A stretch of 64,000 bases of DNA, taken from NCBI GenBank assembly GCA_013297655.1, contig JAAFHV010000001.1, positions 1 through 64,000 of the forward strand, read 5' to 3'. Each line of letters begins with the position of its first letter. The stretch's first letter is position 1. Below the pieces are notes generated by a model. It did no database searches. It had not been told where the DNA came from and was given only the letters and a program-made list of their open reading frames with translations. The translations under genes were made by a program, and so were the position numbers. This document shows positions 1 to 64,000 of the stretch, piece by piece. This DNA comes from Myxococcales bacterium. GTDB lineage: Bacteria; Myxococcota_A; Polyangia; Polyangiales; Polyangiaceae.

Positions 1-2
1 CC

Positions 3-581
3 GACGGGAGCGCCGGCGTATTCGCAAAAGAGCTCGAGAAGCCGGGCCGCGACTTCGTGCGGGTGGTCACGGTACCTTCGCCGAACGTGGGGTATGGCCA
101 CGGCATCGTCACGGGCCTCCGCGCCGCCAAGGGCGAGCTCCTCGCGTGGACCCACGCCGACGGCCAAACACCCCCGAAAGACGTGCTCCGCGCGTTCGAG
201 ATGCTCGAGTCGGCCCCCGATCCGGAGGCCACCCTCGTAAAAGGCAGGCGCCGCGCGCGCCCCCTCCGCGACACGCTCTTCACGATGGGAATGCAGGCCG
301 CCGCGCTCGCGATCCTCGGCGAGAGCCTGGAGGACATCAACGGGCAACCCAAGTGTTTCCCGCGCCGCCTCTTCGAGCTCGCGTCCAACCCGCCGACCGA
401 TCTCTCGCTCGATCTCTACTTCTTCTATGTCGCGAAGAAGAACGGCTTCGCGGTGCGCACGTTCGACGTGCAGTTCGGCGACCGCGAGCACGGCGAGTCG
501 AAGTGGGCATTCAACTTTCGCTCGAAGGCGCGCAACGTCGCCCGGAGCGTGAAGTACATGGCCGCCCTGCGTCGGGGGTAG
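3..581 (+). CDS. Family 2 glycosyltransferase, 5' end outside window
   Basis: The reading frame is open from the window edge (starting DGSAGVFAKEL), so the N-terminus lies upstream. What remains looks like the later part of a GT-A fold transferase of family 2: a VGYGHGIVTGLRAAKG segment is followed by a WTHADGQT stretch that fits the nucleotide-sugar/metal site, and later by the conserved PPTDLSLDLYFFYVAKK and HGESKWAF segments seen in dolichol-phosphate-mannose-synthase-like enzymes. No C-terminal membrane segments follow, so it is probably soluble or peripheral. It would transfer a sugar from a nucleotide donor; the acceptor cannot be told. No gene follows on the same strand. The first in-frame GTG, at 57, is inside the domain and unlikely to be the start. 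Confidence 0.8.
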   Translation, partial: DGSAGVFAKELEKPGRDFVRVVTVPSPNVGYGHGIVTGLRAAKGELLAWTHADGQTPPKDVLRAFEMLESAPDPEATLVKGRRRARPLRDTLFTMGMQAAALAILGESLEDINGQPKCFPRRLFELASNPPTDLSLDLYFFYVAKKNGFAVRTFDVQFGDREHGESKWAFNFRSKARNVARSVKYMAALRRG

Positions 582-826
582 GCTGCACGCGACGGCTCGG
601 CCCAACCCCTCAATCGAAGGAAGAAACCGCGCCGCGCTCGGCGTTCAGGGTCGAAATACGCGATGAGCAGGGCGCCGGAAGCGTCGCGAGGGCCGTCCAG
701 CAGCGACGGATGCCCGCGCACGATCTACCTGACCCCTTCGTGATTCTTGATGGCGGTCTGGAATCGATCTGCGGTCGCAGCCTTCGAGTGGCCGCGTTGA
801 CTGAGCGTCATCGAGCGTTCGGAAGG

Positions 827-1360
827 TCACTTGACCTTCGCGACAAGCGACGCTGAGAACCCGCGTTGTGGGTCTGCGAGAAAGACACCCCACGCCGCCT
901 CCATGAAGTCGACCCCAACCACCTTCGATGCGACGTGGCCACCAATGGACAGGAGCGTGGTCTTCGTGGCCGCGCGGTACGAAAGGATGACCCGGGTTCG
1001 GGCGGCGATTTTCGAGGTAGTGCACGCGCTAACGAACGCCCCCTCTTTGGTGGCGTCGCGCATGTTTTGGCGTCTCAGGCCTGCCCGCAGGAACGCCTGG
1101 AAGCTCGAGCACGTACTTTCACGATAGAAAGTCACCGTGAACTGCTTGTCGACGTCAGCGCGAGCGATGCCCCGCGCCGTTCTATCGACGGGGACCGTCT
1201 TCATTTCGTGAATCACGGTGAGCTCTCGGCTCGACCCGTCCAGCTTCGTGGCGGCGCCCGTGGTGACCCAGCCCGAAGGCTCCGGATCCCGCGCGGCTGC
1301 CATTGGTGATGCGAAGCCGATCACCGTCGCAGCGACCACGAAAATAGGCAATCGATTCAT
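827..1360 (-). CDS. Secreted chalcone-isomerase-like protein
   Basis: A 177-residue protein with a Sec signal peptide (MNRLPIFVVAATVIGFASPMAA). The rest resembles the bacterial chalcone-isomerase-like fold: a helix around FQAFLRAGLRR, then a strand pattern ILSYRAATKTTLLSIGGHV and the terminal DFMEAAWGVFLADPQ block where family members usually have a W-x-I-W-L-G motif. These bacterial proteins are generally not flavonoid enzymes, so only the fold is called. The start at 1360 is chosen because GGAGG lies five bases upstream. A longer start at 1387 overlaps the previous stop in an ATGA arrangement. It follows the lipoprotein at 1384-2730 by 23 bases and is probably cotranscribed with it. Confidence 0.6.
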   Translation of the reverse strand: MNRLPIFVVAATVIGFASPMAAARDPEPSGWVTTGAATKLDGSSRELTVIHEMKTVPVDRTARGIARADVDKQFTVTFYRESTCSSFQAFLRAGLRRQNMRDATKEGAFVSACTTSKIAARTRVILSYRAATKTTLLSIGGHVASKVVGVDFMEAAWGVFLADPQRGFSASLVAKVK

Positions 1361-1383
1361 ACGATCCTCCATGAGCCTGCCGA

Positions 1384-2730
1384 TCATAGTCCGGGTGCCA
1401 CCGTCGGAGCGCCAAGCGCCGACCGGGGGATCTTCACAGCGCCGCGGCCAAACAAAACCTCGGCCGGCGGTATGGGAGCCGAGGCATGAAGCCAGATCGC
1501 GTCGTCATTCACCCAGAGCGGCTGTATGTAGTCCATTCCCGTCTCGGCTGGCACGTCCCAGCCCATTCCATCCGAAAGGCGAATGATGCGTGCCTTCTTC
1601 GGCCCCACGACGATAGCGACGACGCCCGCGTTGGCGACGAATCCATTCTCGAAGGGGGCACGCGCGATTGCGCGGCGCGCGAGGGCGCCCTCGGTCGTCG
1701 CGTAGGGTGCAGTCCAGAAGACATGGTCGGCCTCCGACGTCGCTTCCGTCCAGACGAGGGCGTTTCCTGCTGCGCGGTCGACCCCATAGTAGGTAACAAC
1801 CCCTTGGGAGGGTCGAACAACCGTGCGATTTCCTCCCGCGAGCGGAGCGAATACGATCGTCGGGGGGTTCGTCGCCGCGAGGGCGAAGTAGCCATCTGCC
1901 AAAGGGATCGGGAGCTCGAGGGGGAGGCCATGCCCCGGCGAGGCGGCCACGAACTGTTCGCTGGAGAATGGGTAGGCCGACGTCGTGACGGAGGGGCCGC
2001 CGTTGGCTTCCGCAACCAGGTAGTCGCTCCAGCGAGTGATGCCCTGGTACCTGAATAGCGTTGGCGACACGCTAGCTCGAACCATTCGCACGTCTGTCGC
2101 TCGAAGCGAGTTAGCGTGTCCGACGTAGCCCCGCGCACTAGACTCGATAGCGGCGATCGCGAGCCCAAATCGCGATGCATGGATGTTCACGACACATCCG
2201 TTGACCATTCGAAGTGCCGACTCCGCGGAGCCCTCCATACTATGAACCACGGCGAACATCTCTCCACCCGCGGGATTGATGGCGTATGTGCGGCGAGACG
2301 CCAGGTGCACCCCACTCCCATCCTCGTACGCGGCCTCCAAACGCTGTGGCTGGAACTGGTTGTGCGGCACACCCCAATCGGCGAGGAACGAGATGCAGCC
2401 ACTGATGCCGTTCGCGCATGGCTTCCACGGGAACGGGCGAATCGCGACGGTAGGGTCTTTCGCGACGCGAAGCCCACACCCCTCAGGCATTCCTGCAAGT
2501 GGAATCCAGTCACCAGGGAGACTTACGGTGGCGTCCGCGAGTGGTGGCAGCGTGGCGTCCAAAGTCGCGTCGCGACCGGTTCGGTCTGCGGGGCCGTCGC
2601 TCGCTGCTACATCGCGCGCACCGTCGATGAGGGTAAGGGATGGCGGTGGCACCGAACCGCACGATGAGGTCGCGTAGAATGCGACTCCCGTCGCCAAGAA
2701 GACGCCAGAGAAGAGCAGAGCGCGCTTCAT
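1384..2730 (-). CDS. Predicted lipoprotein, beta-propeller-like, unknown function
   Basis: A 448-residue protein starting MKRALLFSGVFLATGVAF with a weak lipobox (ATSSC, Cys about 24), so it is probably exported and lipid-anchored. After an Asp/Ala-rich linker it has repeated strand-rich segments (for example YFALAATNPPTIVFAPL and ALVWTEATSEADHVFWTAPY) that look like beta-propeller blades. No catalytic motif is recognised. The start at 2730 is chosen because the signal peptide begins there; the frame is open further upstream but without a credible signal. The third-position GC preference looks weaker than in most genes of the window. It is the first gene of a likely two-gene unit with the chalcone-isomerase-like protein. 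Confidence 0.65.
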   Translation of the reverse strand: MKRALLFSGVFLATGVAFYATSSCGSVPPPSLTLIDGARDVAASDGPADRTGRDATLDATLPPLADATVSLPGDWIPLAGMPEGCGLRVAKDPTVAIRPFPWKPCANGISGCISFLADWGVPHNQFQPQRLEAAYEDGSGVHLASRRTYAINPAGGEMFAVVHSMEGSAESALRMVNGCVVNIHASRFGLAIAAIESSARGYVGHANSLRATDVRMVRASVSPTLFRYQGITRWSDYLVAEANGGPSVTTSAYPFSSEQFVAASPGHGLPLELPIPLADGYFALAATNPPTIVFAPLAGGNRTVVRPSQGVVTYYGVDRAAGNALVWTEATSEADHVFWTAPYATTEGALARRAIARAPFENGFVANAGVVAIVVGPKKARIIRLSDGMGWDVPAETGMDYIQPLWVNDDAIWLHASAPIPPAEVLFGRGAVKIPRSALGAPTVAPGL

Positions 2731-3040
2731 GGCGCGAACATGCCCTCCCATGCATGAGAACCGATAGACGACCGCCGGTGCATCCGAAGCCTCGCTTTCG
2801 CGTCGAGCCTGCGACGAACGAGTCCACCGTGCAACGATTGACTTCGAGCGCGGCACGGAGGCCATCCGGGCTCCCTTTCGCGCGGTCTTCACCATGGCGA
2901 TGCAGGCCGCCGCGCCAAGAAGCAGAACTGTTCCTCTAAAGTAAGCGATCTATTTTTTCGTCGCTTTCCTTGACAGGCCGCGGAAGCGCGGTCATCCTCG
3001 TGCTCATGCGGCGTTCGTATCGAGCCCGCGCCACCACGCC

Positions 3041-3247
3041 ATGAGCCCCATTTCTTCCATCGCTGCCCGCACCCCGGTGTGCCTCGCTCGCTCGAGCAAA
3101 GTCGCGTGCGCATCGCCCGCCGCCGTCGTGTCTTCTCGCGCTTCTCGTGGGGCGCGCTCGTTGCGGCCGTTGCACGGCTTGCATCACACGCATCGCACGC
3201 ACGGCACGCATCACGTGCATCGCAGCGCGGTGGTTTCCCAGGCATAA
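3041..3247 (+). CDS. Doubtful His-rich small ORF
   Basis: A 68-codon frame whose C-terminal quarter carries eight histidines within about 17 residues (LHGLHHTHRTHGTHHVHRSA, residues 44-63). It ends 27 bases before a strong intrinsic terminator. No Shine-Dalgarno sequence is evident before the ATG and the rest of the peptide is undistinguished. The His codons could simply reflect a low-complexity CACGCATC-type repeat. If translated, the His run followed by a terminator is the geometry of an amino-acid attenuator leader, or it could bind metal. No his biosynthetic gene follows within the window. Confidence 0.2.
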   Translation: MSPISSIAARTPVCLARSSKVACASPAAVVSSRASRGARSLRPLHGLHHTHRTHGTHHVHRSAVVSQA

Positions 3248-3274
3248 GCGCCTCTCCTCATCGGAGGCTCGCGA

Positions 3275-3311
3275 AAGGCCGCTCGGGAAACCGAGTGGCC
3301 TTCGTCTTTTT
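3275..3311 (+). terminator. Intrinsic terminator with GAAA tetraloop
   Basis: A 12-base-pair stem with one G-T pair (AAGGCCGCTCGG against CCGAGTGGCCTT) closed by a GAAA tetraloop and followed by CGTCTTTTT. The T-run favours plus-strand termination. No annotated plus-strand gene ends here, so it implies a short transcript starting between about 2940 and 3250, or an attenuator. Confidence 0.75.
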
Positions 3312-3637
3312 GGGCCACGTGTGTCGCATCGGCGGCGACGAGCGCAAAAGGCCGACACGGTGTCCCGGAGCTGCACGATCGCGCGGGCACTCGGGCCACG
3401 GGCCGCACGGCGCGGGTTGTATCGAGCTCTGGCTCTGTCGCGTGGCGGGCGAGGCGCCTGCCTGGCTCGCACCGGCATCCGACGGTTCAGATAGGTGTTC
3501 GCACGCCTATTCAAACCGTAAAGTTTCGCAGATCAAACCTATATTTTGGTGACGTGGCTCGTCTGGCGACGAGGGTCGGCTGTGAACCGATGGAGGCGGG
3601 TAATAGACCTTCGGTAACGATCCCCGTACGTCACCCC

Positions 3638-3690
3638 GCTGCGCGGCTTCGGCTGCGTGGCACATTGCTGCGCGGCTTCGGCTGCGTGGC
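3638..3690. repeat. 24-base direct repeat
   Basis: The 24 bases at 3638-3661 recur exactly at 3667-3690, with a five-base spacer (period 29). Each copy is itself built from GCTGCGCGGCTTCGGCTGCG-type words. It lies 60-110 bases upstream of the tRNA. It could be a replication-slippage product or part of the upstream control region; nothing in the sequence decides this. Confidence 0.7.
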
Positions 3691-3749
3691 CACCGGATGC
3701 CACGAGGGTTACTTCGAACCTATCCCTCGCTCTCCACTTGCCGGTTTTT

Positions 3750-3822
3750 GCCGACGTAACCCAATTGGTAGAGGCCCACCCTCAAAAGGTGAAAAGTGTC
3801 CGTTCGAATCGGACCGTCGGCA
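3750..3822 (+). tRNA. tRNA with anticodon CAA, short variable loop
   Basis: A 73-base cloverleaf. The acceptor stem pairs GCCGACG (3750-3756) with CGTCGGC (3815-3821), discriminator A at 3822. The T-stem GTCCG/CGGAC is perfect around loop TTCGAAT. The anticodon loop is CTCAAAA (3781-3787), giving anticodon CAA at 3783-3785, which would read the Leu codon UUG. The variable loop is only five bases (AAAGT), whereas true tRNA-Leu has a long variable arm. The D-stem is poor (ACCC against GAGG, two of four pairs) and the outermost anticodon-stem pair is a C-A mismatch. CCA is not encoded (CCT follows). It may be a degenerate, retuned or non-canonical tRNA gene. Confidence 0.7.
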
Positions 3823-3853
3823 CCTCGCTAACCAACTAAGCCGTGGACAAAAG

Positions 3854-3892
3854 GCGAGAGCACCGCGTCTGCGTGGCAGGCGGTGCTCTCGC
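3854..3892 (-). terminator. Terminator hairpin between tRNA and minus-strand gene
   Basis: A perfect 12-base-pair stem (GCGAGAGCACCG against CGGTGCTCTCGC) with a 15-base loop. Read on the minus strand it is followed by CTTTTG, so it most likely ends the transcript of the gene at 3908-4426. It sits between two convergent transcripts and may also help to stop the tRNA transcript, although there is no T-run on the plus side. Confidence 0.65.
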
Positions 3893-3907
3893 GATCGTTC
3901 GATATCG

Positions 3908-4426
3908 TCACTTGCCTCGCGGCATGTCACCGCGCGGCTGATGGGCGCCCTTGCGCCGCTCGGGTGCCTGCTTTCTCAGGTCGTCGAGCCTCGCGCCCCC
4001 TTGCGCCTGGTGCCCGTGAGCGTGCCCTCCGCCCGCCGACGCCAAACCGCGCGCGGACTCGAAGTCGAGCGCCTCACGCGACGCGCGATCGACGTCGGGC
4101 AGCGTGAAGCTCGGACCATCGTCACGCTCCGAAGTCGACGCCGCGAGCGCCACGTTCGCGATCGCCGCGCGGACCTGGGTCGCGCTCTCGGTCGGCGAGT
4201 ACACCGAGACGTCCCCGCCGAAGTCTGGGTTGAGCAGCATGGGATCGTCGTTGTCCTCGTGCTGTTCCCGCGCGCCAGTGGGCTCTTGAACGGGCCGATG
4301 CCCAGGCGAGCTCGCGGTGGCGGCCGAAGCCTTGCGGGTCTCGTCGCGGGTCGGGTTGCGCGTGGTGGGCTCCTCGCGTCGGTCACTCGAGATTGTACGG
4401 TTCGTCGTGGGCTGGGGTTGCGCCAT
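3908..4426 (-). CDS. Small hydrophilic protein of unknown function
   Basis: A 172-residue, highly charged protein without signal peptide or membrane segment, probably cytoplasmic and partly disordered. The N-terminal 60 residues are rich in Thr, Arg and Pro; a middle stretch (SATQVRAAIANVALAASTSE) could form one helix; the tail is rich in Gly, His, Gln and Arg (GGGHAHGHQAQGG). No known domain is recognised. The start at 4426 is chosen because AAAGGAG lies seven bases upstream; the frame is open further upstream but without a ribosome site. A strong hairpin at 3854-3892 follows its stop, which supports it being a real transcribed gene. It is divergent from msrA across 315 bases. Confidence 0.6.
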   Translation of the reverse strand: MAQPQPTTNRTISSDRREEPTTRNPTRDETRKASAATASSPGHRPVQEPTGAREQHEDNDDPMLLNPDFGGDVSVYSPTESATQVRAAIANVALAASTSERDDGPSFTLPDVDRASREALDFESARGLASAGGGHAHGHQAQGGARLDDLRKQAPERRKGAHQPRGDMPRGK

Positions 4427-4741
4427 GCTCGGCTCCTTTCGAAAGCGCCTCGTTGGCACCAAAGCGGCGCGGGGAGACACTGGGTTCGTCGCTCGGTGCG
4501 ACGATGGAGACATGTGCATCGCGCATGCCACGAGAAGGCGCATACTTTCTCCCCGCGGTTCAGGCAGACGCGGCTTCGCGACGCGCCTCACGTGTGCTCT
4601 CTCGCCTCATCATCTACCGAGAATTTCCCTACCGTCCTCGACGAAGGTCGCCAAACCATGACGCTATCGATGCTTCCGCGCACGACCTCGAAGATCGCTC
4701 CGCGCCACGAAACCGAGCATCGCTTGGAGCGTAGAGAGGGC
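4427..4741. other. Divergent intergenic region
   Basis: 315 bases between the small hydrophilic protein (minus) and msrA (plus). It should hold both promoters. No operator-like palindrome or clear sigma-70 pair is seen. Confidence 0.4.
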
Positions 4742-5431
4742 ATGCGCACCTCGCTCGTTGGCGGACTCCTCCTCTCGCTCGCTTCGCTGCTCGGCGGCGC
4801 GGCCCTCGCCGGCTGCAAGAACACCGCGTCGTCGAAGGACATGACGCCCAGCCCGGCAGACTCCACCCTCTCCGCGGTGAAGGGCACCGGCGTCGGCACG
4901 AACCCGGGCAACGCAGGCAAAGGCACGCCGCTCAGCCCCGCCGCCGGGCACGAGCTCGCCGCCTTCGCCGAGGGGTGTTTCTGGGGCTCGGAGAACACGT
5001 TCCGCCACGTGAAAGGCGTGACGGCCACCGCCGTCGGCTACTCCGGAGGCCACACCGAAGCCCCCACCTACGAGACCGTATGCGCCCACGGCACTGGCCA
5101 CGCCGAGGCCGTGCTCGTCGAGTTCGACCCGAAGGTGGTCTCCTACGAAGCGCTCCTCGAGACCTTCTGGAAGAGCCACGATCCCACCACCAAGAACCGC
5201 CAAGGCCCCGACGTGGGCGACCAATACCGAAGCGGCATCTTCACCTTCTCGCCCGCGCAAGAGGCCGCCGTGCGCGCCTCGATCGCGACCGAGCAGAAGC
5301 GCCTGTCGAAGCCGATCACGACCGAGGTGGCGCCGATGAAAGCGTTCTGGAAAGCCGAGGAGTACCACCAGCAGTACGACGAAAAATCGGGCAAAGAGTC
5401 GTGCCCGCTGCCCGGCGCGCGCGGCACCTGA
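4742..5431 (+). CDS. msrA: Peptide-methionine (S)-S-oxide reductase, lipoprotein form
   Basis: Reduces methionine-S-sulfoxide in oxidised proteins. The catalytic motif GCFWGSE is at residues 78-84 (nucleophile Cys79), followed by the conserved VGYSGG, DPTTKNRQGPDVGDQYRS and EEYHQQY segments, so the domain is complete. Unlike the usual cytoplasmic enzyme it begins with a lipoprotein signal (LGGAALAGC, Cys25) and a 40-residue linker, so it should act on periplasmic or envelope proteins. The start at 4742 has AGAGGG just upstream; the frame runs far upstream without a credible start. An unlinked MsrB at 37764-38225 handles the R-epimer but has no signal peptide. Confidence 0.93.
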   Translation: MRTSLVGGLLLSLASLLGGAALAGCKNTASSKDMTPSPADSTLSAVKGTGVGTNPGNAGKGTPLSPAAGHELAAFAEGCFWGSENTFRHVKGVTATAVGYSGGHTEAPTYETVCAHGTGHAEAVLVEFDPKVVSYEALLETFWKSHDPTTKNRQGPDVGDQYRSGIFTFSPAQEAAVRASIATEQKRLSKPITTEVAPMKAFWKAEEYHQQYDEKSGKESCPLPGARGT

Positions 5432-5463
5432 GCCAATCTCGGCCATGATCGTGGTCGAACGGT

Positions 5464-6417
5464 ATGCTCCCGTGCATGAGCGCGCTGCATACCCCGTCGT
5501 TCGATTTGAACCTGCTCCCCGTGCTCGAGGCGCTCTTGCGATTGCAGAGCGTGACGCGCGCGGGAGAGGTCACCGGGCGCACCCAATCGGCGACCAGCCA
5601 CGCCCTCGCGCGACTCCGTGAAACGTTCGGAGACGAGCTCCTCGTGCGATCGGGACGCGGTTTTTTGCGCACGCCACGCGCCGAGGCGCTGCTCCCGGAG
5701 GTGACCGCCGCGCTCGCGAGCGCACACGCGCTGCTGCGTCCCGCCACGCCGTTCGCGCCGGCGACCTCGACGAGGCGCTTCGTGATCGCGTGCCCCGACC
5801 TGCTCGCCGCGATCGTTCCCTCTCTCGTCGCGACCCTCGCCCGCGAGGCGCCTCGCATTCGCCTCGCGTTCGAGCCGCTCGGTTCGGGCGTCGACGAGAG
5901 GCTCGCCACCGGCGCTCTCGACGTCGCCCTCGGAGCCCGCGAGGACGGTCCGTCGATCGTGAAGAGGCCCCTCGGCGAGGTCACGTTCGGCGTGGTCGCG
6001 CGGCGGGCACATCCCGCGATCCCGAGGGGAAAATCCCTCGATTTGGCGACGTGGCTCGCCCACCCGCACGTGGTCGTGGGCACCGGCTCGGGCACCCCGA
6101 GCTTCGTGAAGCGCGCGCTCGACCGCGAGAAGCTCGCGCGGGTCGTGGGCGTGGAGGTGCCCACGTTCGTGATGGCGCTCTACCTCGCCGCGGAGACGGA
6201 CCACTTCTTCACCGCGCCGCGCGAGCTCGTCAGCGCCCTCGCCGCGCTCCTCGATCTCCGCATGCACGCCGTGCCCGTCCCGGTGGCCCCCGTGGAAGCG
6301 ACCCTCGTCTGGCACGAGCGCGCCCGCGCCGACGACGGCCACGCCTGGCTCCGAAAGAGGCTCGAGGCTCACCTCGGCGCGCTGCTCACGAAGGGCCGCG
6401 ACGGCTCTCGCCGCTGA
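5464..6417 (+). CDS. LysR-family transcriptional regulator
   Basis: A 317-residue protein of normal LysR length. An N-terminal winged helix-turn-helix (NLLPVLEALLRLQSVTRAGE, then TQSATSHALARLRETFGDEL) is followed by a periplasmic-binding-protein-like effector domain from about residue 95. The NLLPVLEALL start and the short PLGEVTFGVVARRAHP segment resemble the NodD/NahR-like branch. It lies 32 bases after msrA on the same strand, so the two might be cotranscribed, but LysR genes usually control a divergent target and none is present here. A second ATG at 5476 is an equally good start; neither has a strong ribosome site. The effector is unknown. Confidence 0.88.
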   Translation: MLPCMSALHTPSFDLNLLPVLEALLRLQSVTRAGEVTGRTQSATSHALARLRETFGDELLVRSGRGFLRTPRAEALLPEVTAALASAHALLRPATPFAPATSTRRFVIACPDLLAAIVPSLVATLAREAPRIRLAFEPLGSGVDERLATGALDVALGAREDGPSIVKRPLGEVTFGVVARRAHPAIPRGKSLDLATWLAHPHVVVGTGSGTPSFVKRALDREKLARVVGVEVPTFVMALYLAAETDHFFTAPRELVSALAALLDLRMHAVPVPVAPVEATLVWHERARADDGHAWLRKRLEAHLGALLTKGRDGSRR

Positions 6418-6601
6418 CCGCGAACGCCCGTCGGACACCGTTGCATCCTGCACACATATATCTCGCGACCGCGATCGCGCGTTCGCTGGGCCCTGCTTTT
6501 TCTCGGCCAATCATGGCGCCGGTTCGTCCTCGGACGATTGTTCGACGGAACCGGAGGGGCGATCCCAAGCGTCGTCACAACGAACTTCTTGGAGGTATGG
6601 G

Positions 6602-7726
6602 ATGCGCGCTCGTTCTGCTTCGTGGGTCTTTGGGATGCTCTTGCTCGCGGCGTGTGGCGGCGAGATCCAGCCGGAGGACGGCTCGCCTAGCGCGACGCCG
6701 CCGACCTCGACCGGCCTCCCTCCGGCGCCGACGACCACCACACCGCCCACGCCCACGCCCGCGCCGACGCCGCTGACCCCGCCTCCCGCGCCGCTCGCAT
6801 GTCCGACCACGGTCACCGAGCTCACCGGCGCGGCGGGAGTCGTGTCGACGGTCGCCCTCGGGACAGCGACGTATCACCTCCTCGCGAGCGCGGCCTTGGG
6901 CTCGAGCGTTCTCCTCGAGGGCACGTGGAGCGGCTCGACCCACAGCGTGTCGAAGCGCGAGTCGGTGGGGGCCCAGTTCGCCCTCCTCGAGCCCCTCGGC
7001 GCGGAGACTTGGGCTGCGTCGGAGGGCTTCAGCGATACCGCGACACGAAAGGTCGTCGCCTACCGTGGCTTCAGCCGCCTCGGATCGTTCGAGGTCCCGA
7101 ACGTGAACCGCACGCGCAGCTCGTTCAAAGAGGGTATTTCTCCTGCGCTCGACACGGTCGTCTTTCAGAATGGCAACGCGGTATCGCGCGCTACGGTGAC
7201 GCTAGGAAAAGACAACTGGGAGCGCACCGCGACACCGCTCTGCGTCGCCGACTGCGAGCTCCTATGGGCGAAGGGCGACGACGTCCTCATGGTGAAGCAC
7301 GCCAACGGCGCGCCCTCCGTGCTCTACCGCCGCGCGTTCTCGAACCTCGCGACGGACGCCGCCTCTGCGACCGACGAGACCGATGGCCGCGCGGTCGCCG
7401 CCGTCACGAAGAACCGCATCTTCTTGGATGGCTCCTACGACGAACGCGCGCCGATGGTGCTCGACCGCGCCACGCTTCAGCCGGTCCCTTTTACGTGGGA
7501 GGGCTACGACGACATCCGCGCGGTGCGTGAGCGCGCCGACGGCTCCTTCGACGTGTTCTCCGTGTACTCCGGCGAGATCGCGAGCGCGAAGCACGTGTCT
7601 GCCACCGGCCAAGTCCTCGCCGAGGGGAGCGGACACGCGGCGTATGGCTTCGTGACGGCCGGCGAGTGCGGGTTCTGGGTCGACGGGAGCCTCTTCCCAT
7701 ACGCGTCCACAATGAACCGACGCTGA
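6602..7726 (+). CDS. Lipoprotein, first of a tandem paralogous pair
   Basis: A 374-residue lipoprotein (lipobox LLLAAC, Cys18) with a Pro/Thr-rich linker of about 45 residues and then a strand-rich domain. The domain shares many blocks with the protein at 8042-9157: DCELLWAK, VLMVKHANGAPSVL versus VLMVRRASGAPEML, and FDVFSVYSGEIASAKHVSAT versus FDIFSIYSGEIASAKHVSST. No enzyme motif is visible; repeated short strands suggest a beta-propeller. GGAGG lies six bases before the ATG. It is the first half of a duplicated unit in which each lipoprotein gene is followed by a convergent HIT gene; here that HIT gene has decayed. Confidence 0.75.
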   Translation: MRARSASWVFGMLLLAACGGEIQPEDGSPSATPPTSTGLPPAPTTTTPPTPTPAPTPLTPPPAPLACPTTVTELTGAAGVVSTVALGTATYHLLASAALGSSVLLEGTWSGSTHSVSKRESVGAQFALLEPLGAETWAASEGFSDTATRKVVAYRGFSRLGSFEVPNVNRTRSSFKEGISPALDTVVFQNGNAVSRATVTLGKDNWERTATPLCVADCELLWAKGDDVLMVKHANGAPSVLYRRAFSNLATDAASATDETDGRAVAAVTKNRIFLDGSYDERAPMVLDRATLQPVPFTWEGYDDIRAVRERADGSFDVFSVYSGEIASAKHVSATGQVLAEGSGHAAYGFVTAGECGFWVDGSLFPYASTMNRR

Positions 7727-7732
7727 CTCCGC

Positions 7733-7843
7733 CATCGTCCACCCGAGAAAGCCGTAGGGCGCGGCGGCAGAGCGCACGCGCCGGAGATCGGTCTCGTAGA
7801 TGGCGTCCGTCGGTGTCGCGAGGGTCGCGCACACGCCACACAT
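7733..7843 (-). pseudogene. Remnant of a HIT-family gene
   Basis: The minus strand encodes about 37 residues (starting CGVCATLAT and ending PYGFLGWTM) that match residues 8-43 of the intact HIT protein at 9161-9625 in most positions. The frame then loses similarity, and the catalytic His motif is absent. It sits downstream of the first lipoprotein in exactly the place the intact HIT gene occupies after the second lipoprotein. It is therefore the decayed copy from a tandem duplication of a lipoprotein + HIT unit. Confidence 0.8.
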
Positions 7844-8041
7844 GATCGAAACGAGCGCGCGCCGCGCGTGACGTACCTACGTGCAGCGCACATGCATCAC
7901 CTGATTGCGCGACCGCGGGGACGCATATCCGTCGACGAAGACATCCGCGCCGTGAGCATCATCGCGACGACGGCGTTCTTTTTCCGACGGAACCACGAAG
8001 GCCTGACCAAGCAACGGGCATACGTCGTTCGGAGGTGGAAT

Positions 8042-9157
8042 ATGCGCGCTCTTTCGTCTTTCTTCGTTCTCGTCTCGTCGGTCACGCTCGCCGCTTGCGG
8101 AGGGCAAATTCAGGGGGAAGACACGCCCGGAGGCTCGCGCGACCCTTCGCCTTCCCCTAGCGGCGTGCCCACCGTTCCCTCCGGATTTTCACCCGCGCCT
8201 TCCGCACCGGTCGCGCCGCCCGCGCCTTCGCCGCTCTCGTGTCCGGCCGCGGGCACCGGCATCGCGGGTGCCTCGTTCGTAAGCTCGTCGATCGCGCTGG
8301 ACGCGGCCACCTACCACCTCGAGCTGCCCCAAGATCGCGGCGGGTTGCCGCAGCTCGTGGAGGGCGTCTGGAGCGGCTCGACCCACGCGGTCTCGACCAC
8401 CCTCCCCGGCGCCCGCGGCATGGCGGAGCTCGAGAAGCTCTCGTCCGACTTGTGGGGCGTCACGGAAGGTTTCTCCGACGCGGCATCGCGCAACGTCGTC
8501 GTGTACCGGCGCATGATTCGACTCGGCTCCTTCCTCGTCCCGAACGGGAGCCTCGATCGCACCTTCTTGACCGAGGGGATCTCTCCGGACGGCTCGAAGG
8601 TCGTGTACCAAAGCGGACGCTCCGTCGCGGTCGCGCCGGTCGCCGTGGGCGACGGATGGCAACGCAACGCTCGCACCATCTGCGTCGACGACTGCGAGCT
8701 CTTGTGGGCCAAAAGCGACGAAGTGCTCATGGTGCGCCGCGCGAGCGGAGCCCCCGAGATGCTCATCCGAAGGTATTACGCCGCGATCGACACGCCCTCG
8801 CTCGACGTGGTCGACCCCACCGCAGGCCGCAAGGTGGTCGCGGTCACGACGAACCGAATCTTCCTCGGCGCCTCGGAGCGAAACGCTCCGCTCGTGCTCG
8901 ACCGCGCGACCCTCACCCCCGTGCCCTTCACGTGGGATCCGTCCGACGCGATCCGCGCAGCGCAGGAGCGCGCCGACGGATCGTTCGACATCTTCTCCAT
9001 CTATTCGGGCGAAATCGCGAGCGCGAAACACGTGTCGTCGACGGGCCGAACGCTCGGCGAGGGCGAAGGCCGCGCCATGTACGGTCAGGTCAGCGTCGGC
9101 GCGTGTGGCTTCTGGAGCGACGGAACGCTCGTACCCTTCGCCAAAGACACCCGCTGA
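8042..9157 (+). CDS. Lipoprotein, second of a tandem paralogous pair
   Basis: A 371-residue paralogue of the protein at 6602-7726. It has a lipobox (TLAAC), a Ser/Pro-rich linker and the same strand-rich domain with DCELLWAK and IYSGEIASAKHV blocks. The start at 8042 is chosen because GGAGGTGGAAT precedes the ATG and the signal peptide (MRALSSFFVLVSSVTLAAC) begins there. The stop lies three bases from the stop of the convergent HIT gene, so the two transcripts must overlap. Function unknown; both copies keep full length, which suggests that both are used. Confidence 0.75.
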   Translation: MRALSSFFVLVSSVTLAACGGQIQGEDTPGGSRDPSPSPSGVPTVPSGFSPAPSAPVAPPAPSPLSCPAAGTGIAGASFVSSSIALDAATYHLELPQDRGGLPQLVEGVWSGSTHAVSTTLPGARGMAELEKLSSDLWGVTEGFSDAASRNVVVYRRMIRLGSFLVPNGSLDRTFLTEGISPDGSKVVYQSGRSVAVAPVAVGDGWQRNARTICVDDCELLWAKSDEVLMVRRASGAPEMLIRRYYAAIDTPSLDVVDPTAGRKVVAVTTNRIFLGASERNAPLVLDRATLTPVPFTWDPSDAIRAAQERADGSFDIFSIYSGEIASAKHVSSTGRTLGEGEGRAMYGQVSVGACGFWSDGTLVPFAKDTR

Positions 9158-9160
9158 GCT

Positions 9161-9625
9161 TCAAAATTTGGGCGGCGGATCCTTCGCGAGCGCGTCTCGA
9201 AGCGCGTCGATCGCCGCCGTCGCTTTCTCGAGATCGACCGTAATTTCCCCTGCGTTCGCCGCGCGCTGAAGATCGAACACGCCCCACGCTTTGGCGTCCT
9301 TCGGCATCGAAGCGGTGCGCGGAACGAGGTGGGCGTGGAAGTGCGGGTGGCTCTCGCCCATCGCTGCAAGATACACGCGTAGCGCACCCGAGACCCGCTC
9401 GAGGGTGCGCGACACGTGGCGGAGCACTGGCCCGAACGACGCTGCCTCGCGGTCGTCGAAGTGCGCCGGCCCCGCGACGTGACGTTTGCTCATGAGCATG
9501 GTCCAACCGGGCACGCCGTAGGGCGCGTCGGCCGAGCGCACGTGCCAGAGATCGTTCTCGTAGATGGCGTCTTTTGCGGTCGCGAGGGTGGCGCACACGC
9601 CGCACGGCGGTGAATTTTCGGGCAT
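9161..9625 (-). CDS. HIT-family nucleotide hydrolase/transferase
   Basis: A 154-residue histidine-triad protein. The motif HPHFHAHLV (residues 93-101) gives the three active-site histidines used to cleave nucleotide phosphoramidates or dinucleotides. An N-terminal CGVC pair may bind zinc, as in many HIT hydrolases. No signal peptide, so cytoplasmic. The start at 9625 has AAAGG upstream; the frame extends further but without a ribosome site. A decayed copy of its 5' half is at 7733-7843. The substrate cannot be told from the sequence. Confidence 0.85.
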   Translation of the reverse strand: MPENSPPCGVCATLATAKDAIYENDLWHVRSADAPYGVPGWTMLMSKRHVAGPAHFDDREAASFGPVLRHVSRTLERVSGALRVYLAAMGESHPHFHAHLVPRTASMPKDAKAWGVFDLQRAANAGEITVDLEKATAAIDALRDALAKDPPPKF

Positions 9626-9851
9626 GGCGAAGCCTTTAGTGGCGCGAACGCCGCTCGTGAAGGGCCACGACGCAGGCGGCTCACAACCGAGATCGACCAC
9701 TACGGCAAATGCGCATGCGCACGAACGCCACTGCGACTGCATGGCGCTCGCACGAGCTGCACGAACGCCACACGGTCATTCGTTATCGCCTTTTCGGAGC
9801 TCGCGGCAACGCGTGGCCAAAACGCGACAAATAGCGGCCCATTCGTGACCG

Positions 9852-10103
9852 CCGCCAAATCTAGCGCAGGCTCGAGATCTGACGATGGCTGGCGCGAAGA
9901 ACGTATTTCTCACCGGCGGCGCGCTGGCGAAGAACGTCTTTTGGCAAATCGCGGGCTCAGTCGACATCGGCACGACCGCGCACATCGAAGGCATCATCCT
10001 GACGCAAACTTCGGCCGCTTTCCGAACCGGTGCGTCGCTGAAGGGCAGAATCCTCGCCCAAACGGCGGTCACGCTGGACGGCGCCAAGATCGTCGAGCCG
10101 TGA
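9852..10103 (+). pseudogene. C-terminal stub of an ice-binding-like (DUF3494) protein
   Basis: The frame encodes about 80 residues matching only the last third of the DUF3494 ice-binding-like beta-helix family: GALAKNVFWQIAGSVDIG, IEGIILTQTSAAFRTGAS and GRILAQTAVTLDGAKIVEP are the family's closing blocks. Full proteins have about 200-250 residues plus a signal peptide. A stop at 9846-9848 closes the frame upstream and no signal peptide is present. An ATG at 9885 could start a 72-residue product, but it would be an incomplete beta-helix. Most simply a 5'-deleted relic. Confidence 0.7.
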
Positions 10104-10227
10104 GCACTGCACCCACCGACGCGCCAGCCGGATAGAACGGCACGAGGTCGCGAAGCGCGCGTGGGCGAGCTCGGCGACCTCGACTTCGATGCCAGCGGCC
10201 GCGGAGAGCGACCGAGGACGGCGAGTT

Positions 10228-10752
10228 TCAGCCTTCTTGGACGGCCTCGACCTCGATCTCGATCTTCACCTTCTCGCTCACCGCGATGCCGCCGGTCTCG
10301 AGGACGGCATTGAAGCTGACGCCGAAGTCTTTGCGGTTGATGGTGGTGTGGGCGGAGAAGCCGGCGACCGTCTTGCCGTAGGGGTTCTTCGAGGTGCCGG
10401 AGAACTCCACGTCGAGCGCGATGTTCTTCGTGACGCCGCGGATCGTGAGGTCGCCGTGGACGACGAACTCGCCCTCCGACTTGGGCTCGATCTTGGTGCT
10501 CTTGAAGGTGATCTTCGGGTGGTTCGGGGCGTCGAAGAAGTCGTTCGTACGAAGGTGGTTGTCACGATCGGCGTTGCCGGTGTCCACGCTCGCGACGTCG
10601 ATCTCGCCCTCGAACTGCGACTTCGCGAAGTCCTTCTCGTCGAGGCGGAGGGTGCCGGAGTACGCCTTGAATTGGCCGCGCGCGGTGGCGACCATCATGT
10701 GTTTGACCGAAAAACCGACGTGCGTGTGAACGGTGTCGAGAACCCAGGCCAT
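10228..10752 (-). CDS. YceI-family lipid-binding protein
   Basis: A 174-residue YceI-like protein: the opening WVLDTVHTHVGFSVKHMMVA, the central GNADRDNHLRTNDFFD and the later VTKNIALDVEFSG and GFSAHTTINRKDFGV are family signature blocks. These lipocalin-like barrels bind isoprenoid or other amphiphilic molecules. Members are usually periplasmic, but this copy starts directly with the domain and has no signal peptide, so it may be cytoplasmic. The start at 10752 has GAGG seven bases upstream. It is divergent from the ThrE-type exporter at 10922. Confidence 0.88.
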   Translation of the reverse strand: MAWVLDTVHTHVGFSVKHMMVATARGQFKAYSGTLRLDEKDFAKSQFEGEIDVASVDTGNADRDNHLRTNDFFDAPNHPKITFKSTKIEPKSEGEFVVHGDLTIRGVTKNIALDVEFSGTSKNPYGKTVAGFSAHTTINRKDFGVSFNAVLETGGIAVSEKVKIEIEVEAVQEG

Positions 10753-10921
10753 GGCAAACCTCGTCGCGCCGCCGCAGCGGCTCTTCTTGGGGGGAAGGGC
10801 TCCGCGAGGCCTCGTGCCCCGCGCCGCCTTCATGTCCACCACAGTGCACCGTTCTCCCAGCACGCACAATCCGACCGATTCGGAACGAATTGTTGCGACT
10901 GGAGGAACACCCGCGCGGTGG

Positions 10922-12202
10922 ATGGAGAGGCGCTATCACACGGCGATGGAGACGCCGGTCCCGCTCGAGACGCGCGAAGGCGGCATCCGCACGGCAGAAG
11001 AAGTTGCAGAGTACACCGTGCGGGTCGGAACCGTGCTGCTCGAGTGCGGCTGCCCCGCCTACCGAGTCGAAGGCGCGGTCCGAAAGATCGCGGCGCTGGA
11101 GGGATATCGCGCGGAGGGGTTCGCTCTCCCGACCGGCCTCTTCTTGAACGTGCGCTCCGCCGAGGCCGGCTCCACGCCGGTGCATCGCATGTCGCGCGTG
11201 CGCGAGTGGTCGCTCGATTTGTCGAAGCTCGTCGAGGTGGACGCGATCTTCAATCGCGTCGCGAAAGGCGAGCTCGATCTCGCGAAGGCCACCCTCGCGC
11301 TCACCGTCATCGGCGCCGCGAAGAACCCATATCCGCGCGCGGCGCGATGGCTCGCGGTCGGCGCCGCGGGGGCAGCTTCAGCCGTGTTTTTCCGCGGTGG
11401 GCTCCTCGAAGCCGCGTTCGCGACGGTGATCGGGCTCGTGCTCTATGGGCTCATCCACCTCGTCACGCGGAGCTCGGCGGCGCGCTTCCTCCAAGACTTC
11501 GTGTACGCGTTCTTCGCAGCGGTGCTCGCCTATGGCGCCGCGCGCCTCGCGCCCTCCGTGTCGCGCGAGACGATCGTGCTCGCCGCGATCGTTCCCCGCG
11601 TTCCGGGGATGACGCTCACGACCGGCCTCGCCGAGCTCGCGCAGAAGAACCTGGTCGCGGGTGGTGCGCGGCTCATGGACGTGCTCGTGACGTTGCTCTC
11701 GCTCGTGCTCGGCGTCGCGATCGCGGTCGCGCTCGGTCGCGGCGCGGTCACCATTGATTTTGCGCTCGCCCCTCGTGAACCGCTCGGGCTCGGCTTTCAA
11801 GTGGGCGCGCTCGTCGTCGCGTCGCTCTCGTACGCGGTGGTGTTCGCGGTGCCGGCGCGATGGCTCTGGTCCGCCATCGTCTCGGGCGCGGTGGGCTACG
11901 GCGTGTCGACGCTCGCGCTTCGCTCCGTGCCCCCGTTCGCGGCAGCGTTCTTCGCCGCCCTCGCGGTCTGCGTGTTCGCGAACGTGATGGCCCGATGGCG
12001 AGACAAACCAGCGCAACTCTTCCAGATTCCAGGAATGATGCTGCTCGTCCCGGGCACGTTCGGGTTCCTCTCCATGAGCGAGCTCGCGCGCGGAACGGAC
12101 ACGGGTCTCACGCGCGCGATCGAGGTCTTGCTCGTCGCGGGCGGCCTCGTGATCGGCGTCATCGGCGCGAACGCCGTGGTGCCTCCGAGGAAGGTCCTGT
12201 GA
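10922..12202 (+). CDS. Threonine/serine exporter family protein
   Basis: A 426-residue ThrE-family (DUF1212) membrane protein. The N-terminal cytoplasmic domain has the family pattern YTVRVGTVLLECGCPAYRVE and a REWSLDLSKL segment; about ten hydrophobic helices follow from about residue 120, including IVPRVPGMTLTTGLAEL and the second-half repeat IPGMMLLVPGTFGFLSMSEL. ThrE proteins export threonine and serine; the substrate here is inferred. The ATG at 10922 is used; 10946 is an alternative and neither has a good ribosome site. Its stop overlaps the GTG start of the next gene by four bases (GTGA), so the two are translationally coupled. Confidence 0.85.
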   Translation: MERRYHTAMETPVPLETREGGIRTAEEVAEYTVRVGTVLLECGCPAYRVEGAVRKIAALEGYRAEGFALPTGLFLNVRSAEAGSTPVHRMSRVREWSLDLSKLVEVDAIFNRVAKGELDLAKATLALTVIGAAKNPYPRAARWLAVGAAGAASAVFFRGGLLEAAFATVIGLVLYGLIHLVTRSSAARFLQDFVYAFFAAVLAYGAARLAPSVSRETIVLAAIVPRVPGMTLTTGLAELAQKNLVAGGARLMDVLVTLLSLVLGVAIAVALGRGAVTIDFALAPREPLGLGFQVGALVVASLSYAVVFAVPARWLWSAIVSGAVGYGVSTLALRSVPPFAAAFFAALAVCVFANVMARWRDKPAQLFQIPGMMLLVPGTFGFLSMSELARGTDTGLTRAIEVLLVAGGLVIGVIGANAVVPPRKVL

Positions 12203-12726
12203 GCGCGCGCGGCTCGACGCTCGATCTCGGAGGCCTCTTCCGCGCCCTCGCCTCCTTCGAGCCCACCCTCCTCGGCACGTTTCCCCTCGGCCTCGTCACG
12301 GCGACGAGCGACATCGACGTCGCCTGCACCACGGACGACCTCGACCTCTTCGAAGAGGCCACGAAGGCGCTATTTTCCTCGCACAGAATCACTCCGTCAC
12401 GATTCGCGCGCCTCGCGTTCGAGCCCCCCGCCGTCGTGGTGTCCTTGTCGCTCGAAGGCCTCGCGGTCGAGCTCTTCTGCCAGCCGTTGCCCGTGTTTCG
12501 TCAGCACGCGTTCCGCCACATGATCGTCGAGGGCCGCCTCCTCGCGATCGGTGGCGCGGCGCTTCGTGAGCGTGTGCTCAGGCGAAAGCTGCGCGGGACG
12601 AAGACGGAGCCGGCGTTCGCGGAGGTGCTCGGTCTCGTGGGCGACCCTTACGCGGCGGTGCTCGCGCTCGAGACGGAGAGCCCGCGTTCCCTCGAGGCGT
12701 TGGTCGCGCGCGCGCTCGCTTCGTGA
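12199..12726 (+). CDS. DUF4269 nucleotidyltransferase-like protein
   Basis: A 175-residue protein of the DUF4269 family. The block LLGTFPLGLVTATSDIDVAC contains the SDID of a nucleotidyltransferase-like fold, and HMIVEGRLLAIG, LRGTKTEPAFAEVLGL and GDPYAAVL are the family's conserved tail. No enzymatic activity is established for the family. It starts with GTG overlapping the exporter stop, which indicates translational coupling. It converges on the kinase at 12734, leaving seven bases between the stops. Confidence 0.8.
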   Translation: MSARGSTLDLGGLFRALASFEPTLLGTFPLGLVTATSDIDVACTTDDLDLFEEATKALFSSHRITPSRFARLAFEPPAVVVSLSLEGLAVELFCQPLPVFRQHAFRHMIVEGRLLAIGGAALRERVLRRKLRGTKTEPAFAEVLGLVGDPYAAVLALETESPRSLEALVARALAS

Positions 12727-12733
12727 GGCGCGT

Positions 12734-14416
12734 TCAGGGCTTGGTGCCGAAGCACTGGGCCTTCGGCTTCTTGTTGCCTTGCGCGTCGATCGTGAACGGG
12801 TTGGTGCACTCGCCCGCGTCGACCACGGGGCTCGGCGTGGATACCCCGATCTTGATCGCCTCTTCGGGGTCCGACGCCGAGCTGGCAGCGTTGGGCTTCG
12901 GCTTCGCGGGGTCGACCGCGCCGAGGACGGTGCCCACGTAGGCGGCGCCACCGATGAGCGCGACGACCGCGATCGCGATGCCCACGGTCTTGCCCACGCT
13001 ACGCGGACGAGGCTGCGCGGCGATCGCGTTCGACGACGGGAGCGACGTGACCGCTGCCATTTGCCCCGACGTGCCTTGCGGCGGCGCTTGGCTCGGCGAC
13101 GCCTTGGGCGGCGCGGCGCTGGCGCTGGCGGCGGGAGATTTCGCGGGCTTCTGGGCGCTCGCGGCGCCCTCTTTTTTCGCGGTCTCCGTGAAGAGCGCAG
13201 GCTCGGTCGGCGCGAACGGGAGCGACGGGCTCGCGACCGTGGGCAGCGGAGCGTCGCCCTTCTCGATGAGGATCACGGGCTGCGATCGCCGCGACAGCAG
13301 CGCGCGGATCATGGGATCGCTCGCGAGCGCCTTCTCTACCGCCGAGGGGAGCGCGTTTTCGTTCAGCGCCTGGAGCTCCGCTGTCGCGTTCGGGAGGGTG
13401 GGCTTCGGGCCGCGCGCCGTCTCTGGGATGGGGATGTTGTCGATCGACTGCGACTCGATCTCGGAGACGACCTCGGCGCGGTACCGGAGCCTATCGCCGC
13501 CGACGCGCTCCACCCACTCCGCGACCTCGCGCGCGGGCGCAGGAGGCAGGACCTTTTCCAGGAGAACGGCCATCTCACGCGCGCTCGACCAGCGGTCGCG
13601 GATCTCGCGCTCGAGGCCCTTCATGATGACCATGTCGAGCTCTTGCGGGATGTCCTTCGCGAGCGTGCTCGGGAGCTCCACCGGATCGGCGATGATGCGC
13701 ACGATGAGGGTGGAGATGTCGTCCGCCTTGAAGAGGCGCTGGCCGGCGAGCATCTCCCAGAGCACGACCGAGGCGGCGTACACGTCGGTGCGGCGATCGA
13801 CCGTCTCGTGGGCGAGCTGCTCGGGCGCCATGTAAGCGACCTTGCCTTTGATGTGATCGGGGGCCTCGTCGACCATGTTCGTGGCGGTCGCGATGCCAAA
13901 ATCGAGCACCCTCGAGGTGCCGTCGGCGCCGACGTGGCAGTTCTGCGGCGACACGTCGCGATGCACGAGACCCAGGGGATTTCCCCGCTCGCTCTTCGCT
14001 TCGTGGGCAGCGTGGAGGCCCTCCAAGAGGCCGCACGCGATCGCGACCGCGATGCGCGGCGGGATCGGCTCACCGAGCTCGCGGCACTTTCGCACGAGCC
14101 GCGAGAGCGACTCGCCGGCGACGTATTCCATGATGTGGAAGAGCTCGCCCGCGATCGAAACGACCTCGTGGGTGGCCACCACGTTCGGGTGCCGCACGCG
14201 CGAGGCGAGGCGACCCTCGGCGAGGAACATGCGTACGAACGCGGGATCTTTCGCGAGATCGGGCAGGAGGCACTTGATCGCGACCACCCGCGAGACGCCC
14301 TGATCGCCCAGGACGCGACCAAAATGCACCGTCGCCATGCCCCCCGCCGCAAACTCTCCGTAGAGAGCGTAGCGGCCGATGGTTCGGCGATATTCGGTGT
14401 CGGCGATTTCTGCCAC
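12734..14416 (-). CDS. Membrane-anchored Ser/Thr protein kinase
   Basis: A 560-residue Hanks-type kinase. The glycine-rich loop is FAAGGMATV, with Lys48 in VAIKCL, HRD at 152-154 (followed by VSPQN), DFG at 172-174 and APE at 197-199, so all catalytic elements are present. A Pro/Ala-rich linker is followed by one membrane segment (about 477-497, GIAIAVVALIGGAAYVG) and a short outer tail with two Cys. This is the common myxobacterial layout. The start is uncertain: the only ATG is 140 bases upstream in a non-conserved stretch, so the GTG at 14416 just before the domain was chosen. It is divergent from heme A synthase. Confidence 0.88.
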   Translation of the reverse strand: MAEIADTEYRRTIGRYALYGEFAAGGMATVHFGRVLGDQGVSRVVAIKCLLPDLAKDPAFVRMFLAEGRLASRVRHPNVVATHEVVSIAGELFHIMEYVAGESLSRLVRKCRELGEPIPPRIAVAIACGLLEGLHAAHEAKSERGNPLGLVHRDVSPQNCHVGADGTSRVLDFGIATATNMVDEAPDHIKGKVAYMAPEQLAHETVDRRTDVYAASVVLWEMLAGQRLFKADDISTLIVRIIADPVELPSTLAKDIPQELDMVIMKGLEREIRDRWSSAREMAVLLEKVLPPAPAREVAEWVERVGGDRLRYRAEVVSEIESQSIDNIPIPETARGPKPTLPNATAELQALNENALPSAVEKALASDPMIRALLSRRSQPVILIEKGDAPLPTVASPSLPFAPTEPALFTETAKKEGAASAQKPAKSPAASASAAPPKASPSQAPPQGTSGQMAAVTSLPSSNAIAAQPRPRSVGKTVGIAIAVVALIGGAAYVGTVLGAVDPAKPKPNAASSASDPEEAIKIGVSTPSPVVDAGECTNPFTIDAQGNKKPKAQCFGTKP

Positions 14417-14607
14417 GAGTAGCGGAGGACTTAGCAGGTCCTCCCCGTGGCGAAAAGCGTGTAGGCCGCATCCGACGCGCGCATTCACGACGCTTCGCGC
14501 GCACTTGCGCGGCACGGTTCGTGGTCCTAAAGCATCGCGCGCAGCATGAGCTTGCACGTGAGCGCCGCGCGAACGGCACGCCTATCGGGACCCAAGGGAC
14601 GAACGCC

Positions 14608-15651
14608 ATGAGCATCGGCACGCGGATGGAGCCGGACCGCGCAGAGGGCCAGGTCAACGAAGCCCGCGCCGCCACGTTCGCGAAGGCCGCCTGGGGCTTC
14701 CTCGCCTACAACGCGCTCGTCATCGTTTGGGGCGCTTACGTGCGCGCCTCGGGCTCGGGCGCAGGGTGCGGAAGCCACTGGCCCACCTGCAACGGCGACG
14801 TGATCCCACGCCCGAAATCGATCGCGACCGTGGTGGAGGCCTCCCATCGGTTCACGAGCGGGATCGCCCTCGTCGGCACGATCGTGCTCGCGATCTGGGC
14901 GTTTCGTGTGTTTCCCAAGGGCCACCGCGTGCGCACGGCGAGCGTGGTGTCGTTCGCGTTCATGATGGGCGAAGCGCTCATCGGCGCGGGGCTCGTGCTG
15001 TTCGAGCTCGTCGCGCACGACAAATCGGCGAAGCGTGGGCTCAGCATGTCGCTCCACTTGGTGAACACGTTCTTCCTCCTCGCGAGCCTCGTCCTGATGG
15101 CGCACTTCGCGTCCGGTGGGCGCGCGCTGCGCTTCAAAAACCAAGGTTTTGCGCGCTGGCCGCTCGTCGGCGCGCTCACGGGCATGCTCTTCGTCGGCAC
15201 CTCGGGGGGCATCGCGGCCCTCGGGGACACGCTCTTCCCGGCGACGAGCGTGGGCCAAGCGATCGCCCAAGATTTCTCCGCGAGCGCGCATATTTTCCTG
15301 CGTCTTCGTATGTTTCATCCCGTGTTCGCGGGCTGCTGTGGGCTGCTCATTCTCGGCGCGGCGACGGTCTCGCGCACGCTGCGACCCGGCGATCCGAAGG
15401 TGCTCCGGATGTCGCAAATCGTCTCGTATCTCTTCTTCACGCAGCTCCTCGTCGGCGTGACGAACATGGGCCTGCTCGCGCCGATCCCCGTGCAGCTCTT
15501 GCACCTCGTCGTCGCCGATTCACTCTGGGTCTCACTCGTGCTGCTCACCGCGCACACCTTGGCGTTCGGCCAAGACACGAAGCCGCTCACGATCGACGCG
15601 AACACGACGACGACCGCCGCCCTCGCGACCGAGCCCGCTGCTCCGCACTGA
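14608..15651 (+). CDS. ctaA: Heme A synthase, COX15/CtaA family
   Basis: A 347-residue, eight-helix protein that oxidises the C8 methyl of heme O to give heme A for aa3-type oxidases. The conserved opening WGAYVRASGSGAGCGSHWPT holds a cysteine and the typical HWPxC pattern. Four histidines placed as heme ligands are visible in EASHRFTSG, SLHLVNTF, MFHPVFAG and LLHLVVAD. The start at 14608 has AAGGGA upstream. No cytochrome oxidase or heme O synthase genes lie nearby, so it is detached from the usual cta cluster. Confidence 0.88.
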   Translation: MSIGTRMEPDRAEGQVNEARAATFAKAAWGFLAYNALVIVWGAYVRASGSGAGCGSHWPTCNGDVIPRPKSIATVVEASHRFTSGIALVGTIVLAIWAFRVFPKGHRVRTASVVSFAFMMGEALIGAGLVLFELVAHDKSAKRGLSMSLHLVNTFFLLASLVLMAHFASGGRALRFKNQGFARWPLVGALTGMLFVGTSGGIAALGDTLFPATSVGQAIAQDFSASAHIFLRLRMFHPVFAGCCGLLILGAATVSRTLRPGDPKVLRMSQIVSYLFFTQLLVGVTNMGLLAPIPVQLLHLVVADSLWVSLVLLTAHTLAFGQDTKPLTIDANTTTTAALATEPAAPH

Positions 15652-15698
15652 CCCACGGAGTGCACGGGGCGACGCGGTTCGGGTGTAGAGTGGCGCGC

Positions 15699-16691
15699 AT
15701 GAAACGACGCGTCTTTCTCCCTGCTTTTGCGCTCGGACTCTTCGTCGTCAGCGGCGCGTTCGTCGCATGCAAGGGTCAAGAGTCCACGCCCACGCCCGCT
15801 CCCTCGGCGTCCACCGTCGCGAGCGATCCGGTCGAGGCCGCAGCGCCTTCAGCTTCGGAGTCCGCGTCCGCGGCGGCATCGGCAGAGCCCCCGAAGCGCC
15901 CGATCCCGAGGAACGCAGGCCAAGCTGGCCTCTTGCTCGGCGCCGCGCGCGCCCTCGATCTCCGCGATCCCGAGAAGACCAAGAAGCTCGACGACATCGC
16001 CGCGTCGTTCACCGAGACCGACGGCACGAAGGACGAAGGCAAGGCAGTCCAAGAAGAGCTCGCGGCGCAGGTGAAGGCCGGCAAGATCGACAACACGAAG
16101 CTCGAGCCGCTCTACGTCGCCCTTGAAAAAGCCGCCAAAGATGGCCACGACAAGCAGGTGACCGCCCTCGACGGCATCTACGCCGCGCTCGGTCCGCTCG
16201 AGCGAAAGACCATGGTCGAGAACCTCCGCAAGAAGATCGGCGGCGCGGCCGCGCACGAGCCCAAAGGCCACGACGCGGGCGCTCCGCCGGACGAGCGAAA
16301 GCGCATCGTCGAGGCGATGACCAAGAGCCTCGGCCTCGACGAAGCGCAGGCGAAGAAGCTCGAGCCCCTCGTGCCCACCGGCGAGCGGAAGAAGATGGAA
16401 GACATGCGCGACGAGGAAAAAAAGCACCTCGAGGTGCTCTTCACCGGCTTCGAGAAGGACGGCTTTCAGGCCAAAGCGGTGCCCTTCCGCGATCCGAAGA
16501 AGCTCCGCGCGCCGTTCCAAGATCAGGTCCGCTTCTACACCTCGCTCATCCCGATCTTGAAGCCCGAGCAGCGCGACAAGCTCTCCCAGAACATGCTCCG
16601 CCGCGGGCCGCACGGCGGAGGGGGCCGCCCCGGCCACCCCATGAAGCCTGGAGCACACGGCCCCCACGGCTGGGGCGACGGCGAGCCCTGA
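15699..16691 (+). CDS. Helical lipoprotein, Spy/CpxP-like character
   Basis: A 330-residue exported protein (MKRRVFLPAFALGLFVVSGA, then FVAC, probable lipid Cys near 24) with an Ala/Ser/Pro linker. The rest is almost entirely charged amphipathic helix in two similar halves (KTKKLDDIAASFTETDGTKD and later LDEAQAKKLEPLVPTGERKK), closing with a Gly/His/Pro-rich tail (RRGPHGGGGRPGHPMKPG). This resembles periplasmic LTxxQ/Spy-type proteins that bind unfolded proteins or metals, but the LTxxQ motif itself is not clear. Function unknown. The His-rich tail could bind metal. Confidence 0.65.
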   Translation: MKRRVFLPAFALGLFVVSGAFVACKGQESTPTPAPSASTVASDPVEAAAPSASESASAAASAEPPKRPIPRNAGQAGLLLGAARALDLRDPEKTKKLDDIAASFTETDGTKDEGKAVQEELAAQVKAGKIDNTKLEPLYVALEKAAKDGHDKQVTALDGIYAALGPLERKTMVENLRKKIGGAAAHEPKGHDAGAPPDERKRIVEAMTKSLGLDEAQAKKLEPLVPTGERKKMEDMRDEEKKHLEVLFTGFEKDGFQAKAVPFRDPKKLRAPFQDQVRFYTSLIPILKPEQRDKLSQNMLRRGPHGGGGRPGHPMKPGAHGPHGWGDGEP

Positions 16692-16719
16692 GCGACGAGC
16701 ACCTGCACTCTACACATAT

Positions 16720-16755
16720 CACCGCGCTCGGTTCGGGCGCGGTGCTGCGTTTGTT
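16720..16755 (+). terminator. Terminator-like hairpin
   Basis: An eight-base-pair stem CACCGCGC/GCGCGGTG around a nine-base loop, followed by CTGCGTTTGTTG. It lies 28 bases after the lipoprotein stop and before the convergent methyltransferase stop. The T-tract is broken, so it is a moderate candidate. Confidence 0.5.
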
Positions 16756-16790
16756 GCATGAACACTGCACGCGATTCGCATCGGGCTCGT

Positions 16791-17444
16791 TCAGCTTCGT
16801 TTCACCAGCAAATACGCGCGCTCCCACACCTCGGTGACACCGGCGGACCGGAGGCGTGGGTTCACGTTCCCGGCGCGCTCCTCGAGCAGCTCGACAGAAA
16901 ACGTGGCCCCGAAGAGCGCCTCGACGTCGGCGGTCGACACCGACCACGGGGGCCCGCCGATGAGCGCTTGGGGGTACTCGAAGCCGATGAGCAACATGCG
17001 ACCACCGGGCCGAAGCACGCGCGCGAGCGACGCCACGTAGGCCTCCCGCGTGCTCGGATCGACCGCGACGAGGGCCGCACGATCGTAGACCGCGTCGACG
17101 AGCCCGCCGAGGTGACCGGGCTCCAGCGCGAACGCGTCGCCCTCGAGGACCGTCAATCCTTTGGCGGCGTGGCGCACGAAGGGAGGAACCGACGATACCT
17201 CGGGCGGCACTTCGAGGGCCCCGAACAGCTCGTCGATCGCGGTCCGTACGATCTCCGTCCCGACCACGTCGTGACCGCGCGATTGCAGAAACGAAAGGTC
17301 CAATGCTTTTCCGCAAAGGGGCACGTACACACGCGTACAGCCCTCGAGCCTCAAAGCGTGCGCGACCAGGAGGGCGTTCGGGGCGCCTTCGTGAAAGCCG
17401 ATCTGCCGTGCTTTCCAGCGCTCCGCCCACAGCGCGTGGTTCAT
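16791..17444 (-). CDS. tpm: Thiopurine S-methyltransferase family protein
   Basis: A 217-residue SAM-dependent methyltransferase of the TPMT family. The opening WAERWKARQIGFHEGAPN, the SAM-binding strand VYVPLCGKALDLSFL and the acidic GTEIVRTAIDELF segment are typical, followed by DAVYDRAALVAVDP and the RMLLIGFEYPQ strand. Bacterial members methylate thiopurines or selenite/tellurite; the natural substrate here is unknown. The ATG at 17444 is chosen because GGAGG lies six bases upstream. No signal peptide. It stands alone. Confidence 0.88.
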   Translation of the reverse strand: MNHALWAERWKARQIGFHEGAPNALLVAHALRLEGCTRVYVPLCGKALDLSFLQSRGHDVVGTEIVRTAIDELFGALEVPPEVSSVPPFVRHAAKGLTVLEGDAFALEPGHLGGLVDAVYDRAALVAVDPSTREAYVASLARVLRPGGRMLLIGFEYPQALIGGPPWSVSTADVEALFGATFSVELLEERAGNVNPRLRSAGVTEVWERAYLLVKRS

Positions 17445-17753
17445 GGGTGCCTCCGTTTTCATCGTCAGCGTTCTACCCGAATCCTCGACGCGGCCGTTCT
17501 ACTCCGCGCGAGCCGTGCGGAAAGCGTGGTCGGTCCGTGAGATCGGTTCTTGCTTATCGTTCGGATCCACCGCGTCATCCGGTGATTTGCTGACGACCCG
17601 AAGACCGATTTGTGCCGCATCGTGCCACTGGACTCGTGAAATGGCGCGATGGATTCGAAGAGCTAACGCCAAGAATGATCGAATTTTCGATGACCCGATT
17701 TCCTCTCCCCGGCCACTAGCTCCCAGGGGAACCATCGCCGAAGGAAGCGACTC

Positions 17754-18590
17754 ATGCCCAAGTCGAAGTCACGCGTGAAGAAGCGGCTCTCTGCGGAAGC
17801 CGACCCGTTCGCCTCCGCCCCTTCGGAGACCCCGTCGTCGCAAGCGGCGCTCGAAGCCGTCAGCATTCCTCCCAGCGTCTCCGACGACGTCTCCGACGAG
17901 CCGTTCTTCTCGAGCGACGGTGCCACCCCGGACGACACCGTGGAGGACGACGACGACCTTCGTCGCGAGCAAGCCCTCCGCCAGTCTCCCGAGGTAAAGC
18001 AGCGCATCGCGCGTGCGCGGCGCATCGTCACGGGGCTCGTGGCGGCGGCGGCGCTCGTCACGTTTGCCGGCCTCGGGTCGAAGGCCCTCCGCGACACGCC
18101 GACCGCCCAAGCGTCCACGAAGACCTCGCTCGCCGCAGAGCCAGAGAAGGCCGCGGAGCCTGCGAAGGTCATCGAACCCGCTGCCCCGAAGCCCGTCGAG
18201 GCCCCGAAGCCGCCGGCGGTCATCGAGGCTCCGAAGCCCGTCGAGGCCCCGAAGCCCGTCGAGCCCGCGGTCGCCGCCGTCGCGGAGAAGCCCGCAGAGA
18301 AGCCCGCAGAGGCCGCGAAGGCGGAGGCCCCCGAAGGCGCCCCGACGAAGACCGCCCTCGAAGAAAAGAAAGACGCGCAACGCCTCCTCGATCGCGGCAA
18401 GTCGAAGGACGCGATCGCCGCCGGAGAGCGCTCCGTAGCCCTCGATCCCGCAGACGGCGAGGCATGGCTCCTCCTCGGCGCGGCCTACCAAGAGCAGGGA
18501 AAAATGGTCGACGCGCGTCGCTGCTACAACGCGTGCATCAAAGAGGGAAAGCGCGGTCCCAAGGGGGAATGCGCGGCCATGTTGCACTGA
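17754..18590 (+). CDS. Single-pass membrane protein with TPR tail
   Basis: A 278-residue protein. The first 85 residues are acidic and cytoplasmic (DDTVEDDDDL), followed by a membrane segment (about 92-110, IVTGLVAAAALVTFAGL), a long Pro/Ala/Glu/Lys spacer with APKPVE repeats (about 125-200) and two TPR-like helical hairpins at the C-terminus (AIAAGERSVALDPADGEAWL, YQEQGKMVDARRCYNACIKE). The spacer looks able to cross the periplasm or cell wall in the manner of TonB/AgmX-like proteins, but no TonB C-terminal domain is present. GAAGGA precedes the ATG. A hairpin at 18621 follows. Confidence 0.7.
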   Translation: MPKSKSRVKKRLSAEADPFASAPSETPSSQAALEAVSIPPSVSDDVSDEPFFSSDGATPDDTVEDDDDLRREQALRQSPEVKQRIARARRIVTGLVAAAALVTFAGLGSKALRDTPTAQASTKTSLAAEPEKAAEPAKVIEPAAPKPVEAPKPPAVIEAPKPVEAPKPVEPAVAAVAEKPAEKPAEAAKAEAPEGAPTKTALEEKKDAQRLLDRGKSKDAIAAGERSVALDPADGEAWLLLGAAYQEQGKMVDARRCYNACIKEGKRGPKGECAAMLH

Positions 18591-18620
18591 ACGCGAGGCG
18601 CACGCCCTTCGTCGACGCCT

Positions 18621-18648
18621 CCCGAGCGCGCGAACCGCTCGGGGTTTG
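18621..18648 (+). terminator. Terminator-like hairpin
   Basis: An eight-base-pair stem CCCGAGCG/CGCTCGGG with a seven-base loop, followed by GTTTGG. It lies 30 bases after the TPR-protein stop and 30 bases before the KamA-family start, so it probably separates the two transcripts. The T-run is weak. Confidence 0.45.
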
Positions 18649-18677
18649 GGCGGGGGTTTGGTAGGGTGCGCCGGCCC

Positions 18678-19838
18678 ATGTCCGAGGTGGTTCCCGTCGA
18701 GTCGCTCGTGCGCCGCGTTCGCGTCCCTGAAACGGGGGACGGGGGCGCGCTCGAGAAAAAAAAGCCGGCGCGAAAGACGCGTGACTGGGCTTGGCAGATC
18801 CGAAACGCGGTGACCGACGTGGGCACCCTCGCGAAGGCGATCAGGCTCACGGAAGAAGAGCGAGAAGGGGCAGAGCGGGCCGCGCGGCAAGGGCTGCCGA
18901 TGGCGATCACGCCGTACTACCTCTCCCTCGTCGACAAGACCGATCCGTCGTGTCCGGTGCGCCTTCAGTGCGTTCCACGCGCAGAAGAGGCCACCGTCGC
19001 GCGCGGCGACATGGCAGATCCGCTCGGCGAAGAAGAGCACCAGGTCGCCCCCCACCTCGTGTCTCGGTACGCCGATCGGGCGCTGTTGCTCGCCACCGAC
19101 CGTTGCGCCGTGTACTGCCGGTTTTGCACGCGCTCGCGGATGGTGGGCGACGGCGGCGGCGCGGTGTCGATGGACGCGCTCGCGCCTGCGTTTCGATATC
19201 TAAGGGAAAATCCCCAGATCCGTGACGTGATCGTGAGCGGCGGGGACCCGCTCGCGATGGCCACGCCGCGGATCGTTCGCCTCGTGGAGGCGCTCCGCGA
19301 GATCCCGAGCCTCGACACGATCCGCCTCGCGACCCGCGTGCCGGTGACACTCCCGATGCGCATCACGGCCGAGCTGGTGCGCGCGCTGAAGAAGCACCAC
19401 CCGCTCTGGATCATGACCCACTTCAATCACCCGAAGGAGCTCACCCGCGCCTCCATCGCGGCATGCGAGCGGCTCGCCGACGCGGGCTTCCCGGTGATGA
19501 ACCAGACCGTGCTCCTCCGCGGGATCAACGACGACGCGAACACCCTCGAGGCGCTCTTTCGTGGCCTCGTGCGGGCGCGCGTGCGGCCCTATTACCTGCT
19601 CCAAATGGATCCGGTGAAGGGCACGTCGCACCTTCGCACGCCGCTCCAAAAAGGGATCGACTTGATCGGCGCGCTGCAGGGCCGGCTCACCGGGATCGCG
19701 CTCCCGAAGCTCATCTGCGATACGCCCGGCGGGCGCGGCAAAGTGCCTCTCTTTCCGGAGAGCGTGGTCTCCCGCGGCGAGGGTGTGACCACGCTCCGAA
19801 CGTTCCGCGGCGAGCTCGTCGACTACGTCGATCCGTAA
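18678..19838 (+). CDS. KamA-family radical SAM aminomutase
   Basis: A 386-residue radical SAM enzyme related to lysine 2,3-aminomutase and EpmB. The iron-sulfur motif CAVYCRFC (CxxxCxxC) is in DRCAVYCRFCTRSR; DVIVSGGDPLAM and RVPVTLPMRIT are KamA blocks, and CDTPGGRGKVPL holds the lysine expected to bind PLP. It lacks the long C-terminal extension of clostridial lysine aminomutases and is closer in length to EpmB. It could make beta-lysine for EF-P modification or for a secondary metabolite; no efp or epmA lies nearby. The ATG at 18678 is used; GTG at 18666 is an alternative. Confidence 0.85.
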   Translation: MSEVVPVESLVRRVRVPETGDGGALEKKKPARKTRDWAWQIRNAVTDVGTLAKAIRLTEEEREGAERAARQGLPMAITPYYLSLVDKTDPSCPVRLQCVPRAEEATVARGDMADPLGEEEHQVAPHLVSRYADRALLLATDRCAVYCRFCTRSRMVGDGGGAVSMDALAPAFRYLRENPQIRDVIVSGGDPLAMATPRIVRLVEALREIPSLDTIRLATRVPVTLPMRITAELVRALKKHHPLWIMTHFNHPKELTRASIAACERLADAGFPVMNQTVLLRGINDDANTLEALFRGLVRARVRPYYLLQMDPVKGTSHLRTPLQKGIDLIGALQGRLTGIALPKLICDTPGGRGKVPLFPESVVSRGEGVTTLRTFRGELVDYVDP

Positions 19839-19922
19839 AGCTCGCTCCGTTTTTCCGCGAGTTTTGGCGCGAGTTTTGGCGCGCCATTTCGGGCACATCA
19901 CCCCGCGGGAGCGGCGCGGCGA

Positions 19923-20774
19923 TCAGGTCGAGACGACGAGATCTTTGAACGCGAGCATCGCGCCGTCGTTCATGCGCGACGTGGCGAGCGTGTAGCCCGC
20001 GAGATCGCCGCGGCCGACGACGTTGTCCGAGGCGTTCGTGGTGTCCGGCTGGCCGTAACCCTTGTATTCTGCATGGTTCGCGAAGATCTCGGCGACGAGC
20101 GCTTGGTCGAACACGAGCTGCGAGGTGGTGGACTTGCCACCCACCGTGACGGTGAAATGGATGTGCACGGTGCGGCCGCGGTACCAGCCCGGGAAGCAGC
20201 TATCGAAGTCGACGCGGCCGCTGTCGTTCGAGGTCTGCGCGCCGCGGAAGTAGTGCTTCGTGGAGTCGTCTTGGCTCTTCAAGCACATGGCGTTGTTCGG
20301 CGTATTTCCCGAGTAGCTTCCGTTGATCTGGGTGTGCCAAATCTTCACCTTGGCGCCGGCGACGGGCTTGCACGACGCGTCGAGGACACGAAGCGCGAGG
20401 CGCATCGGGATGCCGGTGTAGCCCTCGCTGATGTCGGTGCGCACTTGGTCCGCCGCTTCGGTGCACGGGCCCTCCGTCGCCGTGACGGCGAGCGCGCACG
20501 CGGCGACGGTGGCGGGGAACGGATCGGCATAACCGCCGGTCATCGATTTGGTTCCGCCGCTCGCCCACGCGGTCGCCGTGCCGCCGCCGTCTTGGGTGCC
20601 GGTGGAGCTCGAATCTCCGGTCCCGCCGCCGTCGCCGGTTGCCGTGCCGCCATCCTCGGTCGCCGAATCCGTGCCGGTGCACGCGAGGAGGAACGCACCG
20701 CCGAGCACCATGAACATGCCACCAACGGCCTCACGGCGAGAGAGAACGGACACCGAATCTTCTTTTCTTTTCAT
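19923..20774 (-). CDS. Exported intradiol-dioxygenase-like lipoprotein
   Basis: A 283-residue protein with a Tat-like signal (SRREAVGG) ending in a lipobox (FLLAC, Cys32), then a Gly/Thr/Ser/Asp-rich linker. From about residue 115 it has the catechol 1,2-/protocatechuate 3,4-dioxygenase core: GIPMRLALRVLD, then KVKIWHTQINGSYSG with a candidate ligand Tyr154, then DFDSCFPGWYRGRTVHIHF with Tyr198, His204 and His206. These are the four residues (Tyr, Tyr, His, His) that hold non-heme Fe(III) in the family. Export and lipidation suggest extracellular action on aromatic compounds. Six cysteines could stabilise it outside the cytoplasm. Substrate unknown. Confidence 0.82.
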   Translation of the reverse strand: MKRKEDSVSVLSRREAVGGMFMVLGGAFLLACTGTDSATEDGGTATGDGGGTGDSSSTGTQDGGGTATAWASGGTKSMTGGYADPFPATVAACALAVTATEGPCTEAADQVRTDISEGYTGIPMRLALRVLDASCKPVAGAKVKIWHTQINGSYSGNTPNNAMCLKSQDDSTKHYFRGAQTSNDSGRVDFDSCFPGWYRGRTVHIHFTVTVGGKSTTSQLVFDQALVAEIFANHAEYKGYGQPDTTNASDNVVGRGDLAGYTLATSRMNDGAMLAFKDLVVST

Positions 20775-20955
20775 GGACTAGGACCTCATATGGCGCACGG
20801 CCGGGCACGAGCTATGCGGAGTACGTGGGCGGCCACTCCGAAAGCGATCACCACCGCTCGAGCTTATTTGTTTTTGCCATGACGGATGTTCAGGCAACGA
20901 AACGGAACGTTTCTTCGAACGTGGATCGCCTTCGGGTCCCCTAGTCTGAGGGTCG

Positions 20956-23013
20956 ATGGGCGCTCGCAGCGAGAATGAACGAGGCGACGGGAGCGCGTTG
21001 CCGACGCCCGTGATGCCGCCGTATCGAAGCGAGTCCACCAACTTCGCCTCCGGATACACCCCGCAGACGCTCATCCAAGACGGCGTGCTCGAACGCGCCG
21101 TCACGCTGAGCCCCTCGAGCCCCGGCACCAGCAGCGACGGCGAGGTCTCGGAGCTCCCTCGCGCCACGCGCCCCGAAGATCGTTACGCCCTTCGCGACCT
21201 CCTCGGCGAAGGTGGCATGGGCGAGGTTCGCGCGTGCACCGACATGCACATCGGCCGCGAGGTCGCGATGAAGTCGATGCGGGCGGCGCAGATCAACCGC
21301 GCCGATCTGAGAACGCGTTTCCTTCGCGAGGCCCGCATCCAAGGGCAGCTCGAGCACCCCGCGATCGTGCCGGTGTACGACCTCGGTTTCCACGAGGAGG
21401 GCGCGCTCTACTTCACGATGCGGCGCGTGCGAGGCGAGACGCTCGAGGAGCTCGTCATGAAGCTCCGCACGGGGGACTCGAAGGCCCTCGCGGACTACCC
21501 CCAGCGCAAGCTGCTCGCCGCGTTCTCGCGCGTGTGCCTCGCGGTGCACTTTGCGCACACGAAGGGCGTGGTCCATCGCGACCTCAAGCCCGCGAACATC
21601 ATGTTCGGCGATTTCGGCGAGGTGTACGTGCTCGACTGGGGCGTCGCCAAGCTCCTCTCGAAGGACGCCGCGCCCCTCAGCCAAGGGCCGAACCTCGAAG
21701 TCTCTCACCTCGATTTTACCGAGGTAAATGCCGCAAAAACCGCGTCTGGCGCGATCATCGGCACCCCCGGTTACATGGCGCCGGAGCAGATCCTCGGGCA
21801 GTCGGCGGAGGTGAACGCGCAGACCGACGTGTTCGCCCTCGGCGCCATGCTGTTCGAGGTGCTCACCCACGAGCCCATGTTCGCGACCGGCGAGACCCCC
21901 GAGGTGCTCTCGCGCACGCTCAAGGGCGAGGGTCGCAGCGCCGCGGCGCGCTTCCCGGACAAGCTCATCCCGGAGGTGATCGACGCCGTCTGCCAACGCG
22001 CGACGAGCCCCTACCCCGAAAAACGATACACGAGCGCACGCCATATCTCGGAGGAGCTCGAGGCCTACCTGAGCGGCGACCTCGACGCCGAACGAAGGCG
22101 ATCGCTCGCGAAAAAACACGCCCTCTTGGCGCGCGAGGCAGCGGGTCGCGCGCTCCTGCCCACGGGCTCGATCGAGGACCGCCAATTCGCGCTCCGCGAG
22201 GTGGGCCGCTCGCTCGCGCTCGATCCGGAGGATCCGGAGGCCCTCGCGCTCCTCGTGCGCCTCGTCACCGCGCCGCCGAACGAGATGCCCCCCGACGTGG
22301 TGGAAGAGATGGCGTCGTTCGAGCACCGCCGCGGCGAGCGTGCCGGCCGGCGTGGCGCGCTGCTCTTTGCGCTCGCGGCTGCCATTTTCGTTCTGCCTTC
22401 TGCGTTCTTCATGGGCGTGCGAAACCCCACGTTCGTCGCCGCGAACGTCATTTTGTGGGGCCTCGCCCCGACCGCGATTTTCTTCGGGCGAAAGCTGCCT
22501 TCGTGGGTCTCGCCGGTCGTGGCCTATGCCGCTGTCATGTCGTCGGCGATGATCTACGGGCCTTTCCTCTCCGTTCCGGCGATCGCCTCGGTGGTCACGG
22601 TTGCGTTCGTGCTCACCGGTCGACGGTCGATTCGCATCTTCTCCGTGCTCCTCGCGATCCTCACGCTCGTGCTGCCGGTGGTGCTCGAGCGGGTCGGCGT
22701 GCTGCCTCCATCGTTCGCGTTCGAGGGCGACAAGCTCGTGATCTTGGCGCGCGCGGTGTCGCTTCCGGCGTTCGCGGGCACGGTGCTCCTCACCGTCTCT
22801 CACGTCGCGATGGTGCTCTTCGTCGCGTACTACGTGGCAGGCAGCAAAGACACGCTCGATCGCGTCGAGGTGCAAAATCGCCTTCAATCGTGGCAACTTC
22901 GCCAGCTCGTCCCGCAAGAGGCGCAAGGCGCATTGAAGAGCCACGGGCGCACGCCGCACAGCCAGCGCCTCCCGCCTCCCCCGAAGAGCGCGAACCCCGA
23001 TATCTTGGATTAG
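20956..23013 (+). CDS. Polytopic Ser/Thr protein kinase
   Basis: A 685-residue kinase. The kinase domain spans about residues 76-370: GEGGMGEV loop, Lys106 (VAMKSM), HRDLKPANIM at 207-216, and DWG (227-229) in place of DFG, then GTPGYMAPEQ. The DFG-to-DWG change keeps the metal-binding Asp. The C-terminal part (from about 467) has six or more hydrophobic helices (for example GALLFALAAAIFVLPSAFF, ASVVTVAFVLTG) instead of the usual single anchor, and ends in a basic cytoplasmic tail. The helices may sense a membrane-embedded signal. The PEGA/OM protein follows 98 bases downstream, a frequent kinase partner in myxobacteria. Confidence 0.88.
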   Translation: MGARSENERGDGSALPTPVMPPYRSESTNFASGYTPQTLIQDGVLERAVTLSPSSPGTSSDGEVSELPRATRPEDRYALRDLLGEGGMGEVRACTDMHIGREVAMKSMRAAQINRADLRTRFLREARIQGQLEHPAIVPVYDLGFHEEGALYFTMRRVRGETLEELVMKLRTGDSKALADYPQRKLLAAFSRVCLAVHFAHTKGVVHRDLKPANIMFGDFGEVYVLDWGVAKLLSKDAAPLSQGPNLEVSHLDFTEVNAAKTASGAIIGTPGYMAPEQILGQSAEVNAQTDVFALGAMLFEVLTHEPMFATGETPEVLSRTLKGEGRSAAARFPDKLIPEVIDAVCQRATSPYPEKRYTSARHISEELEAYLSGDLDAERRRSLAKKHALLAREAAGRALLPTGSIEDRQFALREVGRSLALDPEDPEALALLVRLVTAPPNEMPPDVVEEMASFEHRRGERAGRRGALLFALAAAIFVLPSAFFMGVRNPTFVAANVILWGLAPTAIFFGRKLPSWVSPVVAYAAVMSSAMIYGPFLSVPAIASVVTVAFVLTGRRSIRIFSVLLAILTLVLPVVLERVGVLPPSFAFEGDKLVILARAVSLPAFAGTVLLTVSHVAMVLFVAYYVAGSKDTLDRVEVQNRLQSWQLRQLVPQEAQGALKSHGRTPHSQRLPPPPKSANPDILD

Positions 23014-23111
23014 GTCGCCGATCGGCACCGCCACGAGGGGCACAGCCTTCTCGCGCGGCGGCTCGTTCCGTCCTTCCCATGGGGGTGCGCCCTCGGTAGG
23101 TTAGGTGTGTC

Positions 23112-24977
23112 ATGAGGGTCTCCCTTCGCAGCGCGTCCAGCTCCAACATGCCGCTCAACCTCGGCCGTTGGCCACGGGCGCGCGCAGTCCGCGCGGGTGT
23201 GCTCGCGGCCGTCACCGTTCTCGTGACGCCCCTCGCCGCGTCCGTCGTAGCGCCGTCCATCGCGAGCGCGCAGCCCGCTTCGCCGGCCGTTCCGACCGGC
23301 CCGCTCGACGCCAAAGCGCAGCTTGCCGCCGGCGACAAGGCCACCAAAGCCAAAAACTGGGCCGCCGCGATTGCCGCTTATTCGGCCGCGAAGGCGCAAA
23401 ATCCCAGCCTAGAAGCGATGGACGGGCTCGCGAATGCCCTCTATGAAAAGGACGACTTCGGCCACGCCTACGAGGCCTACGAAGACCTGATTCGTATGCA
23501 CGTGGGTAAGCTCGCGAAAGACAAGCGCGCCACCGCCGAAAAGCGCTTGAAGGAGCTCGGCCAGAAGTCCGGGCCGCTCACCATCAACGGCACCGAAGCC
23601 GAAGCCGAAGTGGCCCTCGACGGAGTCCTCATCGGCAAGCTCCCGATCGCCAAATCGATGCGCGTGTCGGCCGGCGAGCACAAGCTGCGCGCCACCAAGC
23701 TCGGGTTCAACCCCTTCGAGACCGCGTTCACCGTCACCGGCAACACCGCGGCTACCGTCGAAGTGAAGCTCGCGGCGGAGGTCCACAAGGGCAAGCTCAA
23801 GGTCCACGAGGCCGACGGCAAGCCGGTCCACGTGTTCGTCGACGGCATCGACGTGGGCGCGGCGCCTTGGGAGGGCGACGTCGATCCCGGCGTCCACGAC
23901 GTGGTCGTTCGCGGGCCGAACGTGGTGTCCGCCCCCGAGAAGGTCACCGTCGACAAAAACGGCCTCCGCGACATCGAGCTCCGCGCCTCGGCCACGCTCG
24001 CCAAGCTCAAGATTACGGTCGAGGGCAGCCCCACCGCGCAAATCTTCTTGGACGGCAAACCGGTCGGAACCGGCTCATTTACCGCAGAAATCCCCGCCGG
24101 AACGCACAAGCTCTCCGTCACGCGCGAGGGCTACCAAAAGTTCGAGGACGAGGTCGTGCTCGTCGAGCGCGAGAACGTCGCCCGCACCGTCGTGCTCAAT
24201 CTCTCCGAAGAGGTGAAGACCGGCGGCGACGACAAGAGCGCGCGCAAGCTCGAGGGCTTCTACGGCGGCTTCGGGCTCATGGGCCTCCTCCTCCCCGCCG
24301 GAAACGGGAGCGACGTCCAAGAGACGTGCGCCAAACGTGCGGCACCAGTCACCGATTGTTCGGGCGGCGGCGCGGGCACCGGCGGTGGCCTCTTCTTCTT
24401 TGCGGGGCATCACTGGGATCCGGTCGGCCTCGAGCTCGTCTTCGGTGGCTCGTTCGATCAGCAGAGCACCAAGATTGCCTATTCCGGGTCGAACCTCGGT
24501 GTCGGCGGCGGGCTCGGGCCCGATCCGAAGCGCACGGAAGACTTCTTCATCGGACGCGCGGGAGGCTTCCTCCTCGGCCGCACCAGGCTCTCTTTCCAGA
24601 CGAACGGCGTCCGCGGAAGCTTCGCCGTCGGTGTCGGCGCTTCGTACCGCGTGTCGTTCCTCACCCGCGACACGGAGGGGCCCGCGCCCCTTCGCGACGC
24701 CTTCGTGTCCAACTCGATTGGCTCGTTCTCGCCGGTGCTCTCGCTCGACGCGTCGATTGCGCCGCGCTTCGGCGAGCGCATCTCGTTGCCTATCGGCATC
24801 ATGATGCTCGCGGAGAGCCCCAACGCGAAGATCTTCGGCGACCAAGTGCCGCGCACCGATCCGGAGCCCTCGCGCCAGCTCGCGCCGGGCGTGGGCCTCT
24901 CCACCCCGTCGTATCAATTGTCGGCCGGGCCGCAGGTGTTCTTGGGCCTCTACGTCGGCCTCATGTTCGGCCCCTGA
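23112..24977 (+). CDS. PEGA-repeat protein with C-terminal barrel-like domain
   Basis: A 621-residue exported protein (signal peptide to about residue 55, ending SIASAQ). A TPR-like helical segment (DKATKAKNWAAAIAAYSAAK) is followed by three PEGA-type beta repeats at about 150-215, 225-290 and 295-365 (EVALDGVLIGKLPI, VFVDGIDVGAAPWE and IFLDGKPVGTGSF mark them). From about 380 alternating aromatic/glycine strands ending in LGLYVGLMFGP suggest an outer-membrane beta-barrel domain. PEGA repeats are thought to bind envelope polymers. It may link the outer membrane to the kinase upstream. The first ATG is used; one at residue 13 is possible. Confidence 0.8.
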   Translation: MRVSLRSASSSNMPLNLGRWPRARAVRAGVLAAVTVLVTPLAASVVAPSIASAQPASPAVPTGPLDAKAQLAAGDKATKAKNWAAAIAAYSAAKAQNPSLEAMDGLANALYEKDDFGHAYEAYEDLIRMHVGKLAKDKRATAEKRLKELGQKSGPLTINGTEAEAEVALDGVLIGKLPIAKSMRVSAGEHKLRATKLGFNPFETAFTVTGNTAATVEVKLAAEVHKGKLKVHEADGKPVHVFVDGIDVGAAPWEGDVDPGVHDVVVRGPNVVSAPEKVTVDKNGLRDIELRASATLAKLKITVEGSPTAQIFLDGKPVGTGSFTAEIPAGTHKLSVTREGYQKFEDEVVLVERENVARTVVLNLSEEVKTGGDDKSARKLEGFYGGFGLMGLLLPAGNGSDVQETCAKRAAPVTDCSGGGAGTGGGLFFFAGHHWDPVGLELVFGGSFDQQSTKIAYSGSNLGVGGGLGPDPKRTEDFFIGRAGGFLLGRTRLSFQTNGVRGSFAVGVGASYRVSFLTRDTEGPAPLRDAFVSNSIGSFSPVLSLDASIAPRFGERISLPIGIMMLAESPNAKIFGDQVPRTDPEPSRQLAPGVGLSTPSYQLSAGPQVFLGLYVGLMFGP

Positions 24978-25163
24978 TCACGCACGACCGCCCTTCCTTT
25001 CCAAGCGAAACGCGCGCTATCCGACTTCCGCGCTCCCTCGAAGGACCTGTCGCGCGAGGAGCATCGACCGAGCTGGTGCGCCCCGAGGCAACGCTCCGGT
25101 TTCGTCGACGCGATAGAGGCCGGGCATCATCGCGCGGGCAACGGAGACAGTCCGTTGGCTACG

Positions 25164-25646
25164 TCACCGCGGAGAAGCATTCCGCGCCGACCACTCCGCC
25201 CAATAGGCCCGCCCGGCCTCCTGCAGCTCTGCGACCGAACGCGTGATCCCGTGCTCGTCGTGGATTTCGACCGCTTCGGCCGTGAAACGAAGCTCCCCGC
25301 CCACGTCGGCGACGATCTTCCCGTGCCGCAAAATGCGCACGATCACGCTCCCGTCGTCGCTCACCTCGCCCTCCAAAATATCCACCTTGTTGGAGAGCAC
25401 CTCGTCCGCCAAGACAGGAGGCTTCGGCCCCTCGCCCGGATCGGACCAGGGGAAATAGAGCAAATCGCGAATGCCTCGCAGCGTGACGCGGATCGCACGA
25501 GAGCTCGGCGTGAGCCGCTCGGCGACGTAGCCAATCTGCACCGTCAAGACGAGTGACCCGTCCGCGTGCGAGGCCCGCGCGACGCCGTCGTGGAGCACAC
25601 AAAAAAGAGCGGCGATGCTCTCGTGGACGGGATTCGATTCAGGCAT
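25164..25646 (-). CDS. Unknown protein coupled to PARG
   Basis: A 160-residue soluble protein, mixed alpha/beta, with no signal peptide and no family I recognise. Notable blocks are HESIAALFCVLHDGVARASH, LRGIRDLLYFPWSDPGEG and VDILEGEVSDDGSVIVRILR. Its ATG at 25646 lies inside the end of the upstream PARG gene (eight-base overlap), a strong sign of translational coupling and shared function. It could be a regulator or partner of the ADP-ribose hydrolase, but this is inference from position only. Confidence 0.6.
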   Translation of the reverse strand: MPESNPVHESIAALFCVLHDGVARASHADGSLVLTVQIGYVAERLTPSSRAIRVTLRGIRDLLYFPWSDPGEGPKPPVLADEVLSNKVDILEGEVSDDGSVIVRILRHGKIVADVGGELRFTAEAVEIHDEHGITRSVAELQEAGRAYWAEWSARNASPR

Positions 25647-26487
25647 TCGCGAAGCGATCTCGGAACGCGGCGTAGGTCGCGCCCTCTGCGCTTCGATCGT
25701 ACACCGCGAACACCACCCGCGAGAACGCACCGGCAAATGCTGGCGACGCGAGCAGCTCCGCGAAGGTGCGCGCGACTACCTTCGGATCGTTGCGAAACAC
25801 GCCGCAACCCCACGCGCCGAGAACCAGCGCGCGGTACCCCTTCGCCACCGCGAGGGCGAGGATCCCCTTCGCGCGCGCGGCGAGACATGCCTCTAGCGCC
25901 TGCGCGGAAGGATTCTCGGTGCGAAAATATTCGCCCGCGTTCGGTGCCGGGCTCGTCACGATCGACAGCAAAAAGGGCCGCTCCAGGAGCTCGAGCTTCG
26001 AATCGCGGAAGAACGGGACTGCCGGCGAATAGATCATGTGATCGGTGTAGAGCATCGAGCCGCACGCTCGGTTCTCGTCGTAATAGGCACGTTGGGTGAG
26101 CTGGCAGGTGTAGAGCGCGGAGCATCGCGCCAAGTCTTCTTCTTGCGCTTTCGCACCACGCAAGAAGCCGCCCCCCGGGTTTTTGGCAGACGCATAGTTG
26201 AGCGCGAGCACCTTGGGCTCGCCTTCGGTCTCGACCAGCCTACGGCCCGCGTCGTCCGTCTTTTCGCGGGTAACTTCGATCCGGGTCGGCGCTCCGCGTT
26301 CTACCGGTACGAGCGCGGCGACGAGTGCCTCCAGCGCGGCGGGGCGCAGGAGCGTGGTGCCGGCGACAGCATCACGAACGTGCGATGCGATGTCGACCGA
26401 AGCCCCGGAAGGAGCGACGTATGCGCCCTCCGTGACGATGCGAAGCGTGTCTTGTGCGATTCCTACGAGTGCCATGGGGATACCCAT
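25639..26487 (-). CDS. Bacterial-type poly(ADP-ribose) glycohydrolase (TIGR02452)
   Basis: A 282-residue protein of the microbial PARG family. The signature is plain: NYASAKNPGGGFLRGAKAQEEDLARCS holds the GGG loop (105-107) and the QEE catalytic pair (Gln115, Glu116-117), followed by YTDHMIYSP and GAWGCGVFRNDP, the macrodomain-like ADP-ribose binding part. The enzyme removes ADP-ribose chains or ADP-ribosyl groups from macromolecules. No ADP-ribosyltransferase is seen in the window. The start may be 26487 or the ATG at 26475. It overlaps the next gene (25164-25646) by eight bases. Confidence 0.88.
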   Translation of the reverse strand: MGIPMALVGIAQDTLRIVTEGAYVAPSGASVDIASHVRDAVAGTTLLRPAALEALVAALVPVERGAPTRIEVTREKTDDAGRRLVETEGEPKVLALNYASAKNPGGGFLRGAKAQEEDLARCSALYTCQLTQRAYYDENRACGSMLYTDHMIYSPAVPFFRDSKLELLERPFLLSIVTSPAPNAGEYFRTENPSAQALEACLAARAKGILALAVAKGYRALVLGAWGCGVFRNDPKVVARTFAELLASPAFAGAFSRVVFAVYDRSAEGATYAAFRDRFANA

Positions 26488-26594
26488 GAGGTAGCGCTCA
26501 CCGCGAAAGAGTCAAGTTTACTTTTTCATCGCGGCTCGCGCGCGCGCCCTCACGAGGCTCTCGTGTCTGCGATCGAGCCTCCGTCGCCTCGACC

Positions 26595-27209
26595 TCAGTC
26601 GGCGCTGGCGTCGCCGAGACCTGCGTCGGGAGCCGTGAGCGCGAGGGTGCCGGACCAGCAGGTCTTTCCATTGCAACCTGCGCTCTTCGACTGAGCGACC
26701 GAAGAAGGGCCAGCACCGAAGAGGAGGCCGCGGTCGCCGTCACGCTCGAGTCGTACGGTGAAGAGCGTCGACGGGACGATGTTGACCCCACGCGACGAAA
26801 ACCGGAGCGCGAGGCTCACCTTCCCTCCCTCGATCCGGTAGGCGCACTCGAACGCCGCGAGGGTGCCGGTGCTCCCGCACTGCCCACGATCGGCCAAGGT
26901 TTTTGGCAAACGTTGCTCGACGCACGTCTCGTCGACACACGCCACGATCACGGCCGTAGCTGCCTCGGGAGGCGTGAGCGCAGGCACCGTCACGTCGACG
27001 CGGCTCGAACAATCGAAGGCGCACTGTCCGCCGGACGACGGGGCGGGAGGTGCGGGAACGTCCGAGAATCCTTCCGGCGCGGCCACCGATCCGCACGCCA
27101 CCACGAGGCCGACGACGGCGACGAGCACCCCTCGTTTCGACCGGGTAGACGGTGCGCGTAAGTCAAGATGTTCACCCGAATACGAGGTGGGCTTCGAATG
27201 GCGATTCAT
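26595..27209 (-). CDS. Small Cys-containing lipoprotein of unknown function
   Basis: A 204-residue protein with a late lipobox (GLVVAC, Cys39) after a long charged N-region, then a beta-rich domain with about eight cysteines in short spacings (CAFDC, CVDETC, CNGKTC), probably disulfide-bonded outside the cytoplasm. Its ATG overlaps the stop of the upstream lipoprotein by four bases (ATGA), so it belongs to the same operon as the paralogous pair at 27206-29326. No known domain is recognised. Confidence 0.65.
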   Translation of the reverse strand: MNRHSKPTSYSGEHLDLRAPSTRSKRGVLVAVVGLVVACGSVAAPEGFSDVPAPPAPSSGGQCAFDCSSRVDVTVPALTPPEAATAVIVACVDETCVEQRLPKTLADRGQCGSTGTLAAFECAYRIEGGKVSLALRFSSRGVNIVPSTLFTVRLERDGDRGLLFGAGPSSVAQSKSAGCNGKTCWSGTLALTAPDAGLGDASAD

Positions 27210-28252
27210 GTTTTGACGACGTAGGGGTTAGGGGAGAAGCGGAGCCCTTCCAGATCGGTCGCGAGGCGTTCGAGCTCCCCGCTGCTCGCCCCGGCGGCTC
27301 CGAACCAGCTCGTGAACGCCGTCGACGCAAGGAAGCGCGCGGGGCGACTCGGCCCGATGTTCGACCAGCCTCGCAGCACGCTCGCGCACCCCGATCCGAC
27401 GCGCTCGTGGGTGCAGTCGAGCTCCTTCGCGAGGCTGCGAAGATCGGCGATCTCGGCCTCGAGGCGATCGACGATCGCCTGCGTGCCGAGGCTGCACTCG
27501 GCGATCATGGCGCTATTTCCGAGGTAAAATTCGCGGTAAATCAAGGGCTCCGCTCCCGCGGTGGGGCAGTGCATATCGTAGCCGGTGCCGTAGCTCACGT
27601 TCGTGTCGTTCAAGAAAAAGAACGCGGCGATACGCTCCGGTGCGGCGAGGGCGACGGCGCTCGCGACCTCCCCTCCGCCGATATCGAAGAACGCATAACG
27701 ACGATCGCGAAACGAAGCGCGAAACGAAACGAAGATGGACTCGGGCTTGAAACGGAACGAGAGGATCTCGTTGCCATAACGCTCCGGCGAGATTCGTGTG
27801 CCCGCGAGGAAGGGCCACCCGAAGCGGCCAACGGCGAATCGTTTGCTCGAGAGCAGCTTCGGTATCGGATCGCGTGGGTCGTGTTTCGTGTGCGCGGCGA
27901 GCACGTCGAAGAGGTGGCCGCGGTGGCCCGCTTTGTTCGTGGACCGCGTAAACACAGGATCACCACGCCGGAGCCCCGCGGCCTGCTCTGCGGTGGTGAA
28001 CGAATAGAGCGTGGGAAGCGTGGGCTTCGTCGACGAGATGCCCGTGAGCGCACGGAGAGCCACGCCCATCTCGGGCACACACGGGCCGGTCTCGGCGTCC
28101 GGAATGGGTGCGCTCGGGGCTGGAGGTGGCGCGGCATCGAGCTTCTCGAGCTTCACCTCGGCGTGCGGTGGAGGCGCGACGGCCCGATTCTCTCGGCACG
28201 CGGCCGCGAGTAGACTCCCGACGAGGAACGGGCGCCGACCGAGCTTACGCAC
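27206..28252 (-). CDS. Tat-type lipoprotein, paralogue B
   Basis: A 348-residue protein starting MRKLGRRPFLVGSLLAAAC, a twin-arginine signal joined to a lipobox (Cys19). The body is close to the neighbour at 28286-29326: LPTLYSFTTAEQAAGLRRGD, VGRFGWPFLAGTRISPE, APERIAAFFFLND, YREFYLGNSAMIAECSLGTQ and TAFTSWFG all recur. Tat export suggests that it folds before export, perhaps with a cofactor or as a complex. No known catalytic motif is recognised. It is 33 bases downstream of its paralogue and overlaps the next gene by four bases. Confidence 0.7.
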   Translation of the reverse strand: MRKLGRRPFLVGSLLAAACRENRAVAPPPHAEVKLEKLDAAPPPAPSAPIPDAETGPCVPEMGVALRALTGISSTKPTLPTLYSFTTAEQAAGLRRGDPVFTRSTNKAGHRGHLFDVLAAHTKHDPRDPIPKLLSSKRFAVGRFGWPFLAGTRISPERYGNEILSFRFKPESIFVSFRASFRDRRYAFFDIGGGEVASAVALAAPERIAAFFFLNDTNVSYGTGYDMHCPTAGAEPLIYREFYLGNSAMIAECSLGTQAIVDRLEAEIADLRSLAKELDCTHERVGSGCASVLRGWSNIGPSRPARFLASTAFTSWFGAAGASSGELERLATDLEGLRFSPNPYVVKT

Positions 28253-28285
28253 GAGTGCCCTCGACGAGCGTGGTGCGCTCGCGCA

Positions 28286-29326
28286 TCATGCGGTGACGAT
28301 ATACGGGTTAGGGACGAAACGCAGAGTCTCGAGATCGTCGGCGAGGCGGGCGATTTCCGCGCCGGTGATACCGATGCTGCCGAACCAACTCGCGAACGCC
28401 GTCGATGCAATGAAGGAGTCGGCGCGTGTTCGTCCCCCCGACGCCCATGTCGCGACGACGCCCTCGCAGGTCGATCCGACGCGGCCACGGGTGCAATCGA
28501 GGTCGTTCGCGAGGCTGCGCAGATCGGCGATTTCAGCATCGAGGCGGTCGAGGATGGCCTGTGTGCCGAGGCTCCACTCCGCGAGCATCCCCGGGTTTCC
28601 GAGGTAAAATTCGCGGTACAGGAGGGGTAATACTGGAGGGACGCGGCATCGGAAGTCGGGGCCTCCTGTCCCGTATTGCATGTTCGAGTCGTTGAAGAAG
28701 AAGAACGCCGCGATGCGCTCGGGCGCCGCCATCGCGACCTCCGTCTTTACCTCCGCGCCGGCGCCATCGAAGCACCAATACCGGGCGCGCCTACCGACAT
28801 CGACGAAGATGGCCTCCGCCTTGAAACGAAACGCGAGGATCTCGTCGCCGTACTTCTCGGGCGAGATGCGCGATCCGGCGAGGAACGGCCATCCGAACCG
28901 CCCGAGCTCGAATCGCGGGCCGGTGAGCAACTTCGCCACCGGGTCCGGTGGATTTCGGTTCGCGCGCGCATCGAGCTCGTCGAACAGATAGCCGCGATGG
29001 CCCGCGTCGTTCGTGGCCTTGGAGAACACCGGGTCGCCGCGACGTAGACCCGCCACCTGCTCCGCCGTGGTGAACGAGTACAGGGTGGGCGCGTGCGGTC
29101 GTGCGTTGAAGAGGCCCGTCAGGGCGCGAAGACGTGCCCCCGGGTTTCGGTCTACACACCTGGGTACTTCGTAGATCGGCCCCCCCTCGAACGGAACCAG
29201 ACCGGGCAAGGCGTCGGAGGCGCCCGCGTCGAAGGAAGGCTTGGGGGGACGTTCGATGCTTCCGTCGCGGCACGCGGCGACGAGGAGACTGCCAAGCAAG
29301 AACGGGCGCCGGCCTACCCTACGCAT
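28286..29326 (-). CDS. Tat-type lipoprotein, paralogue A
   Basis: A 346-residue protein starting MRRVGRRPFLLGSLLVAAC (Tat motif plus lipobox, Cys19), the first gene of a three-gene operon of lipoproteins. The conserved core shared with 27206-28252 spans nearly the whole length. The conserved pieces YSFTTAEQVAGLRRGDPVFS, YLFDELDA and GRFGWPFLAGSRISPEKYGD contain several invariant aromatic and charged residues. The family is unknown to me. Tandem duplication with both copies intact suggests diverged or dosage-related roles. Confidence 0.7.
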   Translation of the reverse strand: MRRVGRRPFLLGSLLVAACRDGSIERPPKPSFDAGASDALPGLVPFEGGPIYEVPRCVDRNPGARLRALTGLFNARPHAPTLYSFTTAEQVAGLRRGDPVFSKATNDAGHRGYLFDELDARANRNPPDPVAKLLTGPRFELGRFGWPFLAGSRISPEKYGDEILAFRFKAEAIFVDVGRRARYWCFDGAGAEVKTEVAMAAPERIAAFFFFNDSNMQYGTGGPDFRCRVPPVLPLLYREFYLGNPGMLAEWSLGTQAILDRLDAEIADLRSLANDLDCTRGRVGSTCEGVVATWASGGRTRADSFIASTAFASWFGSIGITGAEIARLADDLETLRFVPNPYIVTA

Positions 29327-29360
29327 CCTGGTCCTCGAAGACTGGGCTCGCGGAATGCCG

Positions 29361-30347
29361 TCATGGTCGGGCGATGTTTCCGGTGCCTAGGCCATAAAGG
29401 GTGGACGAGCCGTCGGCTTCGTTCTCGAACCAATAGGGCCCTTGTGTGCTCGTGAACCCCACCGCGACGACGCGGCTCTTCGTGACGCGAACCGTACTGA
29501 CCGTTCTTGTCTTGGCGTCCGTCAGCCGGACGACGGTTTGGCTGGGGTCGGCGGCCGACGGGGCGGCGAAGATGAGACCGCCCTCGGTCGTGGCCATATC
29601 GAAGAGGGGTGTTGCCTCCGGCACGTCCATCCGTGAGCGGAAGCTCGTGAAGACGAACGCGCCGCGCGTGGTCGCCGCGATCGGAGGATCACCAAAGAAG
29701 CGCGCCGGCACCGCGTCGGGAGCAGAGAACGAAGCGACCCCCGCGTCCAACTTGTCGACGGCGAAGAAGTCCGTCGTGTCGCCGCTGACCTTGGCAAAAT
29801 AGGTACGCGAGTACGATCCACCGACCCCACCGACCGTGCCTTCGGCGAGCGTGGTGCTCGAGCCGGGCGCGACACGGAGCACCTTGCCGCTCGCGGTGGC
29901 GACCACGAACGCGCCACCCTCGGCGACCGCGAAAGATTGTATCGGCCCTTCCGGCGAAGTGAGCACGACCGCGCCGTCCGCGAGCGCGCGGATCTCGTTG
30001 CCGGAAGCGTAAACGAGGCGGCGATTTTCCATTCTCAGATCGCGAGCGCTGGGGTCGAAGCCCGGCGCGCTCCCGTAGCGCAGCACACGCGAACCGGCGA
30101 TGTCCCATACGGCGCCTTTGTCGTCGACGACGATCACGGAACCGTAGAGATCCACCGTCGCGAGCGCGTGACCTGGAATCGTCGCGTCCACCCTCGGAAC
30201 CCCAGGCTCTGGCGCGCGCGCGGCGTCGCCATCGGGCGAGGACGCATCGACCACCCCGCCGTCAACGGGCTCGGCCCCCGTGCCGCTGCACGCCACCTGC
30301 GCGTAGAGCCAAACCACACCGATGGCGACGAAGGGTCGAAGCTTCAT
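29361..30347 (-). CDS. Predicted lipoprotein with beta-propeller-like repeats
   Basis: A 328-residue lipoprotein (lipobox QVAC near residue 20) with an Asp/Gly/Pro linker. The rest consists of recurring strand units such as LYGSVIVVDDKGAVWDIAG, GAFVVATASGKVLRVAP and RGAFVFTSF, consistent with a beta-propeller. The start at 30347 is chosen where the signal peptide (MKLRPFVAIGVVWLY) begins. It is 34 bases upstream of the paralogous lipoprotein pair on the same strand, so it could lead that operon. No binding residues can be assigned. Confidence 0.65.
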   Translation of the reverse strand: MKLRPFVAIGVVWLYAQVACSGTGAEPVDGGVVDASSPDGDAARAPEPGVPRVDATIPGHALATVDLYGSVIVVDDKGAVWDIAGSRVLRYGSAPGFDPSARDLRMENRRLVYASGNEIRALADGAVVLTSPEGPIQSFAVAEGGAFVVATASGKVLRVAPGSSTTLAEGTVGGVGGSYSRTYFAKVSGDTTDFFAVDKLDAGVASFSAPDAVPARFFGDPPIAATTRGAFVFTSFRSRMDVPEATPLFDMATTEGGLIFAAPSAADPSQTVVRLTDAKTRTVSTVRVTKSRVVAVGFTSTQGPYWFENEADGSSTLYGLGTGNIARP

Positions 30348-30461
30348 AGGATCTTGCTTGGGTGCAAACGAACAATTCTCGCGCTCGAAATCACGTTCGC
30401 GTGAGACGCCCGGGCATTGGGTGTGCCTCGACACCAAAAGGCTCCGCGCGCGCGCCTCGCC

Positions 30462-33400
30462 TTACTTCAGCTTCTCCCCCTTCACGATCTTCTGCGCGGT
30501 CTCCCGAACACGCGGCTCCGCGTCCTTCGTGGCGACCTCTTGGGCGACCATCTTCGCGACGTTGGCGTCGAGCCCGGCGAGGGCCACGAGAGCGGCTTCG
30601 CGGACGAGGGCATAGGGCTCGGTCTTCGCCGCTTCTTGTAGCGCGACGGAGGCTTCTTTGGCGCTCCCCGTCTTGCCGAGGCGACCGAGGGCCGAAGCGG
30701 CGAGGGTGCGCATCGACCACTGCGGATGATCTTTGAGGATCTTGATCACCTGCGCGGTCGCCTTCGCGTCGGCAGCAGAGCCCACCGCGTCGAGCGCCAC
30801 CCGCTGCACCGTCACGTCGGGATCGCCGAGCGCGGAGACCATCGCCGCGCGCGCCGAATCGGACGACGAGCGCGACAAGAGGCCAATCGCACGGACACGA
30901 AGGGAGGAGTCGGGGTGCCGCGCGAGCGCGACGATGCTCGGCTCGAGAGTGGTCAGAAGCTCGCGCCCCTTTTCGCGCGCCACTTTGCTCTCCGGTGTCT
31001 CCTTCGGCAAAACGAAGGGCTCGAAGGTGCCGTCGCCTCGTCCGAGGGCGTCGAGCACGGTGCGCGCGCGGTCGTCCGAGGTTTGCAGCGCGGCGAGGGC
31101 AGAGCGGCGAATCGGCTCGCGATAGGCAATGAACGCCTCCGCGCGATCCTTCTCGCTCGTCTCTACCGTGAGGAGCTGCTCGAGGGCCTTCTCCGCGTCG
31201 AGGCCGTCTTCCGGCACCGGCAAGGGCTCGCGTTTCGGATCGGCGGCGCCCTTCGTCGCGAGGAGCACGAGCGCGTACGCCCCCGCCTTCGCGAGCGCAG
31301 TACCACGGCCCGTCGCGCGCTCCCGCGAGGACGAGAACACCGCGTCCGCCATCGCCCCCGTCGCTGCGCTACGCGCTTCTCCCTTGCCGGCGTAGAGCCG
31401 CGCGAGCGACACGAGCGCCGCTTCACGGGAGAGAGGATCGGAGCCTTCGGTCATCGCGAGGAGCGGGCCCGTCTCGTCGATCGCGCCGAGCTCACCGAGG
31501 GCATACGCCGCCGCCGCACGAGCGACCACGCCGCCATCGAGCGACCGCGTCGCCTCTGCGAGGAGCGGCACGCTCGCCTTGTCTTTCATCGCCGCGAGCC
31601 CCAGCGCCGCGAACGCGCGCATCTCCGGGGTGCCGAGCTTGAGCAGCTTTTTCAAGGCCGGGAGCGACCGTTTGTCTTGCGACTTCGCGATCCCCCACGC
31701 CGCCGCGACCGCGATCGGATCCGAAGCGACGCCGCCCTCGCCCTCGCCTTTAGGGAACACGAGTGTCTCGTATTTCGGGAGGAGGGCGGGGTCGCGGAGA
31801 GCACCCGAGGCGATCATCGCGCGGGCACGGAGGGAGAGCTCGGCGTTGCTCTGCGCGAACGAGAGGAGCGGGAGCCCTGCGTTCTTGTTTTGCACGTACG
31901 CGAGCACGTCGATCGCGATGCGCTGCTGCCCCGCGTCTTGGTCGACGAGCGCGTCGAGGAGCGGCTTCACCGCCCGCGCCCCGATGCGAGCGAGCGCCGC
32001 GCGTGACTCTTCTGCGTCTTTCCCCGAGCCGTGGCGAACACGCTGCACGAGGCCGAACGTGAGGTTGCCGTAAATCTCGACGAGGAGCTTTCGGTAGATC
32101 GTGCGCTGCGGATTGCCAATCGCGATCGGCAAGAGATCCTGCTCGAGCGACTCGAGGGTGCCTTTGCCCAAGTTGATTTGCATCGAGAGCCGCGCCGCGC
32201 GGGCGACGAGCTCTTCGTCCGGGGCGCCACGAATCACGCGCCGGAACAGGCGATCTGCCTCTTCGCTTTGCCCCTTCGAGAGCAACAGATCGGCGAGCGA
32301 GAAATAAACTATGTAGAGCCGGTCGTTCTTTTGGATCGCGGCGCGATACTCGAGAACGGCGCGATCGGTGTCTTGCCGCGAGCGGTACATGTCGCCGAGG
32401 CGGCGGTGCCCCTCCGCGTCGTCCGGGTTCAGCTCCACCGCGCGCGCCGCGTATTTGATCGCGTCGTCGTCTTTGTAGATCTGGAGCGCGTACTGCGCCA
32501 TGCGTTGGTAAAGCTCGCGCGCGCGCTTGGGCTCCACCCCGACGAGCTTCTCGAGCACCAAGATGGCCTCGGCGATCTTGTTCTCCTGCACGAGCACGCG
32601 CTCGAGTGCCAAGTAGCTGTCGGCGTCGCCGGGGGCCACTTGCAGCACTTTACGGAGCGTGGCCTCCGCCTCCGGCAGCTTGCGCAGGTGGAGCTCCACC
32701 TCGGCGAGCGTGCGCCCCGCCTCCGCGTCCGGCGGGTTGCCGTTGAACGCGCTGCGGAGCGCGGGGATTTGCTGGTCGAGCACGCGCTCGAAGCCCCACA
32801 GCGTGACGAGTCGGGAGCGGGCTTCACGGGCGAGGAGGCGATCGTTCGTCGCCTTCGCCTTGGCGGCGAGCTCGGTCCAGAGGGCGCGCGCTTCGCGGAA
32901 GTTTTTCCCGCGCTCGTAGGCAGAGGCGAGCTGCTTTTTGTAGGTCGGGTTCTGCGGCTCGAGCTGAACGGCCTCTTTGAACGAGGCGAGCGCGTCGGCG
33001 GTCATGTCGTGCTCGAGGTACACGTCGCCGAGGGCGGAGAGCGCCTTCGCGCGCGGCTGGATCACGGCGAGGATGCGCTTCCACGTTTGGATCGCGAGCG
33101 CGCTATTGCCGTCTTGGAAATAGCGATCCCCGAGGTCGACGAGGTGCCCCGGATCGCCGGTCGACACCTGCGCGAGCCGCTGCAGCACGCGCATGGACTT
33201 CTCATTTTCGCCGATTCGACCGTAAAAATCGGCCAACCGACTGAGCACTTCTTCGTCGCTCCCGCCGCGCGCCTCGAGCTCGGTGAGTAGCTTCAGAGCG
33301 CGCACACGGTCGCCGCGCTGCATGAGCGCTTCGCACTGCTCGAACACGAACGTGGGGTTGTTCGGGGCCGCGCGAATCAAGCCCTCGTACTCGGCGATGG

Positions 33401-34643
33401 CCTTGTCGAGCTCCCCTTGCGATTGGAGGACGCGGATCACCTTCAGGCGAAGATCGATATGGCGCGGGTTCACCGCGAGCGCTTTGCGGTACGTCTCGAG
33501 CGCCTTCGCGGAGTCTCCCGTCTCTTCGTAGAGCGAGCCGAGGAGCGAGAGGCGCGCGAAGTCGTTCGGGTGCTCGTCCTCGAGCTGCTTGATGAGGATC
33601 GGGAGCTGCTGATCGGCGCGGTAAAGCTCCGTGATCGTCTCGTAAATTTCGCCGCGCACCGCGGCCTCGGCGCCCGCCGCCTGGAGCGCCTTTTTCAGGG
33701 TCGCGAGCGCCTCTTTGTTCTTGTGCGCCTTGGCTTGCGCTTTCCCGAGATCCTTCAGCGCGGGGGCGAGGGCGCGGTTGTCGCCGGCGGCCGCGTTCAC
33801 CAAGTCTTTGAGCTCGGCCTCGGCCTTCTCGAACTCCCCACGAGAGAAGAGCTCACGACCGAGCTCGCCCTTCACGAAGAGGCTATTCGGCTGCATCTTC
33901 ACGAGCTGCGCGTGGTAGCCCTTCGCGGCGGTCAGATCTTTGCCGTCGAGCGCGAGCGTCATCAACGTTCGCAGCGTTTGCTCACGCTCCGAGGGGGCGG
34001 TTTGCAGCGCGAGGGCCTGCTCGTAGCGGGTGCGCGCGTTGGTCGTGTCGCCGCGATCTTGAAGCAGCCGCGCGAGCGCGAGGATCGCCGATGGATCGCT
34101 CGATTTTAGGGAAATGGCCTTCTCGAACGTCTTCGCGGCGTCGTCCGCGCGGCCGTCGATCTTGTAAATGCCGGCGAGCGAGGCGGTGGCCGCGTATTGC
34201 TCCGGGCCCGCTTGGGCGGCGCGCGCCTCGAAGTCCTTTACGAGATTGGTAATGTTGCCGTCTTTGTCGCGGTAGAGCTGCGCGAGCCGCTGGAGTGGAA
34301 ACGGCGAGCCGGGCTGGGAGAGCACGATCTTCGTGTAGCGCTCGATGAGCACCGCGGCGGGAGCGCCCTCCCCCGGTTGCGGCCCGGGCTTCGCGGTGCC
34401 TGGAACGGGTGCCGTGCCCGGCCCTGGTTTCGCGGTCCCGGGGCCTGGCTTCGCGGTCCCCGGCCCTGGCTTCGCGGTCCCCGGTTTGCCTGCCCCGGGC
34501 TTCCCCGCGCCCGGCTTTTTGCGCCCCCCCGGGTTGAAGTCCTGCGCGTGCGCCGAGGGCACGTCCGAAGACGCGACGGTGAACGCGAGCCCGATGAGAC
34601 CGAGGGCCGTGAGAAACCGTGATTTCAAAAGCGATCGCGCCAC
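30462..34643 (-). CDS. Giant exported TPR/HEAT-repeat protein
   Basis: About 1393 residues. A signal peptide ending DVPSAHAQ is followed by a Gly/Pro/Lys/Ala linker with exact heptapeptide repeats (AKPGPGT). Then come at least 15 TPR units across about residues 100-900 (for example KALETYRKALAVNPRHIDLR, SALAIQTWKRILAVIQPRAK, DAIKYAARAVELNPDDAEGH), and HEAT-like alpha repeats in the last 450 residues (SLPALKKLLKLGTPEMRAFA, SSLRVRAIGLLSRSSSD). It should be a periplasmic or surface scaffold for protein assembly. The start is uncertain: GTG at 34643 is chosen, TTG at 34628 is possible; the frame extends 174 bases upstream without a credible signal peptide. Confidence 0.85.
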   Translation of the reverse strand: MARSLLKSRFLTALGLIGLAFTVASSDVPSAHAQDFNPGGRKKPGAGKPGAGKPGTAKPGPGTAKPGPGTAKPGPGTAPVPGTAKPGPQPGEGAPAAVLIERYTKIVLSQPGSPFPLQRLAQLYRDKDGNITNLVKDFEARAAQAGPEQYAATASLAGIYKIDGRADDAAKTFEKAISLKSSDPSAILALARLLQDRGDTTNARTRYEQALALQTAPSEREQTLRTLMTLALDGKDLTAAKGYHAQLVKMQPNSLFVKGELGRELFSRGEFEKAEAELKDLVNAAAGDNRALAPALKDLGKAQAKAHKNKEALATLKKALQAAGAEAAVRGEIYETITELYRADQQLPILIKQLEDEHPNDFARLSLLGSLYEETGDSAKALETYRKALAVNPRHIDLRLKVIRVLQSQGELDKAIAEYEGLIRAAPNNPTFVFEQCEALMQRGDRVRALKLLTELEARGGSDEEVLSRLADFYGRIGENEKSMRVLQRLAQVSTGDPGHLVDLGDRYFQDGNSALAIQTWKRILAVIQPRAKALSALGDVYLEHDMTADALASFKEAVQLEPQNPTYKKQLASAYERGKNFREARALWTELAAKAKATNDRLLAREARSRLVTLWGFERVLDQQIPALRSAFNGNPPDAEAGRTLAEVELHLRKLPEAEATLRKVLQVAPGDADSYLALERVLVQENKIAEAILVLEKLVGVEPKRARELYQRMAQYALQIYKDDDAIKYAARAVELNPDDAEGHRRLGDMYRSRQDTDRAVLEYRAAIQKNDRLYIVYFSLADLLLSKGQSEEADRLFRRVIRGAPDEELVARAARLSMQINLGKGTLESLEQDLLPIAIGNPQRTIYRKLLVEIYGNLTFGLVQRVRHGSGKDAEESRAALARIGARAVKPLLDALVDQDAGQQRIAIDVLAYVQNKNAGLPLLSFAQSNAELSLRARAMIASGALRDPALLPKYETLVFPKGEGEGGVASDPIAVAAAWGIAKSQDKRSLPALKKLLKLGTPEMRAFAALGLAAMKDKASVPLLAEATRSLDGGVVARAAAAYALGELGAIDETGPLLAMTEGSDPLSREAALVSLARLYAGKGEARSAATGAMADAVFSSSRERATGRGTALAKAGAYALVLLATKGAADPKREPLPVPEDGLDAEKALEQLLTVETSEKDRAEAFIAYREPIRRSALAALQTSDDRARTVLDALGRGDGTFEPFVLPKETPESKVAREKGRELLTTLEPSIVALARHPDSSLRVRAIGLLSRSSSDSARAAMVSALGDPDVTVQRVALDAVGSAADAKATAQVIKILKDHPQWSMRTLAASALGRLGKTGSAKEASVALQEAAKTEPYALVREAALVALAGLDANVAKMVAQEVATKDAEPRVRETAQKIVKGEKLK
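34421..34483. repeat. 21-base tandem repeat inside the TPR/HEAT gene
   Basis: Three near-identical 21-base units (period CCTGGCTTCGCGGTCCCCGG) encode the AKPGPGT heptapeptide repeats of the linker after the signal peptide. The length of the linker may vary between strains by slippage. Confidence 0.8.
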
Positions 34644-35086
34644 CAGAGGATCGTACGCCGAAGGGAGCCGCGGGCCCAGCGCTTGGGGAGATGGACATGG
34701 GTGCAGGTCGCCATGGCGTTCGTGTTCCCGTTCGGGCGTGACCCTCGCCTTCGGATCGGTTCCATCGCGGGCGCGCTTCGTTTCGCGCACGGCGCCTTCC
34801 GTCAACGAGCGTCCCACCGGGTGGCCGCCAGCCTTCCGAGTGAGGGTCGCTTCCCCCAGCCAGCGCGAGACCCGAGAGCCATACGCGCACGAATCGAGGG
34901 AAATTCTCGGACTCGCGGCAACGTGCCCCCCTCCCCGTCAATGGGGACGCTTCTTGGCCGACGGCACAGGACGGCACGCACCGTAGTCGTGGCGGGCCGA
35001 TACGCAGCCTGGCCGTTTCGCGGAGTTGCGTGGGAGGCATGGCCCATGCAGAGGCGCTGACACCTTATCTTCGCGAGGAGTCTTTC
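34644..35086. other. Intergenic region between divergent genes
   Basis: 443 bases between the TPR/HEAT gene (minus) and the zinc-ribbon protein (plus). Overlapping short frames exist in several readings but none has a ribosome site or recognisable domain. Promoters for both genes are expected; none is clear by eye. Confidence 0.4.
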
Positions 35087-35899
35087 ATGGCGCTTGCTCT
35101 CTGCTCCAACTGCGAGCGGCACATTCGTGACGCCGACGCTGCGTGTCCCTTCTGCGGCTCTTCGTCGCGCGCGGCGGTGCCCGTTCCGCTCTCTCGCGCG
35201 ACACGAAAGGCGCTCTTCGTGGGCGCGAGCCTCCTCACGTTCGGCGCGGTCGAGACCGCGTGCGCGCAGGCCACCTACGGCGCGGCCGTCGAGGGTGACT
35301 TCGTCGCTCCCGCCGTCGACGCGGCGGCCCCGAGAGCCGACGCCGAGCCCCCCGCGCCGATGAGCTGCTTGGAGGCGGAGGTGCCCACCCTGGATGGTCC
35401 CGCCAAACCTGCCCATGTCGACGCGTGCAGCGCGGACGACATCGAGCGCGCCCTCGCGATGTGCAAGAGCGACCCCGGTGCGCCCGGCTGCGTGGAGCTC
35501 CGCGAGGAGAAACCCGATTGTGCACGATGCATTCTCGGCCCATTGCCCGGCGAGGGAAGGGCGAGCGCTCCGCTAGGCGCACACCCCCCGGGCGCGACCT
35601 TGCTCGACGGACGCCTTTGTGGCGCGAGCGTGATCGGCCGCGACGACTGCCAACTCCCGCTCGTGGGCTATTTTGCGTGTCTCGAGGGCGCCTGCGCGTC
35701 GTGCGATCGCGCAGGACACGACGCGTGCTACTCGCGCGCCATCGAGGCGTGCGCGACGCCGACGTCACGAGCCTGCATGGCGGCGCTCGACGCGCGGCCG
35801 GAGTGGGCTCGTGACTGCACCGTGCGGACATCGCCCGGCACGTACGCCGACGCCCTCTTCCGAAAGTCGGCTACGTGGTTCTGTACGAGCGGCCCATGA
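35087..35899 (+). CDS. Zinc-ribbon membrane protein with Cys-rich outer domain
   Basis: A 270-residue protein. The N-terminus is a zinc ribbon with two CxxC knuckles (CSNC and CPFC, residues 6-24), followed by a basic stretch, a membrane segment (about 43-60, KALFVGASLLTFGAVETAC) and an outer domain with about 18 cysteines (CARCIL, CASCDRAGHDAC, CATPTSRAC). The CAQATYG motif just after the membrane segment looks like a lipobox-type sequence, but the cytoplasmic ribbon argues for a plain membrane anchor. GAGGAG precedes the ATG by six bases. Function unknown; the cytoplasmic ribbon could report an outer signal. Confidence 0.7.
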   Translation: MALALCSNCERHIRDADAACPFCGSSSRAAVPVPLSRATRKALFVGASLLTFGAVETACAQATYGAAVEGDFVAPAVDAAAPRADAEPPAPMSCLEAEVPTLDGPAKPAHVDACSADDIERALAMCKSDPGAPGCVELREEKPDCARCILGPLPGEGRASAPLGAHPPGATLLDGRLCGASVIGRDDCQLPLVGYFACLEGACASCDRAGHDACYSRAIEACATPTSRACMAALDARPEWARDCTVRTSPGTYADALFRKSATWFCTSGP

Positions 35900-35973
35900 A
35901 CGGGTTGGCAGACGCGCGACGATGTCGGCACTAGAACCGTTGGCGCTCCGCCTATTCCCGACGATGACTCCGA

Positions 35974-36390
35974 CTAACCCGCAGCTACGGTGATGGTCGT
36001 CGCGATCGAATCGCGCAGCGCGCGCGAGTAGGGACAAGCTACCTTCGCTTTTTCGACGAGCTCACGCAAGGTAGCCTCGTCTGCCCCCTTCGCCGACACG
36101 GCGACTCGAATCGCCAGATCGTAGACTCCCGCCTCGGCGAGCACGTCGACCTCGGCGAGGAGGACGACATCGTCGAGTGTCGTGCTCGAGGTTTTTGCGA
36201 TGGCCCGAAGCGTGCTCCCGAAGCAGGCCGCATAACCCGCGGCGAGGAGCTGCTCCGGGTTCGTGCCTTTGCCGTCGCCTCCCATCGCTTTCGGGAAGGC
36301 GAGAGGGGCGGACAGCGCGGAATCATCGGAGCGAATGGACCCATCGCGCCCACTGCGTACCGTCACTCGTGCCGTATAGATGGTGCTCAT
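35974..36390 (-). CDS. ohr: Organic hydroperoxide resistance protein (Ohr/OsmC family)
   Basis: A 138-residue Ohr-type thiol peroxidase that reduces organic hydroperoxides. The two redox cysteines are at Cys56 (GYAACFGS) and Cys119 (KVACPYSRA), with the GGDGKGTNPEQLLAAGYAAC block that distinguishes Ohr from OsmC. Length is normal for the family. No OhrR repressor lies adjacent. It is 32 bases downstream of the truncated SDR gene on the same strand. Confidence 0.92.
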   Translation of the reverse strand: MSTIYTARVTVRSGRDGSIRSDDSALSAPLAFPKAMGGDGKGTNPEQLLAAGYAACFGSTLRAIAKTSSTTLDDVVLLAEVDVLAEAGVYDLAIRVAVSAKGADEATLRELVEKAKVACPYSRALRDSIATTITVAAG

Positions 36391-36422
36391 AGGGATTCTC
36401 CTGAATTCGATTGAACGGGTGA

Positions 36423-37112
36423 TCAGACGAGGCGACCGCCACCGTCGACGTGCACGACCTCACCTGTGATTGCGGCGTTGCTCATGAGAAAGAGCACGGC
36501 CTCCGCGACCTCTTCCGCTGCTGCGATTCGCTCGATCGGCAGCTTTTTCGAGACCGCAGCGAAGGTGGCCTCCTTCGCCGCGCCGAGGATCGGGTCCCAC
36601 ATCGGGGTGTCGGTGAACCCCGGCGAAACGGCGTTGACCCGAATGGGCGCGAGCTCGAGCGATAGGGCGCGCGCCATCTGCTCCGCCGCCGCCGTCCCGA
36701 GGGCACTGATGAACGCCCCGGGAGCGGGGCGCGTCGTCGACACACCGCCCGTCAGCGTTATCGAGCCACCGCGCGCCATCCGCGGCATCGCAGCCCGAAC
36801 CGCGAAGAGCGCGCCCCAGATCCGAGCTTCGATCGCGGAACGAAAGCTCACGATGTCGCCATCGAGGGCGGAGCCGCCGACGAACGCGCCCGCCGCGAAG
36901 TAAAGATGGTCGATCCGCTCGTGGCGCGCGAGAAGCTCTCCGACCGCCCGCTCGTCGGTAACGTCGACCGTCGCCGTCTCCAGGGTCGCGTCGCGAGCAC
37001 GGGCGGCCTCGAGAGCAGCCTTTCCACGCGCTGCGACGAGCACCTCGGCACCACGCACGAGCGCGCCTCTCGCCACGGCGAGACCGATCCCGGAGCTGCC
37101 GCCGAGGCCGAG
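36423..37112 (-). pseudogene. Short-chain dehydrogenase lacking its N-terminus
   Basis: The frame encodes a classical SDR (AGAFVGGS, SITLTGGVSTTRP, VNAVSPGFTDTPMW, TGEVVHVDGGGRLV). The NAD-binding motif GGSSGIGLAVARG is still present in frame at 37065-37103, but a stop at 37131-37133 closes the frame before any start codon. The only in-frame start candidate, GTG at 37076, would delete the dinucleotide-binding motif. The usual N-terminal strand (residues 1-10) is missing. The catalytic YxxxK is replaced by FISALGTAA, so even the parent was an unusual SDR. It abuts the truncated LysR gene head to head, so one deletion removed both 5' ends. Confidence 0.75.
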
Positions 37113-37706
37113 CTGCTCGTGCCGTCTGTTTTATCGGAGCTCTTGGCGCGCCACCCGGACGCCCGCTTCGAGGTTCGCCTCGGCCACGACTACGCCGAGC
37201 TCTTCGACGATCGCATCGACGTCGCGATTCGCCGCGGGCCGCTACCCGACTCGACCTCGCTCAACGCGAAGCGACTCGGCAGCCTCGCGATGATCTGCGT
37301 CGCCTCGCCGAAGCTGGCGGAGCGCTTCGCGGGCGACCTCGACGCCGACAGCATCGCATCGCTCCCGTGGATCCGCGTCGGGTCGAAGCTGGAGCCGTTC
37401 TCGCTCGTCGTGGGCCGAGGCAAGCGGCCTTTGGAAGCGAGGATCCACCCTCGGATTTCGGTCGATAGTCAGCGCGTGGCCCTCTCGCTCGCGGAGGCGT
37501 CCGCCGGGGTCGCGCGCGTGAACGCCTTTCTCGCCCGCTCCGCGCTCGCGGACGGGCGCCTCATCGAAATCATCCCCGAGGCGCGCTCTCTCGAGTCCGC
37601 GTTCGCCGTCTATCCCCGCCGCGCGAGGCCAGGTCGCCTCCTCACCGAGCTCCTCGCCGCCCTCGCAGCCGCGTGCAAGCGCCACGATATCTGGGACCGT
37701 GAATGA
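37110..37706 (+). pseudogene. LysR regulator lacking its DNA-binding domain
   Basis: About 198 residues matching only the effector-binding half of a LysR protein, from LVPSVLSELLARHPDARFEV to the end (LLAALAAACKRHDIWD). The family pattern ELFDDRIDVAIRRGPLPDST is clear. The normal first 90-100 residues (winged helix-turn-helix and linker) are absent: upstream the plus-strand frame runs antisense through the SDR gene and does not resemble LysR. The junction is at about 37103-37116. It cannot bind DNA as a LysR protein. Confidence 0.8.
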
Positions 37707-37763
37707 GCCGGTCGGCTCGCGCTCTCGCCTCGAACGAAGAGCGCGAGACCTCGCTCCCTCGAC

Positions 37764-38225
37764 CTACTTCACCTTCTGCAACGACACGGCGTTGATGCAG
37801 TACCGGAGCCGCGAAGGGGCGGGGCCATCGGGAAAGACATGGCCAAGGTGGCCGTCGCAGACCGCACAAATCGCCTCGATCCGGATCATGCCGTGGGCTT
37901 CGTCCACGTGGTACCCGACCACGCCGGGTGTGAGAGGCGCGGTGAAGCTCGGCCAACCGGTGCCGCTCTCGAACTTGTGGGTCGCGTCGAAGAGCTCCGT
38001 GCCGCAACCCGCGCAGGCGTAAAGCCCAGGCTCGAACAACGAGCACATCTCGGAGGAGTGCGGACGCTCGGTGCCCTTCGCGCGGAGCACGCGGAACTGC
38101 TCCGGCGTGAGCGCAGCGCGCCACGCCTCGTCGCTTCGTTCGTCGCGACGCGGGGGAGGAGGCGCGCCTCGCTCGGCCCATCGCTGAATCTCGTTCCAGG
38201 TCGGAGTCTCGGTGGTGTTCGTCAT
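37764..38225 (-). CDS. msrB: Peptide-methionine (R)-S-oxide reductase
   Basis: A 153-residue MsrB that reduces methionine-R-sulfoxide. Zinc is held by two CxxC pairs (Cys71/Cys74 in CAGCGTELF, Cys120/Cys123 in CAVCDGHLGHVF), and the catalytic Cys143 lies in LRYCINAVSLQ. The FESGTGWPSF substrate motif is present. No signal peptide, so cytoplasmic, unlike the lipoprotein MsrA at 4742. The ATG at 38225 has GAGGAG five bases upstream. Nested palindromes lie in the divergent promoter region. Confidence 0.93.
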   Translation of the reverse strand: MTNTTETPTWNEIQRWAERGAPPPPRRDERSDEAWRAALTPEQFRVLRAKGTERPHSSEMCSLFEPGLYACAGCGTELFDATHKFESGTGWPSFTAPLTPGVVGYHVDEAHGMIRIEAICAVCDGHLGHVFPDGPAPSRLRYCINAVSLQKVK

Positions 38226-38287
38226 GCGCTCCTCGGTGCCTTCGCGGCGGGAGGAGCGTAAGGCCGCGCCGTCGTCCTGTCTCGCCC

Positions 38288-38323
38288 TGTACCGGGGCAT
38301 CGCGCGATGCCTGTACCGGTACA
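38288..38323. promoter_or_regulatory. Nested palindromes in divergent promoter region
   Basis: Between msrB (minus) and the lipoprotein at 38406 (plus). A perfect 16-base palindrome GGCATCGCGCGATGCC (38296-38311) is followed directly by a perfect 12-base palindrome TGTACCGGTACA (38312-38323). The half TGTACCGG recurs at 38288-38295, so the long palindrome is flanked by two TGTACCGG copies in direct orientation. This looks like a dimeric repressor operator; the regulator is unknown. Confidence 0.5.
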
Positions 38324-38405
38324 CCCGAGCGAGCCCCTCAGCCACGAATTACTCAGCAATTTCAACAAACAAGACCTTGGCACGGCGAACGCAATAGGGG
38401 TCGTC

Positions 38406-40685
38406 ATGAAGACGCTCACCGCCTCCCTCCTCGCTCTCTCGGTCTCGGTCCTCTCCACCACCATCGGCTGCGCGGCCCCGACCGACGACGCGCCCATCGG
38501 TCCGGCTCCGGCTGCTCCCGCCGCTCCCTCGACCAAGCACCACACGGTCGTCGTCGGCGAGGACCACGAGATCGTGGCCCGGCGCGACGCGCTTCGGCCC
38601 AAGCGCTCGTTCGGCGTGAAGTCACTCCGCGACGAGGTGCCCGCGGGTCCCTCCAAGTTCGTCCGCTCGAGCGGCACGGTGGTCGCGAACCCGCGCACCG
38701 ACGCGGGCCTCACGATCGAGCTCGCTCGCGGCGTCGGCGGCGCATCCGCGGGAGCTGGGCTGACGGCGGGCGGCGTGGAATCGTCGGACCCCGCCGTCGC
38801 GACGGCCACGGTGGTGGGCGCGAAGCTCACCGTCACGCTCACGGGCAAGCTCGGCAACACGTTCCTCACCACGTTCGACGCCTCCGGAAACGCCACCGCG
38901 AAGGTGATGGTGCTCTCCGCGCTCCCGATGCCTGGAACCGCGATCATCGACGACGAGGCGCTCGAGCCCGCGGCCCTCCAGTACGGCACCTACGGCGTGC
39001 CGGAGACGCTCGCGACCGACTTCGCCGACCGCACGAGCGACCAAGCCCTCTCTGCCCTCTACGCCGCGACCCCCGGCCAAGACGGGCGCATCGGCGCGAT
39101 GACCTTCGCGAACGTCGCCGCGTCCAGCGCGCTCGCCAAAGCCGCTATCGACGCGGTTGGTCAAGGACCGAACGGCGTGCGCGCCATCTACTTTCCCAAG
39201 AAGGACCTGCTCGTCACCACGGTGCACGGCGACATGAGCGGGAGCGGCACCCCCGGCGGTACGTATGAAATCTCGATCGGCGCGGCGGTCTCGCAGGCCG
39301 ACTTCGGCACCTACGCGGACTTCGGCGGCGTGCTCGGCTCGAGCCCGCTCCACGACGCGAACGCGGTCGAGACCGGCGCGCTCTCCTTCGCCTCGAACGG
39401 CGCGAGCGTGGGCGCCATCGCTCCGGTGAAGGTCGGCGTCGTGCTCGCCGACGGACGCAAAGTGATGGCGAGCGAGAGCGGATTCGCGGCCGCCGAGGCG
39501 AAGGCGGTGCGCCACCTCGTGGCCTATCCGCAGCCCGGCGAGCCCCTCGGCGAGGCGCTCACTTGCGAGACGTCGAAGTCGGCCGGCGCGATCGATTGGC
39601 GCTCGCTCTACTCCACCGCGGAGACCAAGCTCTCGGCCGACGCGAAGTGGAACGGCGGCAAGCCGAGCATCGCCCTCGACCTCGAGCCCCACGTCCGCGT
39701 CGGCGGGCAAATCGGGATCGCCGGCCACTTCGAGGGCAAGTGTGAAAAGACGATGTTCGAGGTGCCTGTTGCGGAGTGGGGCATCCCCCTCTTCGGCAAC
39801 GTGGCGGTGAACGCGCCGGTGAAGGTGGAGCTCTCCGTGAAGGCCGACGGCTCGGTGACGGTGATGACGCCGCGGGTAGAGCTCGGGAGCGCGCAAGACA
39901 CGTCGAAGCCTGGAAAAATCGGGTTCTCGTACGCGGTGGGCGGCAAGTTCACCGTCGACCACGACCTCGCGGTGACGAGCGCCTACACCTCGCTCGGCGC
40001 GGTGGAGGGCTCGGCGGAGGGCAACGCGCACGTGGAGGTAGAGGCCGGCATCGGCGCGGCGCTGGGCCTCGAGGCGCAGGTGAAGGTGTGGATCTTCAAG
40101 GCGAGCGTGCGGGCCGATCTGGGCGACGTGGTCTTCGGAGTGAAGGACGAGGCCGACCTCACCGTTCACCTCGCCGACATGAGCTACGACGCCTCGAACG
40201 ACTTCAAGTTGGGACTCTTTCCGCACTTCGCCCCCACGCTCCGGGTCGACACGCCGTTCTTCCACAAGTCGTACAACCTGTTCTCGGTCGACCTCGGAGA
40301 CATGGCCTTCTACGACGAGCGCACCACCCCCAAGGGCTCGAAGTTGTTCACGAAAGAGAGCGCGAAGCAGACCCAGACGGAGGACGGCGCGACGGTGACG
40401 TACGTGCAGGCGAGCGACCACATCGAGATCCGCGACATGGGCAACATCACGAGCGTCGAGTCGGTGGTTCAAGGCATCTGGGGGAACGAGGTGCGCCGGT
40501 TCGTGGACCCCCAAATCGCGGCCGGCATCACCGGCGCCACCCTCAACCTGACCGGGATCGAGCTCAACGCCCTCGCCCGCGTGTACCAGCGCAACGGGAG
40601 CGGGACCATGCTCGGCCAATCGAGCTTCGACATGCACATGCAAAACGGGAAGACGGTGCGCATCTTCATCGGCACCGGGCTGTAA
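38406..40685 (+). CDS. Large lipoprotein of unknown function
   Basis: A 759-residue lipoprotein (MKTLTASLLALSVSVLSTTIGC, Cys22) with a Pro/Ala linker. The body is beta-rich and low in cysteine: the N-terminal third includes segments resembling an Ig-like or bacterial-adhesin fold (TGKLGNTFLTTFDASGNATA), and the central part holds long amphipathic strands (VAVNAPVKVELSVKADGSVT, VEAGIGAALGLEAQVKVWIF) that could form a lipid-binding or barrel-like sheet. No family is recognised. AGGGG precedes the ATG. It is divergent from msrB across a palindrome-rich region. Confidence 0.75.
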   Translation: MKTLTASLLALSVSVLSTTIGCAAPTDDAPIGPAPAAPAAPSTKHHTVVVGEDHEIVARRDALRPKRSFGVKSLRDEVPAGPSKFVRSSGTVVANPRTDAGLTIELARGVGGASAGAGLTAGGVESSDPAVATATVVGAKLTVTLTGKLGNTFLTTFDASGNATAKVMVLSALPMPGTAIIDDEALEPAALQYGTYGVPETLATDFADRTSDQALSALYAATPGQDGRIGAMTFANVAASSALAKAAIDAVGQGPNGVRAIYFPKKDLLVTTVHGDMSGSGTPGGTYEISIGAAVSQADFGTYADFGGVLGSSPLHDANAVETGALSFASNGASVGAIAPVKVGVVLADGRKVMASESGFAAAEAKAVRHLVAYPQPGEPLGEALTCETSKSAGAIDWRSLYSTAETKLSADAKWNGGKPSIALDLEPHVRVGGQIGIAGHFEGKCEKTMFEVPVAEWGIPLFGNVAVNAPVKVELSVKADGSVTVMTPRVELGSAQDTSKPGKIGFSYAVGGKFTVDHDLAVTSAYTSLGAVEGSAEGNAHVEVEAGIGAALGLEAQVKVWIFKASVRADLGDVVFGVKDEADLTVHLADMSYDASNDFKLGLFPHFAPTLRVDTPFFHKSYNLFSVDLGDMAFYDERTTPKGSKLFTKESAKQTQTEDGATVTYVQASDHIEIRDMGNITSVESVVQGIWGNEVRRFVDPQIAAGITGATLNLTGIELNALARVYQRNGSGTMLGQSSFDMHMQNGKTVRIFIGTGL

Positions 40686-40843
40686 GCCCACGCTCCCCAA
40701 CGAACCACCAATCGAGCGCCGCGACCCGCAGAGGGACGCGGCGCTTCGTCGCATTTTGCGAAGCGTGCGCTCCCGTCCGCCTGTCTCGCGCGCGGGAGAA
40801 TTCGGCGGGGGGACGGCGCCGACCCGCTGCTACCCTCGCGCGC

Positions 40844-42964
40844 ATGAGCCTCGCGCGCCGTGTGGCGATCACCCTCTCCGTACCCGTGCTGTTGGCGCTC
40901 GTCGCTCGCATTCCGCTGCCGGGCGTAGAATTGGAGGCGGTCGTAGCGGCGGGTGGAAGGCCGGAGCTCTTCGGTGTGCTCGCGCTCGGGCTCGTGCCCT
41001 ACCTCACCGCCGCGTGGCTCGTGGAGCTCGCCGCGTTCCTCGTTCCCAGGTGGTCGCGGCTTCGGCACGGCGGCCCCGAAGGTCGCCACACGCTCGAGAA
41101 GTGGTCGCTTCGGCTCGCGTTCGTGTTCGCGTTTCTGCAGGGATTTTCCGTCGCGAAGAGCCTCGAGTCGCTCGAGAGTGTGGGCCCGGGAGCGGAGATT
41201 TTGCGCGCGCCGGGGCTCGCGTCCACGGTCGCGATCATGTTCGCTGCCGCTGGCGGCTTGGCGTTGCAGCTCTTCTTCGCGCGCGTGATCACACGGCAGG
41301 GCATCGCGAACGGGGTCGTCGTTCTGTTCGGTGTCGCGCTGGGGCGCGAGCTGCTCGCGAGCCTTCTTCGACTCGTAGGCGCGGGGAACGGAGCGACGAT
41401 GGGCGCGGCGCTGACCCCGTTCGGCGCGCTCCGCGTGGTGCTCATCGCCGTCACCGTCGCGGTGGCGACGTTCTTCGTCACGCGCACGAACGAGGGCGAC
41501 CGAGGGAAAGCGCCCGCCGCCGATGGCCCCTACCGCGACGCGAAGCGGTTCGTCTCGGACCCCGAGATCCCGGTGCCCGCGAGCTCGGTCCAACCCTACG
41601 CGTTCGCGATCACGATCTTGGCGATCCCGAGCACGCTCGGCGCGCTCGGCGTGCCGGGGTTCACCAAGCTGGCTCGCCTCGTCGACGATCCGCCCGTGTT
41701 CTTCGCGACAGGCGTCGCGATCTCGATCGCCGCCGCGCTCGTGATCGCGTGGGTGCTGCATCGGCCGCGTGAAATCGCCGAGCTCTCTCGTGGGCTCGGC
41801 GGATCGAGCGTGGACGCGACGACGAGCGCGCGCGCCGCGCTTCGCCGCGCGACACCAGCGACGTTGGTCTACGTGGGAGGCCTCTTCTTCGCGTCCGCGG
41901 CGATGGAGCACGTGTCGGCGCTCTCGATCGCGCTTTTTACGGCGATCGTGCTCGACGTAGGGCAGGCCGCGCTCGCCCTTCGCCGCACGGCAGACATGGT
42001 GCCGGTGTGGGAAGAGCGCCGCGCGGTGGCGCTCCCGATCGCGCGCGAGGCTCTACGCGCCGACGGGATTACGGTCGTGATCGGGGGGACGCGCCTGCTC
42101 GCGCTGCTCCAAGTGTTCGCGCCCTATGCGCCGGCGGTGCTCTTCGTGGCACGCGCCGACGAAGAGCGCGCGCAAGCCGTGCTCCGTCATGTGCTCGCGG
42201 GAGGAGAGGCTCCCGAGCCACGCGCCGAAGGACCCCTCCCCGAAGCGACGAAGCCCACCGCGAAGCCGCTCGTGCCGGTCGCGGTGACGTTCGTGGTCGG
42301 CGCGCTCCTCGCCGGGATCGCCGGCTATTCCCCTTCTCCCGCGTCGTCTGGCCCGCGGCCCGTGCTCGAGCTCGTGCGCGTCGACGACGACGCCGATCCG
42401 CTCCGCGCGTTCGCGAAGGAAGATCCTCCCGTTCCAGGAGTGTCGGTTCGTATGGAGTCGATCCCCGGACCAAAGGGCTCTCGGATGGTGCATTATGCAT
42501 ACATCCCGATCGAGGGCACGACACGAGAGGCCGCGCTCGCGGGCGCAGGGCCGTGGCTCGCGACGGTGCCGAAGCCGGAAGGAACGCGGTTCGGCTTCGA
42601 GGACGTGCTCGAGGCTTCCCCCGACGGAGAGACACAAGAGGTCGTCGCGGTTCGTTCGTTTCTCCTCACGGGCAAGCCTGAAATCACCTCCGACGACGTG
42701 AAGAACGCCTCACTCGCGCCATCGACGGGCGACCAGGTGGGCATCGCGGTCGCGCTCACGGAGGACGGCGCGGCGCGCTTCGAGGCGCTCACGTCGGAGT
42801 GGACGAAGAAGCGGCTCGCGATCGTGCTCGATGGAAAAGTGATGAGCGCGCCGGTGATCATGTCGGCGATCGCGGGAGGGCACCTCACGATCACGATGGG
42901 CCACGGGGACCGCGAGCGCGAGATGGCAGAGGCGAAGAGGCTCGTCGCGGCGTTCGCTCGCTGA
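40844..42964 (+). CDS. SecY-like channel fused to DUF2007-like and SecD P1-like domains
   Basis: A 706-residue polytopic protein. Residues 1-385 follow the SecY order: LFGVLALGLVPYLTAAWLVE (SecY TM2 region), FLQGFSVAKSLE, ARVITRQGIANGVVVLFGVA (the ITRxGIGNGxS segment), and PEIPVPASSVQPYAFAITIL, which corresponds to SecY's 'IPLKVNxAGVMPxIFA' block. Residues 390-450 resemble DUF2007 (REALRADGITVVIGGTRLL, then FVARADEERAQAVL). A further membrane helix (474-494) leads to residues 505-680, which match the SecD P1 head: VGIAVALTEDGAARFEALT and LAIVLDGKVMSAPVIMSAIA. It may be an accessory translocation channel carrying its own periplasmic SecD-like lobe. No secE, secG or secD lies nearby. No Shine-Dalgarno is evident. 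Confidence 0.75.
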   Translation: MSLARRVAITLSVPVLLALVARIPLPGVELEAVVAAGGRPELFGVLALGLVPYLTAAWLVELAAFLVPRWSRLRHGGPEGRHTLEKWSLRLAFVFAFLQGFSVAKSLESLESVGPGAEILRAPGLASTVAIMFAAAGGLALQLFFARVITRQGIANGVVVLFGVALGRELLASLLRLVGAGNGATMGAALTPFGALRVVLIAVTVAVATFFVTRTNEGDRGKAPAADGPYRDAKRFVSDPEIPVPASSVQPYAFAITILAIPSTLGALGVPGFTKLARLVDDPPVFFATGVAISIAAALVIAWVLHRPREIAELSRGLGGSSVDATTSARAALRRATPATLVYVGGLFFASAAMEHVSALSIALFTAIVLDVGQAALALRRTADMVPVWEERRAVALPIAREALRADGITVVIGGTRLLALLQVFAPYAPAVLFVARADEERAQAVLRHVLAGGEAPEPRAEGPLPEATKPTAKPLVPVAVTFVVGALLAGIAGYSPSPASSGPRPVLELVRVDDDADPLRAFAKEDPPVPGVSVRMESIPGPKGSRMVHYAYIPIEGTTREAALAGAGPWLATVPKPEGTRFGFEDVLEASPDGETQEVVAVRSFLLTGKPEITSDDVKNASLAPSTGDQVGIAVALTEDGAARFEALTSEWTKKRLAIVLDGKVMSAPVIMSAIAGGHLTITMGHGDREREMAEAKRLVAAFAR

Positions 42965-42995
42965 GGCGCGGAGAGTCCCGAAGAGCACGAAATGA

Positions 42996-43031
42996 CCGAG
43001 AGCCGAGTCCCGCGATGGACTCGGCTCTCGG
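42996..43031 (+). terminator. Strong hairpin between convergent genes
   Basis: A perfect 14-base-pair stem (CCGAGAGCCGAGTC against GACTCGGCTCTCGG) with an eight-base loop, between the SecY-SecD-like gene and the convergent GlsB-type gene. T-runs are short on both sides (TCATTTCG on the minus strand), so it may work in both directions. Confidence 0.65.
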
Positions 43032-43081
43032 CGTTGAACCGCTCGAATACGAGCCGACCTCACTCGGCTGCGGGTGGTCGA

Positions 43082-43330
43082 CTACCGGCGCAGCAAACGA
43101 TGCACCACCAAGACCACGAGCCCACCACCGACCGCCAAGCCGAAGCTGTGCAGATTGAACCCGGTGATGCTCCCCCAGCCGAGGCGTGTGCCGATGAACC
43201 CGCCGACGATCGCCCCGACGATGCCGAGCAAGGTGGTGACGATGAAGCCGCCCCCGTCTTTGCCGGGCATGAAAAACTTGGCGACCACACCCGCGATCAG
43301 CCCGAACACGATCCAGCTCAAGATGCCCAT
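43082..43330 (-). CDS. GlsB/YeaQ/YmgE family membrane protein
   Basis: An 82-residue protein with three hydrophobic helices and the family pattern: LSWIVFGLIAGVVAKFFMPG at the start, then LGIVGAIVGGFIGTRLG. Members are small stress-induced inner-membrane proteins of unknown mechanism. The start at 43330 is where the family begins; the open frame upstream overlaps the next gene. It lies 14 bases downstream of the metallophosphoesterase, so the two are probably cotranscribed. Confidence 0.85.
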   Translation of the reverse strand: MGILSWIVFGLIAGVVAKFFMPGKDGGGFIVTTLLGIVGAIVGGFIGTRLGWGSITGFNLHSFGLAVGGGLVVLVVHRLLRR

Positions 43331-43344
43331 GGGCGAGAACCTAC

Positions 43345-44649
43345 TCAGCTCCGCGCGATCGCGGAAGGGGCCGCAGCTCCGCCTCGCGTGAGCGTGAGCA
43401 CCGGGAGCTCGCTCTCGCAGCCGAGGCGAAACGGGTACCAGTGGCCGAACCCGCTCGTCGTGTAAAGCCTTGTCTTTTCGCGAAGATACGCGCCCCAAAG
43501 GTATCCCTCGTCGGTGAGGGGCTCGAAGGCGCTCTTCCCGTTGAAGCCGATCTGTCCGCCGTGGGTGTGCCCCGAGAGCACGAGCGCGACGTCGAGGTTG
43601 GCAGCGGGCACCACCGCTTCCGGACGGTGCGAAAGGAGGAGCCGCGTGTCGCCGCTCGCGCGGACGAGGCTTCGCTCGATCGAGGCGCGGAGCGGGCCAC
43701 GAATGTCGCCGTCCATGCGCCGCGGATCGTCGACCCCGAGGATCGCGACGCGCTCGTCGGCGATGCGCACCGTCTCCGACGCGTCGACCAAGAGGGGTAC
43801 GCCGGCCCTCTCGTAGGTGTCGCGCACGCCGCGGATCGGCTGGAAATACTCATGGTTTCCGAGGCACGCGTAGGTGCCGTAGCGCGGCGCGAGATCGCGC
43901 ACGAGGCGGAGCGCGTCTTCCAAGAGATTGCCGTGCTCCACGAAGTCCCCGGTGAGCACCACCATGTCCGGCTTGTCCTCCGCGAGCGCCTCGAGCGCGC
44001 GCGCCAAATCGTCGAGCTGCCGATACACGCCGAGGTGCACGTCGCTCAGTTGCGCGACGCGAAGCCCCTCCAGCGACGCCGGGAGGCGCGGCAACGTGAG
44101 CACTTGCGACGTCACGCGGACAGGAGAAAACCCGCGCGAAAACCCACGAATACCCACCCCCATCGCCGCCGCCGGCGCCACCGTCGCCGCGAGCGCGAGC
44201 ACGTTGCGCCGCGACACGATCGACGGCTTCGCGACCGCGACCGGCGCTTCGTTCGGCGCTTCGTTCGACGACGCGGCAACCGGCTCCACGACCGGCTCGA
44301 CCTCCGCGCTCCGAGCCTCCACATTCCTCTTCGCGATGCGGTCGTACACGCGGCGCGTGATCGCCACCAACACCGCCGCGACCGGGATCGAGAGCAGCGT
44401 GAGCGCGAGAAACACCGGCGCCGCCGACGACACCGTGATCGCGAAGAGCCCGAGCACGTTGTGATCGTGAAAGGCCGACCACGCCCCGTGCGCCGCGAGC
44501 AGCACCGTGAAGCTCCCGAGCACCGTCGCGAAGAAGCGGCGCGATCCGAACGCCTGCGGCACGAGGAGCCGAACTGCGATCACGTTCATGAGCCAGAGGA
44601 GCAAGTTGAGCCCGAGCGACCAGGTGCCGTGAACGAGGGGATAAATCAT
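43345..44649 (-). CDS. Membrane metallophosphoesterase
   Basis: A 434-residue protein. Four N-terminal membrane helices (about 1-125) are followed by a linker, a further hydrophobic or Tat-like stretch (SRRNVLALAATVAPAAAMG, about 169-187) and a calcineurin-type phosphoesterase domain. The metal motifs are complete: SDVHLG, GDFVEHG, GNHEYF and LSGHTHGGQIG. This layout is that of YaeI/YkoE-like membrane phosphoesterases, which may act on lipid-linked phosphates. The start at 44649 has GGGAG seven bases upstream. Probably an operon with the GlsB-type gene downstream. Confidence 0.88.
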   Translation of the reverse strand: MIYPLVHGTWSLGLNLLLWLMNVIAVRLLVPQAFGSRRFFATVLGSFTVLLAAHGAWSAFHDHNVLGLFAITVSSAAPVFLALTLLSIPVAAVLVAITRRVYDRIAKRNVEARSAEVEPVVEPVAASSNEAPNEAPVAVAKPSIVSRRNVLALAATVAPAAAMGVGIRGFSRGFSPVRVTSQVLTLPRLPASLEGLRVAQLSDVHLGVYRQLDDLARALEALAEDKPDMVVLTGDFVEHGNLLEDALRLVRDLAPRYGTYACLGNHEYFQPIRGVRDTYERAGVPLLVDASETVRIADERVAILGVDDPRRMDGDIRGPLRASIERSLVRASGDTRLLLSHRPEAVVPAANLDVALVLSGHTHGGQIGFNGKSAFEPLTDEGYLWGAYLREKTRLYTTSGFGHWYPFRLGCESELPVLTLTRGGAAAPSAIARS

Positions 44650-44837
44650 CGGAGGCTCCCGGGGCAGGACGAGGCGGCGCGTGCAGCGGTGCGATTCGAC
44701 ATGAACAGAGCTTGGGATGCCCAGGTGGACCCCTCCCCGAACCCACGTGAAACGTCGCGCCATCGCGTGTGAACGTGGTGTGAACGGTCAGCGCGCGAAC
44801 GCCCCGAAGGAGCCCGAAGTCGGGTTACGATCGCGCG

Positions 44838-45530
44838 ATGGCAAAGACGATCCTCGTGTGTGGTCATGGTCCCGGCATCTCCGACGCGGTGGCGAAGAAG
44901 TTCGCCGCGGAGGGGTTCCACGTGGCGCTCGTCGCCCGCAGCGCAGAGAAGCTCGAAGCGGCCGCGAAGGCCCTCGCGGAGAAGGGCGTGACCGCAAAAG
45001 CGTTCCCCGCCGACCTCGGTGATCCTGCCGCCGTGAAGAAGCTCGTCGACGACGTGCGCGCGTCGCTCGGTCCGATCACGATCGTGCATTGGAACGCGTA
45101 CGCCGGCCTCGCGGGCGACTTGCTCACCGCCGACGCGGCCGACCTACGCAAAGCGTTCGACGTGAGCGTGACCGGGCTCGTCGCCGCGGTGCAGGCCTCG
45201 CTCCCCGACCTTCGCGAGCAAAAGGGCACCTCCGCGGTGCTCGTCACCGGCGGCGGCTTCGCGTTCTACGACAAGGCCGTCGACGCCGCTGCGACGCAGT
45301 GGAACGCGATGGGGCTCGCCGTCTCGAAGGCAGCGCAACACAAGCTCGTGGGTCTGCTCTCGGCCAAGCTCGCGAACGACGGTGTCTACGTCGGTGAGGT
45401 GGTGGTGCTCGGAATGGTGAAGGGCACCGCGTTCGACTCCGGCAACGCGACCCTCGATCCGAACGAGATCGCGGCGAAGTTTTGGGAGATCTACGGCGGC
45501 CGCCAAGTGCTCAGCACGAACTTCGGCTGA
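44838..45530 (+). CDS. Short-chain dehydrogenase family protein
   Basis: A 230-residue Rossmann-fold protein. The nucleotide motif reads CGHGPGISDAVAKKFAAEG (the GxxxGxS variant rather than GxxxGIG), with ARSAEKLEAAAKAL after it. The usual NNAG is replaced by NAYAG, and the active-site Ser/Tyr/Lys are unclear: TGGGFAF is followed by SKAAQHK without the expected Tyr. It may be a catalytically altered SDR. It stands alone, divergent from the phosphoesterase, and is followed by a terminator at 45549. Confidence 0.8.
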   Translation: MAKTILVCGHGPGISDAVAKKFAAEGFHVALVARSAEKLEAAAKALAEKGVTAKAFPADLGDPAAVKKLVDDVRASLGPITIVHWNAYAGLAGDLLTADAADLRKAFDVSVTGLVAAVQASLPDLREQKGTSAVLVTGGGFAFYDKAVDAAATQWNAMGLAVSKAAQHKLVGLLSAKLANDGVYVGEVVVLGMVKGTAFDSGNATLDPNEIAAKFWEIYGGRQVLSTNFG

Positions 45531-45548
45531 GCCTGGGTGAAACGCGAG

Positions 45549-45592
45549 CGCGCGACCACGAGCCCGTCGTGGTTTCGCGCGTTCTCGTTTTG
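45549..45592 (+). terminator. Intrinsic terminator after the SDR gene
   Basis: The stem pairs CGCGCGACCACGA with TCGTGG and TCGCGCG (two-base bulge), loop GCCCG, followed by TTCTCGTTTTGG. It begins 19 bases after the SDR stop. Confidence 0.6.
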
Positions 45593-45750
45593 GACCGCGA
45601 CTTCGTGCGCGAACGACGCGCGACGCACGAGGTTCGGATCGGTCGCGCCGACGGCCACGTGCCGCTCTTCGGTGCAATCTACACGCAGCGCGGCACGATC
45701 CGACGTACCCACGATCACGGGGAAATAACCTTATCGTTCGTGCTGCTTCT

Positions 45751-46347
45751 TCAGAACGTGCCGCCGAGTGGGAGCACGAACCCGGGCGCGTCGTTCGAGA
45801 AGCCGGGCAACGGCGCGCTCGCCCACGTGGGCGTTCGCACGGCAGGGTGATCGAGCTCGAGCGATCGGAGCGGCGGCAGACGCCCGTTGTTCGAGTTGAG
45901 GATCATCACGAGCCCCACCGCCGCGACGACGAGGCCCACGCCGCTCGTGACGCCTCCGGCGACGAGGAGGCCGGTGTTCTTGCCGCCGGTGTTCCCTTTC
46001 GGCTTGAGGCCCGCGCCGAGCAAGACCATCACGGTGCCGGTGACGGTGATCGCCCCTCCCGTGATGAGCAGCACGAGCCCCGTCGTGCGCTCCGACGAGC
46101 GACCCGAGCCTCCCGACGATCCACCGGAGCCACCACCACCGCCGTCGGAAGAACCCTTGCTCGAGGTCTCGCCGGACCCTTTTTTCTTCGGGGGCGGAGG
46201 CGGAAGGTCGACGCCTCCGGAGCCTCCCGATTTTGGCGGCGGCGGCGGCAGATCGACAGTGCTCTTTTTGGGCGGCGGCGGCGGCGGCAGCGCGACGTCG
46301 GCGTGCACGACCGTGGGGAGCGACGCCGAGAGGAACACGCTCGTCAT
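45751..46347 (-). CDS. Proline-rich exported protein with two membrane helices
   Basis: A 198-residue protein. A short signal-like start (MTSVFLSASLPTVVHADV) is followed by three polyproline blocks (LPPPPPPKK, LPPPPPKSGG, LPPPPPKKKGS), a Gly/Ser-rich stretch, then two hydrophobic helices (LVLLITGGAITVTGTVMVLL and GVGLVVAAVGLVMIL) and a short tail. The polyproline blocks may be a spacer or bind partners. The start is uncertain: ATG at 46497 in the same frame adds 50 residues. Neither has a ribosome site. No family recognised. Divergent from the DUF362 gene. Confidence 0.6.
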   Translation of the reverse strand: MTSVFLSASLPTVVHADVALPPPPPPKKSTVDLPPPPPKSGGSGGVDLPPPPPKKKGSGETSSKGSSDGGGGGSGGSSGGSGRSSERTTGLVLLITGGAITVTGTVMVLLGAGLKPKGNTGGKNTGLLVAGGVTSGVGLVVAAVGLVMILNSNNGRLPPLRSLELDHPAVRTPTWASAPLPGFSNDAPGFVLPLGGTF

Positions 46348-46495
46348 CAGAATCGAAACGCCGCGCCGCGCGTTCGAGCCCTCTCGCGCTCGGCTCGCCC
46401 GCCGCGGGCATTCCCGCTTCGTGGGGGGCGCGTCCGTGGCAGAGGAGAGCGCAGGGACACGGGGGCTCGTCGGAAGAGATACGTTCGGAGGACGC

Positions 46496-48571
46496 ATGAA
46501 GGCTGGTGTTCGAAACGTAGCGCGGAACCGGGGACGGTGGATTCTCTCGATCGCGCTCGCCGCGGGGGCGTGCAAAGACCCACCGCAGCCCACCTCCACG
46601 GACGCGGGCCCGGTCACTCCTCCCGCGACCAGCTCCGCGAGCGCCGCGCCCTCGAGCGCGTCGTCTGCTCCGGCCGACGTGACGAGCGGCGCTTCCAGCA
46701 CGTGGACCGAGGGCCCGTCGGTGATGACGGGAGGCTCCGTCGACGCGGAAGCCCTACGAAAGAAGGCCCACGCGCGGATCGACAAGGACACCTCTGCGGT
46801 GCACCTGCTCGAAGGTGGGACCGCGCGCGAGCTGGGGCAACGCGCCTGCGAGGCGGCGGTACCGAAGCGCCCCGCCGACACGAAGGTGCTCATCAAGCCG
46901 AACATCGGCGGCTTCGAGTGGTTCAAGGACCCCGAGAAGAGCGGCGGCGACGACGGCCTCCACGGGCGCATCACCGACCCCGAGTTCGTGCGCGGCATCA
47001 TCCATTGCCTGAAGGCGCGCGGGCACACCAAGATCACGATCGCGGAGGGTTGGGGCGCGACGCACGCGGATTGGGTGCATCTTGCACGTGCATCCGGCTA
47101 CGAGGCGATGACACGCGACGAGGGTGTGAAGCTCGTCGCGATGGACGACGACGGCGTGTTCGACGTGGAGGGCGACACCCCGGGCAAGCCCCTCGCGCTC
47201 CGCGGCATGGAGAAGACGCACGTGCCCACGCTGCTCATCCCGAAGGTCCTCGCCGAGCACCTCGACGGCGGGCTCTACATCTCCGCGCCCAAGGTGAAGG
47301 TGCACCGCTACGGCGTATTTTCAGCGTCGATCAAGGGCATGCAGGGCACCGTGATGATGTCCGACAAGTCGCCCGCGTTCCGACAAAAGTCGCGCATGCA
47401 TCGCGAGATCGGGGCCGCCCTCGCCGCAGAGAAGAAGGGTGAGCCGGGCGCACGAAAGACGTACGTGAAGTCGCTCGAGACGTTCGCCGAGCGCATCGCG
47501 GACGTGCTCGAGATCGAAGCGCCGCACGTGGTGCTCGCGGAGGGGGCTCCCGCGATGGGCGGCGACGGCTTCGGGCGCCAATGGCCCGCAAAAGAGCGCG
47601 TCGCGATCGCGGGCACGAACCCCATTTTGGTCGATCGTGTGGTGGCGCAGTATCTCGGATTTTGGCACTCCAAAGCGCTCGCGAAGGAGCTCGAGGGCCA
47701 CGAGACCTCTCCCCTCCTCACCGTCGCGGCGAAGCGCTTCGGGATCGACATCGAGAGCCCCACCCTCGCCGGCAACGGCGCCGCGCTCCTCGGCTCTCCG
47801 CGCCCGGCCCACCTCCTCGGCATGGCGGGATTCGAGATCCACGAGGGCGGCGGGGTGGAGGTGAAGCCCCGCGTCGCGAGCGCCGAGCCGAGCCTCCGAA
47901 GCGACGACGCCGGCGCGACGGAGCCCGCAAAAAACAAGGACGAAACCATCGTTCACGCGATCCATTTCGGCGCGAGCGATGCGCCCAAGATCGACGGCGC
48001 GATCGACGCTTCGTGGGCGAAGGCGACGAAGGTTCGTTGGGACACGGATTGGTCCGGCAAGAAGACCGGCACGTTCACCTCGGCGCGTTTCGGGTGGAGC
48101 GAAGGCGCGCTCTACGTGCTGTGGGAGCTCGAGGGCGCGGGCCTCTTCACCGACACCACGCGTCCGATCGCGACGGAGCGATCGCGTCTTTACCAGGAAG
48201 ATTGCGTCGAGCTCTTTCTGACTCCCGATCCTCGGCACACGTCGCGTTACTTCGAGATCGAGGCTGGGCCTTACGGGCATTGGTTCGACATCGACGTCGA
48301 CCGCGCCCACAAGCGGGAGGACGTGGCCTGGTCGAGCGGCGTGAAGGTGGGCACGACCCGCGACGCCGAGAAGAAGACCGCGATCATCGAGACCGCGATG
48401 AGCGCCCCCGACGTGACGACCGCGCTCCGAGCGAACGCGAAGCTGCCGGTGGGGCTCTATCGCATGGAGGGCCGCACCGATCGTAAGTACCTCGCGTACC
48501 GCCCCACCCTCACCGCGAAGCCGAATTTCCACGTCCCCGAGGCGTTCGCCACGTTGTCGCTGGACCCATAG
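46496..48571 (+). CDS. DUF362 lipoprotein with C-terminal CBM9-like domain
   Basis: A 691-residue lipoprotein (LSIALAAGAC, Cys26) with a Ser/Ala/Pro linker. Residues about 120-440 carry a DUF362 domain: VLIKPNIGGFEWFKDPEK, TIAEGWGATHADW, LYISAPKVKVHRYGVFSASI, AEGAPAMGGDGFGRQW and AGTNPILVDRVVAQYLGF. The rest (about 490-690) resembles the family 9 carbohydrate-binding fold used in surface sugar-active proteins (PKIDGAIDASWAKATKVRWD, ARFGWSEGALYVLWE, EDCVELFLTPD). It probably acts at the cell surface; DUF362 activity is unknown. GGAGGACGC precedes the ATG. The macrodomain gene starts eight bases after its stop. Confidence 0.82.
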   Translation: MKAGVRNVARNRGRWILSIALAAGACKDPPQPTSTDAGPVTPPATSSASAAPSSASSAPADVTSGASSTWTEGPSVMTGGSVDAEALRKKAHARIDKDTSAVHLLEGGTARELGQRACEAAVPKRPADTKVLIKPNIGGFEWFKDPEKSGGDDGLHGRITDPEFVRGIIHCLKARGHTKITIAEGWGATHADWVHLARASGYEAMTRDEGVKLVAMDDDGVFDVEGDTPGKPLALRGMEKTHVPTLLIPKVLAEHLDGGLYISAPKVKVHRYGVFSASIKGMQGTVMMSDKSPAFRQKSRMHREIGAALAAEKKGEPGARKTYVKSLETFAERIADVLEIEAPHVVLAEGAPAMGGDGFGRQWPAKERVAIAGTNPILVDRVVAQYLGFWHSKALAKELEGHETSPLLTVAAKRFGIDIESPTLAGNGAALLGSPRPAHLLGMAGFEIHEGGGVEVKPRVASAEPSLRSDDAGATEPAKNKDETIVHAIHFGASDAPKIDGAIDASWAKATKVRWDTDWSGKKTGTFTSARFGWSEGALYVLWELEGAGLFTDTTRPIATERSRLYQEDCVELFLTPDPRHTSRYFEIEAGPYGHWFDIDVDRAHKREDVAWSSGVKVGTTRDAEKKTAIIETAMSAPDVTTALRANAKLPVGLYRMEGRTDRKYLAYRPTLTAKPNFHVPEAFATLSLDP

Positions 48572-48579
48572 ACGGAGCG

Positions 48580-49116
48580 ATGGACGCGCCCTCGAACGAC
48601 GTGAAGCTGCACTTGGTCGACCAGGATCGGGCGGTCGTCGCGGCCTGGCGCGTGCACTTTGCACCTTTTCCGGAGGTCACGATCGCGGAAGGCGATCTCC
48701 TCGCCGTGGCGCGCCACGCGGTGGTCTCGCCGGCGAACGGCTATGGCTTCATGGATGGCGGGATCGATCGAGCGTACGCCGCATTTTTCGGTCCGAGGCT
48801 CGAGGCTTTGGTCGTCGACATGACGCGCCTTCGTCCCGAGGGCCACCTCCCGGTCGGCGCCGCCGAGCTCGTACCTACCGGCCACGCGCGCATCCCGTAT
48901 CTCATCGTCGCGCCGACGGTGCTCCTCCCCGAGCACGTCCCCGCGCTCAACGCACAGAGAGCCCTTCGCGCCGTCCTCCGCGTCGCCTCACGATCCCCCC
49001 ACCTCGTCCCCGAAGTGTATTGCCCTGGGCTCGCCACCGGCGTCGGAGCGGTCAGCCCCGACGAAGCCGCCCACCACATGGCCGCCGCGTACGCCGCGTG
49101 GAGAATTCCCCGTTAG
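48580..49116 (+). CDS. Macrodomain protein
   Basis: A 178-residue macrodomain, an ADP-ribose-binding fold. The loop VVSPANGYGFMDGGIDRAYA is the hallmark (usually SPANxxGxxGGGVDxAI), with GHARIPYLIVAPT and YCPGLATGVGAVSPDEAAHH as later conserved parts. Two features differ from the canonical enzyme: FMDGGID replaces the usual triple glycine, and the distal loop reads GLATGVGAV. It may bind ADP-ribose or a related ligand, or hydrolyse it. It is eight bases downstream of the DUF362 gene with GGAGCG before the ATG, so they form an operon. No signal peptide. Confidence 0.82.
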   Translation: MDAPSNDVKLHLVDQDRAVVAAWRVHFAPFPEVTIAEGDLLAVARHAVVSPANGYGFMDGGIDRAYAAFFGPRLEALVVDMTRLRPEGHLPVGAAELVPTGHARIPYLIVAPTVLLPEHVPALNAQRALRAVLRVASRSPHLVPEVYCPGLATGVGAVSPDEAAHHMAAAYAAWRIPR

Positions 49117-49190
49117 TCCGTGCGCGAGCTTCGGCCGCGCGGCGGGATGGAGGCAACGTACCTGACGAGAGAGGCGCGGAGGTTGAAACC

Positions 49191-49433
49191 ATGCGCACCG
49201 TTCTTCTCGTTCCTGCCGTTGCCGTACTCCTTCTCGCCGGCTGCAGTGCCCCTGACGAGCCCGCCCCATTCGAGACAGCGGCTGGTGCGTCCAGGCCACC
49301 GTCCAACTTCCTCGCAGCGTCGACGGACGCGGAAACCTGCTCTGCAAATGATTCGCTGCACTCTCCCGCTGCTCGTCGCGTTGGCGCTCTTGGGCTGCGC
49401 GCCCGTCGTACCGGCGAAGTCCGTACCGTGTGA
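49191..49433 (+). CDS. Short lipoprotein, possibly truncated
   Basis: An 80-residue frame with a strong ribosome site (GGAGGTTGAAACC before the ATG) and a good lipoprotein signal (AVAVLLLAGC, Cys18). After about 40 residues the sequence becomes Arg-rich and overlaps the start of the next lipoprotein in another frame, so the C-terminal half is unlikely to be native. It may be the remaining head of a gene cut by the insertion or fusion of the following one. Confidence 0.4.
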   Translation: MRTVLLVPAVAVLLLAGCSAPDEPAPFETAAGASRPPSNFLAASTDAETCSANDSLHSPAARRVGALGLRARRTGEVRTV

Positions 49434-50367
49434 GCGCGCCGTTCCCGCGAGGAAAGGGGCGCAGTACGCGATCGGACCGGGCGAGTCGGACTGGCTCGTT
49501 CGGCCTCCGCCGCCACCACCCTTCCTCGTCGACGGGAAAGCCTTTCGCGCGGAGCTACCCGTCAGCGTTCAGGAAGATACGCGCGACGACGTCGTCACGT
49601 TCGTCCTCGGCGAGGATACGCGGTTCGGCCCGCCGCGAGAGGCCTCGAAGACCCCTGCCGACATCGCCACCGATGCGCTCGACTTCGTGCGCGACCACTC
49701 CAAATCTCTCGCCCTCCCTCCCCTCACCACGTTCGCCGCCGATGCTCCCGATCCCGCCCATCCGAAGCAAATCGTGTGGCGCGGAGAGGCGACACCGAAC
49801 GCCGACTCTCCTTGCGCAAAAGTCCAAATTCGGCTCGAGTTTCTTACGACACGAACCAGCGGACACCCAACCGTCGTCCGGCGAAAGTGCGTCCCCGGCG
49901 CCGGGGACGGACCTCGCTTCGTGGGGCGGTACGTTGCCTTGCACCGGCAGAATGGGCAGAGTGCTCTTCTTCTGCCACGGCAGCGCCATCGTGCGCGGCG
50001 AAAGCACCTTCGTCGATTGGTATCGCGACGTCTACGCCGGCACTCCGGACAACCCCGGACAGCGGCCTCGATTCCTCTTTACCCTGCCCCCTCGCGACAC
50101 CCTGCCCCCTCGCGACGTCGAGGCCGCGATGCTCGACGCGATCGACGCCGCTCGCATTCTCCGCAGTGGCCCCATCCTCAACTACATGCCGCCGCTCGTC
50201 GCGCCGGTGCCAAACACGGGCGCTACGCGTTCTGCGTGGCCTACGTGCCGGAGGTCGGGAACACCTCCACGCTCGGCATTACCAACTTCGAGGAGCGCGG
50301 CGCGGCCACGCTCCCGATCGTGCACATTCGGGAGTGGCTCGGCTCGTATGGGTCGGGGCCGGATTGA
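49348..50367 (+). pseudogene. Lipoprotein gene with two compensating frameshifts
   Basis: It starts with a good lipoprotein signal (LLVALALLGC) at 49348 and reads well to KCVPG (about 49900). The protein-like reading then continues in another frame (GRMGRVLFFCHGSAIVRGES, TFVDWYRDVYAGTPDNPG, PILNYMPPLVAPVP) up to about 50210, and returns to the first frame for GRYAFCVAYVPEVGN, ITNFEERGAATLPIVHIREW and the stop. The first shift is near 49950-49965, the second near 50215-50225. In between, the original frame is Arg-rich nonsense. Joined, it would give about 340 residues of unknown function. Either a pseudogene or a sequencing error pair. Confidence 0.65.
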
Positions 50368-50415
50368 GCGCGAACGAACGCGAGTGAAGCGGCAATCCCT
50401 ACGCCCCAACGCCCC

Positions 50416-51510
50416 TCAACACGAGCAGCCGTAGGTGCGCACCTCGAGGCGACGGACCTCGGTGTCCTTGCTGCCGACGTGGCTCTCCGGAAACACGAGC
50501 TCGACGCCCTCTTCTCCTGCCACGACGCCCTGAAGCTCACCCGTGAACCCGTCGAGCACACGCACCACCTCGAGGCCGTGGTCGGTCTCGCGGAACAACA
50601 CAGAGAGCTCGGCGCCGAAGTCGCCGCAGCCGGCCCCGGTGCCCGCCGCGACGAACACGTAGCGCGCGCCGTCGAGCGTGGTCGTCGTCACGCGTGGGCT
50701 CGCCTCGGCGTGCTGCTCCCAACGCGCCGCCGTCTCCGTCGACTCGGTTTCGCGAGCAAATTCGAGGTATTCCGTGGCGTGCTGGGCGTACTCGGGCATC
50801 GCGCGGAGCGCCGTGAGGGCGCTCGCGGAGGTCGTGTCGTCGGCGGTCGTGATCGCCGCGCTGGTCGGCATCGCGCGGGTCGTCGCGAACGTCGCGTCCT
50901 TGCACGCGCCGATCGGGCGGAGCGTCGCGGCGAGCACCACGCTGCCGTCGACCATGTCCCACGCCTCGTCGGCGAGCTCGTCGCGGGAGGGCGCCGCGAT
51001 GGGCTTGTCGTTCTCGTCGCGGCCCTCGCCGGCCCAGCGCGTCGTGGCCTCACCGTCCGGGCTCACGCGGCCCACGAACGCGAGGCCATCGACGATCGCC
51101 TCGCATACCGCGCCGGTCGCGTTTCGGAGCCGAACGCGGCTGCCGATCGCGCCGACATGCGCCTTCGCGGCGTGGTCCAAATCGACCGCGCGCTTCACGG
51201 CATAGATGCCCTCGTCCTTCGCGCTGACGACCTCGGGTTTGCCGAGGGCGAGGGCCAGGTTCGGCGCTTCGTCGAGCACGAGGTACGGACGGCCCCCGGT
51301 GTGGAACACGAGCGCGCTCTCGAGCGGAGCCTTCGCCACCTCGGACTCCACCGGCGCCTCGTCGACCGCGAACGCAGGCGCTTCGAGCGTGACGACAGGA
51401 TCGCTCTCGTGGACGTCTTCACGCGACGCTCCGAGGTCGTCGGCCATCGGCGACGAGCACGCCACACCGAGCACCGCGAGCACGAGACCGAACGAGAATC
51501 GCGTTTTCAT
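50416..51510 (-). CDS. Predicted lipoprotein of unknown function
   Basis: A 364-residue lipoprotein (LVLAVLGVAC, Cys18). The N-terminal part has acidic linker sequence, the middle has strands typical of a small beta domain (YLVLDEAPNLALALGKPEV, RVRLRNATGAVCEAIVDGLA), and the C-terminal part another (ARYVFVAAGTGAGCGDFGAE, LSVLFRETDHGLEVVRVLDG), ending in a CSC. No known family. The start at 51510 has AAGGA about nine bases upstream. It is divergent from the DUF2071 gene. Confidence 0.7.
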   Translation of the reverse strand: MKTRFSFGLVLAVLGVACSSPMADDLGASREDVHESDPVVTLEAPAFAVDEAPVESEVAKAPLESALVFHTGGRPYLVLDEAPNLALALGKPEVVSAKDEGIYAVKRAVDLDHAAKAHVGAIGSRVRLRNATGAVCEAIVDGLAFVGRVSPDGEATTRWAGEGRDENDKPIAAPSRDELADEAWDMVDGSVVLAATLRPIGACKDATFATTRAMPTSAAITTADDTTSASALTALRAMPEYAQHATEYLEFARETESTETAARWEQHAEASPRVTTTTLDGARYVFVAAGTGAGCGDFGAELSVLFRETDHGLEVVRVLDGFTGELQGVVAGEEGVELVFPESHVGSKDTEVRRLEVRTYGCSC

Positions 51511-51687
51511 GGGAGACGTCCTTCGCAAACGGCAGGCCATCCACAAAAGTACATGGTTTCGCGCAGTTCCACACGACCGAATTCCACGAGCGTGGGCGCC
51601 GTGGCACAGCCGCCGTATCTGGCCACACACACGGCGCCGCGCCGCTCTTTTGGGTGAACGTGGCGCGCGTACTACAGTCCACGTTGC

Positions 51688-52740
51688 ATGAGGCTGACTG
51701 ATCGTGTGCTGGCGTTCTCGCCCGTGCTCGCCGTAGCCGGCGCGATCGGACTTTCGCTCGTGAGCCATCCGCCGCCTTTGGTGCTCGTGCTCGTGACGGC
51801 TCTCCTCTTCGTCGCGCTCTTCGTGGTCGCGGAGCGGCGTCTGCGCGAGGTGATGCCGACGGAGAAACACGGGCGCATGGCGCGCTGGCGTCACCCGTCG
51901 CGGAACCCGCTCGCGCGGATCATCGATGGTGTCGCCTCGTCGCGCGTCATCTCGGCCTGGCTCGAGCCGCTCCCGATCGTGACGATGGTGAGCGACATCG
52001 AGGACGTCGTGTACGTGAATTACCTCGTGCCCGCGGAGCGCCTCGTGCCCTATTTGCCGTGGGGTCTCGAGCTCTCGTGCGTCGGCCCGGACGGGAAGTA
52101 CGCGCTTTTTTCGTTCCTCACCTACCGCCACGGAAACTTCGGGTTTCGCCTCCTCGGGCCCCTCCGCAAGCTCATGCCTTCGCCGCTGCAGACGAACTGG
52201 CGCATTCACGTGAAGGATCCACGCACCCAGGTCGAAGGCATCTATTTCGTCTCGAACGCGATCGACGCGACGGCGCCCGCGCTCGGGGCGCGTCTGTTCA
52301 CGGAGGGCATGCCGATGCACGTCTTCGGGCGAACCACGTTCGTGCGCGACCCCACGACGGGCCGTGTGGTCTTCGAGCTCAGCGCGGGCGACGGCTCTGC
52401 CCCCGACGCCAAAGGCTCGCTCATGCCGTGCGACACGCCGGTGCTCGACGACCAGTGGCGCGCATGTTTCGACTCGTTCCAAGGCTTTTTGGAGTACGCG
52501 GTGCCGCAGAACCGCGCGATGTCAGGGCAAGCTTGGCACCGCCGCGTGACCCGTCACGAGATCGACTTGCCGATCGATCTCTCCAAGTGCGAGCCGCTCA
52601 CCGGCATGGTGGAGTCGAGCGTGGTCGAGGCGATCGTGGGCAACGCGAAGCCGGTGTGCTTTCGGGTCGCGCGCCTTCATTTTACCTTCTCGGAAGAGCT
52701 CCACGACGCGGTCGACGACGTCGAAGACGTGCGCTCGTGA
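51688..52740 (+). CDS. DUF2071 family membrane protein
   Basis: A 350-residue protein. Two N-terminal membrane helices (about 7-48) precede a DUF2071 / acetoacetate-decarboxylase-like domain: VYVNYLVPAERLVPYLPWGL is the family's hallmark opening, followed by YALFSFLTYRHGNFGFR and TNWRIHVKDPRTQVEGIYFV. The activity of the family is unknown; membrane attachment is unusual for it. The last residues are acidic (DAVDDVEDVRS). The phosphotransferase gene lies about 480 bases downstream. Confidence 0.8.
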   Translation: MRLTDRVLAFSPVLAVAGAIGLSLVSHPPPLVLVLVTALLFVALFVVAERRLREVMPTEKHGRMARWRHPSRNPLARIIDGVASSRVISAWLEPLPIVTMVSDIEDVVYVNYLVPAERLVPYLPWGLELSCVGPDGKYALFSFLTYRHGNFGFRLLGPLRKLMPSPLQTNWRIHVKDPRTQVEGIYFVSNAIDATAPALGARLFTEGMPMHVFGRTTFVRDPTTGRVVFELSAGDGSAPDAKGSLMPCDTPVLDDQWRACFDSFQGFLEYAVPQNRAMSGQAWHRRVTRHEIDLPIDLSKCEPLTGMVESSVVEAIVGNAKPVCFRVARLHFTFSEELHDAVDDVEDVRS

Positions 52741-53216
52741 CGCGGCGGTGAGCGGGCATGCTCGTGACGTTCGTCGCGATCGCGAGCGTCCTCGGGTGCA
52801 CGTCGCGGCCCCACGGCGCGGGCGGGCGCGAGCCCACCACCGACGCGAGCCCACCACCGACGCGAGCTCACCACTGGCGCGCGCATCCGACCCGGCTTCC
52901 GGTAGACCTCCGCGACCACCGCGAGCGATTCGGGTCGCCGACGACCGCGTGGTCGTCCGCGAAAGGCCGTGCCCCGCTGCGTAATCACCGAGGCGGTCGA
53001 CTACGCCAAAAACTCGAACGACGAAAACCGGAAAAACCCGAGAGCGTGCGTTCACCTACGCCCCCGACCGCGAACCGGCACGCGCCGCGCGCGGCGATTT
53101 TCAGCGTGCGAGGCGCGTCCACGCATTCGCACGTACACAAAGGTGGGATGATTGACGATTTCGAAATATCCACTTCACGGCGGAAGCGAGAGCGCGACTC
53201 GAATGTCAGACTCACC
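52741..53216. other. Intergenic stretch with short tandem repeat and lipoprotein-like ORF start
   Basis: About 475 bases. An ATG at 52758 opens a frame with a lipobox-like beginning (MLVTFVAIASVLGC) but the rest is Arg/Pro-rich and runs into the next gene, so it is probably a relic. A 17-base unit (GCGAGCCCACCACCGAC) is repeated at 52828-52844 and 52845-52861, with a partial third copy to 52874. An ATG at 53148 preceded by AAGGTGGG is an alternative start for the phosphotransferase. Confidence 0.5.
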
Positions 53217-54221
53217 ATGATGGCCGACCTCAAGTACAGCGTCGAGGACAGATCCCTACTCCTGCCTTGGTACAAAAAGCGGGTCGTCGATCCCATCGTG
53301 GCGCGCCTGCCGCGGAGCCTGCACCCGAACACGATCACGCACGTGGGCCACCTCTTGAACCTCGTGGGTCTCGTCGCGGTGCTCGTGAGCCACCCTGCCC
53401 ACGGCGGACTCGTCTACCTCGTGCCGGCGATCACGCTCCACCTCTACAACTTCTGTGACAACGCCGACGGCGCCCACGCGCGGCGCACCGGCCAAAGCTC
53501 GCCCTTGGGTGAGCTCTTGGATCACGGGCTCGATCTGCTCAACGTGGCGTACATCGCGACGCTCTCCGCGTTCTCGCTCGGGGCCACGCCGCTCGGCACG
53601 GTCGCGATGGTCACCTGCATCACCGGCGCGGCCGCCGCTGTGTACTGGGAACAAGCCGAAACGGGCGTGTTCCAGCTCGGGCTCTTGAACCAAGTCGAGG
53701 CCACGTTCGTTCTCGCGGGTGTGCTCGTGGTGGACGCGATCGTGGGGCCCGAGCGGCTCGGCGCGCTCCACGCCGGGCCCGTCACGCTTCGCGACGCGAT
53801 CACGTTCGTCGCGAGCGCAGGCTCGGCCACGGCGATGCTCCAGAGCGCCTACCGCGTGGGAAAAAAGCGAGGCGCTGTGTTGCCGTTCGTCACGATTTCC
53901 CTCTTCGGAGTCGCGGTGATGGCCTCGGTTTGGTCGCATACCCTCGCGTGGCAAGAAGCGACGATGATCTCCGGGATGGGCTACGTGTTCCTCGGCGTGC
54001 GAAACCTCACCTTGCGCATGCGCGGACGAAAGCCGCTCGTCGAGTCGGGCGTGCTCGTGTTCGCGGTCGTGCTCCTCGGCGCCTCGATCGCGATGCACCT
54101 CGGGGTCGACACCCGTATTTTCGCGCGCGGAGCAGCCGCCCTCGGCACGTTGACTCTCGGTGTCCTATCGCTTCACCACGCCCGCGTTGGCCTTCGCGAG
54201 GCGACGAAGCTCGCGCCCTGA
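53217..54221 (+). CDS. CDP-alcohol phosphatidyltransferase, eukaryote-like CPT/EPT type
   Basis: A 334-residue integral membrane enzyme that joins a CDP-alcohol head group and a lipid alcohol. The signature DGAHARRTGQSSPLGELLDH fits DGx2ARx8Gx3D, with the last Asp in HGLD. The N-terminal part (ADLKYSVEDRSLLLPWYKKR, LPRSLHPNTITHVGHLLNLV) resembles eukaryotic choline/ethanolamine phosphotransferases, which begin with 'KYxxxDxSLL' and 'PNxITLxG'. About eight hydrophobic helices follow. It may make phosphatidylcholine, phosphatidylethanolamine or an ether lipid from diacylglycerol. The start is uncertain (53217, 53220 or 53148). Confidence 0.85.
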   Translation: MMADLKYSVEDRSLLLPWYKKRVVDPIVARLPRSLHPNTITHVGHLLNLVGLVAVLVSHPAHGGLVYLVPAITLHLYNFCDNADGAHARRTGQSSPLGELLDHGLDLLNVAYIATLSAFSLGATPLGTVAMVTCITGAAAAVYWEQAETGVFQLGLLNQVEATFVLAGVLVVDAIVGPERLGALHAGPVTLRDAITFVASAGSATAMLQSAYRVGKKRGAVLPFVTISLFGVAVMASVWSHTLAWQEATMISGMGYVFLGVRNLTLRMRGRKPLVESGVLVFAVVLLGASIAMHLGVDTRIFARGAAALGTLTLGVLSLHHARVGLREATKLAP

Positions 54222-54258
54222 GGCCGCGCGACCAGCGAGCCGTGCATTCTACACGTTC

Positions 54259-54936
54259 TCAGCGCGCCGCGGTGGAGCGCGCCGCGGAGGCAGTGACGAT
54301 GCACTCTGGCGGCCTGCCCTCCATCTCGGCAAAGCTGTGCATCGCGAGAATGGCGAGGGCTTGCTCGGTGGGGAGCGGCGCTTTTGGCGCGCGATGAAAG
54401 GCGATCTGCGCGCCGGTGTTGTCCGAGAACACGACCACCGCGCCATTCTCCAGGAGCGCGACCTCCCGCGCGGGGGCGCGATGGCCGAGCACGTCCACCG
54501 TGTCGGTCTTTAGCTCGAGCCCGCGCCCGCTCGGGTACACGAGCTTGGCCGAGGTGCAGCCGTCGCCGACCACGAGGGTCGCGCTCTCTCCCGTGGCGCG
54601 CTCCATCATCGTGCACTCGAGGGGCCGCAGGCCGCGTCCGTCCGCGCCGTCGTGGGGACCGCGGCAGAGCCCTTTCCAATTTTGGTAGTCGATGTCGAAC
54701 GCGGTGCTCTGCCGCGCGTTGCCGAGGCCGGAGGTGGAGACCTCGGAGAACCGAACCTCGCCGCCAGGGCCTCGCAACGTGCACGTACCGCGGGTGCATA
54801 ACTGGAGGCTCTCGACGGCGAAGACCTCGCGTGTCTCGACGGCGGCAAATTCCCGACCGGGGGCATGTGTCCAGGTAGCGCAGCCACCGAGGGCGCCGGT
54901 GACGAGGAGGGCGAAGCAGGCGGGAGCGACTCTCAT
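54259..54936 (-). CDS. Predicted lipoprotein of unknown function
   Basis: A 225-residue lipoprotein (VTGALGGC, Cys19). The beta-rich body has two close cysteine pairs (CTRGTC and later CRGPHD/ECTMM), and a helical tail (PTEQALAILAMHSFAEMEG). No known family. It converges with the phosphotransferase, with 37 bases between stops. Confidence 0.7.
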   Translation of the reverse strand: MRVAPACFALLVTGALGGCATWTHAPGREFAAVETREVFAVESLQLCTRGTCTLRGPGGEVRFSEVSTSGLGNARQSTAFDIDYQNWKGLCRGPHDGADGRGLRPLECTMMERATGESATLVVGDGCTSAKLVYPSGRGLELKTDTVDVLGHRAPAREVALLENGAVVVFSDNTGAQIAFHRAPKAPLPTEQALAILAMHSFAEMEGRPPECIVTASAARSTAAR

Positions 54937-55140
54937 GCGCGCGCCGTTTGCAAAGCGCGAGCCCGCGCAACGAAGCCGACAAACCCCGAAGAGGCATCAC
55001 GCGGACGTGAAGAAGGGCACCCGGAGCGCCAAGCCCAGCGTTCACGGTCTCCTATTCCTCTTTGGATTCAACACGATATCGCGGCGCGTCAACGTATCGT
55101 TCGTTTGCCCCGCAGCAGAGGCGCGCTAGGGTCATCGGCG

Positions 55141-56316
55141 ATGGTCGGACGCATCGTGGGTGCTCTCTTGGGCGTGTGCTTCGTCGCCGTTTCGGTCGCG
55201 TGCAGCACGTCGTCGCCTACCGCCCCGGAGGGCGACTCCGGCGCGCCGGACGCGGGGGGCACGGTGCCGCAGATCGCAGCTCCCACGCAGCCGCTCTCGT
55301 CGTTCCCTGTCGACAAGGCGGGCCCCTACAACGTGGGCCATCGTTCGATCGACATGACCTACACACCTCCCGGCGGGCAGCCCTCGCGCACCATCCCGGT
55401 CGAGATTTGGTATCCCACGCTCGACGCCGAGGGGGAGACCACCAAGTACGGCGGGATCTTCACCGACAGCACGGTCTACGAGGGCGCGAGCGCGGCGCCT
55501 CCGCCCGATGCGAGCGGATATCCCGTTCATGTGTATTCGCACGGCTCCTCCGGGTTCGCCGGAACCGCGAGCCGCACGTCACGGTACTTCGCGTCCCACG
55601 GCTGGGTCGTCGCCGCGCCCAATCACGTCGGCAATTTGCTCAAAGACGGAACGGGCAAGAGGCCACTCGCGATATCCTATCTTCGCTCCACCGACGTGAC
55701 CGCCACGCTCGACGGCCTGGAGAAGCTCGCCGCCCCCGATCCCCTCGCTGGGAAGCTCAAAACGAAGCGGGTCCTGCTCAGCGGGCACAGCTTCGGCGCG
55801 TTCACGGCGTGGGCCTCCAGCGGCGTCACGTTCGACACCAAAGTGCTCGAGACACGCTGCGCATCGGACGAGTTCAGCGTGCCGTGCAAACCGGAAGAGA
55901 TCGCCGTCTTCCAAAAGGGCCTCGGCGATCCGCGCATCGTCGCGGCGGTACCGATGGCCGGAGGCGTGAGCGACTCGGTCGCCGACTATGGCGCCGCGAA
56001 GCGCCCCATCTTGCTCATGAGTGGCACTTTGGACGTGAGCGCGGGGCCCATTTACGATCGCGCCGAAGGAATCGACGTGACGTGGCTCGAGCTCGTCGGT
56101 GGATGCCACGAAGCCTTCGCCCTCGGCGGCTGCAAAGAGCTCGACGAGAAGCTCGCCTGGTCCCTCGTCTCTACCCACATCCTCGCGTTCGGCCGCCGTC
56201 ACCTCCTCGGCGACGCGACGCAAGACACCACCGCCATCGTCACCGGGGAGCGCTCGCTCTCCGACGTGGTCCGCCTGAAGCACAAGGGCCCCGTCACTCC
56301 CCCCTCCGGCCCCTAA
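55141..56316 (+). CDS. Lipoprotein alpha/beta hydrolase
   Basis: A 391-residue lipoprotein (VCFVAVSVAC, Cys21) with an alpha/beta-hydrolase domain. The oxyanion segment is VYSHGSSGFAG, the nucleophile elbow is LSGHSFGAFT (Ser), and the late GGCHEAFAL provides the candidate catalytic His; the acid is likely in LLMSGTLDVSAG. The nearest families are PAF-acetylhydrolase/dienelactone-hydrolase-like and polyester-hydrolase-like secreted enzymes. As a surface lipoprotein it probably cleaves external esters. It is 13 bases upstream of the DUF1592 gene, so it could lead that operon. Confidence 0.85.
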   Translation: MVGRIVGALLGVCFVAVSVACSTSSPTAPEGDSGAPDAGGTVPQIAAPTQPLSSFPVDKAGPYNVGHRSIDMTYTPPGGQPSRTIPVEIWYPTLDAEGETTKYGGIFTDSTVYEGASAAPPPDASGYPVHVYSHGSSGFAGTASRTSRYFASHGWVVAAPNHVGNLLKDGTGKRPLAISYLRSTDVTATLDGLEKLAAPDPLAGKLKTKRVLLSGHSFGAFTAWASSGVTFDTKVLETRCASDEFSVPCKPEEIAVFQKGLGDPRIVAAVPMAGGVSDSVADYGAAKRPILLMSGTLDVSAGPIYDRAEGIDVTWLELVGGCHEAFALGGCKELDEKLAWSLVSTHILAFGRRHLLGDATQDTTAIVTGERSLSDVVRLKHKGPVTPPSGP

Positions 56317-56329
56317 CCGAGGAGCTCTC

Positions 56330-57982
56330 GTGTCGCTCGTAAGGCTCATTTCCCGTTCGTCTCTCGCGCTCGCGCTGGTCGCCGCGTCCGGCCTCGCGTC
56401 GTGCAAGAGCGACAGCAGCACCACAGAAGCCCCTCCGCCGCTGCAAACCGGCCCCGCGGGCCCCAAAATAGGCTTCCCGGGCGGGGCGCAGCGGCTCACC
56501 AAGCCGCAGTACCAAGCCGCAATCGCCGACATCTTCGGCCCCGACGTGGTCGTGCCTCCCGCCCTCGAGCCCGACGTCGCGGTCGAGGGGTTCGAGTCGG
56601 TCGGCGCCACCGGTGCGGCCGTGTCGGCGCGCGGAGTCGAGCAGTACGAGGCCGCCGCGCAGGCGATCGCCAAACAGATCACGAGCGAGCCGCGGCTCTT
56701 CTCTCGCGTCTCCACGTGCCAGCCGCGCACCCCGGACGACGTCGCGTGCGCGCGTGCGCTCGTCGCGCCCCTCGGCGAGAAGGTGTTCCGGAGGCCGCTC
56801 ACCGAGGCCGAGGTCACCAAGCTCGTCGGGGTCGTCACGTCGGCCGCGATCACGGGCGGCTCGTTCGAGAAGGGCGCCCTCTATGGAATCAGCGCGCTCC
56901 TCCAGAGTCCCTTTTTCCTCTATCGGCCCGTCGTCGGCGAGCGCGATCCGGAAGACCCCACGAAGCTACGTTTTACGGCCTACGAGCTCGCGACGCGGCT
57001 CTCGTTTTTCCTTTGGAACACCATTCCGGACGACGCGCTCTTGGAAGCCGCGAAGACCGGAAAGCTCGATACTCACGAAGGAGTAGAGGCCCAAGTCACG
57101 CGCATGCTCGCGTCGCCGAAGGCGCGGAACGGCCTCCGCAACTTCGTCCGCGAATGGCTCCGCCTCGGTGAGCTCGATCTCCTCCAAAAGGACACCAAGA
57201 TCTTCACCACCTACACGAGCGATCTCGGCGCGATCGCCCGCGAGGAGACGCTGAAAGGCTTCGAGGACCTCGTCTTCGAGCGCGACGCCGACATCCGCGG
57301 GGTGATGACCACCCGCCGCGCGTTCGTCACCCCAAAGCTCGCGTCGATGTACCAAGTACCGGCGCCCTCCGCGACGGGCTTCGCGCCCGTCGAGCTCCCA
57401 GAAAAATCGGGCCGCCGCGGACTCCTCGGTCAAATCGCGTTCTTGTCGCTCTACGCGCATCCCACGTCCACGTCGGCCACGCTGCGCGGCAAATTCGTGC
57501 GCGAGAAGCTGCTCTGCACGCCGATCCCGCCGCCGCCGGTGGACGTGAACACCGCCCTCCCCGAGCCAACCGAAAAAGAGAAGACGTTGCGCGAGCGGGT
57601 GAAGATCCACTTCGCCGCCCCCACGTGCGCGGCCTGCCACACGGCGATGGACCCGATTGGCCTCGGGCTCGAGCAGTTCGACGGCATCGGCCGCTTCCGC
57701 ACCAAGGAGAACGGCGCCACGATCGACCCGAGCGGCGAGCTCGACGGAGTGGCCTTTACCGACGCCGCCTCCCTCGGACAGGCCATCCACGACAGCCCCG
57801 CCTTCCCGGCGTGCATCACTCGCAAAATGTTCCTCTACGCGACGGGCTCACTGCCGACCGCGGATCTCGTGCCGACGACCGACGCGCTGAACGAGCGCTT
57901 CGTCGCCAGCGGATACCGCATGAAGGTGCTCATGGCCACGGTGGCCACGAGCCGAGCATTCCGCGTTTACGTGGCTCACTGA
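56330..57982 (+). CDS. DUF1592 family exported protein with CxxCH motif
   Basis: A 550-residue lipoprotein (ASGLASC, Cys25) with the DUF1587/1595/1592/1588/1585 chain seen in planctomycetes and myxobacteria: GAQRLTKPQYQAAIADIFG, VFRRPLTEAEVTKL, YELATRLSFFLWNTIPDDAL, LLGQIAFLSLYAHPTSTSAT, APTCAACHTAMDPIGLGLEQ, FPACITRKMFLYATG. The CAACH site may bind heme c. The activity is unknown. The gene is paired with DUF1552 downstream (14 bases), the constant partner in such genomes. Confidence 0.88.
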   Translation: MSLVRLISRSSLALALVAASGLASCKSDSSTTEAPPPLQTGPAGPKIGFPGGAQRLTKPQYQAAIADIFGPDVVVPPALEPDVAVEGFESVGATGAAVSARGVEQYEAAAQAIAKQITSEPRLFSRVSTCQPRTPDDVACARALVAPLGEKVFRRPLTEAEVTKLVGVVTSAAITGGSFEKGALYGISALLQSPFFLYRPVVGERDPEDPTKLRFTAYELATRLSFFLWNTIPDDALLEAAKTGKLDTHEGVEAQVTRMLASPKARNGLRNFVREWLRLGELDLLQKDTKIFTTYTSDLGAIAREETLKGFEDLVFERDADIRGVMTTRRAFVTPKLASMYQVPAPSATGFAPVELPEKSGRRGLLGQIAFLSLYAHPTSTSATLRGKFVREKLLCTPIPPPPVDVNTALPEPTEKEKTLRERVKIHFAAPTCAACHTAMDPIGLGLEQFDGIGRFRTKENGATIDPSGELDGVAFTDAASLGQAIHDSPAFPACITRKMFLYATGSLPTADLVPTTDALNERFVASGYRMKVLMATVATSRAFRVYVAH

Positions 57983-57996
57983 GGCGGTACGAGATC

Positions 57997-59313
57997 ATGC
58001 GCAAACCACTCGATCGACGCACGGTGCTTCGCGGAATGTTGGCAGGGGGCCTCGTAACCCTCGGCCTCCCGTTCCTCGAGATTTTCGGTACGGAGCGCAG
58101 CGCCCACGCCGCGCCAGACGCGCTCCCGAAGCGCTTCGGGCTCTTCTTCTGGGGAAATGGAGTCTTGCCCGACTCGTGGATCCCGAAGAGCACCGGGAGG
58201 GGATATGCCCTCTCTCCCACGCTCCTCCCCCTCGCCGCCCACCAAGCCAAATTCTCGGTGATAAGTGGCATGAACGTGCCATTGCAAAACACCGTCCCCC
58301 ACCTCTCCGGGCCGGTCGGGTTGCTCACTGGCTCTCCGGGGTCGAAGCTCGATCCGGGCGCGTTCGCGGCGCCTACGCTCGATCAGGTCATCGCCGAGGT
58401 CGTCGGCACCGACTCCCGCTTTCGTTCGCTCGAGGTCGCGGTTCAACCGGGAACCACCGGGCTCTCGCACAACGGTCTCAATAGCCCGAACCCGGCGGAG
58501 AGCTCCCCCGCCGCGCTCTTCCAGCGCGTCTTCGGGCCCGAGTTCGTGAAGCCGGGCAGCAACGCCGCGCCGAGCCCCACCCTCGCCCTCCGGAAGAGCG
58601 TGCTCGACGCAGTGACGGACGACACGAAGCGCCTCCAAGGCACCCTCGGGGCGACCGACAAAGCGCGCCTCGAGCGCCACCTCGACGGCGTGCGTTCGCT
58701 CGAGCTCCGCATCAAGAAGCTCCAAGAGTCGCCCCCGAACTTGGTCGCGTGCAACCTGCCGCAGGCCCCTAAGGACGACTACGCCCCGGTCGCGGGTCGG
58801 CCTCCCATGTCCGAGATTTCTCGGGCGATGGTCGATATTTTGGCGATGGCGCTCGCCTGCGATCAGACGCGGGTCTTCTCGTTCTGGTTCTCGCACCCGG
58901 TGAACAACACGCTCTTCCCGGGCGCCTCTTCGGGTCACCACCAGCTCACCCACGACGAGCCGGGAGCGCAGCCCGAGGTCGGCAAGATCCTCGAGCAAAT
59001 CATGACCGAGCTCGCGTACATGCTGAAGGCGTTCGACGCGGTCCCGGAGGGCGACGGCACGCTCCTCGATCACTGCGGGATCCTCGCCACGACCGACTGC
59101 AACTACGGCCGCCAGCACACGCTGCAAGACTACCCCCTCATCGTCGCGGGCTCCTGCAACGGGGCCCTCAAGACGGGCGAGCACCACCGCCTCGCCGGCG
59201 ACAGCACCAGCAAAATCGGCCTCACGCTCTCGCGCGCGATGGGCCTCAATATGGAATCGTTCGGCACCAGGGAAGGCAGAATCGCGACGAGCCTCTCCCA
59301 GATCGAGGTCTGA
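57997..59313 (+). CDS. DUF1552 family Tat-exported protein
   Basis: A 438-residue protein with a Tat signal (DRRTVLRGMLAGGLVTLGLP) cut after RSAHA. The DUF1552 blocks are clear: RFGLFFWGNGVLPDSWIP, FSVISGMNVP, LDQVIAEVVG, ARLERHLDGVRSLELRIKKL, DILAMALACDQTRVFSFWF, and the late GILATTDCNYGRQHTLQDYP. The fold is related to sulfatase-like (DUF1501) proteins. It is the partner of the DUF1592 protein upstream. Function unknown; likely a secreted complex for a polymer or surface compound. The start at 57997 follows the previous stop by 14 bases. Confidence 0.9.
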   Translation: MRKPLDRRTVLRGMLAGGLVTLGLPFLEIFGTERSAHAAPDALPKRFGLFFWGNGVLPDSWIPKSTGRGYALSPTLLPLAAHQAKFSVISGMNVPLQNTVPHLSGPVGLLTGSPGSKLDPGAFAAPTLDQVIAEVVGTDSRFRSLEVAVQPGTTGLSHNGLNSPNPAESSPAALFQRVFGPEFVKPGSNAAPSPTLALRKSVLDAVTDDTKRLQGTLGATDKARLERHLDGVRSLELRIKKLQESPPNLVACNLPQAPKDDYAPVAGRPPMSEISRAMVDILAMALACDQTRVFSFWFSHPVNNTLFPGASSGHHQLTHDEPGAQPEVGKILEQIMTELAYMLKAFDAVPEGDGTLLDHCGILATTDCNYGRQHTLQDYPLIVAGSCNGALKTGEHHRLAGDSTSKIGLTLSRAMGLNMESFGTREGRIATSLSQIEV

Positions 59314-59315
59314 TC

Positions 59316-60236
59316 ATGGCCACTCTTCGGAATGCCCACCACCGCAGTCGCCGCGCGCTCGCGCCGATGTTCGCGATCGTCGCGTCGACTGCCCTCTTCG
59401 TCGCGCTCCCCGGCTGCTCCACCGCCGAGGACACTACCGATCCCACCTGCCAGCCCGGCGCCTCCGAGGCGTACGTCATCACCGAGCTCTCCTTCACGCG
59501 GGAGAACCCCAAGGGCGTCGCCGTCGGCTTCGATCTCGACAAGCGGGTGAGCGCGATCGACGAACAGGAGTCGTGCGGCAAGGCCGACTTGAAGAGCCCG
59601 GACGGCACCGAGGGGATCGACAACCAGCTCGCCCTCCTCGTCCCCGACGTCGAAAAACAGGTCGGAAACGCGGTCGACGGCATCATCCAGGGAGCTATCA
59701 ACGACGGTCGATTGCTCATCGCGCTCGACCTCGCCAACGTGAACGACACCCGCGACGACAAGTGCGTCGATTTGAAGGTGAGCCTCCTCGACGGCAAACC
59801 CACCCTCGGCACCGACGGCATCGCCGACGCGTACCAGACGTTCGATCTGCGCAAAGAGGGCCAGCTCGAGAGCAACGCGACGAATGGCAAAATCGAGAAC
59901 CGCACGTTCACGATTGGCCCCTTCCCGCTAAGGATCCCGATCGCCATCTTCGACGTGAGCTTCACCATCTTCATGCGCGACGCCGTGGTGCGCTTCACGA
60001 TGGACGACGAGGGCAACGCCGAGGGCCTCCTCGGTGGCGGCGTGTCGATCAAAGAGATCGCGGACGGCGTGCGCACCGGGGCAGGCGTCGAGCGCATCAT
60101 CGGCGCCATCATCGCCGCCGGAAACGCGGCCGCCGATCTGGCCCCCGATCCGGACACGGGTCGCTGCACGCTCATCTCGGCCGCGCTCGCGTTCAAGGCT
60201 CGCCGCGCGTTCGTTCGGCCGGCCCAAGCGCCCTGA
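59316..60236 (+). CDS. Lipoprotein associated with the DUF1592-DUF1552 pair
   Basis: A 306-residue lipoprotein (FVALPGC, Cys34) whose start codon comes two bases after the DUF1552 stop. The body has a mixed beta/alpha pattern (AYVITELSFTRENPKGVAVG, GNAVDGIIQGAINDGRLLIA, IGPFPLRIPIAIFDVSFTIF). It has no known domain. Its immediate linkage to DUF1552 suggests that it is a third component of the same secreted system. Confidence 0.75.
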   Translation: MATLRNAHHRSRRALAPMFAIVASTALFVALPGCSTAEDTTDPTCQPGASEAYVITELSFTRENPKGVAVGFDLDKRVSAIDEQESCGKADLKSPDGTEGIDNQLALLVPDVEKQVGNAVDGIIQGAINDGRLLIALDLANVNDTRDDKCVDLKVSLLDGKPTLGTDGIADAYQTFDLRKEGQLESNATNGKIENRTFTIGPFPLRIPIAIFDVSFTIFMRDAVVRFTMDDEGNAEGLLGGGVSIKEIADGVRTGAGVERIIGAIIAAGNAAADLAPDPDTGRCTLISAALAFKARRAFVRPAQAP

Positions 60237-60301
60237 GCTTCGGCACGCGGGGACCCGGGTTTCCGTAGCGCCCTGACGCGCGACTAGAGTCGCGTACCGG
60301 C

Positions 60302-60811
60302 TCACGTCAGTGGCATCACCATCGCCACCCGCGGAGAGAGCGCGACACCGAGCCGGACCTCCGTCTCCAAGATCGTGCCGAGGCGCGGGCCCGCCTCCTC
60401 GGGCGCGAGCGCTCGAAAGCCCACCCGCGTGTAGAACGGCGCGTTGAACGGGATGTCGCGAAAGGTGGTCAGCGTGAGTCGCCGGAGCCCGCGTGATCGT
60501 GCCCAGTCGGCGCTCGCGGCGAGGAGCGCGCGGCCGAGACCTTTTCCGCCGTGAGTGGGCTCCACGTCGAGCTCGAGGAGGTGCGCGTCGCCGTCGGGGT
60601 GGGCCTCGAGGAGCGCAAATCCGACCGCGACGTCTTCGTGGTCGACGGCGACGAGGAGGCGTTTTTCTCCCGCCGCGACGAGCAGCGCCGAAGGATCGTG
60701 GAGCGGCAGGGCCGCCGCGGCGGGGAGCCCCACGTCGGCGAATCGGCTCGCCGCGCGCGCTTCGATCCCCGCGAGGAGTGGCACGTCGCGTTCGTTCGCG
60801 TCTCGAATCAT
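60302..60811 (-). CDS. GNAT family N-acetyltransferase
   Basis: A 169-residue GNAT fold. The acetyl-CoA pocket is ELDVEPTHGGKGLGRALLAA (Q/RxxGxG/A variant with GGKGLG), followed by the strand LRRLTLTTFRDIPFNAPFYT and the RVGF motif near the end, all standard. Substrate unknown; comparable bacterial enzymes act on small amines or peptides. It stands alone between the lipoprotein cluster and the SUMF1-like gene. Confidence 0.88.
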   Translation of the reverse strand: MIRDANERDVPLLAGIEARAASRFADVGLPAAAALPLHDPSALLVAAGEKRLLVAVDHEDVAVGFALLEAHPDGDAHLLELDVEPTHGGKGLGRALLAASADWARSRGLRRLTLTTFRDIPFNAPFYTRVGFRALAPEEAGPRLGTILETEVRLGVALSPRVAMVMPLT

Positions 60812-60919
60812 CGGCGCGAGAGTAAGCCAAAAACCTCACGCGGCTCGCCCCATCGAACGCACCACGGGCCCGGCATCGCGCCGAGCCCGCCCTGACGCTA
60901 CCTTGCTATCGCGAGCGGC

Positions 60920-63031
60920 CTACTGCGCCGCACGAACGCAGCGACCACCGAACTTGCCATATTGGAACGTGACCTGGAATTGGTTCACGTTGCCGCGCCC
61001 GTACTGGTGCCCTTCCCAGGAGCTGCCGACGACGCCAGCGAGAGGGATACCGGTGTAAAGCGTTCCCACCGAGCCGGCGGGCTTGAGCGAGCGAGTGCAC
61101 GTGGCGGCCCCCGCCGCGGGCGCGGCCGAGAAGTCGCAGAAGGTCGAAGTGGGCACTTGGAAGTCGCCGGTGTACTCGCCGAGGTTGCCAGCGAGATCGT
61201 ACCAACCCTCGCCCCCCGAGAGCTGGAACGAGACGTCGTTGCGGAAGCGCCCCGGGCTCGCGATCCACGGGCTGAGGTCGCGGAGGGTGTTCGTACCGGT
61301 GGGGAACTCGTAGAAGATGCCGCCGTTTCCGAGCGACGTATCTTGGCAGTTCCAGCCGCCGGTTCCGGGCCTGCCGTTGCACCAGTTGTAGTTCGGACGC
61401 GTGAGGGCGGTGGGGCCCGTGGGCTGGCCGTAGGGACCCCATGCATCTTGCATATCGGCTAGACGGGCGAGCTCTCCGCCGTCCCACGCGCAGAACGCGG
61501 CGAGCATCATCGGCATCGCGCACGTGAGGGGCTTGGTGTCGAGGACCGTGCGCGAGTTGCTTCGCGGCGGCATTCCGTACTGCGCGACGTCGGCGTCGGG
61601 CTGCCAGTAGGTGGCGTGGCCGCTCGAGCCGCTGTTCGCGTTCGCAGGGTCGTAGCCGTTGTAGCAGCCACGAATACCATTGTAGTTGTCGATGTCGATC
61701 GCGCCGAGGTGCGCCACCAGGTTGAGCGGGCCCGTCTTGGAGGCGGGATACAGATTGCCAACTACCGGCGCGAGGGTGAGGAGCTGACCGAGCTGCGAGG
61801 TGGGGTTCGCGGCCACGTACGTCGCGACCCACGCGCGGACGTTGGGTCCGACGGCGGTGATGAACGAGCGCATGCGGCCCGCGGTGATCTCGTATTTGTC
61901 GAGGCGCCGCGTGGTGCGCGTGGGGAGCGTGAGGGACCGGCAGCACGACTCGTGCGCCACGCCCAAACCGCCCACTTCACCCGCGCCGCAGGTCTGGATT
62001 CCCGAGGTTTCTCCGGTGTCGCACGACCGCGCAACGCACTTTCCGGCGGGGGAGCAGGCCGTGCTCACGCAGTCTCCGTCGGCGGCACAGCCCCGGTCGT
62101 CGCGGCAGCGCGGAGCGGTGTAGGAGAAGGCGCCGTCGGTCACGGTGCCGCCGCCGCAGTCCACGTCGGTCTCGCCGCCGTTCCGGATCCCGTCCGTGCT
62201 GGTGGGCTCCACGCAGACGGTCGCGGTGCACGCGTTCGCGAGGCAATCGGTGTTCGTCACGCACGACTTGGTGAGTGAGCACTTGGGCGCGTTCGGCCCG
62301 CCGCAGTCGATGTCGGTCTCGCCGTTGTTTTTCTTGCCGTCGGTCGCGCTGGGGGGATCGCACACGCCGTTCGAGCAGTTCGATTGGCAATCATCGCCGG
62401 TAACGCACTTCTGGCCGCCGGGACAGAGCTTGTCCGGAGCCGCGGTTCCGCCACAATCGATGCCTGTCTCGCCGCCGTTGCGCCTACCGTCTTGGTGCAC
62501 GGTCGGGGGGGCGTCGTTGCAGGCGAGGGCGCGGCAGTAGTCCGTCTTGCAGTCGCGGTCTTGGCCGCACGGATCGCCGTTTTCGCAAGGGTTAGGCAGA
62601 CCCACGCCGCACGTCTTGGTGCCGGGAGGGGCGCACGTTTTATCGGGTTTGCAGGTGGTGCTTTGGCACTCTTCGTTCTTCGTGCACGGCTCGCCGTCGC
62701 ACTTCACGGGGCACGTTCCGCCACAATCGACGCCGGTCTCGGTGCCGTCTTGGGCCTTGTTCACGCACGAGCTCGCGTCGCACTTTCCGTTCACGCAGTT
62801 CAGCGTGGTGCAGTCGGCCGCCGCGGTGCATGCCGCGCCGACGGCGCACTTGGTCGCCTCGTTTTTCCCACACCGAATCGCGGAGTCCACGCCGGCGTCC
62901 GGCGGCGGGGGAACCGACGAGTCGACCACCGGAGTGGGCGGCACGTCGTCGTCGGAGCTCGTGCAGCCCTGGGTGGCGGCAAAAAGCACCATCGATACCG
63001 ACAACGTGATCCACGTGCGCTGCTTGGACAA
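60920..63031 (-). CDS. Cys-rich lipoprotein with SUMF1/FGE-like domain
   Basis: A 703-residue lipoprotein (FAATQGC, Cys22). The first half is a Cys-rich stalk with at least four repeats of the type DGxxNGGETDVDCGG and intervening CxxxxxC knots, common in myxobacterial surface proteins. The second half resembles the formylglycine-generating-enzyme/SUMF1 fold: RLDKYEITAGRMRSFI, FCAWDGGELARLADMQDAWG, GEGWYDLAGNLGEYTGD and the terminal FGGRCVRAAQ. The catalytic cysteines of true FGE are not convincingly present, so it is probably a carbohydrate- or ligand-binding relative. The start is the TTG at 63031, with AGGAGG six bases upstream and the signal peptide following directly. Confidence 0.82.
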   Translation of the reverse strand: MSKQRTWITLSVSMVLFAATQGCTSSDDDVPPTPVVDSSVPPPPDAGVDSAIRCGKNEATKCAVGAACTAAADCTTLNCVNGKCDASSCVNKAQDGTETGVDCGGTCPVKCDGEPCTKNEECQSTTCKPDKTCAPPGTKTCGVGLPNPCENGDPCGQDRDCKTDYCRALACNDAPPTVHQDGRRNGGETGIDCGGTAAPDKLCPGGQKCVTGDDCQSNCSNGVCDPPSATDGKKNNGETDIDCGGPNAPKCSLTKSCVTNTDCLANACTATVCVEPTSTDGIRNGGETDVDCGGGTVTDGAFSYTAPRCRDDRGCAADGDCVSTACSPAGKCVARSCDTGETSGIQTCGAGEVGGLGVAHESCCRSLTLPTRTTRRLDKYEITAGRMRSFITAVGPNVRAWVATYVAANPTSQLGQLLTLAPVVGNLYPASKTGPLNLVAHLGAIDIDNYNGIRGCYNGYDPANANSGSSGHATYWQPDADVAQYGMPPRSNSRTVLDTKPLTCAMPMMLAAFCAWDGGELARLADMQDAWGPYGQPTGPTALTRPNYNWCNGRPGTGGWNCQDTSLGNGGIFYEFPTGTNTLRDLSPWIASPGRFRNDVSFQLSGGEGWYDLAGNLGEYTGDFQVPTSTFCDFSAAPAAGAATCTRSLKPAGSVGTLYTGIPLAGVVGSSWEGHQYGRGNVNQFQVTFQYGKFGGRCVRAAQ

Positions 63032-63198
63032 AGGAGGCCTCCTCGGCGTCGACGACGACCTCTCAGCGTATCCGTGTGCCGGTGGCGCGCAACGCCAATC
63101 ACGGCGCCCCGAACCTTCGACACGCCACGCGCCACGCGCCGCGCGCGACGACGCCGCGCTCCTCACGCCCGAAAGGTGCCCGCGAGGAACGAACGGCG

Positions 63199-63441
63199 TC
63201 AGTCTTCGAGGATCCCGAAGGTCCACGTCTCGCCGGGCGCACGGACCACGATCATCTGCGATTCGACACGCTTCAAGAGGCTGGCCGCGGAGGTGATCGC
63301 GGTCGGCCTCACCCCGACCGCGACGCCGTTTTCCCACTCCCACACCCGCGCCTCGCCCACCCCCTCGATCGAGTACACGAGCTCGAGGATGCGTCGCAGG
63401 CGTGGCGTGAGCTTGGGCTTTGGCAGCGTCTCGGTCGTCAT
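63199..63441 (-). CDS. Small conserved-looking protein coupled to NosL-like gene
   Basis: An 80-residue soluble protein (MTTETLPKPKLTPRLRRILE) with one helix and a beta hairpin. Its ATG overlaps the stop of the NosL-like gene by four bases (ATGA), so it is translationally coupled. No family recognised. Confidence 0.6.
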   Translation of the reverse strand: MTTETLPKPKLTPRLRRILELVYSIEGVGEARVWEWENGVAVGVRPTAITSAASLLKRVESQMIVVRAPGETWTFGILED

Positions 63442-63896
63442 TTCAAATCGTCGAGCACGGCCTTGGTGATCTCGGCCACCGAGAGCGTCTTCTCGCCCTC
63501 GTGATCTTGGGAGAACTTTTGCGCCCGCGCCGGATCGACGGGCACCAGATCGGGCCCCATCGGACCGAGCACGTTGCTGCCGGTCACGAGCCGAAGCTCA
63601 CCCGCGTCGTGCCATTTTTTGTCGTAATAGTCCTGAAAACGAAGCTTCCCCTTCTTGCCGGCGAGGCTGGCGGTGAGCGCGCAGCGGGGCGTGTCGAAGG
63701 TGAGCTTCGTGCCGTCGTCTTGCACGATCTCGGCGAGCCACGCGCTCGCGGGGTCGAGCTTCATGCCGCAGTTGGAGCAGCGCCCGGAAGGCGCGCTGGC
63801 GGACGGCGTGGCGGTAGGATCTTTTTTGCAGCCAGCGAGGCCGGTGACGACGAGCGGGAGCGCGAAGAGCGCGCGCCGGGAGAAGGTCTTTTGCAT
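63438..63896 (-). CDS. NosL-like lipoprotein
   Basis: A 152-residue lipoprotein (VTGLAGC, Cys23) with a NosL-type copper-binding core: SGRCSNCGMKLDPASAWLAE carries the CxxCGM motif, and TFDTPRCALTASL and FQDYYDKKWHDA follow the family order (the later conserved Tyr/Asp are present). NosL delivers Cu(I) to nitrous-oxide reductase; members without nos genes probably serve other copper proteins, and none of the nos genes is seen here. The ATG at 63896 has AAGG seven bases upstream. An ATGA overlap links it to the small protein at 63199. Confidence 0.82.
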   Translation of the reverse strand: MQKTFSRRALFALPLVVTGLAGCKKDPTATPSASAPSGRCSNCGMKLDPASAWLAEIVQDDGTKLTFDTPRCALTASLAGKKGKLRFQDYYDKKWHDAGELRLVTGSNVLGPMGPDLVPVDPARAQKFSQDHEGEKTLSVAEITKAVLDDLK

Positions 63897-64000
63897 GCGA
63901 ACCTTTTGTACCAACCGACGAGCGCAGCAGCTTGGACGGGTGGGACAATGGAGCCTAGGAAAGGAGCTCCGAAGAACAGACCGACTCTACGCAACGATTC

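What the first reader, a model, noticed from the sequence alone, without database searches (positions are those of the whole stretch)
25164..26487. Bacterial PARG translationally coupled to an unknown protein
The TIGR02452-type PARG overlaps by eight bases with a 160-residue protein of no known family. Such tight overlap usually marks partners of one process. Reversal of ADP-ribosylation is a growing theme in bacterial defence and stress control, and the partner could regulate or target the hydrolase. No ADP-ribosyltransferase is encoded next to it.
Basis: partly seen in the sequence, partly recalled or inferred. Interest (0 to 1): 0.6.

Follow-up and report, generated by a model that had tools for sequence, protein, structure and literature searches.

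The report
Ordinary PARG beside rare orphan protein
A standard bacterial ADP-ribose-removing enzyme sits head-to-tail with a small acidic protein of an uncatalogued, patchy family whose predicted shape resembles a toxin-neutralising protein, but the pairing was seen only in this genome, so it is probably a local coupling rather than a conserved system.

Summary
A bacterial-type PARG (25639-26487, minus strand) overlaps by eight bases the start of a 160-residue ORF (25164-25646, minus) that matches no Pfam or NCBIfam model. The PARG is orthodox: TIGR02452 288.8 bits, intact GGG-X7-QEE signature. The partner is a real gene with relatives in Myxococcota, Pseudomonadota and a Bacteroidota plasmid, a rare 'LHDG' family. 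Overlap itself is common here; the next upstream gene pair also overlaps. Confident models (pLDDT 90 and 92) of two family members both best match PIM7, the immunity protein of the DNase toxin PT7, followed by NFACT-N and Fpg/Nei N-terminal domains. Z is 7.2-7.8, so this is suggestive only. All 11 members analysed are acidic. Most likely the partner is a mobile, protein-binding, immunity-type protein that happens to be co-transcribed with a chromosomal PARG. A PARG-specific regulatory role is not excluded but unsupported. The partner family's fold link is the interesting residue; the pairing is ordinary.

The parts
25639..26487 (-). Bacterial-type PARG (TIGR02452 / PF10021), 282 aa
   Evidence: TIGR02452 288.8 bits (cut-off 50), PF10021 166.5 bits (cut-off 23.5); closest solved relative by sequence is the PARG 3sig_A, E 1.2e-67
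26137..26175 (-). PARG signature GGG-X7-QEE (residues 105-117); second Glu, E117, aligns with the residue changed in the mutant chain 3sij
   Evidence: signature definition GGG-X6-8-QEE from PMC5966428 (passage)
25164..25646 (-). Partner protein, 160 aa, 'LHDG' family (name mine)
   Evidence: AlphaFold2 model mean pLDDT 90.1, pTM 0.84
25639..25646 (-). Eight-base overlap of PARG stop and partner start
25584..25595 (-). Partner L18-H19-D20-G21; H, D and G invariant in 11 aligned members
25200..25205 (-). Partner Y148-W149 in the last helix; W invariant, Y in 8 of 9 non-redundant rows
26595..27209 (-). Next gene upstream of PARG, 204 aa, no family; overlaps its own upstream neighbour by 4 bases

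Best explanation
The PARG is an ordinary chromosomal bacterial PARG that removes ADP-ribose from 2'-OH or phosphate-linked sites (nucleic acid or protein). The downstream gene encodes a small acidic protein of a patchily distributed accessory family with a predicted beta-sandwich fold resembling PIM7 and NFACT-N/FpgN domains. It most likely works as a stoichiometric protein-binding, immunity-type protein that occludes a nuclease-like toxin or other basic target. It landed behind PARG in this lineage and is co-transcribed and translationally coupled to it, but it is not an obligate PARG subunit. Shown: gene identities, overlap, family distribution, lack of recurrent PARG adjacency. Predicted: fold. 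Inferred: toxin binding, co-transcription, coupling.
For: PARG family and signature intact. PARG is common among relatives without the partner: 43 of 144 genomes have TIGR02452, while 1 of 59 (the window's own genome) has the partner at E<=0.001. 0 of 13 distinct partner loci hold PARG; in the five partner-bearing genomes with an above-cut-off PARG it lies on other contigs. 0 of 40 other PARG loci hold the partner. The partner family is sparse and mobile: 10 of 377 Myxococcota at E<=0.01, three of them weak; 3 of 398 Pseudomonadota; a Persicobacter plasmid; near-identical gene arrays shared by Hyphomonas and Sphingorhabdus contigs. Two models best match PIM7 8owu_E: Z 7.2, rmsd 4.0, 93 aligned and Z 7.8, rmsd 2.8, 90 aligned of 115. 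11 of 11 members have pI 4.1-5.2.
Against: Z is below 8, which the tool says may be only a common arrangement. Foldseek gives no match at E<=0.001, and PIM7 is not among the 50 listed Foldseek rows of the second model. No toxin gene was identified beside the window gene. Sequence does not place the partner in Imm50. The next matches after PIM7 are an NFACT-N protein and an uncharacterised protein, so a nucleic-acid or ribosome role is not excluded.
Confidence: 0.5

Rival explanations
1. The partner is a PARG-specific regulator or targeting subunit: made in 1:1 ratio by translational coupling, it binds PARG and directs or inhibits it.
For: Eight-base overlap; acidic partner pI 5.2 versus near-neutral PARG pI 7.6.
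Against: 0 of 13 partner-family loci and 0 of 40 other PARG loci show the pair; overlaps occur in 3 of 25 other same-strand pairs here; partner relatives occur in genomes where no PARG was found: G311, G453, G456.
Confidence: 0.13
2. The pair is a two-gene protection cassette: PARG reverses ADP-ribosylation by incoming toxins while the partner blocks a second toxin by binding. They share a purpose but not a complex.
For: Bacterial PARGs protect E. coli from the RNA-modifying toxin RhsP2 (PMC11833690, passages); partner fold match to an immunity protein.
Against: Neighbours of the pair are lipoprotein-like, kinase, PEGA and TPR/HEAT genes, not toxins or defence genes; no recurrence of the pair.
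Confidence: 0.2
3. The partner is a nucleic-acid or ribosome-binding protein of the NFACT-N/FpgN fold working with PARG in RNA repair, as PARG is proposed to do beside RNA ligase and kinase in Deinococcus.
For: NFACT-N and Fpg/Nei N-terminal domains form the block of matches below PIM7. PARG lies between an RNA ligase gene and an AAA-family gene in D. radiodurans (PMC11833690). In Anabaena a TIGR02452 gene is derepressed together with RtcB in a trcR mutant (PMC10272220, passage). KptA/Tpt1 is present in this genome.
Against: 11 of 11 members are acidic, unlike nucleic-acid binders. The Fpg-like N-terminal Pro-Glu (recalled as the catalytic feature) occurs only in the window protein, in none of the other members whose start was aligned.
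Confidence: 0.12

Closest known systems
Bacterial-type PARG (TIGR02452, PF10021; solved 3sig, 5zdb)
   Same: Full-length homology, GGG-X7-QEE, catalytic Glu position
   Different: Nothing found in the protein; the gene order differs from the D. radiodurans RNA ligase-PARG-AAA order
PIM7(Bc), immunity protein of DNase toxin PT7 (8owu_E)
   Same: Best fold match of two family models, Z 7.2 and 7.8
   Different: 8-10% identity, about 40 residues shorter, no sequence match; no PT7-like toxin identified beside the window gene
Imm50 (PF15594)
   Same: Sub-threshold match of the Persicobacter relative, E 0.13, 12.7 bits; described as mostly beta (PMC3482391)
   Different: No match of the window protein; below the 27.1-bit cut-off
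NFACT-N / Fpg-Nei N-terminal domains
   Same: Z 5.6-6.8 (NFACT-N entries) and about 4-5 (Fpg/Nei)
   Different: Stand-alone, acidic, too short for the further domains of those proteins, no conserved N-terminal Pro-Glu

Membership tests
Bacterial-type PARG | TIGR02452 and PF10021 scores over curated cut-offs | tested here: met
   288.8 vs 50 bits; 166.5 vs 23.5 bits
Bacterial-type PARG | GGG-X6-8-QEE signature with catalytic Glu | tested here: met
   GGG-X7-QEE, residues 105-117
Bacterial-type PARG | ADP-ribose hydrolase activity | not testable with these tools
   needs purified protein
Imm50 (PF15594) | Score over the Pfam cut-off of 27.1 bits | tested here: not met
   window protein no match at E<=10; best relative 12.7 bits
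PIM7-like / FpgN-NFACT-N fold | Same fold by structure comparison | tested here: inconclusive
   Z 7.2 and 7.8 to 8owu_E; no Foldseek E<=0.001
Fpg/Nei glycosylase | Conserved N-terminal catalytic Pro-Glu (recalled) | tested here: not met
   P2-E3 only in the window protein; other members start with other residues
Polymorphic-toxin immunity protein | Encoded directly beside a toxin gene | tested here: inconclusive
   window neighbours scanned show no toxin family; neighbours of relatives only partly scanned
Conserved PARG-partner module | Recurrent adjacency in independent genomes | tested here: not met
   0 of 13 partner loci, 0 of 40 PARG loci

The most novel reading that the evidence does not exclude
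The LHDG family is an uncatalogued family of acidic immunity-type proteins on the FpgN/NFACT-N fold, found alone or fused to a CPCC zinc domain and carried on mobile arrays; in this myxobacterium it has been teamed with PARG into a two-gene operon giving both enzymatic and binding protection against toxins.
Probability: 0.17. Interest if true: 0.55.

Novelty: new member of a known kind. Interest (0 to 1): 0.28.

Why it matters
As a PARG-partner system it does not matter much: the pairing does not recur. If the partner family is confirmed as an immunity family, it would add a lineage to the known immunity folds and tie together PIM7, a CPCC-fused form and orphan genes in several phyla. The PARG itself is one more case for the open question of what bacterial PARGs without a PARP act on; this genome has KptA/Tpt1, one candidate source of ADP-ribosylated ends named in PMC11833690.

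Tried and rejected
PARG-partner as a conserved module: rejected. Imm50 membership: window protein not matched; Imm50 was found in 1 of 200 Pseudomonadota and 0 of 59 relatives, and no relative of that one on plasmids, so no Imm50 alignment could be built for a profile comparison. Solved relatives by sequence: none for the partner family, only chance-level matches for the short member. Viral relatives: none by scan, phage tblastn, or at E<=0.001 in the viral fold library. PADLOC: none. Many weak partner matches (E 0.004-0.1) were dropped as chance; L005, E 4.2e-5, was dropped because an overlapping frame reads as a long 1028-aa protein and the family profile did not list G285. PARP catalytic domain in this genome: none, but the control genomes were silent too. 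Papers: nothing listed tied TIGR02452 to this partner. I found no open paper on PIM7 itself; PT7 as a DNase comes from a review passage (PMC9990079). Promoter scan found nothing.

Limits: 30 of 48 PARG matches were fetched as loci (29 besides the window's), with about 1.5 kb of flank at most, some cut by contig ends. The genome-contig scan used two short peptide patterns, so distant relatives are missed. The gene caller is my own rough one and missed the partner itself.

Full report
What is there. On the minus strand, a 282-residue ORF at 25639-26487 and a 160-residue ORF at 25164-25646 overlap by eight bases. The first is a bacterial-type PARG: TIGR02452 288.8 bits and PF10021 166.5 bits, both far above cut-off; it aligns nearly end to end with the solved PARG 3sig (E 1.2e-67) and keeps GGG-X7-QEE, with E117 at the position changed in the mutant chain 3sij. 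It is the only TIGR02452 match in the genome. The second has no Pfam or NCBIfam match at E<=10, no PADLOC match at E<=1 and only chance-level PHROG matches.

Is the overlap special? In a rough gene call of the window, 3 of 25 same-strand neighbour pairs overlap, the nearest being the next pair upstream, 26595-27209/27206-28252, by four bases. My caller missed the PARG-partner pair itself because it preferred an opposite-strand ORF there, so that pair is not among the 25. The pair sits at the 3' end of a tight run of minus-strand genes reaching to 34817. No consensus promoter was found, and terminator-like sites were no more than expected from shuffles. So the overlap suggests co-transcription and coupling but by itself says little about shared function.

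Is the partner found elsewhere? Yes. It was found in 1 of 59 close relatives (its own genome) at E<=0.001, but in a phylum sample there were clear relatives in G253 (E 8.6e-18) and G350 (E 3.1e-8), and a weaker one in G227 (E 8.2e-4), where the same domain follows a CPCC zinc domain, PF14206 57.7 bits. A five-row profile gave 10 of 377 Myxococcota genomes at E<=0.01, four of them being rows of the profile and three weak. Scans of species genomes and plasmids added an Oxalobacteraceae bacterium, two Hyphomonas, a Sphingorhabdus metagenome bin and a Persicobacter plasmid; 3 of 398 Pseudomonadota genomes had it, one being the centre from which the sample was drawn. No relative was found in phage records or viral contigs. 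H19, D20, G21, G117, L119 and W149 are invariant in 11 aligned rows, of which three are nearly identical. I call it the LHDG family; the name is mine.

Does it go with PARG? No. In 13 distinct partner-family loci besides the window, tblastn with PARG at E<=10 gave no PARG (one chance match of E 1.7). Of 11 partner-bearing genomes or records, 7 have a TIGR02452 match at E<=0.001 and 5 a match above cut-off, always on another contig; 4 have none (for Persicobacter only the plasmid was searched). From the other side, 43 of 144 relatives have TIGR02452; of their 48 matches 30 were fetched, and none of the 29 besides the window's has the partner within about 1.5 kb. Four above-cut-off PARG loci from 369 Pseudomonadota and seven from plasmids and phages also lack it. 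That is 0 of 40.

What is the partner? AlphaFold2 models from an 11-row alignment are confident: the window protein pLDDT 90.1, pTM 0.84; the G253 relative 91.6, 0.85. Both are an N-terminal helix, eight main strands with short helices between, and a long C-terminal helix. For both, the best structural match is 8owu_E, the immunity protein PIM7 bound to the toxin PT7: Z 7.2, rmsd 4.0, 93 aligned and Z 7.8, rmsd 2.8, 90 aligned of 115. PT7 is described as a non-specific DNase, probably secreted by a type VII system (PMC9990079, passage read). [quoted passage not shown] The agreement of the two models is not fully independent evidence, since they share an alignment. The scores stay under Z 8 and Foldseek found nothing at E<=0.001, so the fold assignment is a lead. 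All 11 members are acidic, pI 4.1-5.2, which fits a protein that binds basic proteins better than one that binds nucleic acid (inference). One relative touches Imm50 below threshold (12.7 of 27.1 bits).

How it most likely works. PARG: hydrolyses ADP-ribose linkages. [quoted passage not shown] coli, and act on ADP-ribosylated phosphate ends as made by KptA/Tpt1 (PMC11833690, passages read). This genome has a KptA/Tpt1 (172 bits). The D. radiodurans PARG sits between an RNA ligase gene and an AAA-family gene, with overlaps of 4 and 25 bases, and an Anabaena TIGR02452 gene is derepressed with RtcB in a trcR mutant (PMC10272220, passage). These point to RNA repair or protection, without any need for the LHDG protein. 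Partner: most likely a stoichiometric, immunity-type binder, mobile and accessory: its Hyphomonas and Sphingorhabdus copies sit in shared arrays of small unknown genes, with a tRNA-Val gene nearby in two of the loci scanned. The step from fold to toxin binding is inference, and I identified no cognate toxin.

Verdict. Observation confirmed; interpretation as a functional pair not supported by recurrence; partner not unique to this genome. The PARG is a new member of a known kind; the partner family is uncatalogued in the libraries searched and its fold link deserves a test. Confidence in the best explanation is 0.5 because the partner's function rests on a model and on a match below the reliable range.

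Noticed in passing
window 48580-49116 (+): A second macrodomain protein (PF01661, 39.0 bits, cut-off 22) about 22 kb from PARG.
   Followed up: partly
window 27206-28252 and 28286-29326 (-): Two adjacent paralogous genes (348 and 346 aa) with lipoprotein-like starts and no Pfam or NCBIfam match.
   Followed up: no
L090 (G000:C124:3540-4040): KptA/Tpt1 RNA 2'-phosphotransferase family gene in the window's own genome, 172.4 bits.
   Followed up: partly
L080 8936-9640, L081 7772-8677: LHDG domain behind a CPCC zinc domain: PF14206 match in the first (same gene in L006); the second looks alike by eye only.
   Followed up: partly
L075, L077, L087, L088: Near-identical arrays of about ten small unknown genes shared by Hyphomonas-type genomes and a Sphingorhabdus bin, one near tRNA-Val and one beside a gene that looks by eye like an integrase.
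   Followed up: partly
L100 (Aneurinibacillus plasmid) 1-3831: PARG shortly downstream of SAVED-domain and nucleotidyltransferase genes, a CBASS-like neighbourhood.
   Followed up: no
L097 and hits H26-H33: PARG relatives in giant phages: Bacillus phage G gp114 and Prevotella Lak phages.
   Followed up: no
L082 about 8200-8600: LHDG-like gene in G396 split over two reading frames, possibly a frameshift.
   Followed up: no

Follow-up and report, generated by a model that had tools for sequence, protein, structure and literature searches.

A SecY-Like Body, a DUF2007-Like Domain, and a SecD P1 Lobe in One Reading Frame

The window analyzed here, that is, the whole stretch of 64,000 nucleotides from contig JAAFHV010000001.1 of a Myxococcales bacterium, contains on its + strand a single open frame that runs from an ATG at 40844 to a TGA at 42964 and encodes a protein of 706 amino acids, hereafter P0001. 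The GC content of the frame at the three codon positions (GC1/2/3 of 0.73/0.52/0.84) is typical of coding DNA. As judged from sequence and predicted fold, the chain is composed, in this order, of a ten-helix SecY body, a DUF2007 domain placed directly after TM10, one helix, and a P1 lobe. Its features are as follows (evidence in parentheses):

40844..42964, + strand: whole gene, SecY-like, DUF2007, transmembrane (TM) helix, SecD P1 (translation, Pfam, AlphaFold2, codon-position GC)
40844..41989, + strand: SecY-like domain, residues 1–382, ten TM helices (PF00344; VIA-align)
40916..40984, + strand: TM1–TM2b segment, site of the SecY plug (TM2a), shortened (alignment)
41024..41026, + strand: codon of Glu61, TM2b lateral gate, at the position of Escherichia coli SecY Gln93 (alignment)
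41288..41314, + strand: C3 loop ITRQGIANG, residues 149–157 (alignment, conservation)
41765..41851, + strand: C5 loop without the RPG motif, residues 308–336 (alignment)
41990..42205, + strand: DUF2007-like domain, residues 383–454, predicted cytoplasmic (PF09413)
42269..42325, + strand: single TM helix, residues 476–494, predicted to return the chain to the periplasm (hydropathy; model helix H476-494)
42347..42961, + strand: SecD P1 lobe, residues 502–706, head and second part of the base (PF22599; VIA-align)

A first-pass annotation, made from the letters alone, had proposed that parts of SecY and SecD are fused in this frame, and Pfam profiles, PDB sequence matches, and the predicted fold all bear this out. 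Profile searches on the single frame returned significant matches to SecY (PF00344, residues 45–313, E-value 3.4e-19, 69.8 bits for a cut-off of 32.2) and to the SecDF P1 head (PF22599, residues 605–685, E-value 1.7e-16, 60.5 bits for a cut-off of 27), the latter where a P1 head had been claimed; among PDB sequences, E-values reached 3.6e-14 for SecY chains and 2.1e-8 for SecDF (3aqp). The three SecY blocks named in the annotation fall in TM2b, in the TM4–TM5 (C3) loop, and in TM7. The DUF2007 claim holds for the relatives L038 and L039, which score above the PF09413 cut-off, but P0001 itself stays below it, with a match over residues 385–448 at an E-value of 0.021 (15.4 bits for a cut-off of 25.7), and of 4.6e-4 (20.7 bits, same cut-off) when the segment is searched alone. 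Full-length NCBIfam models also fell short of their cut-offs, as expected because the SecY part has diverged and the SecD part is incomplete: TIGR00967 (SecY) gave 64.5 bits for a cut-off of 253.6, and secD gave 44.2 bits, both far under their cut-offs, the SecD models finding a match in the P1 part only. The annotation had not mentioned the TM helix 476–494 that sits between DUF2007 and P1. As it had stated, the six-helix, proton-driven RND part of SecD is absent from P0001, as is the SecF half, the chain stopping at residue 706, right after P1.

None of the neighboring genes at the locus is a Sec gene, in agreement with the first description. The frame just upstream (38307–40685, + strand) encodes a protein of 792 amino acids with a lipoprotein-like signal (STTIGCA), unlinked to the fusion in relatives, and an MsrB-like methionine sulfoxide reductase frame was recognized by eye at 37764–38345 (− strand).

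Predicted Structure and Topology

The AlphaFold2 model of P0001, built from an alignment of the window protein and its relatives in which no housekeeping SecY or SecD rows were included, has a mean pLDDT of 87.5 and a pTM of 0.79. Foldseek searches with this model retrieved SecY (8ya3_Y, E-value 9.7e-10) and the P1 of SecDF (3aqo, E-value 2e-6). VIA-align superposed residues 1–385 on residues 12–425 of SecY 8ya3_Y (Z 24.1, rmsd 3.5, 362 residues) and residues 498–706 on residues 72–247 of SecDF 5yhf (Z 13.9), so that both the SecY and the P1 folds are recovered by structure prediction. In the model, the SecY part is complete, with its ten helices arranged in two halves. What P0001 shares with SecD/SecDF (PF22599; 3aqo, 5yhf) is the P1 head and part of its base, periplasmic by topology; it differs from them in that it lacks the RND six-helix proton channel and P4/SecF, and carries its P1 on a SecY body.

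Relatives in which the order of the domains is reversed (see below) hold the whole P1; in forward fusions, P1 is reduced to its head and the second part of its base. In the model of one such reverse-order protein (L106, pLDDT 71.4, SecY Z 20.9, P1 Z 16.6 over 209 residues), residues 29–318 align to residues 41–262 of 3aqo_C, that is, to the whole P1. Standard SecY topology would place DUF2007 of P0001 in the cytoplasm and its P1 in the periplasm, and it follows that these locations would also apply to reverse-order fusions and to those separate P1 proteins that begin with a signal peptide or a lipoprotein signal. Two other identities considered for the DUF2007 part were rejected: a STAS domain, which was the sole sequence match among solved structures (E-value 0.4), and a type III secretion ring domain, whose structural match (Z 7.8) was within noise.

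Three Architectures in the Relatives

A profile that spans TM8 to DUF2007 (A1) detected relatives in 18 of the 108 family genomes, in 55 of the 318 class genomes, and in 23 of the 379 genomes that make up the phylum sample. The weakest matches were other DUF2007 proteins, and the SecY-like forms were then sorted by domain scans. A SecY match at E ≤ 0.01 was obtained for 26 of the 29 members of set A3, three rows of which are P1 only, and for all 11 members of set A4.

The forward order of P0001 occurs in 11 further genomes of its family (f1), ten of them with an intact gene (L036, L069–L077) and one with a broken frame (L037). In the latter (3396–5508, genome G278), the fusion is split into two overlapping frames with the break inside DUF2007, which may be a frameshift, an assembly error, or a real split. 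The reverse order, P1-TM-SecY-DUF2007, was found in families f12 and f70 (L045, L096, L100–L103, L105–L107, L110, L111) and in one further protein (L180, genome G300), hence in at least 12 genomes of other families; Pfam confirmed both P1 and SecY in 11 of the 11 reverse-order proteins tested. About 19 further proteins join SecY to DUF2007 without P1, and their genomes often contain a separate P1 gene. Ten of these P1-less proteins carry an N-terminal Cys4 zinc ribbon of the type CPNVACSHRQRTGTPAEYDVDRPDCADC (L038, L039, L041, L043, L078, L079, L093, L104, L109, L123); in our sample, the ribbon and P1 were never found together, and no fusion had a ribbon. In addition, L125 and L128 (genome G105) have a clear DUF2007 C-terminus behind a hydrophobic helical body that falls outside the SecY-like profile, and are possibly further diverged members.

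Because the fusion recurs in relatives, in the same order in 11 genomes and reversed in about 12, it is neither a chance nor an assembly join, two possibilities that we consequently discarded. The conservation in relatives that had been looked for was found; in some other relatives, the SecY-like and P1 parts are separate genes.

Fusion History

In the phylogenetic trees (supports, given in parentheses, are SH-aLRT values from a quick search, with many long branches and a deep order that is not resolved), the SecY-like proteins formed one clade (100), fully apart from housekeeping SecY. Within the SecY tree, the twelve forward fusions grouped together (85), and the reverse fusions formed another group along with three P1-less proteins (84). 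In the P1 tree, fused and separate P1s were split from the P1s of SecD (96). In genus g18, the SecY-like protein has no P1, and the stand-alone P1 genes nested inside the clade of forward-fusion P1s (98); the separate P1 of genome G335 grouped with the P1s of reverse fusions (89).

Since forward and reverse forms occupy different parts of the clade, these groupings suggest that fusion probably took place at least twice, in opposite orders, which argues that the SecY-like part and P1 act together. The presence of separate P1s inside clades of fused P1s suggests gene fission, and the simplest account of the trees has two or more fusions, made in opposite orders, and at least one later split.

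Separate P1 Genes

An extra P1 gene was identified in 12 of the 19 genomes that encode a P1-less SecY-like protein and in which the P1 of SecD was found. It was present in none of the 29 control genomes without a SecY-like gene, which belong mostly to f1; a thirtieth control, G300, proved to encode a reverse-order protein. In a broader and better matched control set without detected SecY-like gene, extra P1 genes occurred in 11 of 51 genomes; detection of SecY-like genes was incomplete, at least one (that of G300) having been missed. The enrichment relative to this broader set has a Fisher P of 0.0017, uncorrected for relatedness. Given these 11 genomes, the co-occurrence is an enrichment and not a rule, and the absolute tie between P1 and SecY-like genes suggested by a first count (12/22 vs. 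1/30) was dropped. The distribution supports a link between separate P1 genes and P1-less SecY-like proteins. According to their N-termini, inspected by eye, the products of most of the extra P1 genes are predicted to be lipoproteins or to carry a signal peptide.

Separate SecD-P1 proteins (L040, L042, L046, L171–L179, L213–L217) are found widely across genomes of the phylum, including some that have no detected SecY-like gene, and are apparently undescribed.

A Remodeled SecY under Purifying Selection

We aligned 42 SecY-like with 18 housekeeping SecY sequences, assigning E. coli residue numbers via motifs and checking them against the prlA4 substitutions (F286Y, I408N) of PMC4826270. P0001 has in common with housekeeping SecY (PF00344, TIGR00967) the ten-helix fold, a hydrophobic constriction, the C3 signature IT..G..NG, and the Asp of TM10, and differs from it by the loss of RPG, a short or altered C4, a short plug segment, three substitutions, and the added DUF2007 and P1. 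The SecY half is thus divergent, as had been noted. The RPG motif of C5, which contains E. coli R357 and couples SecY to SecA or the ribosome, is shared by all three domains of life and is described as a universal coupling switch (PMC4826270); it is present in 17 of 18 housekeeping sequences and in none of the 42 SecY-like ones. C4 is likewise shortened or altered across the SecY-like proteins, with loss of its motif. The TM1–TM2b segment is 22 residues long in P0001 and 12–37 (median 22) across the family, versus 37–39 (median 38) in housekeeping SecY, a protein that tolerates plug deletions (PMC8675477). As for the substitutions, the position of Gln93 in the lateral gate (TM2b) is Glu in 42/42 SecY-like proteins and Gln in 17/18 housekeeping ones, the Glu of TERG in C3 is replaced by Arg in 34/42 (Arg151 in P0001), and the Asn of TM7 by Pro in 38/42.

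Other features are retained. The pore ring of P0001 is made of six nonpolar residues (L50, L54, V158, F162, A253, L364), and the corresponding positions are mostly nonpolar across the family, those of I278, I408, and I191 being polar in some members. Positions 82 and 86 are hydrophobic in 42/42 and 41/42 members, respectively, and Glu61, Arg81, and Gly153 are found in all 42. Conservation peaks in TM2b, C2, C3 (whose ITRQGIANG is the best conserved stretch of the SecY-like part), and DUF2007, and is low in C4, the periplasmic loops, and TM5–TM6.

The ratios of nonsynonymous to synonymous substitution (dN/dS) for the pair G386/G387 were 0.51 in the SecY-like part, 0.25 in DUF2007, and 0.36 in P1, and those for the pair G294/G370 were 0.06 in the zinc ribbon, 0.42 in the SecY-like part, and 0.17 in DUF2007, the ribbon being the slowest-evolving part where measured. 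Judging by these values, the gene is under purifying selection, loosest in the membrane part and tightest in the cytoplasmic domains. A functionless, decaying SecY duplicate that acquired P1 fortuitously could explain the fast divergence, the loss of RPG, and the broken frame of the G278 copy, but is hardly credible, given that dN/dS is below 1 in all parts, that long open frames persist across many genera at about 30% identity, that three residues are invariant in the 42 members, and that the fusion was made in two orders.

The same gradient of constraint is also what would be expected of a sensor or receptor, in which P1 would bind unfolded or emerging chains on the periplasmic side, the SecY-derived body would pass their state on through the membrane, and DUF2007, with the ribbon in many P1-less forms, would report it to the cytoplasm. 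Such a role also agrees with the location of conserved residues at the cytoplasmic face, with the altered RPG switch, plug segment, and C4, and with the many members that have no P1 in their chain. However, a simple anchor would suffice for it, whereas the full ten-helix SecY body is kept, with hydrophobic residues at positions 82 and 86; no downstream signaling partner is conserved beside the gene; and the only signaling role ascribed to DUF2007 is the one in Pfam's label for PF09413, "putative prokaryotic signal transducing protein." We regard this explanation as unlikely.

Housekeeping Sec Genes and Genomic Context

A separate housekeeping set, whose presence was to be checked, was found in the source genome (G000). 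It comprises an ordinary SecY (L001, C41, 369.7 bits), one SecE (C189), one SecA (C343), and, at L048, consecutive YajC-like, SecD, and SecF frames, of which YajC and SecF were recognized by eye. The single SecE and SecA, the SecD kind of the P1 lobe, and the absence of partner genes of its own would all suit a modulator of the housekeeping translocon, that is, a paralog that either binds SecYEG or draws SecE or substrates away from it, and whose P1 replaces or rivals that of SecD. Nevertheless, housekeeping SecY is 98% identical within genus g18 and the SecY-like protein 72%, so that, the cytoplasmic face apart, hardly anything hints at a fixed interface, which makes such a modulator quite improbable in our opinion.

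No conserved gene neighbor was found across the relatives, and no substrate is visible from the context; the neighbors that relatives do share are, by eye, common kinases, regulators, and ligases. tblastn searches against plasmids returned ordinary SecY only, and a database-wide scan with a single sequence and exact short peptides returned one SecY, a result uninformative on other phyla.

Comparison with Known Systems

Accessory SecY2 works in the SecA2/SecY2/Asp system (PMC5076819). Like P0001, it is a second SecY beside the housekeeping copy and probably specialized; P0001 differs in that it scores 10.0 with the SecY2 model (cut-off 353), resides in a genome with a single SecA, and has no adjoining Asp proteins. 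The SecY2 score and the single SecA rule out that P0001 is an accessory SecY2. SecY2 is not known to contain DUF2007 or P1. With other DUF2007 proteins (PF09413), the family shares a domain of about 65 residues, which follows TM10 here, and many P1-less members also carry a zinc ribbon; in contrast to other DUF2007 proteins, it has this domain joined to a SecY-like membrane body. SecDF, in which SecD and SecF form one chain, is also a natural fusion of Sec components, but unites two subunits of the same complex, whereas P0001 unites SecY with a part of SecD.

In the open-access literature, we found no description of DUF2007 with SecY, of a natural SecY–SecD fusion, or of a paralog of the P0001 type, which agrees with the initial statement that no protein with the order SecY-DUF2007-P1 had been described; this absence is a weak argument because it covers open-access papers only. 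The component families are therefore known, and what is new is their combination, its two orders, and the remodeled SecY.

A Putative SecY-Derived Gate with a Periplasmic Clamp

Few specialized paralogs are known of SecY, an essential protein that is nearly universal and changes little. The fused, reversed, and separate forms suggest that the export machinery has an accessory branch not described before, as far as can be judged from sequences. We tentatively propose, with somewhat less than even confidence, that P0001 belongs to an undescribed family of SecY paralogs ("SecY-DUF2007") that cooperates with a P1 lobe of the SecD type. It is possible, though short of probable, that the family forms a specialized, SecY-derived polypeptide gate with a periplasmic clamp (P1) and a cytoplasmic regulator (DUF2007), as the sequences and the model would allow. 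Transport is what we infer here from an established architecture and family.

Under this proposal, the SecY body would be the polypeptide gate, its hydrophobic constriction kept and its plug reduced. Since the protein has lost C4 and, in C5, the RPG switch, the gate would be opened by neither SecA nor the ribosome in the usual way; instead, the fused DUF2007 might govern opening at the cytoplasmic face, through Glu61 in TM2b, C2, Arg151 in C3, and the end of TM10. The first-pass annotation had endowed the pore with its own pulling lobe. In SecDF, it is the proton-driven part that moves P1, and because the RND part is missing here, no proton-driven stroke is expected and "clamp" fits better than "pulling lobe." As in the chain-binding model from SecDF (PMC6028853), P1 at the periplasmic exit may bind the chain as it emerges or after it inserts; here it would work like a clamp or a ratchet rather than a proton-driven puller. 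The cargo would be one or a few envelope proteins, handled beside the housekeeping SecYEG–SecDF.

What speaks most against a general translocon is how fast the membrane part drifts, both within genus g18 and in dN/dS (0.42–0.51 vs. 0.17–0.25 for DUF2007), a pattern that would fit a scaffold or receptor just as well as a specialized channel. The broadest form of the proposal, a second kind of Sec translocon within this phylum, in which a SecY conduit free of SecA and ribosome would be gated by DUF2007 and an intramembrane Glu and would have its periplasmic P1 clamp either attached to one of its two ends or encoded apart as a lipoprotein, is in our judgment somewhat unlikely.

Taken as a gate with a clamp or otherwise, a whole lineage of SecY paralogs no longer has the RPG switch, has a shorter plug segment, and carries an added cytoplasmic domain as a constant feature. 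The repeated fusion provides genomic evidence for P1 acting beside a SecY-type body, which bears on the relationship between the P1 of SecD and the translocon. Moreover, the fusions fix the stoichiometry and position of channel and clamp in one polypeptide, which would be useful for structures of the contact between P1 and the pore. If transport proves true, a SecY channel could be run without SecA or the ribosome.
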